A stretch of DNA of 64,000 bases from Hyphomicrobium sp. (lineage in GTDB: Bacteria; Pseudomonadota; Alphaproteobacteria; Rhizobiales; Hyphomicrobiaceae): NCBI RefSeq assembly GCF_019753045.1, contig NZ_JAIELN010000010.1:1-64000 (forward strand), given 5' to 3'. A program made the position numbers and the translations under genes. The first letter of the stretch is position 1. Each line of letters begins with the position of its first letter. The notes under the pieces are model-generated. The model was not told where the DNA came from. It ran no database searches and saw nothing but the letters and a program-made list of their open reading frames with translations. Shown one piece after another: positions 1 to 64,000 of this stretch.

Positions 1-42
1 CCCCGACCCACCTCATCGCTTTGCAGGACGCGGGCTAGCGGA

Positions 43-134
43 GGTCAAGGCCGTCAGCCGCTGCAAGCGGTGGCCGAGCCGCAGGGACCCGTGCGCGTGC
101 AACGCGCAAGGGTGGGCGCAGGTCAGCCTTGACC
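43..134. repeat. Nested inverted repeats at the left end of the mobile-element region
   Basis: Outer arms GGTCAAGGC (43-51) and GCCTTGACC (126-134) are perfect reverse complements. They enclose two small hairpins, each with a GCA loop: CCGCT/AGCGG (58-70), and a longer one at 88-112 whose stem TGCGCGT/ACGCGCA is extended by CCC/GGG across one mismatch. The layout resembles a three-way junction. No gene is visible in 1-503, and this lies in the non-coding DNA upstream of the mobilization genes, so an origin-of-transfer or structured-RNA role is possible. That role is inference; only the symmetry is seen. Confidence 0.4.
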
Positions 135-380
135 GAAGCGACCGCGACGGCACGCTCGATGAAAGTCGGGATTAGAAACTATGAGCGGCAGCAAATTTAT
201 TTTTGCGACAAATGTTTCTCGATGTGCGCCCGCGCTGCCTGATGTGCTTCCACGTTCTGTAAATGCTGGATTTGCGGGATATTATGAAAGCGGTTTATGA
301 AAGTTGGGAATAACTAAACGCAGCCTATGTGGAGCGAGCGAGTGAAGCACTTAGCCTGAAGCGCGGAGGAGCGAGATGTG

Positions 381-426
381 GATTTGATATCGATATTAGG
401 GCTTACGCCGATATCGATATCAAATC
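381..426. repeat. Perfect 16-bp inverted repeat upstream of the mobilization genes
   Basis: GATTTGATATCGATAT (381-396) is repeated as its exact reverse complement at 411-426, with a 14-bp spacer (397-410). Each arm itself contains the palindrome ATATCGATAT. It lies 78 bp before the mobC-like start. Relaxosome accessory proteins commonly bind inverted repeats beside nic, and autoregulators of mob genes bind similar palindromes, so an oriT element or operator is plausible. There is no T-tract after it, so a terminator is less likely. Confidence 0.55.
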
Positions 427-503
427 CCACTCGCCGGGGAGCGTGCTCCGCACTCCCCTGGACCCCTCCGGTCAGGGCGCCTCCGCGCCCCGAACCCAAC
501 CTG

Positions 504-980
504 ATGAGGCAGCACGTGCCCAAGCGACGGACTCACCCGCAAGGTGCCCGCAACAAGATGGTCTGCATCCGCATGACCGATGACGACTACGCGTTGAAGG
601 TAGCGCAGTCGCGCGAAATGGGCCTGACGCCGTCCGGCTTGTGCGAGCGGCTGGTTCTTGAGGGCAAGGTCGAGCTAGGCGCTCGCACCGCGTACAAGCT
701 CATGGACCCCGCCCTGTTTCTGGAATTGCGCCGCATTGGCAACAACGTGAATCAGATCGCCCACGCCGTGAACGGCAACCTGCCCCCTGACCTTCATATG
801 GCCTGGCGGAGCGTCGAAGACCTGCTGAAGAACCTGCTGGCTGCTGAGCTTGTGAAACAGAAAACCGAAGCCCTCAGAACGAGGACCGACGACGATGGTA
901 CCCCGCCTCCACAAGCGCGGGATGTCTTTCAAAGGAGCGTGCGGGTACATCCTGCACGACGCCCAGAAGACTTCCCGTGA
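504..980 (+). CDS. mobC: MobC-like relaxosome accessory protein
   Basis: This 158-residue protein probably binds oriT DNA and helps the relaxase nick it. Residues about 19-55 (starting MVCIRMTDDDYAL) look like a ribbon-helix-helix DNA-binding segment. Residues 73-90 carry the motif LELRRIGNNVNQIA, which is characteristic of the MobC family of plasmid mobilization proteins. The C-terminal 40 residues are polar and proline-rich, and lie where the gene overlaps the downstream relaxase by 86 bp, an overlap common in mob operons. The frame stays open upstream to an ATG at 378, but that stretch encodes the inverted repeat and low-complexity sequence, so 504 is preferred; an ATG at 558 is also possible. 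Confidence 0.75.
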   Translation: MRQHVPKRRTHPQGARNKMVCIRMTDDDYALKVAQSREMGLTPSGLCERLVLEGKVELGARTAYKLMDPALFLELRRIGNNVNQIAHAVNGNLPPDLHMAWRSVEDLLKNLLAAELVKQKTEALRTRTDDDGTPPPQARDVFQRSVRVHPARRPEDFP

Positions 981-2280
981 TCGCGTCCTATGGAGCGAAA
1001 CGCAAAATCTTATCTCGAAGGCGGACGACGCCTGGTTCGAGATGTACGCGACCGCGCGCGATCAGGCGCAGCTTAAGCAGCATTCCGGCCAGTCAGCGAG
1101 CGGCCGCAAAAACACGAAGCCCGTCCTTCACCTCACCCTTTCATGGGCGATCGGCGAAGAACCCACGCCAGAACACATGCGCGAAACTGCGCGGTCCTGC
1201 CTGAACGTGCTGGGACTTGGCGAACACCAGGCCTTGCTCGCAGCTCACTGCGACAAAGAACATATGCACGTGCACATGGTGGTCAACACGGTTCACCCCG
1301 AGACCGGGCTTACGGCCCAGCTCAAATATTCCAAGGAGCGGTTATCGCGATGGGCAGAGGCCTACGAACGTGAGCATGGGATTCACTGCGAAGAGCGCAT
1401 AAAGAACAACGAACGCCGGAAGGAGGTCGCCGCTGCCCGCGAGCAGGACGCCTCCATCCCATACGTTCCAGTCAAAAACGAACAGACGCCTCGCAAACAA
1501 TGGTTCGAACGACGGGAGATTGATCAACGCGTCCAGGATCTGCGCGATGCCATCGCGAAGGAATACCAGACGAGAGGGGACGGCTTGTGGTGGCAGCAGC
1601 AGCAGGCCTGGAAGGCCGCCATGCAACAATCGAAGGAGAAGGACCGCACCATTCGCGCGGACATCAAAGCCAAGTACAAGCACAAGTGGCGCAACCTTCA
1701 TCACCAGCAACGGAAAGAAGCCCGCTACGTCGAGCGCATATCCGGGAGCATTTTCGAGCGAGCGGTCTACGTCTTTTCCAACAGGCGCAACCTCGGTAGC
1801 TTCGACAAGCCGCTCACGCGACGCCAGATGCTCTCGTTGATCACCTCGGGCGACCGCCTCAAAAAGCGGATAGCAGCGATTCACCTGCGCGACCGCCAAG
1901 GTCTTGCCCGTCAATCCAAGCTTGAAGCGAAGTCCCTGACTGAGCCGCTATGGTCGGTCCACAAGCAGAACCTCGACACCATGAAGGCGCGGCAGACGGC
2001 CGAACGCCGATCCCTGCGTCGCGAAGGTTGGGCAGCCGCCAAAGAAGTGAGGTACGAAGCTGCCAAGCAATCCTTGACGGCGGAACAGAACAACGGCCCA
2101 CGTGAATTTCAGATGCCCGGCAACGAGGCGCGGCCGGCGCATCAATTTCATCGATCGAGCGGAGCGCAGGAGATCCAACAATCCGACGAGGCGGAGGTCT
2201 CGCGTGCCGAGCAGATCAAGCGGGACATGCAAGCATGGCGACGCCAGCAGCGCGGGCATGATCAGGGCCGGGAACTTTAG
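895..2280 (+). CDS. MOBP-type relaxase / mobilization nuclease
   Basis: This 461-residue relaxase would nick oriT and pilot the strand into a recipient. The N-terminal domain (about 1-180) has a candidate catalytic tyrosine, Y18, in GACGYILHD, and the metal-binding three-histidine motif HCDKEHMHVH (residues 118-127) followed by VVN. Both are standard for MobA/VirD2-type relaxases. The rest (about 200-460) is basic, charged and probably helical, with no recognised helicase or primase domain. No type IV secretion or coupling-protein gene is in view, so this looks like a mobilizable rather than self-transmissible element. The frame is intact, with no sign of decay. Confidence 0.85.
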   Translation: MVPRLHKRGMSFKGACGYILHDAQKTSRDRVLWSETQNLISKADDAWFEMYATARDQAQLKQHSGQSASGRKNTKPVLHLTLSWAIGEEPTPEHMRETARSCLNVLGLGEHQALLAAHCDKEHMHVHMVVNTVHPETGLTAQLKYSKERLSRWAEAYEREHGIHCEERIKNNERRKEVAAAREQDASIPYVPVKNEQTPRKQWFERREIDQRVQDLRDAIAKEYQTRGDGLWWQQQQAWKAAMQQSKEKDRTIRADIKAKYKHKWRNLHHQQRKEARYVERISGSIFERAVYVFSNRRNLGSFDKPLTRRQMLSLITSGDRLKKRIAAIHLRDRQGLARQSKLEAKSLTEPLWSVHKQNLDTMKARQTAERRSLRREGWAAAKEVRYEAAKQSLTAEQNNGPREFQMPGNEARPAHQFHRSSGAQEIQQSDEAEVSRAEQIKRDMQAWRRQQRGHDQGREL

Positions 2281-2365
2281 CCTTGCGGCCTCAGCGTGCG
2301 TTGGGGCCGGACGCAGCGCGAACCCGATCAGCAGCGAACATGCGGCGATACCGCCGTTCATACTT

Positions 2366-2387
2366 CCTGCGTGAACCCTGCGTGAAC
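2366..2387. repeat. Tandem 11-bp direct repeat near the tRNA-Ala 3' end
   Basis: CCTGCGTGAAC occurs twice back to back (2366-2376 and 2377-2387), 46 bp from the CCA end of tRNA-Ala. Tyrosine integrases and excisionases use short direct repeats as arm-type sites beside tRNA attachment sites, so this may be part of an attachment region. The repeat is seen; the role is inference. The stretch 2281-2433 holds no gene. Confidence 0.4.
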
Positions 2388-2433
2388 AGCAAAAAGACTA
2401 CTTTTAACTCGTGGCGTAACTATCTGAAGGAAC

Positions 2434-2509
2434 TGGTGGAGCCGATCGGGATCGAACCGACGACCTCTGCAGTGCGATTGCAGCGCTCTCCCATCTGAGC
2501 TACGGCCCC
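2434..2509 (-). tRNA. tRNA-Ala (anticodon CGC)
   Basis: The minus strand gives a complete 76-nt cloverleaf including an encoded CCA. The 7-bp acceptor stem GGGGCCG/CGGCTCC contains the G3:U70 wobble pair that marks alanine tRNAs. The D-arm (TAGCTCAGATGGGAGAGC) and T-arm (GTCGGTTCGATCCCGAT) are normal. The anticodon stem CTGCA/TGCAG closes a seven-base loop reading CGC at positions 34-36, which decodes GCG. Its 3' end faces the mobilization genes, the usual geometry for an element integrated at a tRNA 3' end. Confidence 0.97.
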
Positions 2510-2692
2510 AATGGTCGCGCATTTAAATTTTGGCCTCCTTCATTGTCAAGAAAGCGCGTCGGGCAGAGCCGTGCCCCACGCCGCAATTGCCCCTGTCCGC
2601 CGGGGAAGTCCCAAGCAAGCGGGATCAACTACTTGCGGCGCACTGGGCGTCAGGGCTACATGGCGCTACGGTCGACAACTGCGGGACGGCGA

Positions 2693-2983
2693 ATGCTCGA
2701 GCTTTTGCAATTTATCAGTTATCTCATCACTCTTTACACTTACGTCGTCATCGCGGTGGTGATCGTCAGCTGGCTCATGGCCTTTGGGGTCATCAACGCC
2801 TACAACCCCATGGTGCGCTCGATCTGGCAGGGGTTGAATGCGGTGACGGAGCCGCTGCTGCGACCCATCCGGAACGCGCTCCCCAACATGGGCGGCCTCG
2901 ATATTTCGCCCGTCATTCTGCTGCTACTCTGCTATTTCATCCAGACGGTCATTCTTCCGAATATCGCCAAGGCGGTCGTGTGA
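2693..2983 (+). CDS. YggT family integral membrane protein
   Basis: This 96-residue protein has hydrophobic segments at about 5-30 and 70-92. Between them is the family signature region TEPLLRPIR, then GGLDISP. YggT proteins occur widely next to the DUF167 (YggU) gene, as here, and have been linked to osmotic or membrane stress and division-site functions, but no biochemical activity is settled. The chosen ATG at 2693 starts directly before the first membrane segment; an in-frame ATG at 2660 would add 11 polar residues. Its stop overlaps the next gene's GTG start (GTGTGA), suggesting translational coupling. Confidence 0.85.
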   Translation: MLELLQFISYLITLYTYVVIAVVIVSWLMAFGVINAYNPMVRSIWQGLNAVTEPLLRPIRNALPNMGGLDISPVILLLLCYFIQTVILPNIAKAVV

Positions 2984-3330
2984 TCAGCCGGCCAGCGTCC
3001 CAGCCGCCGGCTCGCAAGGCCTGGCGGCATGGGAGCGCGTGCGTCATTGCGCACTTTCGGCTGACGCCGAAATCTTCCAAAGAGGCGATTGACGGGATCG
3101 TCGAAACCCCCGACGGTCCGGCCTTTCAGGCGCGTGTCCGCGCACTTCCCGAGGATGGAGCCGCCAATAGGGCGCTCGAAGAGCTGGCCGCCCGGTGGCT
3201 CGGAGTGACCAAGAGCTCGGTTTCGCTCGCAAGGGGCGGGAAGTCGCGGCTCAAATCCTTGAAGATTTCCGGTGATCCGGAGACGCTTGAACGGCTACTG
3301 CAAGAACGAACAAACGAATTGCGAAAATAG
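2980..3330 (+). CDS. DUF167 (YggU-like) family protein
   Basis: This 116-residue protein matches the DUF167 pattern: a beta strand with [13 protein letters not shown], the core [15 protein letters not shown], then LGV..SSV and [10 protein letters not shown]. Function is unknown for the family. The GTG start at 2980 overlaps the upstream YggT stop, and the YggT-DUF167 pair is conserved in many proteobacteria. folD follows after 23 bp, so the three genes probably form one transcription unit. No catalytic motif is visible. Confidence 0.85.
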
Positions 3331-3353
3331 ACGAACCAGGAGGAAAGACGGGA

Positions 3354-4241
3354 ATGTCCGTGGCGCAAATCATCGATGGTAAAGAGATTGCGGCGAAGGT
3401 CCGCGCTGAAGTGGCTGCGGAGGTCGCGCGTCTTCAGAAAGAACATGGCCTGAAGCCCGGACTTGCCGTCGTGCTTGTCGGCGAAGATCCGGCCAGCAAG
3501 GTCTACGTGGCGAACAAGGCCAAGCAGACCGTCGAAGTCGGCATGAACTCGTGGGAGCATCGCCTTCCGGCCGAAACGCCCGAGGCCGATGTGCTCGCCC
3601 TCGTCGAGAAGCTCAACAACGATCCCACCTGCCACGGCATTCTCGTGCAGCTGCCGCTGCCGAAGCACATCAACGCCGAGAAGGTTTTGAACCTCATCAG
3701 CCCCGACAAGGATGTCGACGGGTTCCATCCCGTGAACGTCGGCCGGCTTTGGGTCGGCGAACGCGCACTCGTCCCGTGCACGCCGACCGGCTCGGTCATC
3801 CTCGCGAAGAGCGTGCTGAAGAACCTCTCGGGCCTCAACGCCGTCGTCATTGGCCGTTCGAACATCGTCGGCAAGCCGGTCGCGGCGCTGCTGCTCAGGG
3901 AAAACTGCACGGTGACGATCGCGCACTCGCGCACGAAGAACATCGAAGACGTCGTTCGCGCCGCCGATCTCGTTATCGCCGCCGTCGGCATTCCGGAGAT
4001 GGTCAAGGGAAGCTGGATCAAGCCCGGCGCGACTATCATCGATGTCGGCATCAATCGCGTTCCGTCGGACAACGGAAAGACGAAGATCGTCGGCGACGTT
4101 GCTTACGAAGAGTGTGCGAAAGTCGCAGGCGCGATCACGCCGGTTCCAGGCGGCGTTGGCCCCATGACGATCGCGTGCCTTTTGCGGAATTCCGCTCAGG
4201 CGGCCGCGATGCAGGCGGGCGTCAAGTCAGCATTCGGCTGA
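3354..4241 (+). CDS. folD: Bifunctional methylenetetrahydrofolate dehydrogenase / cyclohydrolase
   Basis: FolD interconverts 5,10-methylene-, methenyl- and 10-formyl-tetrahydrofolate in the cytosol using NADP, supplying one-carbon units for purines and formyl-methionine. At 295 residues it is full length. Visible signatures are YVANK (Y51 and catalytic K55), GILVQLPLP, the nucleotide-binding motif [19 protein letters not shown], and the C-terminal [13 protein letters not shown] good Shine-Dalgarno (AGGAGGAAAG) precedes the ATG. It is the last gene of the YggT-DUF167-folD run and is followed by a strong intrinsic terminator that lies inside the convergent KTSC gene. Confidence 0.97.
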
Positions 4242-4257
4242 GCACGACAAACCCAGG

Positions 4258-4551
4258 TCAATGAATTGTGCGCCGGGACCTTCGTGTCTCGGCGTTTTTT
4301 GTCAGCCGCCAGCGGCGCGTTTCAACGCACTCTTCGCATTCGTAGTGACCGCGAATGCGGGTCTTGAAATATTCCGCGACGGAGGCTGCGTTGACGAGGC
4401 CCTCGTATTCCGGGCGCGGGACCCCGAAGTAGGTGATGCAGCTGCCGTTGGAAAAAAAGATATCCAGCGTCCGGCTTGCTGCATCGTATTCAGCGGCATG
4501 AATGACCGACGTTTTCTGAAACTCCATTTCCTTCACCATTCGCGACTTCAC
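4258..4551 (-). CDS. KTSC domain protein
   Basis: This small protein, up to 97 residues, contains a KTSC domain: KTSVIHAAEYD near the start, then LDIFFSNGSCITYFGVP and AEYFKTRIRGHY. KTSC domains are short folds named for the lysine-tRNA-synthetase C-terminal region where some are found; most single-domain copies are uncharacterised. A GTG at 4551 overlaps the comM stop (GTGA), suggesting coupling to comM; ATG codons at 4539 and 4527 are alternatives. The last 20 or so residues are Arg/Thr-rich and are encoded across the folD terminator hairpin, so they are probably an unstructured tail. Confidence 0.75.
   Translation of the reverse strand: MKSRMVKEMEFQKTSVIHAAEYDAASRTLDIFFSNGSCITYFGVPRPEYEGLVNAASVAEYFKTRIRGHYECEECVETRRWRLTKNAETRRSRRTIH
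4271..4300 (+). terminator. Rho-independent terminator of folD
   Basis: The stem CGCCGGGAC (4271-4279) pairs with GTCTCGGCG (4286-4294) with a single G:U pair around a six-base loop, and six T residues follow (4295-4300). It starts 30 bp after the folD stop and lies within the 3' coding part of the convergent KTSC gene. Confidence 0.85.
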
Positions 4552-6077
4552 GATACTCTGACTTGCCGTAATGTCTCCCCTCGATAGCTCAGGGCTTCCG
4601 CGACATGAGCGCGAGCCACAGTCTCGCAGCTCTCCAGGTCCGCTATGGTTCGAGCGACCTTCAGCGTGCGGTGAAAGCCTCGCGCCGATAGTCCAAGAGT
4701 TCCCGCCGCGTGGCGGAGCAGCGCCACACCTGCTTCATCGGGCGTCGCCGTCTGTTCGAGGAGCGTTGCCGAGCAATCGGCGTTCGTGCGGACGCCGCGT
4801 GCACCCAGCGCCGCGAACCGCGCGCGCTGACGATCGCGAGCCGCGGCGACACGAGAGCGGACTTCGGCGCTGCCTTCGGACGGCGCCGGCAAGACGAGAT
4901 CAGCCGCTGAAATGGCCGGAACCTCGATCTGCAGATCGATGCGATCGAGCAGCGGCCCCGATACGCGCGCCTGATAATCGTCAGCGCAGCGCGGACCGCG
5001 GCGGCACGGCTCGCCGGGATTGCTGCCTCCGCATTTGCACGGGTTCATCGCTGCGATCAGCTGAATGCGCGAGGGGTAGGCAATGCGGTGGTTCGCCCGG
5101 GCAATGACCGTCTCGCCCGACTCCAACGGCTGGCGCAAAGCGTCGAGCACGTTCGGCTGGAACTCGGGCAGCTCATCGAGGAAGAGGACGCCATGATGAG
5201 CAAGCGAGACTTCGCCGGGCCTTGGCCTAGAGCCGCCGCCGACGAGCGAGGCCATGCTCGCGGAGTGATGCGGCGCGCGGAACGGGCGCTCGACCGTGAG
5301 CTTGCCGCCGACGAGTTCGCCCGCGAGCGAATGCACCATCGAGACTTCCAGAATCTCTTCGGGTTGCAGATGCGGAAGGATCGAGGGCAGGCGCGACGCC
5401 AGCATCGATTTGCCGGACCCGGGCGGGCCGATCATCAGCAGGTTGTGGTTGCCCGCGGCGGCGATTTCCAGAACGCGCTTGGCTGTCTCCTGACCCTTTA
5501 TATCGCGCAGATCTGCAGCGTAGCTCCGCGTCGGCAGAACGTTGGGCTCGGGCCGCGATAGCGTCTGCGTGCCTTTGAAGTGATTGACGAGCGATAGGAG
5601 ATGCGGCGCGGCCAGGATCGCGAGGTCTTCGCTCGCCCACGCCGCTTCTGGGCCGGAGGCTGCAGGGCAGATGAGGCCCTTGCCGATGGCGTTGGCGCCC
5701 ATCGCAGCAGGCAGCGTGCCCGGCACGGGCCGGATGGAGCCGTCCAGCGCCAATTCGCCGATGGCGGCGTAGCCTGCGATGGCGTCGGGCGCGATCGCCT
5801 CCATCGCGCACATCATCGCGAGCACGATGGGCAAATCGAAATGGCTGCCTTCTTTCGGCAGGTCGGCGGGCGCGAGGTTGACGGTGATGTGCTTGAAGGG
5901 GAGCCCGAGCCCGACGGCGTGGAGGGCATTGCGGACGCGCTCTCGGCTTTCTGCGACCGCCTTGTCGGGTAGGCCGACGATGGCAAAGGCGGCGGCGCCG
6001 GGCGTCACCCGGACCTGCACTTCGACGTGCCGTGCCTCGATGCCGATGAACGCGAGCGTTGAGATCTGACCGTACAT
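4548..6077 (-). CDS. comM: YifB/ComM family Mg-chelatase-like AAA+ ATPase
   Basis: ComM is a hexameric helicase that promotes branch migration when donor DNA is integrated during natural transformation; many bacteria carry it without known competence. The 509-residue protein has the N-terminal ChlI-like domain (about 1-170), a Walker A GPPGSGKS (217-224), the family motif RPFRAPHHSAS, Walker B VLFLDELPEF, and a cysteine-containing insert CKCGGSNPGEPCRRG before SGPLLDRIDL. It reads toward KTSC with overlapping stop/start codons. Length and motifs are normal. Confidence 0.93.
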   Translation of the reverse strand: MYGQISTLAFIGIEARHVEVQVRVTPGAAAFAIVGLPDKAVAESRERVRNALHAVGLGLPFKHITVNLAPADLPKEGSHFDLPIVLAMMCAMEAIAPDAIAGYAAIGELALDGSIRPVPGTLPAAMGANAIGKGLICPAASGPEAAWASEDLAILAAPHLLSLVNHFKGTQTLSRPEPNVLPTRSYAADLRDIKGQETAKRVLEIAAAGNHNLLMIGPPGSGKSMLASRLPSILPHLQPEEILEVSMVHSLAGELVGGKLTVERPFRAPHHSASMASLVGGGSRPRPGEVSLAHHGVLFLDELPEFQPNVLDALRQPLESGETVIARANHRIAYPSRIQLIAAMNPCKCGGSNPGEPCRRGPRCADDYQARVSGPLLDRIDLQIEVPAISAADLVLPAPSEGSAEVRSRVAAARDRQRARFAALGARGVRTNADCSATLLEQTATPDEAGVALLRHAAGTLGLSARGFHRTLKVARTIADLESCETVARAHVAEALSYRGETLRQVRVS

Positions 6078-6206
6078 TTTGCCCCCTGGCGGGAGCTAAT
6101 CAGCACGGTGAGGCAAAGTCAAGAACGAATGGGGAACATAGATGCGGATTCTCCCCTGCACTCTTCGGTCCGGCACTAGACTTCAAAGAGCGGTTTCGCG
6201 TTTGCA

Positions 6207-6704
6207 CTACCCCCTCGTCATCACCAGCGTCATGCCGATCAGGGATGATGAGTTCGTGAACTGAATTTCGACCGCCTGCTTATCGTTGTTCACGACGATG
6301 TCCATGTTGGCGGCGACGTCGCCGCCCTGGATGACGACGTGAAAGCCTTTCGGCGTGACGTCGCCGGTCAGGTCGCCTTCGAAGTTATGGATCGTTTCTT
6401 TCCAGTGGCCCGTCAGCTTGCCGGCGGTTTCCTTCACATTGCTGATGATCTCGACGGAGCCGCCCGCCGTGGCGCAGCGGATCGTCTGCTTCAGCTCGTC
6501 CTCGGTGTCCGTCAGAAGGTAGGTCGCGCGGCATTTGATTTTTTCGGCCGGGCTCTCCTTGTAGCCAATCATTCCGATCCCCGACCACCGCCCGAGAAGC
6601 GGCGCGAACGGTGAGGCGGTAACGGCCTGCGCTTCATTCCATGGCAACGCGGGGGCAACGAACAAAAGCGCCGCGAGCAGGCTTGCGATCGTGATCGATC
6701 TCAT
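6207..6704 (-). CDS. Conserved secreted hypothetical protein
   Basis: This protein of about 165 residues has a signal peptide (MRSITIASLLAALLFVAPAL, cleavage probably after AQA). The mature part begins PFAPLLGRWSGIGMIG and is strand-rich, with GHWKETIHNFEGDLTG and a C-terminal IGMTLVMTRG, suggesting a small periplasmic beta-barrel or lipocalin-like fold. No catalytic motif is seen and the function is unknown. The frame opens at an ATG at 6749 overlapping the gshB stop (ATGA). I prefer the ATG at 6704 because it places a normal short n-region before the hydrophobic core and has AAAGG 10 bp upstream. It is probably cotranscribed with gshB. Confidence 0.65.
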   Translation of the reverse strand: MRSITIASLLAALLFVAPALPWNEAQAVTASPFAPLLGRWSGIGMIGYKESPAEKIKCRATYLLTDTEDELKQTIRCATAGGSVEIISNVKETAGKLTGHWKETIHNFEGDLTGDVTPKGFHVVIQGGDVAANMDIVVNNDKQAVEIQFTNSSSLIGMTLVMTRG

Positions 6705-6745
6705 CGTGAATTGGCCTTTCATCGTCCTGATATCGACACGCGCGT

Positions 6746-7696
6746 TCATGCTTGCGATTTTCTCTTGTCTTCGATGACGTCCCAGATCATCGCGGCGATG
6801 TCGTTGCCGCCGAACGCCTTCACCTGGCGGATGCCGGTCGGCGACGTGACGTTGATCTCGGTGATGAAGGGGCCGATGACATCGATGCCCGTAAAGATCA
6901 GGCCCCGGCGCTTCAGCTCGGGCTTCAGGCGCGCGCAGATCTCGCGATCGCGATCGGTCAATTCGACGGGCTTCGCGGTGCCGCCGACGTGCAGGTTCGA
7001 ACGGGTTTCTCCGGCTTGCGGAACGCGGTTGATCGCGCCTGCGATCTCGCCATCGACGAGGATAATGCGCTTGTCGCCTTCCTTCACCTCGGGACGGAAC
7101 TCCTGCACCATGAAGGGTTCGCGGAAGACCGTTTGAAAGAGTTCGACGAGGGAGCCCAGATTGCCGTCCTCGGGTCTGATGCGGAACACGGCGGCGCCGC
7201 CGTTGCCGTAGAGCGGCTTGACGATGATGTCTTTGTATTCGGCGCGGAAGGCCTGCACGTCCGCGAGCGAACGCGTGACGAGCGTCGGCGGCATCAGATC
7301 GAGGAAGTCCAGCACGAACAACTTTTCCGGTGCGCTGCGCACGCTCGCGGGATCATTGACGACGAGCGTCTTCGGATGGATGCGTTCGAGCAGATGCGTG
7401 GTCGTGATGTAGGCCATGTCGAACGGCGGATCCTGCCGCAGCAGTACGACGTCGAGATCGCCCAGATTTTCGGTGCGCGGATTTGAGAGCGCATAGTGCG
7501 CGCCACGCTTATCTTCGACCTTGAGCGTTTGGCCGCGCGCCAGAAGCTTGTCTCCGCGCAAGGCGAGATCGAACGGCGTATAGTAGAAAATGTCATGTCC
7601 GCGCTTCTGCGCTTCGAGAAGAATAGCGAACGTCGAATCGCCGCTAATGTCGATGCGATCGATCGGGTCCATCTGGACGGCAATGCGAAGTGGCAT
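6746..7696 (-). CDS. gshB: Glutathione synthetase
   Basis: GshB joins glycine to gamma-glutamylcysteine using ATP, the final step of glutathione synthesis in the cytosol. The 316-residue protein is the standard length and shows the N-terminal MDPIDRI..DSTFAI motif, the ATP-grasp elements KPLYGNGGAAVFRI and GDKRIILVDGEIAGA, the substrate loop RVPQAGETRSNLHVGG, and the metal-binding ITEINVTSPTGIRQ. gshA is not in the window. The downstream secreted protein shares its transcript. Upstream, 7697-7867 separates it from priA and holds no gene. Confidence 0.96.
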   Translation of the reverse strand: MPLRIAVQMDPIDRIDISGDSTFAILLEAQKRGHDIFYYTPFDLALRGDKLLARGQTLKVEDKRGAHYALSNPRTENLGDLDVVLLRQDPPFDMAYITTTHLLERIHPKTLVVNDPASVRSAPEKLFVLDFLDLMPPTLVTRSLADVQAFRAEYKDIIVKPLYGNGGAAVFRIRPEDGNLGSLVELFQTVFREPFMVQEFRPEVKEGDKRIILVDGEIAGAINRVPQAGETRSNLHVGGTAKPVELTDRDREICARLKPELKRRGLIFTGIDVIGPFITEINVTSPTGIRQVKAFGGNDIAAMIWDVIEDKRKSQA

Positions 7697-7867
7697 GAAT
7701 GACTTTCGAGGCGTGGTGCTGTGACCGGTGAAACGGCACGGGTTATTGATTGCTCATCGTCGTTTAGACGATTTGCGCACCGGGCGGAATGACAGGAAGC
7801 ACGCTCATCAGTAAGCGCCGCGGCTTATGGCAAACTTGCCGCACACGCCTCGAAACGCCGCGCCAAT

Positions 7868-10123
7868 TCATAGGAAATTATAGGGGTCGATATCGAGGGT
7901 GATCCGGACGTCGGACTTGAGTTTTGGAATCATTCCAGCCCAAGCACGCAGATAGCTTTGCAAATCGACATCGCGCGGGGCTTTCACGAGAAGCCGCCAG
8001 CGGTGACGGCCGCGGACGACGGCGATCGGGGCTTCGGAGGGGCCGAGCACCGAAATCATTTCACTCGGAGGCGCCCGGCGCGCAATTTCGCGGGCGACCG
8101 TTTCCGTCAGCACTTTGTCGCGTGCCGAGACAATGATTGCCGCCAAGCGGCCATAGGGGGGCAGAAGGCCCGCCTGGCGCGTCTTGACCTCGTAACTCAG
8201 GAAGGCGTTGCGGTCGCCGGCGACGATTGCGGTCATCACCGGGTGGTCGGGCGAATAGGTTTGCACGAAGCCGCGGCCGACGAAGCTCGTTCGCCCAGCG
8301 CGTCCCGTGACCTGATGCAGAAGCTGGAATGTGCGCTCGGCGGAACGCGGATCGGCGCCATGAGCCAGCCCCAAATCGCCGTCGACAACGCCGACGAGGG
8401 CGAGGCCCGGAAAGTTATGGCCCTTCGCGACGATCTGCGTGCCGATGATGATGTCGAACTCGCGGGCTTCGATGCCACGGATCACCTCGCGCATCTCGGG
8501 CAAGCCCGGGATGAGATCGGACGATAGCAGCGCAACGCGCGCATCTGGAAAGCGCTCGGCGACTTCTTCCTGGACGCGTTCGACACCCGGGCCGCAGGCG
8601 ACGAGCGAACCCGGCGCGGCGCACTTGGGGCATTTCTCCGGCAGCGACAGCTGGAAGCCGCAGTGGTGGCATGACAGCTTCTTCTTGAAGCGGTGCTCAA
8701 CCAGCCAAGCTGTGCATTGCGGACATTCGAGGCGGTGGCCGCAGGATCGGCATAGCGTCAGTGGCGCGTATCCGCGCCTGTTCAGAAACAACAGTGTCTG
8801 CTGGCCCTTTTCCATCGTCTCGGTCATCGACGCGACGAGACGCTCGGCCAGCCATTTGCCGGGCACCAGCTTTTCGGAGCGGAGATCGATCGCCGATACG
8901 TCCGGCATTTCGACGCCTGAGAAGCGGCCCGGAAGCACGGCGTGGCGATACCGGCCGATAAGAGCGTTGACGTGGCTCTCGATCGACGGCGTTGCGGAGG
9001 CGAGGATTACGGGAAACTTTCCGAGGTTGCCGCGCACGACGGCCATATCGCGCCCTTGATAATGGACGCGGTCATCCTGCTTGAAACCTTGATCGTGCTC
9101 TTCGTCGACGACGATAAGTCCGAGTTCGCAGAACGGCAGAAACAATGCCGAGCGCGCGCCGACGACACAGCGTACGTCTCCGCGCGCGACGCCTTTCCAG
9201 ATGCGGCCGCGTTCGGCTGGGCTGAGTGCCGAATGCCACTCGACGGGGGGCGCGCCAAAGCGGCGGGCGAAGCGGTCGAGGAACTGGCTCGTCAGCGCAA
9301 TTTCAGGGAGCAGAATGAGTGTTTGGGCGCCAGCCTCAAGCGCGCGCGCTACTGCTTCGAAGTAGACCTCGGTTTTGCCCGAACCCGTGACGCCATCGAG
9401 CAAGGTCACCGAAAAATTCTTGGCATCGACCGCGCTGCGCAGGCTTTCGACAGCACGCGTCTGATCGGCGGTGAAGCCTGTTTCTCCGTGCTGAGGCACA
9501 GGGCGCGGAAAGCTCCGCTCGGGGATCGCCACTTCGACGAGCATGCCCGCGGCGGCGAGGCCATCCACCACGCCCGTCGAGCAGCCTGCGAGATTTGCAA
9601 GATCCGATTTCGCACGGACAAGTCCATCGGCTGCGATTTCCATGACGCGGGTGCGCGCCTGGGTCATTTTCGGCGGCGGGGTCGCGCCTTCGACGATGCA
9701 CACACCGAAACGATGTTTAGGGGGCTCGAACGCGGCGTCGGCGCTCATCATCATCCGCGCGACCATGCCGAGCGGCGCCAAGGTGTAACGTGCGACCCAT
9801 TCGGCGAAGCGCATCGAAATCTCGGGCAGGCACGGTGCGTCAATGCCGCTCGTCAGGGCCTTGAGCTTCTTCGGATCGACGGGCTTACCCTCGCCGCGCG
9901 GCGCATCCCAAACGATCCCTATGCGTGTTTGCGGCCCAAACGGCACCAGCACGAAGGAGCCGGGTGCGGCATCCATGCCCTCCGGCACGAGATAGTCGTA
10001 GGTCTGGTCGAGCGCCACGGGCATGAGCACAGGCACGCTGCGGCCGGCTTCGACGGCGTTGTTATCCAGGATTTGAAGCAGGCTATCCAAAGGGGCGTTC
10101 AACGGACTAGAAGCTTCCTCCAA
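7868..10123 (-). CDS. priA: Primosomal protein N' (replication restart helicase)
   Basis: PriA recognises stalled or collapsed forks and reloads the replicative helicase. The 751-residue protein has the N-terminal 3'-end-binding domain (MPVALDQTYDYLVPEG), Walker A GVTGSGKT (244-251), the DEEH box in VVDEEHDQGFK, and a zinc-binding insert with paired cysteines (CRSCGHRLECPQC, CHHC, CPKC). The C-terminal helicase motif TGRAGR follows HGADPRSAERTFQLLHQ. The first codon used is TTG; a GTG about 29 codons in (10036) is an alternative that fits family N-termini better. It is divergent from the downstream transaldolase gene. Confidence 0.95.
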   Translation of the reverse strand: MEEASSPLNAPLDSLLQILDNNAVEAGRSVPVLMPVALDQTYDYLVPEGMDAAPGSFVLVPFGPQTRIGIVWDAPRGEGKPVDPKKLKALTSGIDAPCLPEISMRFAEWVARYTLAPLGMVARMMMSADAAFEPPKHRFGVCIVEGATPPPKMTQARTRVMEIAADGLVRAKSDLANLAGCSTGVVDGLAAAGMLVEVAIPERSFPRPVPQHGETGFTADQTRAVESLRSAVDAKNFSVTLLDGVTGSGKTEVYFEAVARALEAGAQTLILLPEIALTSQFLDRFARRFGAPPVEWHSALSPAERGRIWKGVARGDVRCVVGARSALFLPFCELGLIVVDEEHDQGFKQDDRVHYQGRDMAVVRGNLGKFPVILASATPSIESHVNALIGRYRHAVLPGRFSGVEMPDVSAIDLRSEKLVPGKWLAERLVASMTETMEKGQQTLLFLNRRGYAPLTLCRSCGHRLECPQCTAWLVEHRFKKKLSCHHCGFQLSLPEKCPKCAAPGSLVACGPGVERVQEEVAERFPDARVALLSSDLIPGLPEMREVIRGIEAREFDIIIGTQIVAKGHNFPGLALVGVVDGDLGLAHGADPRSAERTFQLLHQVTGRAGRTSFVGRGFVQTYSPDHPVMTAIVAGDRNAFLSYEVKTRQAGLLPPYGRLAAIIVSARDKVLTETVAREIARRAPPSEMISVLGPSEAPIAVVRGRHRWRLLVKAPRDVDLQSYLRAWAGMIPKLKSDVRITLDIDPYNFL

Positions 10124-10206
10124 GAATCGGTCGTGCTAGGTTTGCCGGGAAGTTGCGGCGCACCAAAGGCAGGGCCAAGACTTAAGGACGAGGTGAGGAG
10201 AAAGAA

Positions 10207-10863
10207 ATGAAATTCTTCGTCGATACCGCCGACGTGGCCGAGATCAAGGAGTTGGCGGCGACGGGCTTGCTGGACGGCGTTACGACGAACCCGTCACTTG
10301 TTGCGAAAGCCGGCCGCGACTTCAAGGAAATCGTCAAAGAGATCTGCGCGGTGGTGCCGGGTCCTGTATCTGCCGAGGTCGCAGCGACCGACTACGCCGG
10401 CATGATGCTCGAAGCCGAAGTGCTGCGGAAGATCGCGAAAAACGTGACCATCAAGGTCCCGCTGACGCTCGACGGTCTCAAAGCCTGCAAGGCTCTGACG
10501 GGCGATGGCACGATGGTGAACGTCACTCTGTGCTTTTCGGCAAATCAGGCGTTGCTCGCGGCGAAGGCCGGAGCAACGTTCGTTTCGCCGTTCATCGGGC
10601 GTCTCGACGACATCGGCCTCAACGGCATGGACGTCATTCGTGAAATCCGCACGATCTACGACAACTATCCGGATCTCTCGACCGACATTCTCGCAGCGTC
10701 GATCCGCACGGTGAACCACGTGAAGGAAGCGGCACTCATCGGCGCCGACGTCGCGACCATTCCTCCGGGCATTCTGAAGGCGCTGGTGAAACATCCGCTT
10801 ACGGATGCCGGTCTCGTCACCTTCGTCAACGACTGGAAGAAGACCGGACAAACGATCGTGTGA
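10207..10863 (+). CDS. tal: TalC/FSA-type transaldolase
   Basis: This 218-residue enzyme belongs to the short transaldolase / fructose-6-phosphate aldolase subfamily, which transfers dihydroxyacetone units in the pentose phosphate pathway or cleaves fructose 6-phosphate. Seen are VDTADV at the N-terminus, the signature GVTTNPSLV, the Schiff-base lysine K83 in TIKVPLT, and SPFIGRLDD. The ATG has a strong ribosome binding site (GAGGAGAAAG). Whether it acts as transaldolase or aldolase cannot be decided by eye. The FAD-linked oxidase gene follows after 15 bp. Confidence 0.93.
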
Positions 10864-10878
10864 GGCAGGCACGACAAA

Positions 10879-12303
10879 GTGCGAGCACGGACCTTATCCC
10901 ACGATCTGATCGGACGCTTCGCACACATCGTCGGCGACGCGAATGCTTTGACACGTGCCGACGATCAAGCCGCCTATCTCACCGAATGGCGGGACCGCTA
11001 CACCGGTAAGACGCCCGTCGTTTTGCGTCCGGGCTCAACGGATGAGGTTTCGCGCATTCTCGCGCTTGCCGACGCCGAGAACGTTGCGATCGTTCCGCAG
11101 GGCGGCAATACCGGGTTGGTCGGCGGACAAATCCCGTCTGCCGAGGGAAATGAGATTGTGCTGTCGCTCAGCCGTCTCAAGGCCGTTCGCGACGTCGATG
11201 CGGCCGGCGGGACGATGGTCGTCGAAGCCGGGGTCACACTGCACGCGGCGCAAATCGCGGCCAATGAAGCTGGGCGCATCTTCCCGTTGAGCCTGGCTTC
11301 AGAAGGCAGCGCGCAGATCGGCGGCGTGCTGGCGACGAATGCGGGCGGCACAGCCGTTCTCGCATATGGAAACGCACGCAGCCTGACGCTCGGCCTCGAA
11401 GCCGTTCTTGCAGACGGCCGCGTTTGGCATGGCTTGCGGCGGCTCAAGAAGGACAACACCGGTTACGATCTGCGCGATCTGCTGATCGGCTCGGAGGGGA
11501 CGCTTGGCGTCATCACGGCGGCTTGCGTGAAGCTCTTCCCGACGCCCGCAGAACGCGAGACGGCAATCGTCGCGCTGCAATCGCCAAAGCACGCGCTCCG
11601 GCTCTTTCGGATGGCCGAAGCGGAGGCTGGAGGATCGCTGACCGCGTTCGAGTTCTGGGCACATCGCGCGCAAGAGTTCGCGCTGAGCTACGTTCCGGGT
11701 CTCCGCGACCCGTTCACGGATGCTTACCCTTGGTACGCGCTGATCGAGCTCTCGCATGGCGGGACCGGGGCGCGCGTTGCGAATACGATCGAGCGAATGC
11801 TGACGAATGCGCATTCGAAGGGTCTCATCCTCGACGCCGCCATTACGCGATCACTTCGGCAGGCTGAGGATTTCTGGCGCCTACGCGATGGCTTTTCCGA
11901 AGCGCAAAAGGGCGCGGGCGGCAGCATCAAACACGATATCTCGGTGCCGGTTGCGCGAATTCCGGAGTTTCTCGAACGCGCCGCCGCCGTCGTCGAGGAC
12001 ATTTGCCCCGGCGCGCGGCCGGTTCCGTTTGGACACTTTGGAGACGGCAACCTGCACTACAACGTCAGCCAACCTGTGGGGATGGACCGCGCCCAATACC
12101 TCGCCCTTTGGGATAGGATGTCGGACGCGATCTTTGAGCTCATTGCGGAACTCGACGGATCGATTTCGGCCGAACACGGGATCGGGCAAATGAAGCGTGA
12201 GGCTCTCGTCCGCCACAAGTCCGCGGTCGAGATGGATATGATGCGCGCCATCAAGCGCGCGCTCGATCCGAAGGGGATCCTCAATCCGGGTAAGTTGCTT
12301 TAG
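10879..12303 (+). CDS. FAD-linked oxidase, D-2-hydroxyglutarate dehydrogenase / GlcD-like
   Basis: This 474-residue flavoprotein is of the PCMH/FAD-oxidase C family that oxidises D-2-hydroxy acids (D-2-hydroxyglutarate, D-lactate or glycolate). FAD-binding elements are PQGGNTGLVGGQIP, ATNAGGTAVLAYG and IGSEGTLGVITAA. The C-terminal metal/substrate region has FGHFGDGNLHYN and EHGIGQMKRE, and the ending DPKGILNPGKLL is typical. It starts at GTG and sits 15 bp after tal, so the two are probably cotranscribed. D-2-hydroxyglutarate is the most likely substrate by family resemblance, but this is an inference. Confidence 0.85.
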   Translation: MRARTLSHDLIGRFAHIVGDANALTRADDQAAYLTEWRDRYTGKTPVVLRPGSTDEVSRILALADAENVAIVPQGGNTGLVGGQIPSAEGNEIVLSLSRLKAVRDVDAAGGTMVVEAGVTLHAAQIAANEAGRIFPLSLASEGSAQIGGVLATNAGGTAVLAYGNARSLTLGLEAVLADGRVWHGLRRLKKDNTGYDLRDLLIGSEGTLGVITAACVKLFPTPAERETAIVALQSPKHALRLFRMAEAEAGGSLTAFEFWAHRAQEFALSYVPGLRDPFTDAYPWYALIELSHGGTGARVANTIERMLTNAHSKGLILDAAITRSLRQAEDFWRLRDGFSEAQKGAGGSIKHDISVPVARIPEFLERAAAVVEDICPGARPVPFGHFGDGNLHYNVSQPVGMDRAQYLALWDRMSDAIFELIAELDGSISAEHGIGQMKREALVRHKSAVEMDMMRAIKRALDPKGILNPGKLL

Positions 12304-12385
12304 CGAAGTGTCGCGTTAACGTTTGATTAACCAACGCGGGTAACGTTCGGAAGCTTGTGCCGAACACCGGCATGGGGAACAGCCA

Positions 12386-13357
12386 TTGGCGCAATCGCTC
12401 GACGACGTATTTTCCGGGGATGCCGAGCTGCCGCTCAGCGATGATCTCAAGAGCGTTATCGTGGCGTGGCTGGATCATCTCGTCGTGGAGCGCGGGCAAA
12501 GCGCGGCGACGCGCGAAGCCTATGAACGCGATGCGCGCCAGTTCCTCGCATTCCTCAAGACGCAGCTCGGCCATCCGCCGTGCCTCGCCGATCTCGAACG
12601 GCTGGACGCCAAGACCATACGGGCCTTCCTCGCCGGCCGTCGTAAGGCGGGCGTGACGTCCCGGTCGCTCGCACGGTCGCTGTCGGCGCTGCGCACGTTG
12701 TTCCGCTGGCTGGAACGCGAGGACACCTTAAAAAACCGCGCGATCTTGCAAGTCGCAGCGCCGAAGATCCCGCATTCGATTCCGAAGCCTTTGACTGTTC
12801 AGGGCGCGGCCTCGCTTATCGAGCGCGACGGGGGCGGGGCTGAGGATTGGATCACGGCCCGCGACGTCGCGGTCATGCTGTTGCTCTATGGATCGGGGCT
12901 GCGCATCAGCGAAGCTTTGAGCCTCATGCCACGCACGGCGCCGATCGATGGGCGCGATATCATGCACGTGACCGGCAAGGGCGGTAAGGAGCGGCTCGTC
13001 CCAGCGCTCGCTGTCGTCTCCGCGGCGATCTCCAAATATATGGGGCTTTGTCCTTATCCTCTCGAACCGGACAAGCCGCTCTTTCGCGGGACTCGGGGCG
13101 GACCGTTGTCGCCGCGCCTGATTCAGCTCGCTATGGAGAAGTTGCGTTACGAACTTCAGTTGCCAGATACGGCGACGCCGCATGCGCTGCGGCATTCCTT
13201 TGCGACGCACCTGCTTTCGGCAGGCGCTGATTTACGCCAAATTCAGGAGCTTTTGGGTCACGCATCGCTCTCGACGACGCAAGTCTATACGGAAGTGGAC
13301 CGGGCGCGCTTGCTAACGGTGTATGATCAGGCCCATCCGAGAGCGTCGCGCACTTGA
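12386..13357 (+). CDS. xerC: Tyrosine recombinase XerC
   Basis: XerC works with XerD at dif to resolve chromosome dimers. The 323-residue protein has an N-terminal SAM-like core-binding domain (about 20-115) and a catalytic domain with the full set of active-site residues: R173 in GSGLRISEAL, K198 in TGKGGKER, H266 and R269 in HALRHSFATHLL, H292 in LGHASLSTTQ, and nucleophile Y301. The start appears to be TTG. It has no phage-integrase features and sits among housekeeping genes, so it is chromosomal XerC rather than an element's integrase. Confidence 0.93.
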   Translation: MAQSLDDVFSGDAELPLSDDLKSVIVAWLDHLVVERGQSAATREAYERDARQFLAFLKTQLGHPPCLADLERLDAKTIRAFLAGRRKAGVTSRSLARSLSALRTLFRWLEREDTLKNRAILQVAAPKIPHSIPKPLTVQGAASLIERDGGGAEDWITARDVAVMLLLYGSGLRISEALSLMPRTAPIDGRDIMHVTGKGGKERLVPALAVVSAAISKYMGLCPYPLEPDKPLFRGTRGGPLSPRLIQLAMEKLRYELQLPDTATPHALRHSFATHLLSAGADLRQIQELLGHASLSTTQVYTEVDRARLLTVYDQAHPRASRT

Positions 13358-13376
13358 AGGCCGCTCCGACTTGTCC

Positions 13377-14423
13377 ATGAGTATCGCCATGACGTTCTTC
13401 CGTCGGCTGAGGTTTAGCCGCCGTTCTTTTTATGCTCTGACGGTTTTCGCTCTCGCATTCGCTGCAGGTCCCGTTGCTGCGGACGACTTGCCGGCGCGAT
13501 GTCAGGGCACCGACATGCTCGCCGAGATGCAGGTCAAGCAGCCCACGCTCTTCGATAAGATCATGGCGGAAAGCAAGGCGACGTCCAACACCGAGGCCAT
13601 GCTTTGGAAAGTCGAAAAGGCCGGCATTCCGGCATCCTATTTGTTCGGGACGATGCACCTCAGCGATACGCGCATAACCGAACTGCCGGCAGCTGCAGTC
13701 GACGCCATTGCGCATTCGAAATCAGTGGCGCTTGAAGTTGCAGATCTCTCTCCGGAAGCCGTGGCGGCGGCAATGGCGAAAGCCGCCGGGCTCATCGTCT
13801 ATACGGACGGGTCCTCGCTCAAAAGCGCGCTTTCGTCCGACGACTACAACAAGGTCGAACGGATCGTCGTCAAATCCGGCATGCCGGGAGAATTGGCGGC
13901 TATGATGAAGCCCTGGCTCGTCAGCATGCTGCTCGCGACGTCCGATTGCGAACGCAAGCAGATCGCTTCCGGCAAGGTCGTGCTGGATCTCCGCGTTGCG
14001 GCCGAGGCCAAGAAAGCCGGAATTACCGTTACGGGATTGGAGACGATCGAGGGCCAGCTTCGTGCGCTCGCATCCATCCCCGACGATCAGCAAGTGGCGA
14101 TTCTGAAAGTCGAACTCGACTACCTCAGCCGCGCCGACGACATGATGGAAACGATGGTGCAGATGTACGTGAAGCGGCAGATCGGTGCGGCGATGCCATT
14201 CCAGCTGGCGCTTGCGGCCAAGAGCGGAACGTCTCCGGACGCTTTCGATGGGTTCAAGAAAGCACTGCTGATCGACCGTAATGCAGGGATGCGCGACGCG
14301 GCGTTGCCGCTGCTCGAGAAGGGCAATGCCTTCGTTGCGATCGGCGCGCTGCATCTTCCCGGCCCGACCGGCCTCGTCGCGTTGCTGCGGGAGTCGGGCT
14401 ACACCGTTACGCCGATCGAGTAG
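13377..14423 (+). CDS. TraB/GumN family protein
   Basis: This 348-residue protein of the TraB/GumN (PF01963) family has a hydrophobic leader at residues about 12-35, probably a signal peptide or anchor. The family hallmark GTMHLSD lies early in the mature part, and the C-terminal hallmark AIGALHLPGPTGLVALLR ends the domain. Members may be metal-dependent hydrolases or proteases (TIKI-like), but the bacterial role is unknown. A cysteine pair seen in some members is not obvious here. It starts 19 bp after xerC and is convergent with lpd, with only 4 bp between stops. Confidence 0.85.
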   Translation: MSIAMTFFRRLRFSRRSFYALTVFALAFAAGPVAADDLPARCQGTDMLAEMQVKQPTLFDKIMAESKATSNTEAMLWKVEKAGIPASYLFGTMHLSDTRITELPAAAVDAIAHSKSVALEVADLSPEAVAAAMAKAAGLIVYTDGSSLKSALSSDDYNKVERIVVKSGMPGELAAMMKPWLVSMLLATSDCERKQIASGKVVLDLRVAAEAKKAGITVTGLETIEGQLRALASIPDDQQVAILKVELDYLSRADDMMETMVQMYVKRQIGAAMPFQLALAAKSGTSPDAFDGFKKALLIDRNAGMRDAALPLLEKGNAFVAIGALHLPGPTGLVALLRESGYTVTPIE

Positions 14424-14427
14424 CGCG

Positions 14428-15825
14428 TCAGAAGTGGATGGCGCGCTTGGCGACGGCGAGCGCCGCTTCCTTGACGGCTTCCGAGAACGTCGGGTGCGCG
14501 TGGCAGGTGCGGGCCAGATCTTCCGCCGAACCGCTGAATTCCATCAGGACGCAAGCTTCAGCAATCAGTTCGCCCGCATTGGCGCCGATGATGTGAACGC
14601 CGAGAACACGATCGGTCTTGGCGTCGGCAAGGATTTTCACGAAGCCGTCGGTCATGTGAATCGCTTTGGCGCGGCCGTTCGCGGTGAAGGGGAATTTGCC
14701 GACATTGTAGGCGATGCCCGCGGCCTTCAATTCCTCTTCGGTCTTGCCGACACTCGCGACCTCTGGGCTCGTATAGATGACGTTCGGGATCACATCGTAA
14801 TTCACGTGCCCTGCCTGGCCGGCGATGATTTCCGCAACGGCCACGCCTTCATCTTCTGCTTTATGCGCCAGCATGGGACCGGCGATGACGTCGCCGATGG
14901 CGAAGACGCCCGTGACGTTCGTTTGATAATGGCCATCAACCAGAACGCGCTTTTTCGGATCGAGGGCGATTCCCGCTTCAGCCAAACCCAGCCCCTCGGT
15001 GAAGGGCACCCGGCCGACGGCGACGAGCACGGCATCGGCCTCGACGGATTCGGCAACGCCGCCTTCGGCAGGTTCGACTTTCGCGATCACACCAGTGTCC
15101 GTCGTTTCGACGGCGGAGACTTTGCTCGACAGGCGGAAGGCAATCCCTTGCTTTTCGAGGATGCGTTGGAACGACCGGCCGATCTCGGCATCCATGCCGG
15201 GCAGAATGCGGTTCAAATATTCGATGACGAGGACTTCCGAGCCGAGCCGCCGCCAAACGGAGCCCAGCTCAAGCCCGATGACGCCGGCGCCGACGACGAG
15301 CAGCTTTTTCGGGACCGTCGTGAAGTCGAGAGCGCCCGTCGATGAGACTACACGCTTTTCGTCGATCTCGATGCCGGGAAGCCGCGTCACGTCGGAGCCC
15401 GTCGCGATCACGATCCATTTCGTCGCGAGCGTCTGCGTCTCGCCGCTTGGCGACGTTACGGCGACCTGGCCCGATTTGACGATGCGGCCGGTGCCGAAGA
15501 CGCTGTCGATCTTGTTCTTCTTCAGGAGGTAGGCGACGCCGTCGACGTTGCCTTTGACGCCTTCGCGTTTGAACGCCTGCATCTTCGCGAGGTCGAGCTG
15601 GGCGTCGGTGTTGATGCCCATCGACGCGAAGCCGTTCTTCGTCTCGTCATAGGAATGCGATGCGTGAAGGAGGGCCTTCGAGGGGATACAGCCGACGTTC
15701 AAGCATGTGCCGCCAAACGTCGACCGCTTTTCGACGACGGCGACCTTCATGCCGAGCTGCGCGGCGCGGATCGCGCAGACGTAGCCTCCGGGGCCTGTGC
15801 CGATGACGATGAGGTCGTAATTCAT
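14428..15825 (-). CDS. lpd: Dihydrolipoamide dehydrogenase (E3)
   Basis: E3 reoxidises dihydrolipoyl groups of 2-oxoglutarate dehydrogenase and passes electrons via FAD to NAD. The 465-residue protein has the FAD motif VIGTGPGGYVCA, the redox disulfide C41/C46 in GGTCLNVGCIPSK, an NAD-binding GAGVIGLELGS, the second FAD motif GVFAIGDVIAG, and the C-terminal catalytic HAHPTFSE. It is the last gene of the sucCDAB cluster, separated from sucB by one small unknown gene, so it most likely serves the 2-oxoglutarate dehydrogenase complex. Confidence 0.96.
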   Translation of the reverse strand: MNYDLIVIGTGPGGYVCAIRAAQLGMKVAVVEKRSTFGGTCLNVGCIPSKALLHASHSYDETKNGFASMGINTDAQLDLAKMQAFKREGVKGNVDGVAYLLKKNKIDSVFGTGRIVKSGQVAVTSPSGETQTLATKWIVIATGSDVTRLPGIEIDEKRVVSSTGALDFTTVPKKLLVVGAGVIGLELGSVWRRLGSEVLVIEYLNRILPGMDAEIGRSFQRILEKQGIAFRLSSKVSAVETTDTGVIAKVEPAEGGVAESVEADAVLVAVGRVPFTEGLGLAEAGIALDPKKRVLVDGHYQTNVTGVFAIGDVIAGPMLAHKAEDEGVAVAEIIAGQAGHVNYDVIPNVIYTSPEVASVGKTEEELKAAGIAYNVGKFPFTANGRAKAIHMTDGFVKILADAKTDRVLGVHIIGANAGELIAEACVLMEFSGSAEDLARTCHAHPTFSEAVKEAALAVAKRAIHF

Positions 15826-15854
15826 TCCCTGAGATTTCCGTTATCGAGATGTCT

Positions 15855-16190
15855 CTAATTCTTCGGCTTGATTACATTCCAGGTACAGAGAACGTCGGGA
15901 TTGACGACCACTTCGCCCGTCGACCTTAGAGTATATTCGCCCGGGAACGCATCGCTAAATCCGCGAAGATCGGGTGGCAAAAATCTTTCTGCTCCCGTCA
16001 ATATTCCCGAACAGTCAATCCGAAAACCACCCGTCGGGTGCGCGGAGGTGATGACGCCGTAATACTGTACGTGATCAACGAGCGTTTCTCCGTCGGCCTC
16101 CAAAGTCGTGATGCCGACCAAGACTCGCTTTCCAACGAGAATTTCCGCTCTCTCGTCATCCCATCGCGGCAGCTGATCGGCGTTTGCCAT
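15855..16190 (-). CDS. Small hypothetical protein in the 2-oxoglutarate dehydrogenase operon
   Basis: This 111-residue soluble protein is not one I recognise. It has no signal peptide or membrane segment, and reads as a strand-rich domain, with GKRVLVGITTLEADGETL, QYYGVITSAH, GGFRIDCSGILTG and a C-terminal VLCTWNVI. It lies 12 bp after the sucB stop and 29 bp before the lpd start, on the same strand, so it is almost certainly cotranscribed with the E1-E2-E3 genes. A small accessory or regulatory factor for the complex is possible but untested. An ATG with no strong upstream Shine-Dalgarno begins the frame. Confidence 0.7.
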   Translation of the reverse strand: MANADQLPRWDDERAEILVGKRVLVGITTLEADGETLVDHVQYYGVITSAHPTGGFRIDCSGILTGAERFLPPDLRGFSDAFPGEYTLRSTGEVVVNPDVLCTWNVIKPKN

Positions 16191-16202
16191 GGTATGAGGA
16201 AG

Positions 16203-17507
16203 CTAAAGTTCCAGAATGAAGCGCTGCGGGTCTTCGAGGCATTCCTTGACGCGAACGAGGAAGGTCACGGCCTCTTTGCCGTCGACGATGCGGTGATCGT
16301 AGGAGAGCGCAAGGTACATCATCGGCCGGACGACGACTTGGCCGGCGCGGACGACGGGCCGCTCTTCAATGCGATGCATGCCGAGAATGCCGGACTGCGG
16401 GGCGTTCAAAATCGGCGTCGACATCAGCGATCCGTAAACGCCGCCGTTCGAGATCGTGAACGTGCCGCCCTGCATGTCCTCGATAGACAGCTTGCCGTCT
16501 CTTGCGCGCTTGCCGAACTCGTTGATGCGCTGCTCGATCTCGGCGAGGCTCAGGCGATCGGCATCGCGCACGACGGGCACAACGAGGCCTTTCTCCGTCC
16601 CGACAGCGACACCGATATGATAGTAATTCTTGTAGATGAGATCGTCGCCATCAATCTCGGCGTTGACGGCCGGGACGTCGCGCAGCGCCTGGATGCAGGC
16701 TTTGACGAACAGGCCCATGAAGCCGAGCTTCACGCCGTGGCGCTTCTCGAAAATGTCCTTGTACTGAGAGCGCAGCGCCATCACGGCGCTCATGTCGACG
16801 TCGTTGAACGTCGTCAGCATTGCGGCCGTGTTCTGCGCGTCCTTGAGGCGGCGGGCGATGGTCTGGCGCAGCCTCGTCATCTTGACGCGTTCTTCGCGTG
16901 TCGCGTCGTTGCCCGGCGAGGGAAGCCGCGTATCCTGCGGCACGGCTTTCAGCGACGGCGCGGTTTGAATGGCGACGACGTTCGTTGCGGGCGCGGAGCT
17001 TAGAACCTCATGCACCGGCGGCGCAGCGGCCGGTCTCGGCGCCGATGCCGTGGCGTTGGCGACGTCTTCCTTCAGGATTTGTCCGCGCCGTCCCGAGCCA
17101 CGTATTTCCGAGGCTTCGAGGCCCGCCTCGGTCAGCGCCTTCTGAGCTGCCGGGGGCGGCGGTGGAGGAGCACCCGCGGCTGCGGGCGCTGGCTTTTCCG
17201 CCTCGCGCTCGGGAGCAGGCTGCGCGGGCTGAGATTTTGCCTCGGGCTTTTGCGATTGAGGCTTGCCGGCGCCTTCGCTCAATGCGGCGAGCAGCGATCC
17301 AACGGCGACTGTCGATCCGGATCGAACGAGAATTTCGCCGAGCACTCCAGAGGAGGGTGCGGGGACTTCAACCGTCACCTTGTCGGTTTCAAGCTCGACC
17401 AGCGGCTCGTCCGCATTGACGGAATCGCCTTCCTTCTTGAACCATTTGCCCACAGTCGCTTCCGTTACGCTTTCTCCGAGCGCGGGGACGCGAATCTCGA
17501 TCGACAT
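16203..17507 (-). CDS. sucB: 2-oxoglutarate dehydrogenase E2 (dihydrolipoyl succinyltransferase)
   Basis: E2 forms the core of the 2-oxoglutarate dehydrogenase complex and transfers succinyl groups to CoA. The 434-residue protein has one lipoyl domain with the lipoylated K43 in [13 protein letters not shown], an Ala/Pro-rich linker (about 85-125), a peripheral-subunit-binding domain ([18 protein letters not shown]), and a catalytic domain ending in [14 protein letters not shown] with the active-site histidine. It starts 19 bp after the sucA stop on the same strand. Confidence 0.96.
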
Positions 17508-17526
17508 CTGAGCCTCTCAAACCTTC

Positions 17527-20490
17527 CTAAGTTCCGAGCGCGTCGGCGACGAGCGCGGTCTGCTCCTTGATATGCTGCGAAAGTAAACCTGTTGCGGTCG
17601 ACGCGGATGCGGGCCGTCCTGCATACCGCGGTCGGCGATGAATGTATCCGAGGTGGTTCAGAACCCACTCGATATTCGCATCCATGAAGTACCAGGCACC
17701 CATATTTTTGGGCTCTTCCTGGCACCAGACGATCTCGGCGAACTTGAAGCGGCCAAGTTCCTGGATAAACGCGCGTGCCGCAAACGGATAAAGCTGTTCG
17801 ACGCGAAGGATATAGACGTCGTCACGGCCTTGCGCGTCGCGCGCGTCGAGAAGGTCATAGTAGACCTTACCGGTGCAGATGACGACGCGCTTGATCTCGT
17901 TGTCGGGCTTGAGCTTGATGGAGGAGGTGCCACGTTCGGCATCGTCCCACAGCAGGCGATGGAAACTCGCGCTCGGACCGAAATCCTCGATCTTGGAAAC
18001 GACGCGCTTGTGGCGCAGCAGCGACTTCGGCGTCATCAGGATCAGGGGCTTGCGGAAATTGCGATGCAATTGCCGGCGCAAGATATGGAAGTAGTTTGCA
18101 GGCGTCGTGCAGTTGGCGACCTGCCAATTGTCTTCAGCCGAAAGCTGTAGATAGCGTTCGAGACGCGCAGAAGAATGCTCCGGTCCCTGCCCCTCATAGC
18201 CGTGAGGCAACAGGCATACCAATCCGGACATGCGCAGCCACTTGCGCTCACCCGACGACAGGAACTGGTCGAAGATAACCTGCGCACCGTTCGCGAAGTC
18301 GCCGAATTGCGCTTCCCAAAGCGTCAACGCGTTGGGTTCGGCGAGCGAATAGCCGTATTCGAAGCCGAGAACAGCTTCTTCCGACAACATCGAGTTGACG
18401 ATTTCGAAGCTCGCCTGGTTGGTCGAGAGGTGCTTCAACGGAGAAAACCGGCGTTCGTTTTCCTGGTCGATGAAAACGGCGTGACGCTGCGAGAAGGTGC
18501 CGCGTTCGCAATCCTGGCCGGACAGGCGGACGCGGAAGCCCTCCATCAAAAGCGACGCGAACGCCATGTGCTCGGCCATCGCCCAGTCGATGCCCACGCC
18601 CGTATCGATCATTTCGCGACGGCGCTCGAGAAGCTTGGCGGCCGTCTTGTGCATGTGGAAATCGTTCGGGATCGTGGTGATGCGATGCCCGATATCTTTC
18701 AGCGTATCGATCGGAATGCCCGTGTTGCCGCGCCAATCATCGCTATCGGGGCGGGTGATGCCGGACCAGCGTCCGTCGAGCCAGTCGGCCTTGTTGGGCT
18801 TGTAGCCGTCGGAGAAACTGAACTCCTTGTCGAGGTTGGCGCGGACCGTCGCCTTCATCTCGGTGAACTCGGCCGGGGTCATCACACCCTCATCCATGAG
18901 CTCTTTCGAATAGATGTCGACGACCGTCGGGTGCGATTTGATCCGCTTGTACATCGCCGGCTGCGTGAACATCGGCTCGTCCGTCTCGTTGTGACCGTGA
19001 CGGCGATAGCAGAACATGTCGATGACGACGGGCTTCTGGAAGCGCTGGCGGAACTCGGTCGCAATTTTCGCGACGTGGACGACGGCTTCAGGACTGTCGC
19101 CGTTCACGTGGAAGATCGGCGCTTCGATCATCAGCGCCACGTCGGAGCAATAGGGCGATGACCGCGAGTGATGCGGCGCGGTCGTAAAGCCGATCTGATT
19201 GTTGATGATGAAATGAATGGATCCGCCGGTCCGATGCCCCCGGAGACCCGAGAGACCGAAGCATTCGGCGACCACGCCTTGGCCTGCGAACGCCGCATCG
19301 CCGTGAATGAGAAGGGGCATCACCCGCGTGCGATCGCCGCTCGGGCAGCCTGCCTGGTCCTGCTTTGCGCGGACTTTGCCGAGCACGACCGGATCGACGA
19401 TTTCGAGATGCGAGGGATTTGCGGTCAGCGACAAGTGAACGGTGTTGCCATCGAACATGCGGTCCGACGATGCGCCGAGATGGTATTTCACATCGCCGGA
19501 GCCTTCCACGTCGTCGGGCTTGAACGAACCGCCCTTGAACTCCTTGAAGATGGCGCGGAGCGGCTTCGACATTACGTTGGCGAGCACGTTGAGACGGCCG
19601 CGGTGGGCCATGCCCATGGCGATTTCCCGAACGCCCAAATGGCCGCCGCGCTTGATGATCTGCTCGAGCGCGGGAATGATCGATTCCGCGCCGTCGAGGC
19701 CGAAGCGCTTCGTGCCGGTATATTTGAGATCGCAGAATTTCTCGAAGGTTTCGGTCTCGATCAGTTTTCTGAGAATGGCCTTCCGGCCCTCGGGCGTGAA
19801 CCGGATGTCTTTTTCCGCGCCTTCGATGCGCTCCTGGATCCAGCCTTTTTGCGTCGGGTCGGTGATGTGGGTGAACTGGACGCCGATTTTCCGGCAATAG
19901 GTTCGCCGCAGAATCGTAACGATCTGGCGCATCGTTGCCGTTTCGAGGCCCATCACGCGGTCGATGAAAATCGGGCGATCGAGATCGGCTTCGGTAAATC
20001 CATAGGTTTCCGGCATCAGCTCGCGATGCGCGCGGCGGTCTGCGAGACCAAGCGGATCGAGGTCTGCCGCCAAGTGGCCGATAACGCGATAGGCGCGGAT
20101 CAGCATCAGAGCGCGAATGGAATCCTGCGTCGCGCGGAGGGAAGCCGCGGGCGTCAGCTCAAAACCGGCGATCTGCGCGCGGCGTTCGATCTTATCGCGA
20201 ATGGTGCGTTCGCCTTCGCCGTAATCGCCGGTCAAAGCGCCGACGAGATCGCGGTCCGCGCCGTTCTCATTCAAAAGTGCCGACAGCGGCGGAGCCCACG
20301 CCGGGCCTCCGGAATTTGCGGGGACGGAAGAGGGCGCTTCTTTTATGCTTTCAAAGAACCTTCGCCATTCATCGCTGACGGCGCCGGGATTGCGCTCGTA
20401 TTCAGCCTGCATGTCTTCGATGTAGGGCGCGTTGGCAGCGCTCAAAAAGGAAGTGCGTAGAAAAGCTTCGTTCTGGCCATTTCGTGCCAT
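17527..20490 (-). CDS. sucA: 2-oxoglutarate dehydrogenase E1
   Basis: E1 decarboxylates 2-oxoglutarate with thiamine diphosphate and passes the succinyl group to E2. The 987-residue protein is full length, with the N-terminal E2-binding segment followed by AEYERNPGAVSDEWRRFF. Thiamine-binding and active-site regions include GMAHRGRLNVLANV, GDAAFAGQGVV, and GDSPEAVVHVAKIATEFRQRF. The C-terminal half has EAQFGDFANGAQVIFDQF and LPHGYEGQGPEHSSARLER. It is followed by sucB on the same strand and preceded by sucD after 112 bp. Confidence 0.97.
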   Translation of the reverse strand: MARNGQNEAFLRTSFLSAANAPYIEDMQAEYERNPGAVSDEWRRFFESIKEAPSSVPANSGGPAWAPPLSALLNENGADRDLVGALTGDYGEGERTIRDKIERRAQIAGFELTPAASLRATQDSIRALMLIRAYRVIGHLAADLDPLGLADRRAHRELMPETYGFTEADLDRPIFIDRVMGLETATMRQIVTILRRTYCRKIGVQFTHITDPTQKGWIQERIEGAEKDIRFTPEGRKAILRKLIETETFEKFCDLKYTGTKRFGLDGAESIIPALEQIIKRGGHLGVREIAMGMAHRGRLNVLANVMSKPLRAIFKEFKGGSFKPDDVEGSGDVKYHLGASSDRMFDGNTVHLSLTANPSHLEIVDPVVLGKVRAKQDQAGCPSGDRTRVMPLLIHGDAAFAGQGVVAECFGLSGLRGHRTGGSIHFIINNQIGFTTAPHHSRSSPYCSDVALMIEAPIFHVNGDSPEAVVHVAKIATEFRQRFQKPVVIDMFCYRRHGHNETDEPMFTQPAMYKRIKSHPTVVDIYSKELMDEGVMTPAEFTEMKATVRANLDKEFSFSDGYKPNKADWLDGRWSGITRPDSDDWRGNTGIPIDTLKDIGHRITTIPNDFHMHKTAAKLLERRREMIDTGVGIDWAMAEHMAFASLLMEGFRVRLSGQDCERGTFSQRHAVFIDQENERRFSPLKHLSTNQASFEIVNSMLSEEAVLGFEYGYSLAEPNALTLWEAQFGDFANGAQVIFDQFLSSGERKWLRMSGLVCLLPHGYEGQGPEHSSARLERYLQLSAEDNWQVANCTTPANYFHILRRQLHRNFRKPLILMTPKSLLRHKRVVSKIEDFGPSASFHRLLWDDAERGTSSIKLKPDNEIKRVVICTGKVYYDLLDARDAQGRDDVYILRVEQLYPFAARAFIQELGRFKFAEIVWCQEEPKNMGAWYFMDANIEWVLNHLGYIHRRPRYAGRPASASTATGLLSQHIKEQTALVADALGT

Positions 20491-20602
20491 GAAATTCGTC
20501 CTTATTCATACTCCAAAAGCATCGCCTTCATGCTCTGGATGACGCGGACAAGACCGGATAATGCGTGCCGCCGGTCGTTCGGCCTATTCGTTCTGGCGGA
20601 GG

Positions 20603-21502
20603 CTACTCTCGCAAGACTTCAACAAGAGTACGACCCAGAGCGGCGGGGCTCGGCGCGATGGCGATGCCTGCGGCTTTCATCGCCTCAAGCTTGTCCTCTG
20701 CTTTACCCTTGCCGCCCGAGATGATTGCACCGGCATGACCCATGCGCCGCCCAGGGGGCGCAGTCACGCCAGCGATGAAACCTGCCATCGGCTTTTTGCG
20801 TCCCTTCTTCGCTTCGCGAATCAGGAACTCAGCGGCGTCTTCCTCAGCGGAACCGCCGATCTCGCCGATCATGATGATCGACTGCGTGTCGTTGTCGGAA
20901 AGGAACAGGTCGAGGACGTCGATAAATTCCGTGCCCTTGACGGGGTCGCCGCCGATGCCGACGGCGGTGGTCTGCCCGAGCCCAACATCAGTTGTTTGTT
21001 TCACGGCCTCATATGTGAGCGTTCCGGAGCGCGATACAATGCCGACGGAGCCCTTCTGGAAAATGTTGCCGGGCATAATGCCGATCTTGCATTGGCCGGG
21101 CGTCAGCAGGCCCGGGCAGTTCGGGCCGACGAGCCGTGACTTCGAGCCATCGAGGGCCCTTTTGACGCGGACCATATCCATCACCGGGATACCTTCGGTG
21201 ATGCACACGATGAGCGGCAATTCCGCGTCGATGGCTTCGAGGATGGCGTCAGCCGCGAAGGGCGGGGGAACGTAAATCGAGGTTGCTGTTGCGCCTGTCT
21301 TGGCGACGGCCTCGCCGACGCTATCGAAAAGCGGAACGTCCGCGAGTTCGGCGTCGGGGTGCTTGGAGCCGCCTTTACCGGGCGTGACGCCGCCGACGAT
21401 CTTGGTGCCGTAGGCGCGGGCCTGCTTCGTGTGAAAGGTGCCTTGGCTTCCCGTTATTCCTTGGCAAATGACCTTGGTGTTCTGGTCGATAAGAATGGAC
21501 AT
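20603..21502 (-). CDS. sucD: Succinyl-CoA synthetase alpha subunit
   Basis: SucD with SucC converts succinyl-CoA to succinate with formation of a nucleoside triphosphate. The 299-residue protein has the CoA-binding fold ([17 protein letters not shown]), [24 protein letters not shown], and the phosphorylated histidine in [13 protein letters not shown]. The start MSILIDQN at 21502 matches the family; the frame is open upstream, but the extra residues are not family-like. It follows sucC by 116 bp. Confidence 0.96.
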
Positions 21503-21618
21503 TCCAACCCCGCGTGAAGGCGCGTCACAGCGCCTACATTTTGCGCATTTTTTGCACCGCAGCAAGTAGAACTGGGTGTTTAACTCATAAGCTTACGAAG
21601 TTTCAACCGCGAACACTG

Positions 21619-22818
21619 CTAAGCTGCGTTCTTCAACTGATCAGTGATTTTCTTGGCGGCGTCGGCGAGATCGTCGGCGGGAATGATTTTCAGACCCGAT
21701 TCCTTCAGGATTTTCTTGCCAAGATCCACGTTCGTCCCTTCCAGCCGGACGACGAGCGGAACTTTGATATCCATCTCGCGCGCAGCGGCGACGACGCCCT
21801 CCGCGATGATGTCACAACGCATGATGCCCCCGAAAATATTGACCAAGATCCCTTTGACGGACTCGTCTGCCAGAATGATCTTGAACGCCGCCTGAACCTT
21901 TTCCTTCGAGGCACCACCGCCGACATCGAGGAAGTTTGCGGGCTCGGCACCGTAAAGCTTGATGATGTCCATCGTCGCCATGGCCAGGCCGGCGCCGTTC
22001 ACGAGGCAGCCGATGTTACCGTCCAGCTTGACGAAGGCGAGATCGTATTTCGAAGCTTCGATTTCGGTCGGATCTTCCTCGCCGAGGTCGCGCAGGGCGA
22101 CGATCTCCGGATGGCGGTAGAGGGCATTTGAATCAAAGTTCATCTTGCCGTCGAGGCAGATGAGCTTGCCGTCCTTCGTGACGACGAGCGGATTGATCTC
22201 GAGGAGGCTCATGTCCTTCTCGACGACCATGCGATAGAGGTTTTCAACAAGGTTTCCACAAGCTTTCAACTGGTCGCCCTTGAGGCCCAGCGCGAAGCCG
22301 ACCTTGCGGCCATGGAACGGTTGATAGCCAGTTGCCGGGTCGATGGTGAGGGTGTGGATTTTTTCGGGCGTGTCGTGGGCCACGTCCTCGATGTTCATGC
22401 CGCCGGCTTCGCTGACGATGAATGCAACGCGCGACGTTGCGCGGTCGACGAGCGCCGAGAGATAAAGCTCGCGCGCAATCGCGGAACCGTCTTCGATATA
22501 AAGCCTGTTGACGACGCGGCCTGCAGGGCCGGTCTGGACGGTCACCAGCGTCTTGCCAAGCATTTCGCTCGCGAACTGCTCGACCTCTTCCAGAGACTTG
22601 GCGAGGCGGACGCCGCCCTTGTCCCCGGCCGATGGCTGCTTGAACTTGCCTTTGCCGCGGCCGCCGGCGTGGATCTGGGCCTTGACGACCCAGACGGGGC
22701 CGGGAAGTTTTTTCGCAGCTTCGACGGCCTCTTCCACGGAAAATGCGGCAAACCCGTTCGGGGTCGGCACGCCGTATTCGCGGTAGAGTTCTTTGGCTTG
22801 ATATTCGTGGATGTTCAT
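21619..22818 (-). CDS. sucC: Succinyl-CoA synthetase beta subunit
   Basis: The beta subunit carries the ATP-grasp nucleotide site and succinate-binding region. The 399-residue protein starts [18 protein letters not shown], the standard opening, and contains [47 protein letters not shown] and the C-terminal [15 protein letters not shown]. The start is at 22818; the frame is open further upstream without homology. In related Hyphomicrobiales mdh normally lies directly upstream on the same strand; here a plus-strand dioxygenase gene lies between. Confidence 0.97.
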
Positions 22819-23014
22819 AACCGAGCCCTCACAGAACAAATCTCCGTCATCATGCGCATCGCGGCAGCGCGTGCCGCTTTTTGTCCAAATTGCCAACGCT
22901 AAGGTCACGATGCACCGGCATTTTCGCGGTGCGCCCGGGCCGCCCATTGAGTCGGCCTTGCAAGAACCGTAAATCCGGTTTCGATACTCGCTTAGTCAAT
23001 AACGGGGAACGTCT

Positions 23015-23653
23015 ATGACATTTGCCTGCATCAACATCGATGGCTTGAAGGCGGCGCGGACTGGCCGCGATCCCTTCAATTTCCTGGTCGGCGAGAATTT
23101 CATCCAGCCGTCGACCGTGGAGCCGCTGAAGAAAGATTTTCCTGATCTGAAGGAGCCCGGGTTTCTGACAGAGACCGACATTGGAGAGGGCATCCATGGC
23201 GCCTTCCAGAAGCTGCTCGCAGATCTGAAGAGCCCCGAAGTTTCGAAGATCGTCTCCGAGAAGCTCGATATCGATCTCGTCGGCAAGCCGAAGATGATCA
23301 CCATTCGCAAGCTGTCGGCTGCGAAGGACGGCCGCATCCACACGGACGGCGAAGCCAAGATCGCGACGATGCTCACTTATCTCAACGACAAGTGGGACGG
23401 CACCGGAGCCGGCTGCCTCCGCGTTCTGCGCAACGATCACGACTTCGAGGATTACGTCGAGCAGATCAGCCCGCTCACCGGCACGGTTTTCGCCTTCCGG
23501 CGCTCCGATTTTTCGTGGCACGGGCACACGCCGTTCGTCGGCGAGCGCCGAGTCGTGCAAATGACGTGGCTTAGAAGCGAAGCCGACGTCGCCCGCAAGG
23601 AGAAGCGCGGCGCGCTCTCGCACAACCTGAAGAAAATGTTCAAGTTCGGCTGA
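23015..23653 (+). CDS. 2OG-Fe(II) oxygenase-like protein
   Basis: This 212-residue protein resembles the prolyl-4-hydroxylase-type 2-oxoglutarate/Fe(II) dioxygenases. The iron-binding facial triad fits HTD (H109, D111) and a distal histidine in SWHGHTPFVG (H169 or H171), with R179 about ten residues later suited to binding the 2-oxoglutarate carboxylate. Between them is a double-stranded beta-helix pattern (TGTVFAFRRSDFSWHG). The substrate is unknown. It is encoded against the direction of mdh and sucCDAB and splits that cluster; a hairpin terminator follows its stop. The start has GGGGAACG upstream. Confidence 0.78.
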   Translation: MTFACINIDGLKAARTGRDPFNFLVGENFIQPSTVEPLKKDFPDLKEPGFLTETDIGEGIHGAFQKLLADLKSPEVSKIVSEKLDIDLVGKPKMITIRKLSAAKDGRIHTDGEAKIATMLTYLNDKWDGTGAGCLRVLRNDHDFEDYVEQISPLTGTVFAFRRSDFSWHGHTPFVGERRVVQMTWLRSEADVARKEKRGALSHNLKKMFKFG

Positions 23654-23681
23654 GGCCGAAACCCTTATCTCATCTTCCTGA

Positions 23682-23713
23682 GGGTGGCGTGCCGGCAAGG
23701 TTGCGCCACCCTT

Positions 23714-23715
<2 letters not shown>
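23682..23715 (+). terminator. Intrinsic terminator after the dioxygenase gene
   Basis: GGGTGGCG (23682-23689) pairs with CGCCACCC (23704-23711) around a 14-base loop, followed by TTTT. It lies between the convergent stops of the dioxygenase gene and mdh, touching the mdh stop, and may block readthrough into mdh antisense. Confidence 0.75.
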
Positions 23716-24769
<1,054 letters not shown>

Positions 24770-24864
24770 TCAAGCACAAGACGCAAATTTCTTCTCAAAG
24801 TCTGGCTGCGCGCCGTGATTTGGTACGATCGGAACGACAGAACATGGGCCCGCCATTTTCGGCT

Positions 24865-25968
24865 TCAGTGGCGCGTACGGCCCCCAGAATGGCCCGCCAA
24901 ATAGGCTTCCGAGCGCATTTCGGTCAGCCGAGACGCGGTTCGCTGGAAGAGATCGGCGCCATCGCCCTTCGGGTACAGCGCGGCCGGCTCGGCGGCGGCC
25001 GAGGCGATGAGGCAGATGCGGCCGTCGTAGAGAGCGTCGACAAGATTGATGAAGCGACGCGCGACGTCCCGCCGGTCGGGCGTGAGCAGAGGGATCCCAT
25101 CAATAATGACGGTGTGGAAGGCGTGGGCGATATGAATGTAATCGTTCGCACCCAATGGCTGATCGCAAAGATCGGCGAACTGAAAGCGGGCGACGCCCAT
25201 GGATGCGACCGGCACCTGGACCTTGCGGCCTTTGACATCCAGCGTTTGCGGTTTTCCGGGATGGTTGCCGGTCAGCCGTTTCCAATGCGCATCGAGAGCG
25301 GCTTTGGCGGCTGTATCGATCGGATGAAAGTAAAGCGTCTCGCCTGAAAGCTTATCGAGCCGGAAATCCTTCTTCGCGCCGAGCTCGACCACGTCGAGCT
25401 GCTTTTCGAGCGACGATATAAAGGGAAGGAAAAGCTGGCGGTTGAGGCCGTTCTTATAGAGCTCCGACGGGCGCGCATTGGACGTCGCAACGACGACGGT
25501 ACCTGCCGCGAAGAGCGCTTCGAACAACCGGCCAAGGATCATGGCATCGGCAATATCGGTGACGTGCAGCTCGTCAAAGCATAGAAGCCGCGCTTCTTTT
25601 GCGATCGTCTCCGCGACGTGTGGAATTGGATCGCCGTCGACCGTCTTTCGGGCTTCGCCGATGCGGTCATGCACGTCGGCCATGAATTCGTGAAAATGCG
25701 CACGCCGTTTCGGCTCGAAGGATGTCTCCTCAAAAAAGAGGTCCATCAGCATTGTCTTGCCGCGGCCGACCGAGCCCCAAATGTAAAGACCCTTCGGCGG
25801 TACCGGCGGTTTGCCGAACACTTTCGCGAGCATCCCGTTTTTCGGCCGATACGCCGCGAGTTCACGTTCCAGCTCGTCGAGACGTATCGCGAGTGCGGCC
25901 TGCGCGGCGTCGGGCTCGATCTCTTGCTCGGCGAGCCGCCGATTATATCCTTCGATGATCGTCGCCAT
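24865..25968 (-). CDS. zapE: ZapE / AFG1 family ATPase
   Basis: This 367-residue AFG1-like P-loop ATPase is related to ZapE, which acts on the Z-ring during division in E. coli, and to mitochondrial AFG1/LACE1. Walker A is GSVGRGKT (65-72), Walker B LCFDELHVTDIADAMIL, and the arginine-bearing sensor region is in VATSNARPSELYKNGLNR. The C-terminal part has FADLCDQPLGANDYIHIA. The frame stays open to 26151, but MATIIEGYNRRLAE at 25968 matches the usual family N-terminus. It precedes mdh by 179 bp with nothing else visible between them. Confidence 0.9.
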   Translation of the reverse strand: MATIIEGYNRRLAEQEIEPDAAQAALAIRLDELERELAAYRPKNGMLAKVFGKPPVPPKGLYIWGSVGRGKTMLMDLFFEETSFEPKRRAHFHEFMADVHDRIGEARKTVDGDPIPHVAETIAKEARLLCFDELHVTDIADAMILGRLFEALFAAGTVVVATSNARPSELYKNGLNRQLFLPFISSLEKQLDVVELGAKKDFRLDKLSGETLYFHPIDTAAKAALDAHWKRLTGNHPGKPQTLDVKGRKVQVPVASMGVARFQFADLCDQPLGANDYIHIAHAFHTVIIDGIPLLTPDRRDVARRFINLVDALYDGRICLIASAAAEPAALYPKGDGADLFQRTASRLTEMRSEAYLAGHSGGRTRH

Positions 25969-26244
25969 CCGGCCCCCAATCGTGATCCGCTTTCGGTAAT
26001 CGGCGGAAGCCGAGAGATGCAACAGCGGATCGCCGCGACGAATTGGGGTGCGCCGAATGTCGCTCTCCAATTGCGTCGCATCGCTCAGCGCCCAGCAATC
26101 AAAGGTTCGGCACCGTCCGTCGCCTAAAAATGCATTGCTGCTTTGCAGCATTTTCTATCGCTCCGCACAGAATAAGTCCCATTTTAGGGGAAGTTACAAG
26201 CGCTTAGCGCGCGGCGGCGCGGCGTGAAGCGAGGAGATTGAATA

Positions 26245-26841
26245 ATGTTGAAAGAGGCTCCGGAGGCAAGCGCGGACCGGCTTGGTTCAATCAGGCGGCT
26301 GCTGACAAGCGAGAGCTACTTGCTCGCCGAACATTTGCAACGGCTCGACCCCGAGGCGCGTCATCGCCGTTTCGGTCACGATGTTTCTGATGAATTCATC
26401 ACTCGCTACGCGTCGCACGCGGGCGATTTCGGCAACGTGACTTTCGGCTATTTTGTTGACGGCGAATTGCGGGCGGTCGCGGAATTGCGTCCGGATGATC
26501 TCATGCATCGCCCCGGAGCCGAGGTTGCATTCTCAGTGGAGAAGCCGTTCGTAAATCGCGGGATTGCTACACAGTTGATGGGCCGCGTGATACGCACGGC
26601 ACGCAATCGTGGACTGCGCCACCTCATTCTCGTGTGCTTGCCCGATAATGCGAAGATGCAAGCGATCGCGCGTCACTACGGAGCGGAGATCAAGGTCGAG
26701 GACGGTTCCGTCATCGCGGACATCATTCCCAAAGATCCGGATTATCAATCGTGGGTCGGCGAATTGTTGGACGAGCGAATGACGTACCTTCACTCTGCGC
26801 TTGATTTCCAAAAGCGTCTCAGAGGCGCGGCCGAATTGTAA
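26245..26841 (+). CDS. GNAT family N-acetyltransferase
   Basis: This 198-residue protein has a GNAT fold: a strand pair around GNVTFGYFVDGELRAVAELRP, acetyl-CoA-binding segment KPFVNRGIATQLMGRVIRTA with an R/Q-x-x-G-x-A-like loop, and the following LILVCLPDNAKMQAIARHYGA. The substrate is not predictable. It starts with ATG after a clear GAGGAG. It stands alone, followed by about 275 bp without a gene that includes an inverted repeat AATTGAG/CTCAATT (26865-26891). Confidence 0.85.
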   Translation: MLKEAPEASADRLGSIRRLLTSESYLLAEHLQRLDPEARHRRFGHDVSDEFITRYASHAGDFGNVTFGYFVDGELRAVAELRPDDLMHRPGAEVAFSVEKPFVNRGIATQLMGRVIRTARNRGLRHLILVCLPDNAKMQAIARHYGAEIKVEDGSVIADIIPKDPDYQSWVGELLDERMTYLHSALDFQKRLRGAAEL

Positions 26842-27116
26842 TTGCGATTGGCTGTCCGAACGCGAATTGAGTAATTCGATATCGCTCAATTCAGATACAA
26901 CGAGATGTTTGCAGCGCGGTAATTCGAGCCCGCGAGTCGTTCTAAAGGCCAATAGACGTCGAAAAATAAGAAAAATTGAGTCATTATCGCAACAGTTTGC
27001 GTTAATAAACGCCTTTTTGCCCGCGATTTCAAACTTCTCCGTCTACAAAGCTCTCGAATTTGCTCATGTTTGTGAAGTTCGAGCTGATTCGAACATCCTA
27101 GAGGGAGATTAATACT
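26842..27116. other. AT-rich intergenic region upstream of the histone-like gene
   Basis: No coding sequence is evident. It contains the inverted repeat AATTGAG (26865-26871)/CTCAATT (26885-26891) and a weak hairpin GCGTT-AATA-AACGC followed by CTTTTTG (26999-27018) that could end the GNAT transcript. The last part must hold the promoter of the histone-like gene, but I cannot place -35/-10 boxes with confidence. Confidence 0.35.
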
Positions 27117-27245
27117 ATGGCTAAGGCAGCTAAGGCAGTTAAGACGGTCGCGAAGCGCAAGAAACCCGTTGCCAAGAAGGCAGCACCTGCGAAGAAGACC
27201 GTCAAGAAGGCAGTCAAGAAAGTCGCCAAGCGGAAAGCCGCTTAA
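27117..27245 (+). CDS. Histone H1-like lysine/alanine-rich small protein
   Basis: A 42-residue protein beginning MAKAAKAVKTVAKRKKP is encoded here. Almost every residue is Lys, Ala, Val, Thr, Pro or Arg, with the H1/AlgP-type pattern of PVAKKAAPAKKTVKKA repeats. This composition is typical of bacterial histone H1-like nucleoid proteins that bind DNA or polyphosphate nonspecifically. The ATG has a strong Shine-Dalgarno (GAGGGAG about 9 bp upstream), and a good intrinsic terminator follows 68 bp after the stop, so it looks like a complete single-gene transcription unit. Nucleoid binding is inferred from composition. Confidence 0.8.
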   Translation: MAKAAKAVKTVAKRKKPVAKKAAPAKKTVKKAVKKVAKRKAA

Positions 27246-27312
27246 TTCCATTTCGCGTCCCGGAGCTCTGGACTGGGCACTCAGGCTTCGGACGCAAATG
27301 CAAATGGCGAAT

Positions 27313-27338
27313 GGGCGCTCTCGAAGCGCCCCTTTCTC
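27313..27338 (+). terminator. Intrinsic terminator of the histone-like gene
   Basis: GGGCGCT (27313-27319) pairs with AGCGCCC (27325-27331) around a five-base loop and is followed by the T-rich CTTTCTC. A second inverted repeat, TGGCCGG (27358-27364)/CCGGCCA (27384-27390), is followed by TATCTTTTTT and could act as a backup. Confidence 0.75.
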
Positions 27339-27530
27339 TCCAAACGGTACTATCCAATGGCCGGGCGATTGCGATAAGCATCACCGGCCATATCTTTTTT
27401 CCGATATAAGCCGCCGATTCCTCCGGATCGGCCGCGGAATTCGCCGACGATATCGAACGGCAATCCTCATGCTTTCATTCAAAACGGCGAAATATGAGCA
27501 GGCCGATTGCTCGACCTGCCCATATTGCAT

Positions 27531-28115
27531 TTAGCCTACGCGGAACACGGCGCCGGCGACCGATCTCGCCCGCTCGCGCACTGCGTTTCCGTCGTTGCCG
27601 GATTTTACGATCCACTGGCCGTTGGCCGCGCGGCCGGTGATCATGCCGACGTGATGCGGCCAGACGACCACGGCACCGATCTGTGGTCCGCTCGCGCGTC
27701 CGTAACGCTTCCAGTTGGCAGCGAGGTTGAATTCTGGACCTCCGCCCAACTGCGTGCGCATCCACCAACCGCACCATGCCCGGGGGCGGCCGCCAACGTT
27801 GCCAGCCGACGCATATTTGCGGCCGCTATAGGAGCGGCGCTGTGCGTAGTGACGTCCACCACTGCCGCTGTTGGCATAGTGACGGCGTGTTCCGGAACGA
27901 GACGCATAACCGGAACCAGATTTGCGGTTTGAATATTGACGGTGGGCAGAGCTACGCGATGCGTAGCGGGCCGAGTACTGCCGCTTGCCAGCGGAATGCT
28001 TATAGGAGCGCTCGTAACGGTCACCCTTGTGACCCTGATAGTTGCGCGCCTCGGCCGATGTCATACCGGCCAACCAAGCCAAGCACATCGCCACTGCGAT
28101 TAAACTCAATCGCAT
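27531..28115 (-). CDS. Secreted CHAP/NlpC-like protein with Arg/Ser/Tyr-rich linker
   Basis: This 194-residue exported protein has a signal peptide (residues 1-22, ending TSAEA). A low-complexity region (about 24-107) rich in Arg, Ser, Tyr and Gly follows, then a compact C-terminal domain. That domain has the order C115 (RAWCGWWMR), H155 (WPHHVGMITG) and N174 (SGNDGN), which fits the Cys-His-Asn/Asp triad of CHAP/NlpC-P60 cysteine hydrolases or amidases acting on peptidoglycan. The basic linker may bind cell-wall polymers. A clear ribosome site (AAGGAG) precedes the ATG at 28115. A role in wall remodelling is inferred. Confidence 0.75.
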   Translation of the reverse strand: MRLSLIAVAMCLAWLAGMTSAEARNYQGHKGDRYERSYKHSAGKRQYSARYASRSSAHRQYSNRKSGSGYASRSGTRRHYANSGSGGRHYAQRRSYSGRKYASAGNVGGRPRAWCGWWMRTQLGGGPEFNLAANWKRYGRASGPQIGAVVVWPHHVGMITGRAANGQWIVKSGNDGNAVRERARSVAGAVFRVG

Positions 28116-28453
28116 CTTAACTCTCCTTACACTTGTCTTCACAAACGCGGCGCACTCACCGTCGTAATGGGGCGAAAACAAGAGAGGATTCGACGCGCGA
28201 CATATCGTCTTGCCGATCCACAACTGGCGCGGGTTTGGGAATTTCGGCCTATTTATTAAAAAGTTAACTCAAATAAACCGGTGCATTCAAAGGTTCGTTC
28301 ACTACCTTTGGGCGAGTAAATTGTGAAGTTTGCGTAATGAACGACGCGATATGTGATCGATTTTAACCGTCACATCGGGCATTTTTTGCGAACCGGGGTG
28401 CGGCGACAATCCGCACACAAACGCCTAAATCACCGCAAAAAGAGGCTGTGCCG
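28116..28453. promoter_or_regulatory. Divergent intergenic region between the CHAP-like and aldo/keto reductase genes
   Basis: This 338-bp gap is AT-rich for this genome and separates divergently read genes, so it should hold two promoters. It contains the inverted repeat AAAGGT/ACCTTT around 28290-28311 and the sequence TGTGATCGATTTTAACCGTCACA. No start-to-stop frame with coding character is seen. I cannot define promoter boxes reliably. Confidence 0.35.
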
Positions 28454-29479
28454 ATGGAATACCGAAGACTTGGCGCATCTGGACTATCGGTTCCACTCTT
28501 GAGTTTCGGCGCAGCCACGTTCGGCGGTTCGGGCGAATTCTTTAGCGCGTGGGGCTCTACCGATGTCGCCGAAGCGCGCCGCATGGTGGATCTCTGCCTC
28601 GATGCCGGCGTCACGCTTTTCGATACGGCTGATATCTACTCGAATGGAAATTCCGAGACTGTGCTCGGCGAAGCTCTGAAGGGCCGCCGAGACAAAGTTC
28701 TCATTTCGACGAAAGCGACATTCCGTTTCGGTGATGATCCCAACGCCGTCGGATCATCGCGTTTTCACCTTTTGAAAACCTGCGAACAGGCACTGAAACG
28801 TCTGCAGACGGATCACATCGATATTTTCCAGCTTCACGGCTTTGATGCGTTGACGCCTCCGGAAGAAGTGCTTTCGACACTTGATCAACTCGTTCGCGAC
28901 GGCAAAATTCGCTACGTGGGAATATCGAATTTCTCCGGCTGGCATTTGATGAAGTCGCTCGCTGTCGCCGATCGCTACGGCTATCCGCGCTACGTCGCGA
29001 ACCAGACTTATTATTCCCTTGTCGGTCGCGATTACGAATGGGAGCTCATGCCGCTCGGACTCGATCAGGGTCTCGGCGCGCTCGTCTGGAGTCCCCTCGG
29101 GTGGGGACGACTTACCGGCAAGATCAGACGTGGACAGCCATTGCCGGAGACGAGCCGTCTTCACAAGACGGCGGAGCAGGGACCGCCTGTCTCGGACGAG
29201 CATGTATATAATGTCGTCGATGCTCTCGATGAGATCGCGAAAGAAACCGGCAAGAGCATTCCGCAAATCGCGCTCAACTGGCTATTCCATCGCCCGACGG
29301 TTTCGAGCGTCATCGTCGGCGCGCGCAACGAGCAGCAGCTACGGGACAACCTCGGTGCAACCGGCTGGAGCCTGACGCCTGAGCAAATGAAGAAGCTCGA
29401 TGCCGCGAGCGAGACGGCGAAAGCCTACCCATATTGGCATCAGAGGAACTTTACGGAACGCAATCCGCCGCCGGTTTGA
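28454..29479 (+). CDS. Aldo/keto reductase
   Basis: This 341-residue (alpha/beta)8-barrel oxidoreductase uses NADPH to reduce aldehydes or ketones. It shows the N-terminal YRRLGASGLSVPLLSFG, the catalytic Asp/Tyr segment FDTADIYSNGNSETVLGEAL, the lysine in LISTKATFRFG, and QLHGFD with the usual histidine. The C-terminal cofactor region has VIVGARNEQQLRDNLGA. It resembles YajO-type or ion-channel-beta-like AKRs; the substrate is unknown. The ATG at 28454 is chosen over a GTG at 28448 because it gives better spacing from AGAGG. Confidence 0.93.
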   Translation: MEYRRLGASGLSVPLLSFGAATFGGSGEFFSAWGSTDVAEARRMVDLCLDAGVTLFDTADIYSNGNSETVLGEALKGRRDKVLISTKATFRFGDDPNAVGSSRFHLLKTCEQALKRLQTDHIDIFQLHGFDALTPPEEVLSTLDQLVRDGKIRYVGISNFSGWHLMKSLAVADRYGYPRYVANQTYYSLVGRDYEWELMPLGLDQGLGALVWSPLGWGRLTGKIRRGQPLPETSRLHKTAEQGPPVSDEHVYNVVDALDEIAKETGKSIPQIALNWLFHRPTVSSVIVGARNEQQLRDNLGATGWSLTPEQMKKLDAASETAKAYPYWHQRNFTERNPPPV

Positions 29480-29562
29480 GGGGCTGGGGTCGCGTTGTCA
29501 CAGGGTTGTCATCTGGCTCGCGAAAGGATCGCAAGCAATTGGGCGAACATAGACGGGCGATC

Positions 29563-30492
29563 ATGGACGAGCAGGAAAAAGCCGAGCGGACACTATCAGC
29601 ATCAGCGCGCATCGAGGCCGAAATCGCCGACAGCTTCGACGAGGAGCTGGAAATGGAAATGGATGATGGCCGGCTCGAACGGCTTCTTGACGGGCGCGAT
29701 CGCGACGGCGACGCGGGCCTTCTCGATCGCCAAGTCTACTTCCAAGAGCTGTTCCGGTTACAGCGCGAGCTGATCAAGCTGCAGGACTGGGTCGTCAACA
29801 CCAAGGCCAAGGTCGTCGTCATTTTCGAAGGGCGCGATGCGGCCGGCAAAGGCGGCGTCATCAAAAGGATCACACAGCGTCTCAATCCGCGTGTCGTACG
29901 CGTCGTCGCGTTGCCGGCGCCGAGCGAGAGAGAGCGTTCGCAATGGTATTTCCAGCGTTACGTTCCGCATCTCCCGGCTGGCGGCGAAATCGTTCTCTTC
30001 GATCGCTCTTGGTACAATCGCGCGGGCGTCGAGCGCGTCATGGGCTTTTGCACGGAGTCCGACCTCGAAGAATTCTTCCGCACCGTTCCCGAATTCGAAA
30101 AAATGCTGGTCCGTTCGGGGATCACGCTCATCAAATATTGGTTCTCGATTTCCGACGATGAGCAGCATTTACGGTTCGAGATGCGCATCCACGATCCGAT
30201 CAAGCAGTGGAAGCTATCTCCGATGGATCTCGAGTCGCGACGGCGGTGGGAAGACTACACAAAAGCCAAGGAATCGATGCTCGAGCATACGCATATTCCG
30301 GAGGCGCGCTGGTGGGTGGTTCACGCCGACGACAAGAAGCGTGCACGGCTCAATTGCATTCATCATCTGCTGAGCCAAATGCCGTACGAGGAGATTCCGC
30401 GGGCACCGGTGGCGCTGCCGGAGCGTGTGTATCATCCGGATTATAGCCGGATGCCGGTTCCGGATGATCTCTACGTGCCGGAGATCTACTGA
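29563..30492 (+). CDS. ppk2: Polyphosphate kinase 2
   Basis: PPK2 enzymes move phosphate between polyphosphate and nucleotides, usually making GTP or ATP from polyphosphate. This 309-residue single-domain protein has an acidic N-terminus (about 1-50), Walker A FEGRDAAGKGG (88-98), the lid region LPAPSERERSQWYFQRY, Walker B and active-site FDRSWYNRAGVERVMGFC, and KYWFSISDDEQ. It ends EEIPRAPVALPERVYHPDY, typical of the class. The start is uncertain; the frame is open upstream into the preceding AKR gene. Confidence 0.93.
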   Translation: MDEQEKAERTLSASARIEAEIADSFDEELEMEMDDGRLERLLDGRDRDGDAGLLDRQVYFQELFRLQRELIKLQDWVVNTKAKVVVIFEGRDAAGKGGVIKRITQRLNPRVVRVVALPAPSERERSQWYFQRYVPHLPAGGEIVLFDRSWYNRAGVERVMGFCTESDLEEFFRTVPEFEKMLVRSGITLIKYWFSISDDEQHLRFEMRIHDPIKQWKLSPMDLESRRRWEDYTKAKESMLEHTHIPEARWWVVHADDKKRARLNCIHHLLSQMPYEEIPRAPVALPERVYHPDYSRMPVPDDLYVPEIY

Positions 30493-30565
30493 CCGGCGCC
30501 GACGCGTATTGCCGTTGGAGCGGACAGCTCGGCTGACCGCCCAACGTGTCCACTAAAGGCTTCCG

Positions 30566-31504
30566 CTAGCGCATGCGGCGCGGGTTCAAGTAAAGGTCAG
30601 CTTCCTGGCGCTGGATGTCCGGCTTAATGCGTCCGTCATGAATATCGCGCGCTAGTTTCTTGACGTGCCGACGGGCACCGCCATTGAAGACGATCATGCC
30701 GGTGAAAAGCTTCATCACCATCAGCAGTCGCGGATCGGCATGATCGCCGCGTACCTTGCAACGCCATTTGCCGCCGATCGTGAACACGGCACCATCAATA
30801 TGGCCGACGTGCTCGCCGTGCTGATCGATCAACGTGTAGTCGCCGCCGAGGTTGATGAAATCGCGACGGAACCTGTAGAATTTCGGCTCTCCACCTTCCA
30901 TCAGGAAGAACGAGAAATTCTCTGGCATCAGCGGCCATTTGTGGGCTGAGCGTTCGAGATAGACGATATAGTCGTCGGGACTCGTATTGATGGAGTAGCA
31001 GGGAACGGGAAGCCCGTGCGCCGCGAGCGTCTGCTGCACAGACCGGCCCAGCATCATGTCCATGCTGGCCTTCCAATTCAAAGTCTCGGAAAACAGCTTG
31101 AAGACGAGCCGCTTGTTCATGCCGGTCGCGTCTTTCCAAAGCTCTCTGCGATAACCGAGGACTCCGGTGCGCGTGCCGTTCTCGATGACTTCGGCGAAGA
31201 TATCCATATCGGTCGTAAACTGACGCGACTTGCCGCGATTGCGGTCTTTCTTCCAGAAGCCGAATTCGTACGAATTGAAATTCGTGATCCAGACATCGAC
31301 CTGGAAGTCGTGCCAGGTTTTTCGCGCCGCGCTGGTCGCGTCATTCTTGCTCTTCTCGAGCTTTGAAGCGGTTGTCGCGGCTTTGGCCGTTTCTTCTTTT
31401 TTCGCCTGCTCCAGCACTTCCGCGCGCGCGACGGTCGCAGCTTCGGCAGCAGCGGCATTGGCTTCAACTTCGGCGATATCTTTTTTCTGAGCAGATGCAG
31501 TCAT
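30566..31504 (-). CDS. Hypothetical protein with Ala/Lys-rich N-terminus
   Basis: I do not recognise this 312-residue protein. Residues about 1-60 are Ala/Glu/Lys-rich and probably helical or coiled-coil. The rest is a globular domain with WHDFQVDVWITNFNSYEFGF, LWKDATGMNKRLVFKLFSE, YSINTSPDDYIVYLERSAHK, and a C-terminal beta-rich part LIDQHGEHVGHIDGAVFTIG that loosely recalls LURP-one-type barrels (weak, by eye). No signal peptide or membrane segment is present. It is convergent with ppk2, 73 bp away. Function is unknown. Confidence 0.7.
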   Translation of the reverse strand: MTASAQKKDIAEVEANAAAAEAATVARAEVLEQAKKEETAKAATTASKLEKSKNDATSAARKTWHDFQVDVWITNFNSYEFGFWKKDRNRGKSRQFTTDMDIFAEVIENGTRTGVLGYRRELWKDATGMNKRLVFKLFSETLNWKASMDMMLGRSVQQTLAAHGLPVPCYSINTSPDDYIVYLERSAHKWPLMPENFSFFLMEGGEPKFYRFRRDFINLGGDYTLIDQHGEHVGHIDGAVFTIGGKWRCKVRGDHADPRLLMVMKLFTGMIVFNGGARRHVKKLARDIHDGRIKPDIQRQEADLYLNPRRMR

Positions 31505-31622
31505 CGGGGAAAGTTACCTCGCGTGCGCCAACGCCCACACTCAAGCGAATCACTTGGGCAAGGTAGCACCGCGAGTGCTTGTCACTGTGTTCGTGAGCAA
31601 AATTGCCGTGGGAAAAACCGGA

Positions 31623-32303
31623 TCAGCGGACGCCGAAAATAGCTGAACCCACACGGACATGCGTCGCGCCAAAGGCGATCGCGGTTTCGAAATCGCCGCT
31701 CATGCCCATACTCAGGCCGGCGAGGCCCATTTCGCGCGCAAGTTTCGCGAGAAATGCGAAATGCACAGCGGGCTCTTCCTCTACCGGCGGGATGCACATG
31801 AGGCCTTTGATCGCGAGCTTCAGGTCGTCGCGACAAAACGCGACGAAGGCTCGCGCATCGCCCGGCATGATTCCCGCCTTTTGCGGCTCTTCGCCGGTAT
31901 TCACTTGAACGAAGAGTTCGAGGCTTCGGCCCTGCGCCGCCAATTCACCGGCGATGGCGCGAGCAATTTTTTCGCGATCGATCGTGTGGATCGCGTCGAA
32001 GAAGGCGACGGCTTCCTTCGCCTTGTTGGATTGCAGCGGGCCGATGAGATGCAATTTTACGTCCGGGAACTCGACGCGGAGCGGGGGCCATTTGCGCTCG
32101 GCCTCCTGGACGCGGTTTTCACCGAATATGCGCTGGCCAGCCTCAATGACGGGGCGGATCGCGCCAGCATCGAAAGTTTTGGAAACCACAACCAGTTCAA
32201 CGCTTTCGGCGTTGCGGCCTGCGGCTTTCGCGGCGGCGGCTATTTCGTCGTTTACGCGCTTTAACCTATCGACTGCGCTTTCCTGATAGTCGTTCTGTTG
32301 CAC
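31623..32303 (-). CDS. yggS: YggS/PROSC family pyridoxal phosphate homeostasis protein
   Basis: This single-domain PLP-binding protein (226 residues, related to alanine racemase N-domain) buffers PLP and keeps amino-acid pools balanced. Seen are the lysine in VVVSKTFDAGAI, GENRVQEAERKWP, HLIGPLQSNKAKEA, VQVNTGEEPQKAG and the phosphate-binding GLSMGMSGDFETAIAFGAT. The start appears to be GTG at 32303. It reads away from the GlcG-like gene with 171 bp of divergent intergenic DNA. YggS is often near YggT; here they are 29 kb apart. Confidence 0.94.
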   Translation of the reverse strand: MQQNDYQESAVDRLKRVNDEIAAAAKAAGRNAESVELVVVSKTFDAGAIRPVIEAGQRIFGENRVQEAERKWPPLRVEFPDVKLHLIGPLQSNKAKEAVAFFDAIHTIDREKIARAIAGELAAQGRSLELFVQVNTGEEPQKAGIMPGDARAFVAFCRDDLKLAIKGLMCIPPVEEEPAVHFAFLAKLAREMGLAGLSMGMSGDFETAIAFGATHVRVGSAIFGVR

Positions 32304-32474
32304 GCGTGTTCCTCGTTGGTCTCAAGCCTTTCCATAGACATTCCGACCCATGTGGAACAAGTGTCGCAATTTCGCGCGGGCAACCTATGTAGAAGGCCGT
32401 GGCGCGACCGAAACGTCCGGCTTCGCTAACCGTCATCCCCCGAACCTTTAGACCGAACCTGAGGAGCATTCCCT

Positions 32475-32879
32475 ATGCTGAAACTTGCCGACGCTCGCCG
32501 CATCATCGACGCCGCAGAAAAGAAGGCGAAGGAGATCGGTCAGCCCATGAACATCGCTGTCGTGGATGAGGGCGCGAACTTGATCTCGCACATCCGCATG
32601 GACGGGGCGTGGCTCGGGTCGATCAACATTGCGATCAACAAGGCCTTCACGTCGCGCGCCTTCAACATTTCGACGAAGGAATTGGCCGAGAACAGCCAAC
32701 CTGGCGACCAGTTCTTCGGCATCCATGTTTCCAACCACGACCGCGTGATGATCTTCGCCGGCGGCATTCCGCTGAAGGATTCGAAGGGAGACGTCATCGG
32801 CGCCATCGGCGTTTCAGGCGGCAGCGGCGTGCAGGATCAGACCGTGGCAGAAGCGGGCGCTGGTGCGCATACCTGCTAA
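32475..32879 (+). CDS. GlcG/HbpS family heme-binding-like protein
   Basis: This 134-residue protein belongs to the GlcG/HbpS (DUF336) family. It begins LADARRIIDAAEKKAKEIG and has NIAVVDEGANLISHIRMDGAW, the interior IFAGGIPLKDSKGDVIGAIGVSG, and the C-terminal DQTVAEAGAGA, all standard. Family members include the Streptomyces heme/redox sensor HbpS and GlcG of the glycolate operon; some are secreted, but no signal peptide is seen here. A strong GAGGAG precedes the ATG. The ligand is unknown. Confidence 0.9.
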   Translation: MLKLADARRIIDAAEKKAKEIGQPMNIAVVDEGANLISHIRMDGAWLGSINIAINKAFTSRAFNISTKELAENSQPGDQFFGIHVSNHDRVMIFAGGIPLKDSKGDVIGAIGVSGGSGVQDQTVAEAGAGAHTC

Positions 32880-33279
32880 TAGTGACGTTCTCGCCGGATC
32901 ATGTGCTCGACATTCGGGTACAAGATCCGGCGGGTGCACTCTCCGGCGCTTAGCTGCTCGCATCCCGCACGATCTGACCGCTTTTATGTTTTTTAAGATG
33001 AATTGCTTTCCGTCGAGCTCCACCGGCACCCAGGCGCTCGTCACCACCCCCAACTGTTTCCTCGCTGATTTGACGCCCCCCTGGTTCACCTCATTGTTGT
33101 TCCTGCAACCTTGACGTAACAGCAGCCTCGTGTAGGCGATTACGCGGGCCCACTCTAATCCTGCTGGCCGATCCCGCTGACCCCGGCCGGCCGATTGTTG
33201 TCCCAACGACTTGACCGGCTTTACCATTCGGGCTCTTTACGGCCTTCCGACGAATTCTTGAACGAGATCCAAGGCCCCC
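32880..33279. promoter_or_regulatory. Gene-free 400-bp region upstream of leuS
   Basis: No convincing coding frame is present. It has a perfect 9-bp inverted repeat, CGCCGGATC (32892-32900)/GATCCGGCG (32924-32932), 12 bp after the GlcG-like stop, without a T-tract. The remainder must carry the leuS promoter and leader. Aminoacyl-tRNA synthetase leaders are sometimes regulated by attenuation, but I see no leucine-codon leader peptide. Confidence 0.35.
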
Positions 33280-35904
33280 ATGGCCAATGAACGTTACAAC
33301 GCGGCTGAGCGCGAAAAATACTGGCAGTCCGTCTGGGACAAGGGCGAGATCTTTCGCGCCTCCGAAGATCCCTCGCGTCCGAAATCCTACGTGCTCGAGA
33401 TGTTCCCGTATCCTTCGGGACGCATCCACATGGGCCATGTCCGCAACTACGCGATGGGCGACGTCGTCGCGCGTTACAAACGGGCTCGCGGTTTCAACGT
33501 GCTGCACCCCATGGGCTGGGATGCTTTCGGCATGCCGGCGGAAAACGCTGCGATGGAGCGCAAAGTCCATCCCGGCGCTTGGACTTATGCCAATATCGAC
33601 ACGATGCGCGGACAGCTCAAATCGATGGGCTTGTCGCTCGACTGGTCGCGCGAGATCGCGACGTGCTCGCCGAGCTATTATAAGCATCAGCAAAAGCTGT
33701 TTCTCGATTTCCTGAAGAAGGGGATCGCGTACCGAAAGTCTTCGAAGGTCAATTGGGACCCGGTCGATCAGACGGTGCTCGCGAACGAGCAAGTTATCGA
33801 CGGCCGCGGCTGGCGGTCCGGTGCGCTCGTCGAACAGCGCGAGCTGACGCAATGGTTCTTCAAGATCACCGACTATGCCGATGAGCTGCTGAGCGATCTC
33901 GATACGCTCGTGAACTGGCCCGAGAAAGTGCGCCTGATGCAGGCGAATTGGATCGGCCGCTCGGAAGGCATGCTGGTCCGGTGGTCACTCAATAAGAAGA
34001 CTGCGCCGAAAGATTTCAGCGAGCTCGAAGTTTATACGACGCGGCCCGACACGCTGTTCGGCGCGTCGTTTCTTGCCGTCGCGGCCGATCATCCGCTGGC
34101 AAAAGCCGCCGCCGAACGCGATCCGAAGCTTGCCGCGTTTTGCGACGAATGCCGCCGCATGGGCACGTCGGTCGCCGATATCGAAGCCGCTGAAAAGCGC
34201 GGCTACGACACGGGAATTCGTGCCGTTCATCCGTTCGACGACGGATGGGAGCTGCCGGTCTACGTCGCGAATTTCGTTTTGATGGACTACGGCACGGGCG
34301 CGATCTTCGGCTGCCCATCGGGCGATCAGCGCGACATGGATTTCGCGCGCCGCTATCAACTTCCCGTCGTGCCCGTCATCTTGCCGCCCGGCGAAAACGC
34401 CGAGACGTTTCAGCTGACCGACAAGGCCTACGTCGACGACGGCACGATGATCCATTCGAGGTTTCTCGACGGCCTTTCGACGTCGGCCGCCTTCGAGGAG
34501 GCGGCGAAGCGCCTCGAGAAGCAGTCGCTCGGTTCGCGGCCGCAGGGCGCGAGAAAAGTCAATTACCGGCTGAGAGATTGGGGCATTTCCCGGCAGCGCT
34601 ATTGGGGCTGTCCGATCCCGATCATTCACTGCAAAACGCACGGGCCTGTTCCAGTCCCCGAGAAGGATCTGCCGATCGAGCTGCCCGAGGATGCGACGTT
34701 CGATAAGCCCGGCAATCCGCTGGACCGGCATCCGACGTGGAAGCACGTCAACTGCCCGATTTGCGGCGAGCCTGCGGTTCGCGAAACCGACACCATGGAT
34801 ACGTTCGTCGACTCGTCCTGGTATTTCGTGCGCTTCACCGCGCCTGAAGCTCAGACGCCGGTCGATCTCAATGCGGCCCACTATTGGCTGCCGGTCGATC
34901 AATATATCGGCGGCATCGAGCACGCGATTTTGCACCTTCTCTATTCGCGCTTCTTCGTGCGGGCGATGTGCGACACAGGTCATTTGTCGTTCGCGACGAA
35001 CACGCGGGAGCCGTTTGCTGCGCTCTTCACGCAAGGCATGGTGACCCACGAAACCTACAAGTCCGAGGACGGTCTTTGGCTCCTGCCGAACGAAGTCCGG
35101 ATCGAAGGCGAGGGCGCAAATCGCAAGGCCGTCGAGGTTTCGTCCGGGCGTCCAGCCGCGATCGGCAGCATCGAAAAGATGTCGAAGTCCAAGAAGAACC
35201 TCGTGGACCCCGACGACATCATCTCCCATTACGGCGCCGATTGCGCCCGCTGGTTCATGCTTTCGGACAGCCCGCCGGAGCGCGACGTCATTTGGACGGA
35301 AGCCGGTGTTGCCGGTGCAGGCCGGTTCATTCAGCGCGTCTGGCGAATTGTCGAGGAGATTGCCGAAGCGTATCCCGGCGAAAAAGGCCCGAAACCCGAT
35401 TCATTCGGCCCGGAGGCCCTTGAGGTCCGAAAGGCTGCTCACCGGGCTCTCGACGCCGTTGGCCGGGCCATCGAAGCGCTGCGATTCAACGTGGCGGTGG
35501 CCAATATCCACGAGTTTTCCAATGTGCTCCAATCGGCTTTATCCAAGCGCGGACCGGACGTTGCCTGGGCCGTTCGGGAGGCCGGAGAACTGCTGATTGT
35601 CATGATCGGCCCGATGATGCCGCATTTGGCTGAAGAATGCTGGGCGCGGCTCGGATACAACACGCTGGTCGCGAATGAACCGTGGCCAGCCCCAGAACCC
35701 GAGCTGCTCGTTGACGATCAAGTCACCATTGCCGTACAGGTTAATGGTAAGCGACGGGACGAACTTGTGATTTCGCGCAGTGCGAAGTCCGAGGAAGTTG
35801 AAGCGGCGGCGTTGCAGCTTGGATCGGTGGTGCGTGCGTTGGACGGGCGGCCGCCGAAAAAAGTTATCGTCGTTCCGCAGAGGATCGTGAATGTCGTTGG
35901 TTGA
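33280..35904 (+). CDS. leuS: Leucyl-tRNA synthetase
   Basis: LeuRS charges tRNA-Leu and edits misactivated amino acids. The 874-residue protein has the HIGH-type motif [12 protein letters not shown] with [12 protein letters not shown] before it, the editing domain CP1 ([19 protein letters not shown]), the [12 protein letters not shown] motif, and the KMSKS loop in [16 protein letters not shown]. The anticodon-binding domain fills the C-terminal 200 residues. It heads a leuS-lptE-holA cluster conserved in many proteobacteria, with lptE starting at or just after the leuS stop. Confidence 0.97.
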
Positions 35905-35926
35905 GGGGCGGGTTGGGAGACGTGGC

Positions 35927-36466
35927 ATGTGCGGCAGCCGATGGGTTGCGCGCGGCCTTTTCGCGTCTTCGGTCTTTATTGCCGTTTCAGCTTTGGGCGG
36001 TTGCGGCGACGGCGGTTTCCGTCCCCTTTACGGCTCGGCGTTGATCAACGGTTCTGCCGTCACCGAAAGAATGGCTTCAGTCGACATTGCGCCCATTCCG
36101 GGCCGCGTCGGCCAGCGGATTCGCAACGAACTGATTTTCCAGGCGACCGGCGGGGGCGCTCCGAAACCGCCGCAGTACCGTCTCGACATCGCCATCCGCG
36201 AGTCCGTCACGTCGATGCTCGTTGCCGTCGATGGCAACGCGGGCAGCCAGATTTACAGCATCGACGCTTCGTTCAACCTCATCAGGCTTTCCGACAAGAA
36301 GGTCGTGGCGAGCGGCACAAGCTACGGCCGCGCTTCGTTCGATCGCGTGTCGTCGATTTTTGCCAACGTCGAGGCGCGTCAGAACGCAGAAAACCGGGCG
36401 GCCGAGACTGTCGGCCAAGAAATCCAGACCCGGCTGCTCGCAGCTCTATCGACCGGCAATGTCTAG
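35927..36466 (+). CDS. lptE: LPS-assembly lipoprotein LptE
   Basis: LptE plugs the LptD outer-membrane barrel and helps insert lipopolysaccharide. This protein of about 179 residues has a short lipoprotein signal with lipobox AVSALGGC, followed directly by the LptE signature GGFRPLYG. The mature part includes IPGRVGQRIRNELIFQATG and YRLDIAI, as in alphaproteobacterial LptE. An alternative ATG at 35891 overlaps leuS by 14 bp; 35927 has GGGAG at good spacing and a more normal signal-peptide n-region. holA follows. Confidence 0.88.
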   Translation: MCGSRWVARGLFASSVFIAVSALGGCGDGGFRPLYGSALINGSAVTERMASVDIAPIPGRVGQRIRNELIFQATGGGAPKPPQYRLDIAIRESVTSMLVAVDGNAGSQIYSIDASFNLIRLSDKKVVASGTSYGRASFDRVSSIFANVEARQNAENRAAETVGQEIQTRLLAALSTGNV

Positions 36467-36474
36467 CTCTGATA

Positions 36475-36493
36475 TCTAGGGCACCGCCCTAGA
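36475..36493. repeat. Hairpin between lptE and holA
   Basis: TCTAGGGC (36475-36482) and GCCCTAGA (36486-36493) are perfect complements with a three-base loop, ending 11 bp before the holA start and 9 bp after the lptE stop. No T-tract follows, so it is not an intrinsic terminator. It could affect holA ribosome access or transcript stability. Confidence 0.4.
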
Positions 36494-36504
36494 AGAGCAT
36501 CACG

Positions 36505-37551
36505 ATGACCGCCGTCAAACCACAACAAGCTCCAGCGTTCATGAAGGCGCCGCCTGCCGATTTGGCGGCTGTGCTCTTCCACGGGTCGGACCCAGGACTC
36601 GTCAGCGAACGTGCGGCGGCGCTGGCCAAAAGCCTGGCGGCTCGAGAAAACCCGCCGGGCGAAGTTCTAAAGCTCGACGAAACGGAACTCGACGAAGACC
36701 CCGCGCGGCTCGAGACCGAGTTGCAGACACGCCCAATGTTTTCGGGACGAAGAATCGTCCGCGCCATCGCCAGCCGGCGCGTTTCAACGGCGCTTCTGAA
36801 ACCGCTTCTCACTTCAGGGCCGCTCGAAGGCTTGCTGGTCGTCGAAGCGGGCAATCTCAAAGCGGACGACAGCCTGCGGGCGTTGTTCGAGACCCAGTCC
36901 CATTGTTATGCCGTCGCCTGCTATCCCGATAGCGCCGCGGACATCGACACTCTCATTTCGGAAGTCCTCTCTTCCTTCTCATTGACGATCGAAGGCGACG
37001 CCCGCGCGTTACTGCAAAGCCGGCTCGGCGCCGATCGCGCTTTGTCGCGAGCGGAGATCGAGAAACTCGCGCTTTTTTGCCTCGGCCGTCCATCGATCAC
37101 GCACGATGACGTCGATGGGTTGGTTGGCGATGCGGCGGGGCTGGCGCTCGAACGGATTGCAGAAGCCGTCGCCGAGGGCCGAACGAAAAGTGCAATCAGC
37201 GATTTCGGCCGCGCGCTGGCGTCGGGCGAGAACGCGCAAGTGATCATCTCGATCGTGCAGAGATACTTCCTCAAACTGCATCGCGTCAGAAGCGACGTCG
37301 ATGCCGGCCTGCGTCTCGACGATGCGCTAAAGTCCATTCGGCCGCCGCTGTTCTTCAAGCAAAAGGACAGTTTTTCGCGGCAAGTGCGAAGCTGGTCACG
37401 CGGACAGCTCGATCAGGCGCTCAAGCGGATTTCGGAAGCTGCGAAAGCGGCACGTCTTACGTCGAGCCTTGAAGACGTTATCGCCGAGCGCTTGATCCTG
37501 GCTCTCGCATCGATGGCCGCAGTGTCGGCGGCTGCGGCGGGCGGCCGCTAG
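36505..37551 (+). CDS. holA: DNA polymerase III delta subunit
   Basis: The delta subunit opens the sliding clamp within the clamp loader. The 348-residue protein shows the family pattern: VLFHGSDPGLVSERAAAL near the N-terminus, then a short RecA-like core with RRIVRAI and LLVVEAG, and a helical C-terminal collar region with QVIISIVQRYFLKLHRVR and LTSSLEDVIAERLILALA. Its place after lptE is the standard leuS-lptE-holA order. Confidence 0.93.
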   Translation: MTAVKPQQAPAFMKAPPADLAAVLFHGSDPGLVSERAAALAKSLAARENPPGEVLKLDETELDEDPARLETELQTRPMFSGRRIVRAIASRRVSTALLKPLLTSGPLEGLLVVEAGNLKADDSLRALFETQSHCYAVACYPDSAADIDTLISEVLSSFSLTIEGDARALLQSRLGADRALSRAEIEKLALFCLGRPSITHDDVDGLVGDAAGLALERIAEAVAEGRTKSAISDFGRALASGENAQVIISIVQRYFLKLHRVRSDVDAGLRLDDALKSIRPPLFFKQKDSFSRQVRSWSRGQLDQALKRISEAAKAARLTSSLEDVIAERLILALASMAAVSAAAAGGR

Positions 37552-37614
37552 CGGGCGTCTTGCGACCGTCTCTCGCGTCCCTATAGTGCCTGCGCAAATG
37601 GCAAGGGGGACGAC

Positions 37615-38613
37615 ATGACTGACGCGCGTTACGACGTGATCGGGATCGGTAACGCGATCGTCGATATCATTGGGCGCTGTAACGACGCCTTTCTCTCGGA
37701 GATCGGCGTTACAAAAGGCAGCATGCGCCTCGTCGACGCGAACGAGATCAAAAAGATCTATTCATCGATGGGGCCGGCCGTAGAGATCTCCGGCGGGTCG
37801 GCCGCCAACACGATCGCGGGTGTTGCCTCGTTCGGCGGACGCGCGGCATTCGTCGGTACTATTGCTGACGACGATTTCGGCAAAGTCTTCGCACACGACA
37901 TTCGCTCGGTCGGCGTGGCGTTTACCTCGCCCGCGGTTTCCAATGGCGCGCCGACATCGCGTTCTCTCATTCTCGTTACGCCCGATGGCGAACGCACGAT
38001 GAATACGTTCCTCGGCATTTCGACGAGCCTTGGAGAAACGCAGCTCGATTTGGAAATGATCCGCGCGGCGTCAATTCTTTATCTCGAAGGATATCTCTTC
38101 GACGAACCGCAAGCGAAACAGGCATTCCGAAAAGCGCATGAAGCAGCGAAAAGAGCGGGCCGAAAAACGGCGCTGACACTTTCCGATGGTTTTTGCGTCG
38201 ATCGCCATCGCGGGGAATTTCTCGATCTCATTCGTTCCGGCGTCGATATTCTTTTCGCCAATGAAAATGAGATCAAATCTCTTTATCAAACGGACTCGTT
38301 CGAGGTTGCGGCAGAAAACGCGAGAAATGACACGAAACTCGCCGTTCTCACGCGCAGCGGCAAAGGCTCGGAGATTCACAGCGAAGGCCAATCGATACGG
38401 ATATCGCCATTCCCGGTTGATAAAGTCGTCGATACGACTGGCGCGGGCGATTTATATGCGGCCGGATTCCTATTCGGATATGCGAAGGGATTAAATCTCG
38501 AAATTTGCGGCCGCCTCGCCAGTCTCGCCGCTTCGGAAATAATCAGCCACATCGGCGCACGGCCATCCATTTCGCTGGCCGAATTCGCGAAGCAACACGG
38601 CATTATTTCGTAA
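37615..38613 (+). CDS. PfkB family sugar / adenosine kinase
   Basis: This 332-residue ribokinase-fold kinase phosphorylates a sugar or nucleoside with ATP. Seen are the N-terminal DVIGIGNAIVDIIGRC, the first PfkB signature region GGSAANTIAGVASFGG, and the second signature with the catalytic Asp in DTTGAGDLYAAGFLFG. The alphaproteobacterial proteins of this type are usually annotated adenosine kinase; by eye I cannot separate adenosine from other substrates. AAGGGGG lies upstream of the ATG. Confidence 0.88.
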   Translation: MTDARYDVIGIGNAIVDIIGRCNDAFLSEIGVTKGSMRLVDANEIKKIYSSMGPAVEISGGSAANTIAGVASFGGRAAFVGTIADDDFGKVFAHDIRSVGVAFTSPAVSNGAPTSRSLILVTPDGERTMNTFLGISTSLGETQLDLEMIRAASILYLEGYLFDEPQAKQAFRKAHEAAKRAGRKTALTLSDGFCVDRHRGEFLDLIRSGVDILFANENEIKSLYQTDSFEVAAENARNDTKLAVLTRSGKGSEIHSEGQSIRISPFPVDKVVDTTGAGDLYAAGFLFGYAKGLNLEICGRLASLAASEIISHIGARPSISLAEFAKQHGIIS

Positions 38614-38806
38614 CTCGGGGACGGGCGGCCGCCTTATCGTCGAATGGTTTTGAAATGCCTATTTCCTGTGAACGGCGTTCATATGGAGAATGTTTAGGGG
38701 GTGAAACGTGTCCAATTCGGACTCAAATTTATTCTCCCTGGAATTGGGGAATGTATTCGCGCAGTCTCGGAATTAACGAATCGCTTCGTTTCGAGGTTCG
38801 CTCAAA

Positions 38807-39100
38807 ATGCTTCACACTCCCATTCGCCGTGGACGTCCGATAGGTACCGGTATCGATGATAGCGACCGTATTGCACGGCTGGACGAGTTGCTGAGGATAC
38901 ACCCCGAATTGAGACCGACGACCGCAATACGGTTGATGGGATATTCAAACCCATCGGCGATCCGCCGCCTTCGCGACAAATACAAAGTCTTTGCCTTGAA
39001 GACCCGTATCGAGTTTTCAAAAGACCTTCGGGAAGCCGCGCCGGTCTCTTCCGGACACGCCTCCGAGCAGGCGGCTCAGGCGATGCAGCCAAGTCGCTGA
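38807..39100 (+). CDS. Small AT-hook-like / helix-turn-helix protein
   Basis: This 97-residue basic protein begins MLHTPIRRGRPIGTG, containing the AT-hook core RGRP, which binds the minor groove of AT-rich DNA. It continues with a helical segment, LDELLRIHPELRPTTAIRLM, then SNPSAIRRLRDKYK, which reads like a compact helix-turn-helix. The C-terminal 30 residues are low complexity. A DNA-binding role is inferred from these features. It lies alone between the PfkB kinase and a strong terminator shared with convergent coaA. The exact family is not one I can name with certainty. Confidence 0.7.
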   Translation: MLHTPIRRGRPIGTGIDDSDRIARLDELLRIHPELRPTTAIRLMGYSNPSAIRRLRDKYKVFALKTRIEFSKDLREAAPVSSGHASEQAAQAMQPSR

Positions 39101-39163
39101 GCCTTTGCCGCAACCGACCTAATCGACAATTCGATTTCTGAACTCATCCTGTGAATCACTCAC

Positions 39164-39193
39164 GGGCCGCTTCCCCAAGCGGCCCCTTTTTTT
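39164..39193. terminator. Strong intrinsic terminator between the AT-hook gene and coaA
   Basis: GGGCCGCTT (39164-39172) pairs perfectly with AAGCGGCCC (39177-39185) around CCCC, followed by a run of seven T on the plus strand. The T-tract serves the plus-strand AT-hook gene; coaA ends convergently at 39200. Confidence 0.92.
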
Positions 39194-39199
39194 CGCCGT

Positions 39200-40219
39200 T
39201 TAAAGCTTGCGAAGCGACGCCGCTTCTACGCGATGGCTCTCGCCTTTTTGCAAAATGAGCTGGGCGCGGCGGCGCGTCGGAAGAATGTTTTCTTCTAAGT
39301 TCTTCAGGTTGATTTCGCGCCATAGCTTCAGCGCGATGCGGCGCACCTCATCAGGCGCGAGGGCCGCGTATTTATGGAAGTAGGCGCCGGGGTCGCGAAA
39401 CGCGGTGCTTCTGAGCCGCATGAAGCGCGTCAGATACCATTTCTCGATCACTGCCGGATGAGCGTCGATATAGATCGAGAAATCGATGAAATCGGAGACG
39501 AATGGAATTGTGCTGCCGTCTTTCGGCATTTCGCCCGGCTGGAGGATATTCAGCCCTTCGATAATGAGGATATCGGGCTGATGAACCTCCACTTCTGCGC
39601 CGGGAAGAATATCGTATTGGAAGTGCGAATAGACTGGCGCCGCGACGCTCGATACTCCGGATTTCACGTCACCTAGAAAGCGCAAAAGGCGCTCGGTATC
39701 GAAGCTCTCAGGAAAGCCCTTGCGATCCATCAGGCCACGGCGCTGAAGCTCAACGTTCGGATATAGAAAGCCGTCGGTCGTCATCAGGTCGACGCGCGGA
39801 TGGTCGGGCCAACGCGCAAGCAAGGCTCGCAACACACGTGCGGTGGTGCTCTTGCCGACCGCGACTGAGCCGGCAACACCGATGATGAAAGGGACTTTCG
39901 TATCTTTGCGCCCGAGGAATTCCGAGCTGACGGAATGTAGTTTTTGCGCGGCCGCGACGTAGAGATTGAGAAGACGCGACAGGGGCAAATAGATCTGCTC
40001 GACCTCGTCGACCGAAAGCTCCTCGATGATGCCCGAGAGCTGCTCGAGCTCATTCGGCTTCAGCGTCATCGGCGTATCGGCACGAAGTCTCGCCCACTCC
40101 TCACGCGTAAAGACGCGGTAAGGGGAAAAGGGGACACCCTCCGGACGGCGCGCCTCGCCGGGCGCCTCCGCCAGTGGTTGCGCTTTCGCCTTCTTGCGGG
40201 CCGCGGCGCGCGTTTTCAC
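39200..40219 (-). CDS. coaA: Type I pantothenate kinase
   Basis: CoaA phosphorylates pantothenate, the first step of coenzyme A synthesis, and is normally feedback-inhibited by CoA. The 339-residue protein has the family start [16 protein letters not shown]-loop [35 protein letters not shown], and the C-terminal YFHKYAAL with [10 protein letters not shown]-type residues ([14 protein letters not shown]). It starts at GTG overlapping the hisE stop (GTGA). hisE-coaA adjacency is common in Rhizobiales. Confidence 0.95.
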
Positions 40220-40548
40220 GATGCGCCTCGGGTCCGGGAGGCTTTCTCTTCAAGTCCCGAAGTGCCCATGCGCCCCTCCAGAACCTTCAGGACCTCCTGA
40301 AGAGTGACGTTGCGGGATTCAAGCAGGACGAGGAGGTGATAAAGCACGTCTGCGGCTTCGGCCTTGAGGGCCGCCGTATCAGTTCCCAAGGCGGCAATGA
40401 CGGCTTCCACCGCCTCTTCGCCGAACTTCTTGGCGCAGCGCTCGGTGCCAGCAGTCAATAGCTGAGATGTATAGGACTTTCCACTCGTGTCGGACCGCCG
40501 CGAGTGGACGAGCGCGGCAAGGCGATCCAACGTATTTACATCACTCAT
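40216..40548 (-). CDS. hisE: Phosphoribosyl-ATP pyrophosphatase
   Basis: HisE removes pyrophosphate from phosphoribosyl-ATP in histidine synthesis. The 110-residue MazG-like protein shows [37 protein letters not shown] and [14 protein letters not shown], where the EE and D residues hold magnesium. ATG at 40548 is chosen; the frame is open upstream without homology. In relatives hisE usually ends the his operon before coaA, but here parB lies upstream, so hisE is detached from the other his genes in this window. Confidence 0.93.
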
Positions 40549-40658
40549 GTTTGTGTCTCGTGCGATTGGGCTCGAGCGCACGAGCCCCTTGGCGCGCACA
40601 GCATCAAGCCGCCGCGAGAGCGTCAAGCGGCGGCTCTAAAATTGCGACAGAAAGCTTA

Positions 40659-40688
40659 AAAACTCAACCTCCGCCAAGGCGTTGGCGG
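40659..40688 (-). terminator. Possible intrinsic terminator at the parB 3' end
   Basis: On the minus strand CCGCCAA (40688-40682) pairs with TTGGCGG (40677-40671) around a four-base loop, and GTTTTT follows after the parB stop. The hairpin overlaps the final parB codons. The gap of about eight bases between stem and T-tract makes this only a moderate candidate. Confidence 0.5.
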
Positions 40689-41536
40689 ATGTAGTCGAGC
40701 TGGTCGAAGTTGCCGTACCTGATCGTGAGGGTGCCGGTTTCGCCGGATCCGCGGCGGACTTCGACCTTCAGGCCGAGGAGATCGGTCAGTTCCTTCTCGA
40801 AGGCCTTCGTATCGGCATCCTTGTCGCGCGCGCGACGGTTACCGGTCGGGCCTTGTTCTCCGAAGGTTTGGACAAGCGCCTCGACGTCCCGGACGTTCAA
40901 GCTATCGTCGATGATCTTCTTGGCCAGCGTCTCGGCATCGGTGCGGCCGATCAAGGCGCGGGCGTGACCTGCCGTGAGCTGTCCCTGCTGGACGAGCGAT
41001 TGCACGCCCGTCGGCAGCTTCAGCAGCCGGAGCGTGTTCGCGACGTGGCTGCGGCTCTTGCCGATGATTTCGGAGAGCTGCTCCTGGCTGTAATCGAAGC
41101 GCTCGACCAGTTCGCGATAACCAGACGCCTCTTCGATCGCGTTGAGGTCCTGGCGCTGGACGTTCTCGATGATCGCCAGCTCAAGGACTTCGCGGTCGGT
41201 GAGCTCGCGGATGATCACCGGGATGTTGTGCATCCCGGCCTTTTGCGCCGCGCGCCACCGTCGTTCGCCGGCGACGATCTCGTAACCGCCCGACATGCCG
41301 TTCGGACGAACGACGATCGGCTGGACGAGGCCTTTGGTACGGATCGATTCCGAGAGTTCCGCGAGTTCATCTTCGCGGAAGTCCTTGCGGGGATTGAGCG
41401 GGCTCGATTTGACCTCAGCGATCGAGACCATGCGCTGCTCGCCTTCCGGCGGAAGGCGGTGTCCGAGGGGTGCCGGGTCTCCGATCAGAGAGGCAAGGCC
41501 ACGTCCCAGGCGGCTCTTCGGCACTACGGAATTCAT
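40664..41536 (-). CDS. parB: Chromosome partitioning protein ParB
   Basis: ParB binds parS near the origin, spreads or slides as a CTP-gated clamp, and with ParA moves sister origins apart. The 290-residue protein has a short N-terminal ParA-contacting region (RLGRGLASLIGD), the CTP-binding ParB/Srx domain with GERRWRAAQKAG, the helix-turn-helix parS-reading region (YSQEQLSEIIGKSRSHVANT), TAGHARALIGR, and a C-terminal dimer domain. Its likely targets are the GTTTCACGTGAA-type sites at 43.8-49.8 kb. It follows parA by 66 bp. Confidence 0.96.
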   Translation of the reverse strand: MNSVVPKSRLGRGLASLIGDPAPLGHRLPPEGEQRMVSIAEVKSSPLNPRKDFREDELAELSESIRTKGLVQPIVVRPNGMSGGYEIVAGERRWRAAQKAGMHNIPVIIRELTDREVLELAIIENVQRQDLNAIEEASGYRELVERFDYSQEQLSEIIGKSRSHVANTLRLLKLPTGVQSLVQQGQLTAGHARALIGRTDAETLAKKIIDDSLNVRDVEALVQTFGEQGPTGNRRARDKDADTKAFEKELTDLLGLKVEVRRGSGETGTLTIRYGNFDQLDYIRQRLGGG

Positions 41537-41602
41537 CTGCTTCTTCGTCCCCTGCTTGTCAGTTTATAGCTGCAAAACCCCAGTGAATTCGCCCGTTCGC
41601 GC

Positions 41603-42448
41603 TCAGGCTGCCTTGTAGCGCCGTTCGCGTTCCATGATTTCGGTCGCCAGCCGGATGTAGGCCTGGCTGCCGGCGCAATCGTAATCGTAGAGGAGGATCG
41701 GTTTGCCGTGCGACGGCGCCTCGGCGATGCGCGTGTTGCGCGGAATGACGGTGTCGTAGACCTTGTTGCCGAAGAAGGCGCGGACGTTGTCGGCGACTTC
41801 GCGTGACAGCGACGTGCGCCCATCATGCATCGTCAGCACGACGCCTTGGATCTCGAGGCGCGGGTTGAGCGTCGCGCGGATTTGCTCGATGGAATCCTTC
41901 AACTGCGAAATACCTTCGAGCGCGAAGAACTCGCACTGCACGGGAACCAGCACGGCATGCGCCCCGGACATCGCATTGAGCGTCAGCAGGTTCAACGACG
42001 GCGGACAGTCGATCAGGACATAGGTGAAATGGGTGTCGGCATCGCGCGCGCGCTGATGCCCGATCATGGCCGTGATCGCGTCGCGGAGCTTGAATGCTTT
42101 GTTTTGATCGGTTGCGAGCGCTGCGTCGATGCCGACGAGATCGCTGTTCGCCGGCACGACGAAGAGGTTCGGGACCGCGGTTTTCAGGACCGTGTCGAGG
42201 ATCGCGGCATTGCCGGTCAATACGTCGAACGTCGTCTTGAAGCGCTGCTCGATATCGATGCCGAGGCCGGTCGATGCGTTGCCCTGGGAGTCGAGATCGA
42301 GAATGAGAACCCGCTCGCCCACGGCCGCCAAGGCGGTGCCGAGATTGATTGCGGTCGTCGTTTTGCCGACGCCGCCCTTCTGATTGGAGACAGCCACGAC
42401 ACGCGGTCCCGCGTTCGCACCGCCCGTGCCTGATACGTAGCCGGCCAC
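41603..42448 (-). CDS. parA: Chromosome partitioning ATPase ParA
   Basis: ParA is the Walker-type ATPase that drives ParB-parS complexes across the nucleoid. The 281-residue protein has the deviant Walker A KGGVGKTT (24-31) in AVSNQKGGVGKTT, switch regions LDLDSQGNAS and YVLIDCPPSLNLL, and VLTMHDGRTSLSREVADNVR. It is the short chromosomal type without an N-terminal DNA-binding domain. It begins at GTG, 4 bp after the rsmG stop. Confidence 0.96.
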   Translation of the reverse strand: MAGYVSGTGGANAGPRVVAVSNQKGGVGKTTTAINLGTALAAVGERVLILDLDSQGNASTGLGIDIEQRFKTTFDVLTGNAAILDTVLKTAVPNLFVVPANSDLVGIDAALATDQNKAFKLRDAITAMIGHQRARDADTHFTYVLIDCPPSLNLLTLNAMSGAHAVLVPVQCEFFALEGISQLKDSIEQIRATLNPRLEIQGVVLTMHDGRTSLSREVADNVRAFFGNKVYDTVIPRNTRIAEAPSHGKPILLYDYDCAGSQAYIRLATEIMERERRYKAA

Positions 42449-42452
42449 GGGT

Positions 42453-43109
42453 TTATCCCTCCATCCTTGGCTTCAACGCTTTGAGCAACACAACGCGGCC
42501 AGCCTCTTCCGTAACGCTTGGAATCAGCTCAAAGGCAAATTGCCAGTCTCGAGCTGCGTTCTCGAGTTCGGCCGAGACGTCACGGCCCTTCAAGAACATG
42601 CCAAGCGTAGAAGACGCAAAATAAGGTGCCGCGATCTCGACCAGTCGCGAGAGTGGTGCAAGAGCGCGCGCGGTAACGCAGTCGGCCTTGCCTACCTTAG
42701 CCTGAGTCTCGGGATTTTCGATCCTCATGCCCAGAATGTCCACAGCAACGCGGGTTTCGCGGGCGACTTCGCGCATGAATGCGGCCTTTCGGCTGTCGCT
42801 CTCGACCAATATGTGGCGCGTGCCGCCGGTTTCGGAAGCCATGATCGCCAGGACGAGACCGGGGAAACCGGCGCCGGAGCCGAGATCGAGCCAGGTTCGG
42901 GCATTTTCTGGGCGGTAGCGCCAGAGCTGGGCGCTGTCAGCCAAATGGCGGTGCCAGATCTCGTCGAGCGTGCTCGGTGCGACGAGGTTGATCGTTTTCT
43001 GCCAGCGTTTGAGAAGAGCTGCGTAAGTCTCTAGTTTTTCACGGACTTCGCGTGAAATTCCGAAACGCCGCTGGAATTCTTCCGGGGTATCGATCCGCAC
43101 CAGGCTCAT
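42453..43109 (-). CDS. rsmG: 16S rRNA (guanine527-N7)-methyltransferase
   Basis: RsmG (GidB) methylates G527 of 16S rRNA. The 218-residue protein has the SAM-binding motif WLDLGSGAGFPGLVLAI, RHILVESDSRKAAFMREV, and VTARALAPLSRLVEIAAPY, as expected. Its ATG shares one base with the mnmG stop (TGATG), so translation is coupled. mnmG-rsmG-parA-parB is the classical origin-proximal order. Confidence 0.95.
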   Translation of the reverse strand: MSLVRIDTPEEFQRRFGISREVREKLETYAALLKRWQKTINLVAPSTLDEIWHRHLADSAQLWRYRPENARTWLDLGSGAGFPGLVLAIMASETGGTRHILVESDSRKAAFMREVARETRVAVDILGMRIENPETQAKVGKADCVTARALAPLSRLVEIAAPYFASSTLGMFLKGRDVSAELENAARDWQFAFELIPSVTEEAGRVVLLKALKPRMEG

Positions 43110-45100
43110 CAGGCGCTCTTGAACTCGCCCTGGGGGACGGTCCTGCCTTCGCCCTTGTTATCCCTCGTCCCGTCCTTGGCTGCCTTGAGCCGGGCGAGCA
43201 GGGTGAGAAGCGCGGCGGGCGTCATACCCTCGAGCCGTCCGGCCTGGGAAATCGTTGCCGGGCGGTGGCGAGCCAGCTTCTGCCGGATCTCGGCGGACAG
43301 GCCCGGAATAGCGGCGTAATCGAAGTCGGCCGGGATGCGGACGGCTTCGTCCCGCTTCAGCTGGGCCACATCTTCGTCCTGGCGCCGCAGATAGGCGGCA
43401 TACCGGCCATCGACCTCGAGCTGGGCCGCCACGGCCGAATCGATCTTGCCGATCTCAGGCCAGACGGCCTTCAGGCGGTCGAGGGAGATTTCCGGAAAAG
43501 CCAACAACTCGAAGGCCGTACGACGGCGGCCGTCGCGGTTGACCGCGAAGCCATGGCGAGCGGCTTCGGTCGGGGTCATGGCGAGCTGGTTCAAGAGGTT
43601 CAGGCCGTCGGCGAGGGCCTTGGCCTTGGCTTCGAACTTGCGGCGACGCTCAGGGCCGATGCAGCCGAGTGCTATACCTTCCGGCGTCAGGCGCTGGTCG
43701 GCGTTGTCGGCGCGCAGTTTCAACCGGAATTCGGCCCGTGACGTGAACATGCGATAGGGCTCGGAAACGCCGCGGGTAATGAGGTCATCGACCATCACAC
43801 CAAGGTAGCCGGCGGTGCGCGAAACGGCGTACGTTTCACGTGAATCCTCCATATCCGCTTGATTTGTTTCACGTGAATCCGTTTCACGTGAATCACTGGA
43901 GGTTGAATCGCGCGTGGTTTGGCTTGCCGTCAGGGCGGCGTTGATGCCGGCGAGCAGACCTTGGGCGGCGGCTTCCTCGTATCCGGTCGTTCCATTGATC
44001 TGACCGGCGAGGAAGAGGCCCGGCAGGCGCTTGACCTCTAATCCCGGAGTCAGCTCGCGCGGATCGACGTAGTCGTATTCGATGGCATAGCCAGGGCGCT
44101 TGATCACGACATTCGCGAGACCCGGCATCGTTTTAAGGAAGGCGTCCTGGACTTCCACGGGAAGCGATGTCGAGACGCCGTTCGGGTAGATCGTGTCGTC
44201 GTCGAGGCCTTCGGGCTCGAGGAAGATCTGGTGGGCCGCGCGGTCGGCGAATCGCACGACCTTGTCCTCGATTGACGGGCAATAGCGCGGGCCAACGCTT
44301 TCGATTTGGCCGGAATACATGGGAGAACGCGCGAGATTGGCGCGAATGATCTCGTGCGTTGCCGCGGTCGTGTACGTGATCCCGCAGGCGATCTGCGGGG
44401 TCTTGATGGCCTCTGTCAAAAACGAGAAGGGCACCGGGTCGTCGTCAGCCTTTTGCATTTCGAGGCTCGCCCAATCGATCGACTTGCCGTCGAGACGCGC
44501 TGGGGTGCCTGTCTTCAGGCGGCCGAGCTTCAGCCCAAGCCCGTAGAGCCGCTCGGAGAGCTTGAGGGCAGGGGCTTCGCCAGCCCGGCCGGCCGGGATC
44601 TTCTGCTCGCCCATATGAATGAGGCCGTTGAGGAAGGTGCCGGTCGTCAGAATGACCGCGCCTGCCTTGAGGTGCCGGCCATTCGCCGTGATCACGCCCT
44701 GGACCCGGCCTTCGTTAACGATGAGGTCTTCGACCCCGCCTTCTATGACGTCGAGGTTCGGGATAGCGGCGATTTCGGCCTGCACGGCCTGGCGGTAAAG
44801 CTTGCGGTCCGCTTGGGTCCGGGGGCCGTGGACTGCCGGGCCTTTCGAGCGGTTGAGCAGCCGGAACTGGATGCCCGCTACGTCCGCGACGCGGCCCATC
44901 AGGCCGTCGAGGGCGTCGATTTCGCGGACCAGATGGCCCTTTCCAAGGCCGCCGATGGCCGGATTGCACGACATTTCGCCGATCGTCGCGAAGGCGTGGG
45001 TGACGAGCGCCGTCCGCGCGCCCATCCGGGCCGCAGCTGCTGCCGCTTCGGTTCCGGCGTGGCCGCCGCCCACTACAATGACGTCGTACGTGCTGTTCAT
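43109..45100 (-). CDS. mnmG: tRNA uridine-34 5-carboxymethylaminomethyl modification enzyme MnmG, with parS-encoded insertion
   Basis: MnmG with MnmE builds the cmnm5 group at U34 of tRNAs, using FAD, NADH and methylene-THF. The protein (663 residues from the ATG at 45100) has [59 protein letters not shown] and [17 protein letters not shown]. Between NAALTASQ and [11 protein letters not shown] it carries about 41 residues where about 15 are usual. The extra segment contains three DSRET pentapeptides (403-407, 408-412, 419-423), each encoded by a parS-like site. The fold on either side is intact, so the insert is probably a surface loop that tolerates the sites. Confidence 0.93.
43833..43846. 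other. parS: parS-like site 1 (inside mnmG)
   Basis: GTTTCACGTGAATC carries the palindrome TTCACGTGAA (43835-43844) and closely matches the alphaproteobacterial parS consensus TGTTTCACGTGAAACA. It encodes DSRET (residues 419-423) of MnmG on the minus strand. Confidence 0.8.
43866..43879. other. parS: parS-like site 2 (inside mnmG)
   Basis: Identical 14-mer to site 1, preceded by T, giving TGTTTCACGTGAATC. It lies 33 bp from site 1, a multiple of three, and encodes MnmG residues 408-412. Confidence 0.82.
43881..43894. other. parS: parS-like site 3 (inside mnmG)
   Basis: Same 14-mer, 15 bp from site 2, encoding MnmG residues 403-407. Sites 2 and 3 are adjacent with a single-base gap. Confidence 0.8.
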
Positions 45101-45214
45101 GGCGTGGATCATGACCTGGGACCTAGCGCATCCGGGGATCGCGCAAAAGGCGGTATGTCGCCGGAGGTTGCCCACAGGAGTCTGAAAAATGGGGGCTTGC
45201 GAATCCGAGAATCA

Positions 45215-45226
45215 TTTCACGTGAAA
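45215..45226. other. parS: parS-like site 4 (between mnmE and mnmG)
   Basis: The perfect 12-bp palindrome TTTCACGTGAAA, flanked as CATTTCACGTGAAACC, lies in the 136-bp gap between the mnmE stop and the mnmG start. It could also influence mnmG expression when ParB is bound. Confidence 0.82.
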
Positions 45227-45236
45227 CCTTTTGGAC

Positions 45237-46550
45237 TCACTTGCCGATGCAGAATCGACTGAAAATTTGGTCAAGGACGTCCTCGACGTCGACCCGGCCA
45301 GTGATCCGGCCCAGCGCATGGGCAGCGCGGCGCACGTCTTCCGCCCGGAGTTCAATGGCGTCGGCCGGGCCGCTAAGGAAGGCGCCGATATCCTTCAGGG
45401 CATTTTCCAGGGCTTCGCGGTGCCGGGCTCGCGTCAGCGCCGGTTCGGTTCCGGTGCCGACGGCCGCATGAGCGCGGCGGGCGATCTCGGCGATGAGCTG
45501 GTCGATGCCGGCGCCGGTTTTGGCCGAAATCGCTAAGCCACTGATTTCCGACTCAAATCCAAGATCTTGTTTGGAACGGATTTCAAGACTTGTTTCACGT
45601 GAAAAACTAAGTGGCGGAATCGATTCAGAATTTTCCGTTAACCACAGCACCAGGTCGGCGTCGCGAGCGGCGGCGAGGCTGCGCCGGATGCCCTCGCGTT
45701 CGATATCGCTCGCGGCTTCACGGATGCCGGCGGTGTCGGAAACGATGACCGGGAGGCCGGCGAGATCCAGCCTGACCTCGATGACGTCGCGGGTCGTCCC
45801 AGCTTCAGCGGAAACGATTGCAGCTTCGCGGCGGGCGAGGACGTTCAACAGACTCGACTTTCCCGCGTTCGGCGGTCCCAACAGGGCGACACGAAAGCCG
45901 TCGCGAAGAATCTCGCCGCGATGGCGGTCGTCGAGATGCGCGGCGACTTCTTTTTGAAGCGATGCTGCGCGTTTTCTTGCTTCGGCAAACGACGATGCCG
46001 AGACATCACCTTCATCGGAGAAGTCGATTGCCGCTTCAGTCAGCGCGGCAATCTCAATCAATCGCGTCCGCCAGCTTTCGTAGATCTTCGAGAGAGAGCC
46101 TGCGGTTTGCGCCAATGCCTGGCGGCGCTGGGCGTCGGTTTCTGCGTCGATCAGATCGGCAAGGCCTTCAATCTCCGCGAGATCGAGCTTGCCGTTTTCG
46201 AAGGCGCGACGGGCGAATTCGCCGGGCTCCGCCAAGCGGCATCCGGCTATTTTACCGAGCGCCGATAGGATCGCGGCGATGACTGCGCGACTTCCGTGGA
46301 TCTGGAACTCGGCGATGTCTTCGCCTGTTTCGGTCGAAGGCGCCTTGAACCAAATGACAACGGCTCTATCGAGCGCTTCTCCGGTCGTTGGATGTTTGAT
46401 GGTCCGGTAAGCAGCGAAGCGCGGCTTCGGCAATGGCCCAGTCATCATTTCGAGAGCCTGCTGCGCAGCAGGCCCCGATACGCGGATCACGGCGACGCCC
46501 GCGCGTCCCGGTGCGCTCGATAGCGCGAAGATAGTTGAAGCCTCATTCAT
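45237..46550 (-). CDS. mnmE: tRNA modification GTPase MnmE
   Basis: MnmE partners MnmG in U34 modification and hydrolyses GTP. The 437-residue protein has the N-terminal folate-binding domain ([20 protein letters not shown]), a G domain with [22 protein letters not shown] and SDTAGIRE, and the C-terminal catalytic cysteine in FCIGK. A parS-like site lies in the G-domain region, encoding SFSRETS, a segment that looks like a short local insertion between NSESIPPL and LEIRSKQD. It is upstream of mnmG on the same strand. Confidence 0.95.
45591..45606. other. parS: parS-like site 5 (inside mnmE)
   Basis: TGTTTCACGTGAAAAA matches the consensus TGTTTCACGTGAAACA at 14 of 16 positions, the best match in the window. 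On the minus strand it encodes the FSRET of MnmE, in the same codon register as the mnmG sites (TCA CGT GAA). Confidence 0.85.
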
Positions 46551-46622
46551 TTGGTTCGCGTACTCGTAGACGCCGTCGGGTGCAACCCGATCACGAAATT
46601 CCTCCTAACGCCACAGAGTGCA

Positions 46623-48665
<2,043 letters not shown>

Positions 48666-48756
48666 CTCTTTACCGCGTTGAAACGTCTCAGAGTTCAAAC
48701 GCTTGGCTGAAACAGCCTCGGAGCGATATAGAGGCTGTGTGGAAAGGCCACGTTGT

Positions 48757-49722
48757 ATGAAACTTTTGCGTGAAATCGTTCGCTACGGATATGCCCCCTT
48801 CATGATGTTCGGGCTGACCGCGGCCGCCTATTGGGTGGTTAGCGAGCTCGTCGTCGCGCGGGGCAACCATTGGGCATATCTCTGGCTCGTGCCGCTGCTC
48901 GCAATAGCCTATGCAACTTCATTCGCGGCTGAGAAGATCGCTCCGTTTTTTGATGAGTGGAACGACCACTCCGAACACGGCGACATGGCTGCCAACACAG
49001 CGCACATCGCGGCTTATGAATTGTCGGCGATGAATGGCGTCTTCCTGATCCCGGTCATCTGCTGGCTTTTCCCGTTCCAGGGTATCTGGCCGACGCATTG
49101 GCCGATGTGGACGCAAGTGCTGATGGCATTCCTCGTCGCCGACTTCGCGTTCATGATGATGCACTATCTGAGCCATCGTTATGCGCCGCTCTGGAGGCTG
49201 CATGCGGTCCATCACGGTGTCGGCCGGCTCTATGGCTACAATGGCGTTATTCGCCACCCCATCCATCAAGTCATCGATATGGTCGTCGGCAACATGCCGC
49301 TCGTGATCATCGGCATGCCGGTCCCGGTCGCGGTGGTGCTTGGCTTCCTGATCTCGGTGACGCTGATCGTGCAGCACTCGAATGTCGATGCGCGGCTTGG
49401 ACCGCTGCAGGGACATCTGTCGATCGGCCGTCTCCATCACATGCATCATGTCAATTGGGGCACGGAAGGCGACTGCAATTTCGGCCTGCTTTTGACGATC
49501 TGGGACAAGATGCTCGGCACGTTCAACGACAAGCCGAAGCGCGAGATCACGTCCAAGGATATGGGCATCGACGAGCTGCCGAATTTCCCGAAGGGTTATG
49601 TCGAACAACTGCTGCTGCCGTTCTACTACGAGCCAGGCAAGGGCGAGCCCGAGCGCTATAAGAAGCTTGCCAAGACGCCGGCGCAGGAAGCGCGCGAGCA
49701 GATCATTCACGCGGCGGAGTAG
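48757..49722 (+). CDS. Sterol desaturase / fatty acid hydroxylase family membrane protein
   Basis: This 321-residue integral membrane di-iron protein of the FA_hydroxylase superfamily has several membrane segments (about 12-60, 90-130, 180-215). It carries the histidine clusters HYLSHR, HAVHHGVGRLYG with IRHP, and HHMHHVNWGTEGDCNFG with WDKMLGT, that bind iron. Members hydroxylate or desaturate sterols, fatty acids, carotenoids or hopanoid-related lipids; the substrate here is not predictable. The ATG at 48757 gives a normal N-terminus. A terminator follows. Confidence 0.9.
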   Translation: MKLLREIVRYGYAPFMMFGLTAAAYWVVSELVVARGNHWAYLWLVPLLAIAYATSFAAEKIAPFFDEWNDHSEHGDMAANTAHIAAYELSAMNGVFLIPVICWLFPFQGIWPTHWPMWTQVLMAFLVADFAFMMMHYLSHRYAPLWRLHAVHHGVGRLYGYNGVIRHPIHQVIDMVVGNMPLVIIGMPVPVAVVLGFLISVTLIVQHSNVDARLGPLQGHLSIGRLHHMHHVNWGTEGDCNFGLLLTIWDKMLGTFNDKPKREITSKDMGIDELPNFPKGYVEQLLLPFYYEPGKGEPERYKKLAKTPAQEAREQIIHAAE

Positions 49723-49793
49723 TCTAGCGGGCCGCCGGTCAGATGTATCTGACGGCTTCCGCTCTCTGACGTCTTTCTTCTATCGACCAACAA

Positions 49794-49821
49794 AAAAGGC
49801 CGCTCGATTGGGCGGCCTTTT
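49794..49821. terminator. Bidirectional intrinsic terminator between the desaturase gene and rho
   Basis: AAAAGGCCGC (49794-49803) pairs perfectly with GCGGCCTTTT (49812-49821), with A-rich and T-rich flanks on both sides, so it can end both the plus-strand desaturase and the minus-strand rho transcripts. Its right arm runs into parS-like site 7. Confidence 0.88.
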
Positions 49822-49831
49822 CACGTGAATC
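49818..49831. other. parS: parS-like site 7 (overlapping the rho/desaturase terminator)
   Basis: TTTTCACGTGAATC contains TTTCACGTGAA and the same right flank as sites 1-3. Four bases are shared with the terminator stem. It is the site nearest the candidate oriC, about 3 kb away. Confidence 0.7.
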
Positions 49832-49844
49832 ACTTGTAGATACT

Positions 49845-51110
49845 TTACGTGTTCATCGACTGGAAGAACTCGCCGTTGGTCTTGGTGGACCGGAGCTTGT
49901 CGATCAGGAACTCGATGCCGTCCATCGTACCCATCGGATTGAGGATGCGGCGGAGGACGTAGACCTTCTTGAGCTGATCCTTCGGCACGAGCAGGTCTTC
50001 TTTGCGCGTACCCGAGCGCGATACGTCGATCGCGGGGAAGACGCGCTTGTCGGAGACCTTGCGGTCGAGGATGATTTCCGAGTTGCCGGTACCTTTGAAC
50101 TCTTCGAAGATGACCTCGTCCATGCGCGAGCCGGTATCAATCAGCGCGGTCGCGATGATGGTCAGCGAACCGCCCTCTTCGATATTGCGGGCTGCACCGA
50201 AGAAGCGCTTCGGCCGTTGCAGGGCGTTCGAGTCGACGCCGCCGGTCAGAACCTTGCCGGAAGACGGCACGACCGTGTTGTAGGCACGACCTAGACGCGT
50301 GATCGAGTCGAGCAGGATGACGACATCCCTCTTATGCTCAACAAGACGCTTAGCCTTCTCGATGACCATTTCCGACACTTGGACGTGGCGCGACGGCGGT
50401 TCGTCGAACGTCGAGGAGATGACCTCGCCTTTGACGTTGCGCTGCATGTCGGTGACTTCTTCCGGCCGCTCATCGATGAGCAGAACGATCAGGTAGCATT
50501 CCGGATGGTTGGCCGTGATCGAATGGGCGATGTTCTGAAGAAGAACGGTCTTGCCGGTGCGCGGCGGGGCCACGATCAGGGCGCGCTGGCCTTTGCCGAG
50601 CGGCGAGACGATGTCGATCACGCGGGACGACAGGTCTTTGATGGTCGGGTCTTCGATCTCGAGCTTGAGCCACTTCGTCGGATAAAGCGGCGTCAGGTTG
50701 TCAAAGTGGCTCTTGTGCTTGGTCTTCTCGGGGTCTTCGAAGTTGATGTTCGAGACCTTGAGGAGGGCGAAGTAGCGTTCGCCGTCTTTGGGCGATCGGA
50801 TCTGGCCTTCGACCGTATCGCCCGTGCGGAGGGCAAAACGGCGGATCTGCGAGGGGGAGACATAGATGTCGTCGGGACCGGGCAGATAATTCGCGTCGGG
50901 CGACCTTAAAAAGCCGAAGCCGTCCTGCAGGACTTCAACGACACCGGTCGCGGTAATTTCGGTTTCCTGGGTCGCGAGCTGCTTCAGCGTCGCGAACATT
51001 AATTCCTGCTTACGCAGGGTCGAGGCGTTTTCGACACCGGCCTCTTCGGCGAAGGTGACGAGCTCGGCGGGGGATTTCCGCTTCAAATCCTCGAGCTTCA
51101 TTTGCTTCAT
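49845..51110 (-). CDS. rho: Transcription termination factor Rho
   Basis: Rho is the hexameric RNA helicase that ends transcription of untranslated RNA. The 421-residue protein has the N-terminal helical domain ([15 protein letters not shown]), the cold-shock-like RNA-binding fold with [20 protein letters not shown], Walker [12 protein letters not shown], Walker [17 protein letters not shown], and Q/R loops including [12 protein letters not shown]. The start at 51110 matches family N-termini. Upstream 51111-51312 has no gene. Confidence 0.97.
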
Positions 51111-51312
51111 TGAAAAAGAACTCCACGGAGCGCCGCGTTTACGCGGAATCGGGTGGTGAGGTGGGATGAATGAGCCTGGCATGACGGCGACGAGGCGGGC
51201 GCCTCGTCATGGACCGGCGGGCGTTGACGCATCAAAACGTCGAAACGTGCCGTCTGCCAAAATCCTATGAGGACTGTATTTCCATAGCAGATAGGCGCGG
51301 TTCTGGAAAGTC

Positions 51313-51855
51313 TCAAAATGGCTTTACAATTACAAGGATGACAATGCCGATCATCAGCACCGCCGGTACCTCATTGATAATCCGCCAGTGACGCGCGGGT
51401 TTCGTGTTGCGATCTTCACGAAAGGCGCGAGCCGAAGCAGAAAGATAGCCATGCAACCCGGAAAGGATGAGGACCAGCGTAATTTTGGCGTGGAACCAAG
51501 GTGCTGACCAGAAGTGACCCGTGGTCACGAGCCATAAGCCGAGCACCCAGGCGATGATCATTGCCGGCGTCGCGATGATGTTGAGAAGCCGGCCTTCCAT
51601 CACCTTGAAGTTTTCGGACTGCGCGGAGCCGATGGGCGCCTCGGCGTGATAGACGAAAAGCCGCGGCAGATAGAGCATAGCCGCCATCCAGGCGATGATG
51701 GCGATGACGTGGAAGGATTTGATCCAGAGATAGGCGTCTGCCGGGAAGATGGCGACGAAAGCCGCGGCCATTAGAATGGTCACGACCAGCGCAATCGCGG
51801 CGCGGCGCGCTGGGGAGCCTGCCGAAGGCGAGACGGTGGAGGGAGCGTCTGACAT
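51313..51855 (-). CDS. hemJ: Protoporphyrinogen oxidase HemJ
   Basis: HemJ oxidises protoporphyrinogen IX to protoporphyrin IX in heme synthesis in many alphaproteobacteria. The 180-residue membrane protein has about four or five membrane helices and the conserved histidine and neighbours in KSFHVIAIIAWMAAMLYLPR, plus WFHAKITLVLILSGLHGYL with a second conserved lysine/histidine area. It starts 3 bp after hemE and is surely cotranscribed with it, a hemE-hemJ-rho order found near alphaproteobacterial origins. Confidence 0.92.
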   Translation of the reverse strand: MSDAPSTVSPSAGSPARRAAIALVVTILMAAAFVAIFPADAYLWIKSFHVIAIIAWMAAMLYLPRLFVYHAEAPIGSAQSENFKVMEGRLLNIIATPAMIIAWVLGLWLVTTGHFWSAPWFHAKITLVLILSGLHGYLSASARAFREDRNTKPARHWRIINEVPAVLMIGIVILVIVKPF

Positions 51856-51858
51856 TCT

Positions 51859-52914
51859 TCAGTTTCCCTTTTCGCGGACCCTTTGAACAAGCCGAGCGAC
51901 GTTCTCGGGCGGCGTTTCCGGTACGATGCCGTGTCCGAGGTTGAATACAAATGGCAGGCCAGCCATCGCCTCGCAAATTGCGCCGGCGCGGGCGTCGAGC
52001 GCGTCGCCGCCGGCGACGAGAAGCAGGGGATCGAGATTACCCTGGACGACTTTGCCTGTTTTCGCGATCGTTTGCATGACGCTCAGCGGGCAGGACGTAT
52101 CGCAACTCACGCCATCGACATTCGTGCCGTCGATGTATTTTTGAAGGAGTGCTGCGGCTCCGCGCGGGAACCCTATGATCGGGACTTTCGGGTGACGCCG
52201 CCGGATCTCGGTGACGATACGCGCCGTCGGAGCAATGACCCAGCGCTGGAATTCGTCGTCGGCGAGACTACCAGCCCAGCTGTCGAAAATCTGCAGAGCG
52301 TTGGCGCCGGCATCCACCTGGTTGGAAAGGTACACAATCGAGGCTTCGGTCAGCAGATCGATGAGCTCGGAGAAGCCCTGCCGGTCGCGATAAGCCCAGC
52401 TTCGCGCTGCGGCCTGGTCGGTCGATCCGCGGCCTTCGGCCATGTAGGTCGCAACGGTCCAAGGTGCCCCACAAAATCCAATCAAAGCCGTTTCGCGCGG
52501 CAGCTTTCGGGCGAGCAGCGCGACCGTCTCGCAAACTTTTGCGAACTTGTAGTGGGTGTTCGATAGGGTGAGTCGGCGCAGATCATCAACCGACTTTATC
52601 GGCTCGAGGCGGGGACCCTCGCCTTCGGCAAAACGGACGCTTTGGCCAAGGGCGTCGGGAACGACGAGAATGTCGGAAAACAGGATTGCGGCGTCGAAGC
52701 CGTAGCGCCGGATCGGCTGCAGCGTCACTTCGGCAGCGAGCTTCGGCGAATAGCACAGGTCGAGGAAGGTTCCGGCTTCGGACCTGATCTTGCGGTATTC
52801 CGGCAGATAGCGGCCGGCTTGGCGCATCAGCCAGACGGGTGGTGGTTGAACGGCTTTGCCCGAAAACGGGGTCAGGAAGTGCTTCAGAGGCCGGTTGGCG
52901 TTCGGATCGTGCAA
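51859..52914 (-). CDS. hemE: Uroporphyrinogen decarboxylase
   Basis: HemE converts uroporphyrinogen III to coproporphyrinogen III. The 351-residue enzyme has PPVWLMRQAGRYLPEYR with the substrate-binding arginines, LFSDILVVPDALGQ, GFCGAPWTVATYM, and the C-terminal FNLGHGIVPETPPENV. The first codon appears to be TTG (52914), preceded by GGGAAGGGAAG. It is divergent from ppsR across the candidate origin; in Caulobacter hemE likewise borders the origin. Confidence 0.95.
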   Translation of the reverse strand: MHDPNANRPLKHFLTPFSGKAVQPPPVWLMRQAGRYLPEYRKIRSEAGTFLDLCYSPKLAAEVTLQPIRRYGFDAAILFSDILVVPDALGQSVRFAEGEGPRLEPIKSVDDLRRLTLSNTHYKFAKVCETVALLARKLPRETALIGFCGAPWTVATYMAEGRGSTDQAAARSWAYRDRQGFSELIDLLTEASIVYLSNQVDAGANALQIFDSWAGSLADDEFQRWVIAPTARIVTEIRRRHPKVPIIGFPRGAAALLQKYIDGTNVDGVSCDTSCPLSVMQTIAKTGKVVQGNLDPLLLVAGGDALDARAGAICEAMAGLPFVFNLGHGIVPETPPENVARLVQRVREKGN

Positions 52915-53369
52915 CGTCGTTCTTCCCTTCCCTTCACTTCAAATCAGATAAGTTTTCTTGAAGCTTATTTTTTTGACTCTTAGGGCAGCGAGGATTGGGG
53001 ATGACGAAATCGTCCACATGCTGTCCACAAGGTTTCAGTCAGTCAGGTCGTGTAGCACGAGCGATAGGGCTTGTGGGGCTCTGAGCGCAATAGGGTGATA
53101 AGACGTCCATTAATCAATGACTTGCGAGCGACCTGCACCGACAACCCAAAAGGGTTGTTTGTTGAAAACCGCAGGACTGAGGCTGGAGAGGCCCTTTGTC
53201 CCTTGGGATGGCCATTTGTCGAACAACATCTTTCCCTTTTGCCCGGATGTGGGTATCGCCGTGGGTGAGCCGATGGTTGTTCTCTCAACCCGAAACGAGC
53301 CCACCGGGTCCGGGGATAACGTCGGGGTTTTGAACAGGCTGCCGCCGTCAGTCGCAAGAGATCAATGTC
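52915..53369. other. oriC: Candidate chromosomal replication origin (hemE-ppsR intergenic region)
   Basis: This 455-bp gene-free gap lies between divergent hemE and the DUF299/ppsR gene, exactly where Caulobacter crescentus has its origin. It has an AT-rich block (about 52940-52980, including CTTATTTTTTTGACTC), followed by two DnaA-box-like nonamers, TCGTCCACA (53010-53018) and CTGTCCACA (53021-53029), each 7/9 to TTATCCACA and one helical turn apart. An opposite-strand ATACCCACA (53248-53256) is a further weak candidate. Gene strand bias flips here. Boxes are degenerate, so the call rests mainly on synteny. Confidence 0.7.
53141..53158. repeat. Hairpin inside the candidate origin
   Basis: ACAACCC (53141-53147) and GGGTTGT (53152-53158) are perfect complements around AAAA, followed by TTGTTTG. 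It could end a short transcript or be a structural element of the origin. Confidence 0.5.
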
Positions 53370-54221
53370 ATGACGTTGCCGAGCCTGTTTCATATGCACC
53401 TCGTCTCGGATTCCACGGGTGAGACGTTGGTGGCGATCGCGAAAGCCGCGACGGTGCAATATCAGAATATCCGCGCGATCGAACATATGCATCCGCTTGT
53501 GCGCACGCAGCGGCAGTTGAAGCGTGTGCTTGCCGACATCGAGGCCGAGCCCGGCATCGTTCTTTATACGGTCGTAAACAACGCGCTTGCTGTCGAGCTC
53601 GAGCAGCATTGCCAGCGATTGAAAATTCCGTGTCTCGCAGTGTTGCGTCCGATCATGCAGGTTTTCGAGAGCTATCTCGGCGCGCCGCAAACGCCGACGG
53701 TCGCGGGACAGCACGTTCTCGATGCCGATTACTTCCGGCGCATCGATGCGATGAATTTCACGATGGCGCACGATGACGGCCGGCTGCCGGACAATCTCAG
53801 CGATGCGGACATCATATTGCTCGGCATTTCGCGGACGTCGAAAACGCCGACCAGTCTCTATCTCGCCCAGCGCGGCTACAAGACGACGAACCTGCCGCTC
53901 GTTCCGCAGGTGTCGCTGCCCGAGCAGCTGTTCCGGCAGCACTCGGCATTTGTGGTGTGTTTGATTGCAAATGTGGATCGAATTGCGGACGTGCGTCGCA
54001 ATCGCGCGATCCTCATGGCTGACCGGGATCTCGAAACGTATGTCGATCGTGATACGATATCGGCCGAAATCGCCTATACGCGAAAGATCGCCGCTCAATA
54101 CGGTTGGCCGATCATCGACGTGACGCGACGGTCCATCGAAGAATCTGCAACGATGATCCTGAAGCTCTTGAACGACCGGAAGGCCGGATCAAAACCGGAG
54201 ACGGACCCGGTCAATGTCTGA
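53370..54221 (+). CDS. ppsR: Pyruvate, water dikinase / PPDK regulatory protein (DUF299)
   Basis: This 283-residue bifunctional kinase/phosphotransferase switches PEP synthase or pyruvate phosphate dikinase off and on using ADP and phosphate. It begins FHMHLVSDSTGETLVAIAKA and has the P-loop-like ILLGISRTSKTPTSLYLA and RNRAILMADRDL near the end. Which dikinase it controls is not shown; neither is in the window. It is the first plus-strand gene right of the origin and overlaps maf by 8 bp. Confidence 0.93.
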   Translation: MTLPSLFHMHLVSDSTGETLVAIAKAATVQYQNIRAIEHMHPLVRTQRQLKRVLADIEAEPGIVLYTVVNNALAVELEQHCQRLKIPCLAVLRPIMQVFESYLGAPQTPTVAGQHVLDADYFRRIDAMNFTMAHDDGRLPDNLSDADIILLGISRTSKTPTSLYLAQRGYKTTNLPLVPQVSLPEQLFRQHSAFVVCLIANVDRIADVRRNRAILMADRDLETYVDRDTISAEIAYTRKIAAQYGWPIIDVTRRSIEESATMILKLLNDRKAGSKPETDPVNV

Positions 54222-54825
54222 CGTGACCCAGTTGATCCTCGCTTCGGCCAGCGTTGCGCGCCGGGCATTGCTCGAAGCGGCGGGACTCGAATTCGAGGTC
54301 ATTCCCGCGGACATCGACGAGACGGCCATTCGAGACGCCATTTTGGAAAAGACATCGGGCGCGGAAGCGGCGGATGTCGCGAGCGTGCTTGCGGCGGAAA
54401 AAGCCCGCGTCGTTTCGATCGAACATGCGGATGCTCTCGTCATCGGCGCCGATCAGGTGCTGGCGCTGGGGGCTAAGATTTTCTCAAAAGCCGGGAGCGT
54501 CAGTGAGGCCCGCGAACATCTGGTCATGCTGCGCGGGCGCACGCACGATCTTGTTTCCGCGGTCGCGCTGGCTCGAAATGGCGTCGTTCATTGGCAAACG
54601 ACATCGACAGCCGCAATGACCATGCGGAATTATTCCGATGAATTTCTCGGCGCATATCTCAAGCGCGCCGGAGATCGCGTCCTCGGCAGCGTCGGCTGCT
54701 ATGAATTGGAAGGTTTGGGCGTGCAACTCTTCGAACAGATCGACGGCGACTATTTCACGATCCTCGGCATTCCGCTGCTGGCGCTTCTCGAGCGTCTTCG
54801 CGAAGAACAGATGATCACAGCATGA
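54214..54825 (+). CDS. maf: Maf family nucleotide pyrophosphatase
   Basis: This 203-residue Maf protein hydrolyses noncanonical or bulk nucleoside triphosphates. The start LILASASVARRALLEAAG is the Maf signature; GADQVLALGAKIFSKAG and LRGRTHDLVSAVAL follow, with E/D/K catalytic residues in the expected order. The stop overlaps the aroE start (ATGA). The substrate class (dTTP/UTP or m7GTP) is not certain. Confidence 0.93.
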   Translation: MSDVTQLILASASVARRALLEAAGLEFEVIPADIDETAIRDAILEKTSGAEAADVASVLAAEKARVVSIEHADALVIGADQVLALGAKIFSKAGSVSEAREHLVMLRGRTHDLVSAVALARNGVVHWQTTSTAAMTMRNYSDEFLGAYLKRAGDRVLGSVGCYELEGLGVQLFEQIDGDYFTILGIPLLALLERLREEQMITA

Positions 54826-55652
54826 AGCGGGCTTGTGTTATTGGCTGGCCGATTGCGCATTCGCGCTCGCCGCTCATTCATCAGTATTGGCTGCGTAAGT
54901 ACGGAATCGAGGGCACTTATACGAAAGAGCCGGTTCGAGCCGAGGAGCTCCAGCAGTTTCTCGCGTCCTTGAAGGATCGCGGATTGGCGGGCTGCAATGT
55001 GACCGTGCCGCATAAGGAAGCCGCGTTTGCGGCTGCCAAGATTCAATCTTCTTCGGCGATTGCCGTAGGTGCTGCGAACACGCTCTGGTTCGAGGGGGAT
55101 GCACTCGCCTGCACCAATACCGATACCTATGGCTTCATGGCCAATCTTGATCAGTCTGCGCCTCATTGGAAGCAGTCGCCCGGTTCCATCATGATCCTTG
55201 GCGCGGGAGGATCGGCGCGGGCCGTGATCCATGGCTTTCTCGAAGCCGGCCGCGACGACATTCGCGTTTACAACCGGACAGTCGAGCGGGCGCAGGAGAT
55301 AGCGCGTCACTTCGGCGCGCGTGTTTCCGCTTGGCCTTGGGACGCTCGAAATGATCATATCACGGACGTTTCCGTCATCGTTAACACGACGACGCTTGGC
55401 ATGAACGGCGTGGGGGATACGGGCATCGATGTTTCTCGGGCACCCAACACTGCAGTTGTTGCGGATCTCGTTTACGTCCCGTTGGAGACCGGGTTGTTAA
55501 GCTCCGCTCGTAAATATGGGCTCGTTGGTGTGGACGGCCTCGGGATGTTGCTACATCAGGCTGTCCCCGGGTTCGAGAAGTGGTTCGGCGTTCGCCCGGA
55601 GGTGACGCCCGAGCTTTACCGGCTTGTTGCAGAGAATATTCGTGAGGCGTGA
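54822..55652 (+). CDS. aroE: Shikimate 5-dehydrogenase
   Basis: AroE reduces 3-dehydroshikimate with NADPH in the aromatic amino-acid pathway. The 276-residue protein has the shikimate-binding IGWPIAHSRSPLIH, catalytic lysine in NVTVPHKEAAF, catalytic aspartate in NTDTYGFM, cofactor GAGGSARAVIHGF with the adenine-phosphate NRT motif (YNRTVERAQ), and the C-terminal DGLGMLLHQAVPGFEKW. It overlaps maf by 4 bp and coaE by 1 bp. Confidence 0.96.
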   Translation: MKRACVIGWPIAHSRSPLIHQYWLRKYGIEGTYTKEPVRAEELQQFLASLKDRGLAGCNVTVPHKEAAFAAAKIQSSSAIAVGAANTLWFEGDALACTNTDTYGFMANLDQSAPHWKQSPGSIMILGAGGSARAVIHGFLEAGRDDIRVYNRTVERAQEIARHFGARVSAWPWDARNDHITDVSVIVNTTTLGMNGVGDTGIDVSRAPNTAVVADLVYVPLETGLLSSARKYGLVGVDGLGMLLHQAVPGFEKWFGVRPEVTPELYRLVAENIREA

Positions 55653-56266
55653 TGCTTGTCGTTGGATTGACGGGTTCGATTGGCATGGGCAAATCGACCG
55701 CGGCGGCACGGTTCCGTGCGCGCGGAATTAGCGTTTTCGATGCGGACGCCGAGGTGCACCGGCTCTACGAAGGTCCGCTGAACGACGAGATCGAGCGGGC
55801 TTTTCCAGGGTCAGTCGCCGGTGGCGTTGTCGATCGCGGCAAGCTCGCAGCGCAGCTCGTTGCTGATCCCCATCGCTTCAAAGATCTCGAAGCGATCGTG
55901 CATCCTCGCGTTCACGAGGCGGAGCGGCACTTCCTGCAAGACGAAAAGACTCACGGCGCAGCGATGGCAGTTCTTGAAATTCCGCTCTTCTTCGAGGGTG
56001 GGCGCGACGAGCATGTCGATGCCATCGTCGTCGTGACAGCGTCGCCCAAGCTGCAGCGCGAGCGTGTGCTGGCGCGTGCGGGGATGACGGACGCCAGGTT
56101 CGAGGCCGTCGTTGCGCGGCAGCTTTCGGAAGAAGAAAAACAATCGCGCGCCGATTTCGTTGTGGACACCAACGGATCGGTCGAAAACTGCAACAGCCAA
56201 ATCGACCGTGTCATCACTAAGCTACTTCCCCTTAGCGCCACGGCTTACGACAAGTATTGGCGATAG
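55652..56266 (+). CDS. coaE: Dephospho-CoA kinase
   Basis: CoaE phosphorylates dephospho-CoA, the last step of CoA synthesis. The 204-residue protein starts at an ATG sharing a base with the aroE stop (TGATG; a GTG one codon earlier is possible). It has the P-loop LTGSIGMGKSTAAARF, FDADAEVHRLY, HPRVHEAE and VLEIPLFFEGG. Its last codons lie in the first copy of a tandem imperfect repeat that runs on into the intergenic region. Confidence 0.95.
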   Translation: MLVVGLTGSIGMGKSTAAARFRARGISVFDADAEVHRLYEGPLNDEIERAFPGSVAGGVVDRGKLAAQLVADPHRFKDLEAIVHPRVHEAERHFLQDEKTHGAAMAVLEIPLFFEGGRDEHVDAIVVVTASPKLQRERVLARAGMTDARFEAVVARQLSEEEKQSRADFVVDTNGSVENCNSQIDRVITKLLPLSATAYDKYWR

Positions 56267-56324
56267 CTCTAGGCGCCCCGATGGCGCCAAGTATTGACGA
56301 TAGCTTTCGGTGCCTGATGGCGCC
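56252..56324. repeat. Tandem imperfect duplication at the coaE 3' end
   Basis: About 37 bp starting AAGTATTGGCGATAGC (56252-56288) is followed directly by a diverged copy starting AAGTATTGACGATAGC (56289-56324). Each ends with GATGGCGCC. The first copy contains the coaE stop (CGATAG), so the duplication leaves the protein intact. Confidence 0.75.
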
Positions 56325-56344
56325 TCCGGGGGGAAACGGACTGA

Positions 56345-57061
56345 ATGCGCGAAATCGTACTCGATACCGAAACGACCGGCCTCGATCCGAAGAAGGGTCA
56401 TCGTCTCATCGAAGTCGGCGGCATCGAAATGATCAATCGCATTCCGACGGGCCGAGAGTTCCATCGCTTCATCAATCCGCAACGCGATGTGCCGCGGGAA
56501 GCGCAAGAGATCCATGGGATCGCGACGGAGTTCCTATACGACAAGCCATTGTTCCGGGATGTCGTGCGCGAGTTCCTGACGTTCGTTGGCGACGATGTTC
56601 TCGTCATTCACAACGCCCAGTTCGACATCATGTTCTTGAATTACGAGCTGGGTCTCGTCGGCGAGAAGGCTCTGAGCTTCGATCGCGTGGTCGATACGCT
56701 CGCGATTGCGCGGCGACGGCATCCTGCAGGTCCGAATACGCTCGACGCGCTTTGCAAAAGGTATTCGATCGACAATTCCCAGCGCACGAAGCACGGCGCG
56801 CTCGTCGACAGTTTGCTTTTGGCTGAGGTCTACGTCGAGCTGCTTGGCGAGCGGCAAGCGACGTTCGGTTTGCAGTCGTCGAGCGCTAACGCGTCAGGCA
56901 GCCAGCGCGGCGGCGCACGGCGCACGGCCGCCGCCGTCCGATCGCAGCCGCTACCGTCGCGGATTGGAGAGGCGGAGGCCGCCGCTCACCGTTCGTTCGT
57001 CGAGAAGATGAAAACGACGGCGCTCTGGCTGCGCTTCTGGGATGAAACGCCAGCCTCGTAG
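56345..57061 (+). CDS. dnaQ: DNA polymerase III epsilon subunit (3'-5' exonuclease)
   Basis: Epsilon proofreads for the replicative polymerase. The 238-residue protein has the DEDDh exonuclease motifs: ExoI VLDTETTGLDP, ExoII HNAQFDIMFL, and ExoIII HGALVDSLLLAEVY with the catalytic histidine. The C-terminal 60 residues are low complexity and include the clamp/alpha-binding tail. It is convergent with secB, 44 bp apart, and follows the origin-side cluster. Confidence 0.95.
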   Translation: MREIVLDTETTGLDPKKGHRLIEVGGIEMINRIPTGREFHRFINPQRDVPREAQEIHGIATEFLYDKPLFRDVVREFLTFVGDDVLVIHNAQFDIMFLNYELGLVGEKALSFDRVVDTLAIARRRHPAGPNTLDALCKRYSIDNSQRTKHGALVDSLLLAEVYVELLGERQATFGLQSSSANASGSQRGGARRTAAAVRSQPLPSRIGEAEAAAHRSFVEKMKTTALWLRFWDETPAS

Positions 57062-57105
57062 TCAGAAAGCCCGAGATTGATCTCAGGCTCAGATCGCATT
57101 CGGGT

Positions 57106-57612
57106 TTAGGCGTTGGCCCGGCCGGTTCCCTGGCTTCGCTGCTGCTGGCGGCGTCTATAAAGGTCACCGAAATCGATCGGATCGAGAAGCAGCGGCGGGA
57201 ATCCGCCTTCGCGCGTTACGTCGGCGACCAGACGGCGGAGGAATGGGAAGATCATCGCGGGGGCGGAGATCAGAAGAAACGGCTCCAGCGCGCCCTCCGG
57301 CATGCTTTCGATCTTCAACAGGCCCGCGTAGACCGTCTCAATCACATAGATCGTACCGATGTTGTTCGTGGCGGTGGCTTTGAACTCGATCGACGTTTCG
57401 AAGAGGTCATCTTCCATTTTCTGAGCGCCGACGTTGACCTCAACCTTGAGGGTCGGCTGGTCGCCCGCAGACACAATCAGTTTGGCGACGTTCGGATTTT
57501 CGAACGACAGATCCTTGATGTATTGGTTGACGATCTTGGCCTGGATGGCCACTTGGCCTTCGGGCTTTTGCGTGCTGGCAGCGCCGTTGCCATTGTTTCC
57601 CTGTTCGGCCAT
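57106..57612 (-). CDS. secB: Protein-export chaperone SecB
   Basis: SecB is a tetrameric chaperone that keeps preproteins unfolded and delivers them to SecA. The 168-residue protein has VNQYIKDLSFENPN, KVEVNVGAQKMEDDLFETSIEFKA-type strands, and the C-terminal FPFLRRLVADVTREGGFPPL with the SecA-contacting end FGDLYRRR. Length and order are normal. It lies left of fxsA on the minus strand. Confidence 0.95.
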   Translation of the reverse strand: MAEQGNNGNGAASTQKPEGQVAIQAKIVNQYIKDLSFENPNVAKLIVSAGDQPTLKVEVNVGAQKMEDDLFETSIEFKATATNNIGTIYVIETVYAGLLKIESMPEGALEPFLLISAPAMIFPFLRRLVADVTREGGFPPLLLDPIDFGDLYRRRQQQRSQGTGRANA

Positions 57613-57728
57613 CGTCCCCTCTTCAATCTATCTATGGATCGAGAAATTCGGAGCGCGGTCGCTAGCACGCCGCGCCGGGTCGTGCAACGGAGAGCGCATC
57701 CGTCGCCTCACACGTCTTCGCGAACGTC

Positions 57729-58259
57729 TCAGTTTCGCGAACGCCGGGGCTGAACGGCTTTGCCCTGATGCAGCGGGCGTTCGCTCACGCGCTCGTATTC
57801 GCCCTCGATGACGACACCCTCATCTCCGGCCGGATTTTCTCCGGTGCCGGCGCGGAAGGTTTCACGGCTGACTTCGGCCTGATAGTGGAACAGCGTGACA
57901 AGCTTCAAAAGTCCGGTCCGGATGACGAGGTGGCGGACTTGAGGGATGAGCAGGCACAGGCCGAGCAGATCCGAGATCACGCCGGGAAAGATTAGGAGCA
58001 GGCCGGCGAGGACCTGCAAGAATCCATCGAAGAGCGGCGGGAAGCCTTCCCGTTCCGTGCCCAGTCGCGATAACGCCCGCTCGAATACGGAGAGGCCGAC
58101 CCGGCGAATGACGTACGTTCCGAGGATGGCGGTGCCGAGGACGATTACAGCAAGCCACCAGATGCCGATTGTCTGCCCAAGGCGGATCAGCAACCCGATT
58201 TCCAGCAGCGGCAGGGCTGCGAACGCCAGGATCAGGGCAATTTTGAACGGTTGAGACAT
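57729..58259 (-). CDS. fxsA: FxsA family membrane protein
   Basis: FxsA proteins are small inner-membrane proteins; E. coli FxsA relieves F-plasmid exclusion of phage T7. This 176-residue version has hydrophobic segments at about 5-50 and 75-100, the motif LLEIGLLIRLGQTIGIWW, GTYVIRRVGLSVFERA, and a polar C-terminal tail. The physiological role is not known. Start at the ATG of MSQPFK (58259). Divergent from the Tim44-like gene across about 295 bp with no clear gene. Confidence 0.88.
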   Translation of the reverse strand: MSQPFKIALILAFAALPLLEIGLLIRLGQTIGIWWLAVIVLGTAILGTYVIRRVGLSVFERALSRLGTEREGFPPLFDGFLQVLAGLLLIFPGVISDLLGLCLLIPQVRHLVIRTGLLKLVTLFHYQAEVSRETFRAGTGENPAGDEGVVIEGEYERVSERPLHQGKAVQPRRSRN

Positions 58260-58554
58260 AAGCGCTCGCAAAACTATTGCGGCACCTTAGCGCGGATGGG
58301 CGTCAGCGGCCATCGACCATCAGGAAGCAGGCCCCATGTTCAACGATATTCACATTATCGGGCAAGTCTTTGATCTCCGCATTCCGGTCGGGAAGGCCAG
58401 CGGCGACAGGCGGCAGACGCCGAATGCTTAAGGTGTTATAGAAGTTCTATCTTCAAATCGTCCGTCCGGGCCCTTAGATAGGGGTACTAGGGTGGCGGGC
58501 CATCCAACAGAAGCCTTTTTGGCACCACGTCACCCGGAGGCGCTGACCTTTAGT
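58260..58554. promoter_or_regulatory. Divergent region between fxsA and the Tim44-like gene
   Basis: Apart from a 31-codon frame at 58336-58431 that I do not accept as a gene, nothing coding is evident. It should contain both promoters. The Tim44-like frame is open back to 58492. Confidence 0.35.
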
Positions 58555-59310
58555 ATGAACGGTCAATTCGATCTTATTACAATCATTGCTCTCATCATCG
58601 CGGTTGCAGCGATCATCAAGCTTCGGAACGTGCTTGGCCACCGTACGGACGATGACGAGAAGCGCGTCGAGCGGCTGAAAACGCGTGAGCGGGAAGCGGG
58701 CCAGCGCCCTGCGACGGAAGGGGCTTCGGCAGACGTCATCACGATGCCGCGGCGTGACCGCGAGCCATTGGCTCCCGTATCTGCGGCTGAAGGCGCCGCA
58801 ACAAATGCGGAAGCGCGCATCAGGGCGTATCCTGTTTCGGATCCGGCTGTAACCACCGGATTCCTCGATATTGCGAAGGTTGATCCGACGTTCGATCCCG
58901 ACGCCTTTTTGGCCGGTGCTGGCCGGGCATATGAGATGATCGTGTCTGCGTTCGCGGAAGGAAACCGCAAGGCGCTGAAGGACCTTTTGAGCAAAGAAGT
59001 CTACGACGGTTTCACTGCCGCCATCGCAGAGCGGGAAGCTCGCGGCGAGACCGTCGAGCAGCAGTTCGTCGGCATCCGGAAGGCCGATGTCGTCGAGGCG
59101 GAACTCAAGAATGGCGTGGCCTCCGTGACGGTGCGCTTCGTCAGCGAGCTAATCTCGGCAACGCACGACAAGGCCGGTGAGGTCATCGCGGGCGACGCCC
59201 AGAAGATCACGGACGTGACCGATGTCTGGACGTTCAGCCGCGATGTCTCGAACGCCAAGGCTCGGAGCAACCTGAATTGGCGGTTGGTTGCAACTCAGGC
59301 TCCAAATTAA
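58555..59310 (+). CDS. Tim44-like domain protein
   Basis: This 251-residue protein resembles alphaproteobacterial relatives of mitochondrial Tim44. A single N-terminal membrane anchor (LITIIALIIAVAAIIKL) is followed by a charged linker (HRTDDDEKRVERLKTRE) and a C-terminal Tim44/Mba1-type domain with AYEMIVSAFAEGNRKALKDLL and DVTDVWTFSRDVSN. In relatives it lies beside fxsA, secB and mltA as here. A membrane-protein biogenesis role is likely but not proven. ATG at 58555 places the anchor at the N-terminus. Confidence 0.9.
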   Translation: MNGQFDLITIIALIIAVAAIIKLRNVLGHRTDDDEKRVERLKTREREAGQRPATEGASADVITMPRRDREPLAPVSAAEGAATNAEARIRAYPVSDPAVTTGFLDIAKVDPTFDPDAFLAGAGRAYEMIVSAFAEGNRKALKDLLSKEVYDGFTAAIAEREARGETVEQQFVGIRKADVVEAELKNGVASVTVRFVSELISATHDKAGEVIAGDAQKITDVTDVWTFSRDVSNAKARSNLNWRLVATQAPN

Positions 59311-59393
59311 GATTGGGCCCCAAATTAAGAAAACGTTAACTGGCGCGATGTGACCGTGTGGGCGGGGTATGCCGCTTCACACGGAAAAGCGTC

Positions 59394-60707
59394 ATGCGTT
59401 CGTCTGGCACCTCATGGGCGTTCAGCCCGCAATTTTTCAACCCCGTTCGTCTCGTCGCGCTGTTATTCTCTCTCGTAGCGATGCACGTTGCGCACGTTCC
59501 CGCGTTCGCAAAATCATCGTCCGAAAAATCATCGCCCGATAAGCCTCAGAACAAAGCTCAGCCTCGAATGGCTTCGAACCCAATCTCCTTCGAGCCCATT
59601 TCGTTCGACGATCTTCCCGCCTGGAAAGAGGACGATCATCTCGCCGCCTGGAAGGCGTTCCTGGCGTCATGCGGACCGTTGCTGAAAGCGGGCCCGCGCG
59701 AGCCGACGCCCGGAAGCGCAGGTTTGCCGCAAGAGCTTCTCGACGTTTGCTCGCGGGCGGTTGCGTTGTCGAAGTCGAAGACCCCGCAAACGCGGCAGGG
59801 CGCGCGGCAATTCTTCGAGGCTCATTTCCAGCCCAATCGGGTCGTGGGGAACGATCACGACGGATTGCTCACCGGGTACTTCGAGCCGGACATCAAAGGT
59901 TCGCGGACGCCGGACAAGACTTTCAAGGTGCCGGTCTACCGACGGCCGCACGACCTCGTGAATATGGTTCCGGAAAGCGAGCGCGGCGCCAAGTCGGGGG
60001 CGCTCACGCATCAGCGCAAGACTGACCGCGGCCTGGAGCCGTATCTGACGCGCACCGAGATCGAGGAGGGCGGACTCGCCGGTTTGGGTCTCGAGCTCTT
60101 TTACCTCAAGGATGCGGTCGACGTTTTCTTCATGCAGGTCCAGGGGTCCGGCCGTATCGAATTGCCGAACGGCGACAAAGTTCGGATTACCTATGACGGC
60201 AAGAACGGTTATCCCTATAACTCGATCGGACGGTTGCTGATTGATGAAGGTCATCTGACGGCGGACGAGATGTCGTTGAAGTCTTTGAAGAAATGGCTGA
60301 AGGCCGATAAAGACCGGGCGAAACCCGTGATGCGGAAAAATCATTCCTACGTTTTCTTCAAAGAGCTGTCGGGCGAGGAAGCGAAGGCGCCGATGGGCGT
60401 CCACTGCATTCCACTGCAGCCTTTGCGAAGTCTCGCTGTCGATACGACGTACTACCCGATCGGGATTCCGATCTATGTCGACGCTCCGCAAATCACGCAT
60501 GCAACGCCATCGCGCGAATTTCACAGGCTGATGATCGCCCATGACGTCGGCTCGGCAATCAAGGGATCGGAGCGCGGCGATATTTTCTTCGGTTCGGGCG
60601 ATGCGGCGGGCAGGCTTGCAGGCGTAACGAAGCAACCGGGCCACCTCTACGCGCTGCTTCCCCTCGACCGATCGCACGCACATAAGACTGCGAGCGATGG
60701 CCCGTGA
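59394..60707 (+). CDS. mltA: Membrane-bound lytic murein transglycosylase A
   Basis: MltA cleaves peptidoglycan glycan strands, forming 1,6-anhydro ends. The 437-residue protein has an N-terminal hydrophobic export segment (about 15-40), the MltA domain with FFEAHFQPN, LTGYFEPDIKGS and VQGSGRIELPNG, and the 3D domain with catalytic aspartates in RLMIAHDVGSAIKG and RGDIFFGSGDAAG. The last codons overlap the Smr gene start (GTGA). No clear lipobox is seen. Confidence 0.94.
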   Translation: MRSSGTSWAFSPQFFNPVRLVALLFSLVAMHVAHVPAFAKSSSEKSSPDKPQNKAQPRMASNPISFEPISFDDLPAWKEDDHLAAWKAFLASCGPLLKAGPREPTPGSAGLPQELLDVCSRAVALSKSKTPQTRQGARQFFEAHFQPNRVVGNDHDGLLTGYFEPDIKGSRTPDKTFKVPVYRRPHDLVNMVPESERGAKSGALTHQRKTDRGLEPYLTRTEIEEGGLAGLGLELFYLKDAVDVFFMQVQGSGRIELPNGDKVRITYDGKNGYPYNSIGRLLIDEGHLTADEMSLKSLKKWLKADKDRAKPVMRKNHSYVFFKELSGEEAKAPMGVHCIPLQPLRSLAVDTTYYPIGIPIYVDAPQITHATPSREFHRLMIAHDVGSAIKGSERGDIFFGSGDAAGRLAGVTKQPGHLYALLPLDRSHAHKTASDGP

Positions 60708-61345
60708 AAAAGCAAAGTGGCGGTGGCGGTGGCAAAGGGCGGGGTTCGGCCGACGACAACGATGATCACGAAATCTGGCGCCACACCGCTGCAACGATCG
60801 AGCCTTTGAAGCGCGCCAAGGCTCGCTTTCATCCGGCGAGCGATGCCGTTAAAGCGGCCGGCGTATCGAGGCCGAAGATTTCCGCCGAGCCCGAGAGGCC
60901 GCCGGTCAAGCCGCGCTCGGCGCACGCTCATCCCGAAATTGCGCGTCCGAAGCCGTCTCCGGCGAAAGCTCCCGATCTTGCGCTCTTCGATCGCAACAGC
61001 GTGCGAAAATTGCGTGGTGGCCGGACAGAGATCGAAGCGCGCGTCGACCTTCACGGCATGCGCCAGGACGAAGCCCACATGGCGCTCCGAAGCTTTCTCT
61101 TCAGCTGCCAACGGCGCGGCTTGCGGTTCGTTCTCGTGATCACCGGCAAGGGCAAGACGAACGGCAAAGCTCTTTCGGAAGAGGGATACGGGGAGCGAGA
61201 GCGTGGCGTTCTCAAACGCAACGTTCCGCGCTGGCTCGATGAGCCAGAGTTAAGGGCAATCGTCGTCAGTTTTACGGTTGCCGCCATCCAGCACGGCGGC
61301 GAAGGCGCGATGTACGTTCATCTGCGTTCGAAGAACCGGGTGTAA
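60704..61345 (+). CDS. Smr domain protein
   Basis: This 213-residue protein has a glycine/lysine-rich N-terminus (MKKQSGGGGGKGRG) and a disordered proline-rich region to about residue 90, then a Smr domain: VDLHGMRQDEAHMALRSFL and LVITGKGKTN, ending in VSFTVAAIQHGGEGAMYVHL. Smr domains of this stand-alone type are candidate nucleases (some are ribosome-rescue endonucleases). It is coupled to mltA by overlapping codons and convergent with the IalB-like gene, one base apart. Confidence 0.9.
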   Translation: MKKQSGGGGGKGRGSADDNDDHEIWRHTAATIEPLKRAKARFHPASDAVKAAGVSRPKISAEPERPPVKPRSAHAHPEIARPKPSPAKAPDLALFDRNSVRKLRGGRTEIEARVDLHGMRQDEAHMALRSFLFSCQRRGLRFVLVITGKGKTNGKALSEEGYGERERGVLKRNVPRWLDEPELRAIVVSFTVAAIQHGGEGAMYVHLRSKNRV

Positions 61346-61346
61346 T

Positions 61347-61877
61347 TTAGAAGCAGGTTTCCTGAAGCTTCTGTAGCGCCTGTCCGATGCCGTTCAGGGA
61401 GTAGGTGTCGGTCACGCTCGCGCCGCGATCGGAAGAGATCGCGACCGTCATCGTGTTGCCCTTCCGCATGGCCTCGACGAGCTTCAGTTCCTGAGTGGAA
61501 TCGGTGACGTAGGCACGATCGCTCGCGCCGAAAAGCCTGAAGCCTGCAGGGCTGACGGTCGCCGTGCCCTGCGCGCTCTTCTTGATCCGGAATCCCATGA
61601 GGAAGCTGACTTCGGCGCGAATGCCATCCTTGGGCCAGGCTGAAATATAGGCCCGGGGCGCTTCGCGGGGCGTGTCGTGCGGATCACTCGTTTTCGGTTC
61701 GCTCGTTACGAAGCAGAAGAGGTGCGGGTCATTGGCGTCGGCCATCACGTCCCAGTCGCCGAAGGTCGTAACGCGGGTCATCTGCTGTGCGCCAAGTGCC
61801 GGTTCCGGCGCTGGGCTCAACGCGACGAGACCAAGAAAAAGAATAAACAAAATGTTCCGCACATTCTGCTTCTCCAT
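61347..61877 (-). CDS. IalB-like (invasion-associated locus B) periplasmic protein
   Basis: This 176-residue exported protein has a signal peptide (NILFILFLGLVALSPAPEPA, cleavage near ALG) and an IalB-type fold: TTFGDWDVMADANDPHLFCF with a conserved cysteine, RAYISAWPKDGIRAEVSFLMG, a lysine-rich segment and a final cysteine in QETCF that may form a disulfide with the first. IalB in Bartonella is tied to red-cell invasion, but homologues are common in free-living alphaproteobacteria. ATG at 61877 overlaps the upstream methyltransferase stop (TGATG). Confidence 0.85.
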   Translation of the reverse strand: MEKQNVRNILFILFLGLVALSPAPEPALGAQQMTRVTTFGDWDVMADANDPHLFCFVTSEPKTSDPHDTPREAPRAYISAWPKDGIRAEVSFLMGFRIKKSAQGTATVSPAGFRLFGASDRAYVTDSTQELKLVEAMRKGNTMTVAISSDRGASVTDTYSLNGIGQALQKLQETCF

Positions 61878-62383
61878 CAAGGTCCCCCCTCACCGATCGG
61901 GCGATCGGCGAACCGCGCCAAGCTCCTTATGCGATCGTACATCACAATCGCGCCGGCCATCGCGACATTGACGCAAAAGGACGTCGGGATCTTGACGACA
62001 TAGTCGCAGCGCTCGATCAGCGGCTCGGAGAGAGAACCTAGCTCCGGTCCGAGCACATATGCCGCTCTGAGGGGATGGCGGAAACTCGGCAGGTCGATTG
62101 CATCGTCGAGGAGCTCGATGCCGACGAGCTTGCAGCCGCCTGGGAGCGCCATTTCGTCGAGGGTCGCCCAATTGTAGTGAGGCAGGTGCAGTTGGCTTTT
62201 CGACGTGTCCGCGTGGGCTTCCTGGGCCTTATAGGTCGCGCCGACCGTGAAAGTGAAGCTCGCGCCGAAGGCGTGCGCCGAGCGCATCAGATTGCCGAGG
62301 TTCAGCGACTTCGACATCCGCTCGGCTCCGATTGCGAAATAGCCCTTCGGGTGCGGCGGCCATGTGGTCGCTTTTCTTGACAT
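61877..62383 (-). CDS. SpoU/TrmH family RNA methyltransferase
   Basis: This 168-residue SPOUT methyltransferase has motif 1 NLGNLMRSAHAFGASF with the catalytic arginine, motif 2 AAYVLGPELGSLS, and motif 3 IPTSFCVNVAMAGAIVMYDR, which form the knotted SAM site. It lacks a substrate-binding extension, so it is of the TrmL-like small type; the RNA target is not clear. ATG at 62383 fits; upstream open frame is antisense to the next gene. It is divergent from the quinone oxidoreductase gene. Confidence 0.92.
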   Translation of the reverse strand: MSRKATTWPPHPKGYFAIGAERMSKSLNLGNLMRSAHAFGASFTFTVGATYKAQEAHADTSKSQLHLPHYNWATLDEMALPGGCKLVGIELLDDAIDLPSFRHPLRAAYVLGPELGSLSEPLIERCDYVVKIPTSFCVNVAMAGAIVMYDRIRSLARFADRPIGEGGP

Positions 62384-62435
62384 TGTGTTCTGCTCGTGTG
62401 TGTCAGAGGGATATGCAGCGAGTGGGACGTCACAC

Positions 62436-63413
62436 ATGAAGGCAGCTCTTTGCAAGAGCCTTGACGGGGCAAAAAGCCTCGCCGTCGAAACACTGCCGGA
62501 ACCGGTTGCCGGCCCGGGACAGGCCATCGTTCGGGTGGCGGCCGCAGGTCTCAACTTTGCCGATACGCTGATCACGCGCGGCAAATACCAGTTCAAGCCG
62601 GAGTTGCCGTTTTCGCCGGGGGCGGAGATTGCGGGCACCGTCGAGAGCATCGGCGCGAACGACGTCGGCGTTTCGGTTGGCCAAGCGGTCATGGCGTACG
62701 TCAATTGGGGCGGGGCGTCCGAGAAGATCGCCGTCGACGCCGATAAGCTCATCCCTATTCCCGACGGCGTGGCGATGACGGTCGCTGCGGGGCTTTCGGT
62801 GACCTATGGCACGGCAATGCACGGGCTTGCCGATCGCGGCCGCTTGCAGCCTGGAGAGACGGTCATCGTGACGGGCGCTGCCGGAGGCGCCGGCCAGGCT
62901 GCCGTCGAGATCGCCAAGCTCATGGGTGCTCGCGTGATTGCCGTCGTCTCGTCGGAAGAGAAGGGTGCGATTGCTAAAGCCGCAGGCGCGGATGACGTGA
63001 TCCTGTTTCCGGAATCTGATCTCAAGACGAAAGTTCGTGCGCTGACGAACGGCGACGGCGCCGACGTCGTCTATGACTGCATCGGCGGAGATGCTTCGGA
63101 ACCGCTGGTCCGGGCGCTCAACTGGCAAGGCCGGTTTCTGGTCGTCGGCTTTGCGGCAGGGGACATTCCGAAGATTCCACTCAATCTGCTGTTGCTCAGG
63201 GGCGCGGAGATGTCCGGCGTTTTTTGGGGCGAGTCCGTGAAGCGCGATCCCGCCGGACACCGCCGCAACATGGAGCAGATCTTGAGCTGGGTGCGCGACG
63301 GTCGCCTGCAGCCGCGCATCCACGGTATTTACCCGCTCGAGCAGATCCGCGAAGCGCTCGAGATTCTGGAGCGGCGCGAGGCGACCGGCAAGGTCGTATT
63401 GACGATGCAGTGA
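62436..63413 (+). CDS. NADPH:quinone oxidoreductase (zinc-type alcohol dehydrogenase superfamily)
   Basis: This 325-residue MDR-family enzyme has no structural zinc-binding cysteines. It begins KAALCKSLDGAKSLAVETLP and shows GLNFADTLITRGKYQ, SPGAEIAGTVESIG, the Rossmann motif VTGAAGGAGQAAVEIAKLMG, and VVYDCIGGD. It probably reduces quinones or acryloyl-type enals with NADPH. The substrate is unproven. ATG at 62436; the stop is 13 bp from the convergent thpR gene end. Confidence 0.93.
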   Translation: MKAALCKSLDGAKSLAVETLPEPVAGPGQAIVRVAAAGLNFADTLITRGKYQFKPELPFSPGAEIAGTVESIGANDVGVSVGQAVMAYVNWGGASEKIAVDADKLIPIPDGVAMTVAAGLSVTYGTAMHGLADRGRLQPGETVIVTGAAGGAGQAAVEIAKLMGARVIAVVSSEEKGAIAKAAGADDVILFPESDLKTKVRALTNGDGADVVYDCIGGDASEPLVRALNWQGRFLVVGFAAGDIPKIPLNLLLLRGAEMSGVFWGESVKRDPAGHRRNMEQILSWVRDGRLQPRIHGIYPLEQIREALEILERREATGKVVLTMQ

Positions 63414-63426
63414 CAGGCGACGCGCG

Positions 63427-63999
63427 CTACCAGCTTGCTTCGCTGTCGTCGGCGAGAAAGCCTAAGCCGCGCATGGGAAAGCGATCCTCTATCCCATAGG
63501 GACCCCCACCGACGCCGGGCCGCGACGACATCAACACGGTTCGGCCGACGAAGAAGGGTTCGGAACGATAGCCGCCGTGGCGCGATAGAAAGCGGGCGAC
63601 GGCATCGGCGTTCGAGTGCTTCAATCTTGCGAGCGTGACATGGGGTTTGAACGCGCGCGTATCAGGCGGCAAGCCCGCGTTGCGGGCGGCCTTCTCGTGC
63701 GCCCGCGCCAATTCCTCAAGTTCGGGGCGGGTTTCAACCGCGGCGAAGATTGATCGAGGATCATCGCCTCCGAATGCGCCGAGACCCGAGAGGCGGATTT
63801 CGAATCCGTCGGGTTCGATCATGGCGAGGTTTGCGGTGAACTCGCGTGCTTGCTCGTTGTCGATATCGCCGCCGAATCTCAGCGTGATGTGATAGCTCTC
63901 GGGTAATAGCCAACGCGCGCCGGGCAGCGGCACACGCAAACTATGCAGCTCTTCGCGGATATCATCCGGCAACTCGATGGCGGTGAACAAGCGGGGCAT
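63427..63999 (-). CDS. thpR: RNA 2',3'-cyclic phosphodiesterase (LigT/ThpR family)
   Basis: This 190-residue 2H phosphoesterase opens RNA 2',3'-cyclic phosphates. The twin catalytic motifs HITLRF and HVTLARL are both present about 75 residues apart, with the N-terminal MPRLFTAIELPDDIREEL typical of the family. The ATG sits one base from the right end of the window, so the gene appears complete. Confidence 0.92.
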   Translation of the reverse strand: MPRLFTAIELPDDIREELHSLRVPLPGARWLLPESYHITLRFGGDIDNEQAREFTANLAMIEPDGFEIRLSGLGAFGGDDPRSIFAAVETRPELEELARAHEKAARNAGLPPDTRAFKPHVTLARLKHSNADAVARFLSRHGGYRSEPFFVGRTVLMSSRPGVGGGPYGIEDRFPMRGLGFLADDSEASW

Positions 64000-64000
64000 C

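Follow-up and report, generated by a model that had tools for sequence, protein, structure and literature searches.

The mnmG locus and its palindromes

The window analysed here is a 64,000-nucleotide stretch of a Hyphomicrobium sp. genome (contig NZ_JAIELN010000010.1), and the genes of interest lie on its minus strand in the order rho, mnmE, mnmG, rsmG, parA and parB. The mnmG gene (43109..45100) starts with an ATG at 45100, ends with a stop codon at 43109-43111 and encodes a protein of 663 residues that matches TIGR00136 (mnmG_gidA) at 814 bits, against a cut-off of 524.85, as well as PF01134, PF21680 and PF13932. It is preceded by mnmE (45237..46550; NF003661, 580.6 bits, cut-off 380) and followed by rsmG (42453..43109; TIGR00138, 122 bits, cut-off 99.5). 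Next come the partition genes. The protein encoded by parA (41603..42448), which is located next to parB, has AAA_31 and CbiA Pfam matches and no NCBIfam equivalog at its cut-off among the matches listed. The product of parB (40664..41536) matches TIGR00180 at 197.9 bits (cut-off 58.45), contains ParB_N, HTH_ParB and ParB_C domains, and has 6t1f, Chromosome-partitioning protein ParB, as its best PDB match.

Three identical 14-mers within 62 bp of mnmG, all read in one frame as DSRET, had been noted in the initial annotation. Exact copies of GTTTCACGTGAATC are indeed recovered on the plus strand at 43833..43846, 43866..43879 and 43881..43894; in the sense of mnmG they read GATTCACGTGAAAC and encode DSRET at residues 419-423, 408-412 and 403-407, respectively, at intervals of 33 and 15 bp. 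Each copy differs from the chromosomal parS consensus, the 14-bp palindrome GTTTCACGTGAAAC, by a single mismatch near the end, and the 10-bp core is exact. Beside them, GATTCA at 43904..43909 (residues 398-399) appears to be the remnant of a decayed further 15-bp unit, and its codons, GAT TCA, are retained in all ten of the long-loop genomes described below.

The site set of the window exceeds these three. Further parS-like sites are present in the gap between mnmE and mnmG (45214..45227), inside mnmE (45592..45605), where the site is read FSRET in the variable loop that precedes the G4 motif, and 14 bp past the stop codon of rho (49818..49831, TTTTCACGTGAATC). In the 4.5-Mb genome as a whole, TTTCACGTGAA occurs at seven distinct places, six of them within 6 kb (C9:43834-49829), and a control pattern read backward occurs at none. 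Allowing up to three mismatches to the motif, the window holds 15 matches versus 6.55 expected, a number reached in none of 100 shuffles. The seventh genomic place (L200, G000:C8:178351-182362, around 2001) is in a 152-residue open reading frame and is read VSREM.

The mnmE site is also found at 18 loci of the same genus (L001-L011, L014-L019 and L021), where it is read FSRET, ISRET or VSRET, or, in L016, VSRES at another point in the loop; it is likewise present in L058 (Glycocaulis) and in L079 and L103 (Hyphomonadaceae). MnmE was considered as a second protein with a grown loop and rejected, as its host loop varies in length whether or not the site is present. Like the rho-side site of the window, one located 4.7-5.0 kb upstream of mnmG occurs in at least five long-loop relatives among those listed (G001, G007, G010, G014 and G019). 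In G023, a genome of the same family, there are 24 TTTCACGTGAA places on 12 contigs, several of them paired 34 bp apart, which is far above the number in the other 40 genomes searched.

Of the partition genes, parA is approximately 1.4 kb and parB 2.3 kb away from the loop sites. Counted on an alignment and in Caulobacter numbering, the encoded ParB keeps Q162, G170, K171, S172, R173, N178, G201 and R204, which are named as parS-contacting residues in PMC7383237; position 184 is K, not A. According to the same paper, any residue is tolerated at 184 in parS-specific variants, but a mutant with R, T, K and G at the four positions is listed as promiscuous. PMC6650430 describes binding of TGTTTCACGTGAAACA by the ParB of H. 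neptunium. Judging from the retained residues and by analogy with the H. neptunium protein, binding of ParB to the loop sites, the GATTCAC variant included, is expected. The 102 sites located directly upstream of mnmG include GATTCACGTGAAAC 20 times and GTTTCACGTGAATC 12 times; both variants are common there.

The extended loop of MnmG

The three sites are located in a loop segment of 50 residues (382-431; 43808..43957, minus strand), and the earlier estimate that this loop is about 25 residues longer than in ordinary MnmG agrees both with the 24-25 residues found in most relatives and with an insertion relative to E. coli MnmG structures. When the protein is aligned to E. coli MnmG of known structure, the break falls in this very loop, from query residue 391 to 420. 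The insert is predicted to be disordered: in an AlphaFold model, residues 396-420 (43841..43915, minus strand), roughly the 25-residue insertion, have pLDDT values below 50 and are flanked by helices at 374-393 and 432-443. Other stretches below 50 are residues 86-93, 299-307 and the C-terminal tail; the mean pLDDT is 83, and the best fold matches of the model are MnmG structures (9hip_C, 2zxi, 3cp8 and 3ces). The mnmG frame is free of inner stop codons in all ten long-loop genomes.

Distribution of the loop and its sites

The MnmG sample comprised 110 loci, of which 12 were dropped as duplicates by their last 300 residues, leaving 98 distinct proteins; loops were found by tblastn and alignment and measured as the segment after GYEEAAAQG. 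Loop length falls into two classes, 44-54 residues in ten proteins and 22-32 in 88. The ten long-loop genomes all belong to the genus of the window (G000, G001, G003, G007, G010, G012, G014, G016, G017 and G019), and the remaining 11 genus genomes with a readable loop have 25 residues each; one of the 22 genus genomes, G015, yielded weak matches of another family only and is counted in neither class. Every one of the ten long loops holds two or three sites, versus none of the 88 short ones, so that in the alignment check proposed earlier, insertion and loop sites fully coincide. The refuting case named in the initial annotation, a loop conserved as protein in relatives devoid of the palindrome, was looked for among the 98 distinct MnmG (88 short-loop and ten long-loop) and not found.

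In a tree of MnmG built without the loop, the ten long-loop genomes are on one side of one branch, with support of 100/97, and on this tree the long loop with its sites arose once, in one Hyphomicrobium clade. That clade splits into a subclade of four genomes with two sites and a subclade of six with three. Hyphomicrobium facile DSM 1565 (L031) has three copies, and its MnmG is 94% identical to that of the window, the closest among the matches listed.

A single site elsewhere in mnmG occurs at 18 of the 88 short-loop loci. An insertion was looked for behind nine of these (L029, L050, L057, L058, L067, L079, L090, L103 and L105) and rejected; existing residues are replaced and nothing is inserted, and loop growth is thus unnecessary for hosting parS. 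In Parvibaculum-type MnmG (for example, L057, L067 and L105), a conserved parS-like site is located near the C-terminus, at about residue 610, where it is read IHVK without an insertion. One of the three reading frames of the palindrome contains TGA, and all 44 intact sites inside mnmG at the 98 distinct loci use the two open frames, 28 of them frame 0 and 16 frame 2.

Conservation of the sites as DNA

Among the ten long-loop genomes, in which mnmG identity is as little as 77%, all 26 loop copies are in frame and identical over 14 bp, against a divergence of 23-52% at fourfold sites when the mnmG of the window is compared with that of the other nine. In alignment columns with a D, S, R or E common to all ten, a single codon is used in 9/9 site columns versus 14 of 110 others (Fisher p 8e-8); the loop register in this test is imperfect, and direct listing of the loop codons shows the same invariance. 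Given how codons are used in 12 window genes, the probability that DSRE is written GAT TCA CGT GAA is 0.0031 per copy. Serine is TCA in every copy, a codon that makes up 8.2% of serine codons in those genes. The wobble base of the threonine codon, just outside the 14-mer, varies among G, A and C. Linkers between the loop sites vary in residues and in length, the last site being 30, 33 or 45 bp from the preceding one.

The codon invariance despite fourfold divergence, the free wobble base outside the 14-mer and the probability of 0.0031 argue that the DNA is held, and not only the peptide; by these comparisons, the loop sites in mnmG are conserved at the DNA level beyond coding need. The suggestions in the initial annotation that these are parS sites and that a tolerated MnmG loop grew to host them are both supported by the comparative tests, namely the distribution of sites over long and short loops (10/10 versus 0/88) and the 26 identical copies. 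Its further proposal, that selection on the DNA site is coupled with selection on the protein loop, stands in its first half only: selection at the DNA level is indicated by the 26 identical copies and the codon test, but there is no sign of peptide selection for DSRET. What was called coupling would then be tolerance by the protein rather than a dual function.

Loss of the site after mnmG

The usual layout in the sampled loci is one site in the mnmE-mnmG gap and another directly after mnmG. In the 260 nt that follow the mnmG stop codon, an intact site is present at 81 of the 88 short-loop loci versus 0/10 of the long-loop loci. For 62 of these 81 sites, a long RsmG-like frame translates the site as SRE, and the other 19 were left unassigned by that frame test; seven of the 88 short-loop loci are also without an intact site after mnmG. 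Within Hyphomicrobium, the intact rsmG-start site is found in 10/11 short-loop genomes, and site-bearing and site-less RsmG line up without a gap at the SRET residues.

In the window, the start of rsmG carries what appears to be a degenerate former parS (43045..43058; ATTTCACGCGAAGT on the minus strand), which has four mismatches and is read ISREV. Over the whole long-loop clade, the peptide at this position is ISREV (three genomes), ISRET, VSNEV, VSDEI, ISNAV (two), ISAET or VSAET, and the best 14-mer has two to seven mismatches. In two of the ten long-loop genomes (L002 and L003), the rsmG site still has an intact 10-bp core, TTCACGTGAA, and its three mismatches are all outside that core; a third genome (L004) retains the ISRET peptide with the DNA site broken by a synonymous change from CGT to CGC; erosion of the rsmG site is thus incomplete. 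That the RsmG peptide drifts once its DNA site is no longer maintained suggests that selection had not acted on the peptide itself. As the long-loop clade has one origin, the coincidence of the loop with rsmG erosion counts as a single evolutionary event rather than ten, from which cause is not provable.

Probable growth of the array

The insert of the two-site subclade consists of four 15-bp units, in the order decayed, parS, decayed, parS. Compared in phase with the parS unit, the decayed units match at 8-11 of 15 letters in seven of eight cases and at seven in the other; a single random unit would reach ten or more of 15 letters with a probability of 0.0008, and, being related to one another, the four genomes are not four independent tests. 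In the three-site subclade, the first leftover unit retains GATTCA and matches at seven letters, and the spacer preceding the last site matches at two to seven of 15, which is little likeness. With leftover units matching at only two to seven letters there, a history of tandem copying leans mostly on the two-site subclade. Since 15 bp correspond to five codons, units copied in tandem would leave the reading frame intact, and the repeat structure of the insert points to such copying as the probable mechanism of array growth. The 29-bp double site of the loop is also found, in the opposite sense, in the mnmE-mnmG gap of a sister species (G020, L019). Inverted copying of this intergenic pair was considered as a possible origin of the loop array; the flanks show no further likeness by eye, and the pair may be a source.

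Paired sites elsewhere and known systems

Pairs of TTCACGTGAA spaced 5-35 bp apart are found in 20/385 genomes of the class, 53/297 of the order and 11/22 of the genus. At least one pair was examined in each pair-bearing class or order genome (G272 has 16 pairs, of which some were examined), and among these examined class and order pairs, only that of the window's genome is completely contained in a match to mnmG, mnmE, rsmG, parA, parB or rho. Most pairs of the order sample are in the mnmE-mnmG gap. In the class sample, several pairs are found in the interval separating mnmG from rsmG, and those at L128 and L129 overlap the rsmG match at its 5' end. None of the six genes was matched near the pairs at L117, L118, L119, L150, L180, L196, L197 and L198, for which other host genes are possible. 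Ten of the eleven genus pairs are those of the mnmG loop, and the remaining one (G020) is intergenic. At L199 (G272:C5:83891-86120, positions 2001-2195), six parS are arranged in tandem with a 37-bp period directly after mnmE.

The pairs in the mnmE-mnmG gap of many Hyphomicrobiales resemble that of the window in their close parS spacing, but they are intergenic, whereas the pair of the window is inside mnmG. The rsmG-start parS of related Alphaproteobacteria (VSRET or ISRET) has the same motif in the same SRET frame, in the neighbouring gene, but as a single site. Coding parS sites are known: in the available part of PMC4368675, nine of the ten parS of P. aeruginosa PAO1 are described as most likely within coding sequences, where, as here, palindromes are read as codons of ordinary genes. 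Unlike the case of Hyphomicrobium mnmG, no protein insertion, in-frame array or displaced intragenic site is mentioned in that part. For repABC replicons, positive selection of parS inside coding sequences has been hypothesised by the authors of PMC9040568; these sites are similar in their coding location but differ in belonging to replicons and, in the text available, in having no described growth of a host-protein loop. A literature search, mostly outside subscription journals, did not turn up any in-frame parS array described as enlarging its host protein. While parS in coding sequence is known, a protein insertion grown to hold an array appears to be new.

A probable centromere array inside an enzyme gene

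It is very probable, on the comparative sequence evidence, that the 62-bp segment is a three-site parS array of the centromere beside parAB, read in frame in mnmG, that it was amplified in the loop and that the rsmG site then eroded. The neighbouring ParB would be expected to load on the array. In the ancestor of the clade, a 15-bp parS unit would have arisen in, or been copied into, the MnmG loop after the FAD domain, and its amplification in tandem would have given MnmG a disordered insert of 19-29 residues. Some loop units would have decayed into linker, and two or three copies would have been held letter for letter by selection on the DNA, with the peptide probably a passive product. With the loop sites present, the ancestral site at the beginning of rsmG, about 0.8 kb distant, would have become unneeded and eroded.

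It may instead be that selection acts on the DSRET repeats as part of the protein, for example as a flexible charged linker or an MnmG binding motif, and that the palindrome is incidental to the codons used. The peptide, too, is constant in all 26 copies, and SRET-like peptides recur in MnmE and RsmG. This is nonetheless very unlikely, as the codons do not vary despite the 23-52% fourfold difference, with serine always written as a codon of 8.2% usage, and as copy number (two or three) and linkers do vary. The segment is also predicted to be disordered, and of the ten long-loop genomes only one keeps ISRET in RsmG; in the other nine the peptide has decayed at a broken or altered DNA site. Just as improbable is a neutral and recent tandem repeat, similar to a microsatellite and too young to have diverged. 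The 15-bp periodicity would fit such a repeat, as would the adjacent copies 15 bp apart in the three-site subclade and the in-phase decayed units of the two-site subclade, but the copies are common to ten genomes down to 77% mnmG identity while flanking units have decayed, no mutated full copy occurs among the 26 in the ten long-loop genomes though decayed units are present, and six of the seven genome-wide places are near parAB.

CACGTG cores serve other regulators, and the role of ParB at this locus is read from sequence, so the palindromes might bind another regulator of the CACGTG type. That the 14-mer is one base off the parS consensus, that the same variant is located upstream of mnmG in relatives, that the sites crowd beside parAB and that ParB has the parS-reading residues all make this explanation extremely improbable. 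It is fairly unlikely that the sites bind ParB and are spare copies with no necessary role, the work being done by the intergenic and mnmE sites, an idea that is compatible with the anatomy of the in-frame array. Three further sites are present within 6 kb, and there is a precedent in P. aeruginosa, where one of four ori-proximal sites suffices according to the title of PMC4368675. However, the copies have stayed identical while fourfold sites diverged by 23-52%, which implies that losing them is costly to fitness, and an intact rsmG site is absent in all ten genomes with loop sites.

For the in-frame centromere array, the wider reading seems somewhat more likely than not: a partition site left rsmG and took shape again within mnmG as a tandem array in frame, so that a disordered segment of 19-29 residues in an enzyme is set by DNA segregation, and the peptide of the old host decays once freed. 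If this is true, the same genus offers a natural before-and-after experiment. A fixed DNA signal would shape a conserved enzyme, the protein yielding by growing a floppy loop, and the neighbouring protein would drift after the signal moves. A single locus would then allow selection on the DNA to be told apart from selection on the protein, in a genus for which a named strain bearing the array is available from a culture collection, and synonymous recoding would put the turnover of a bacterial centromere directly to the test.
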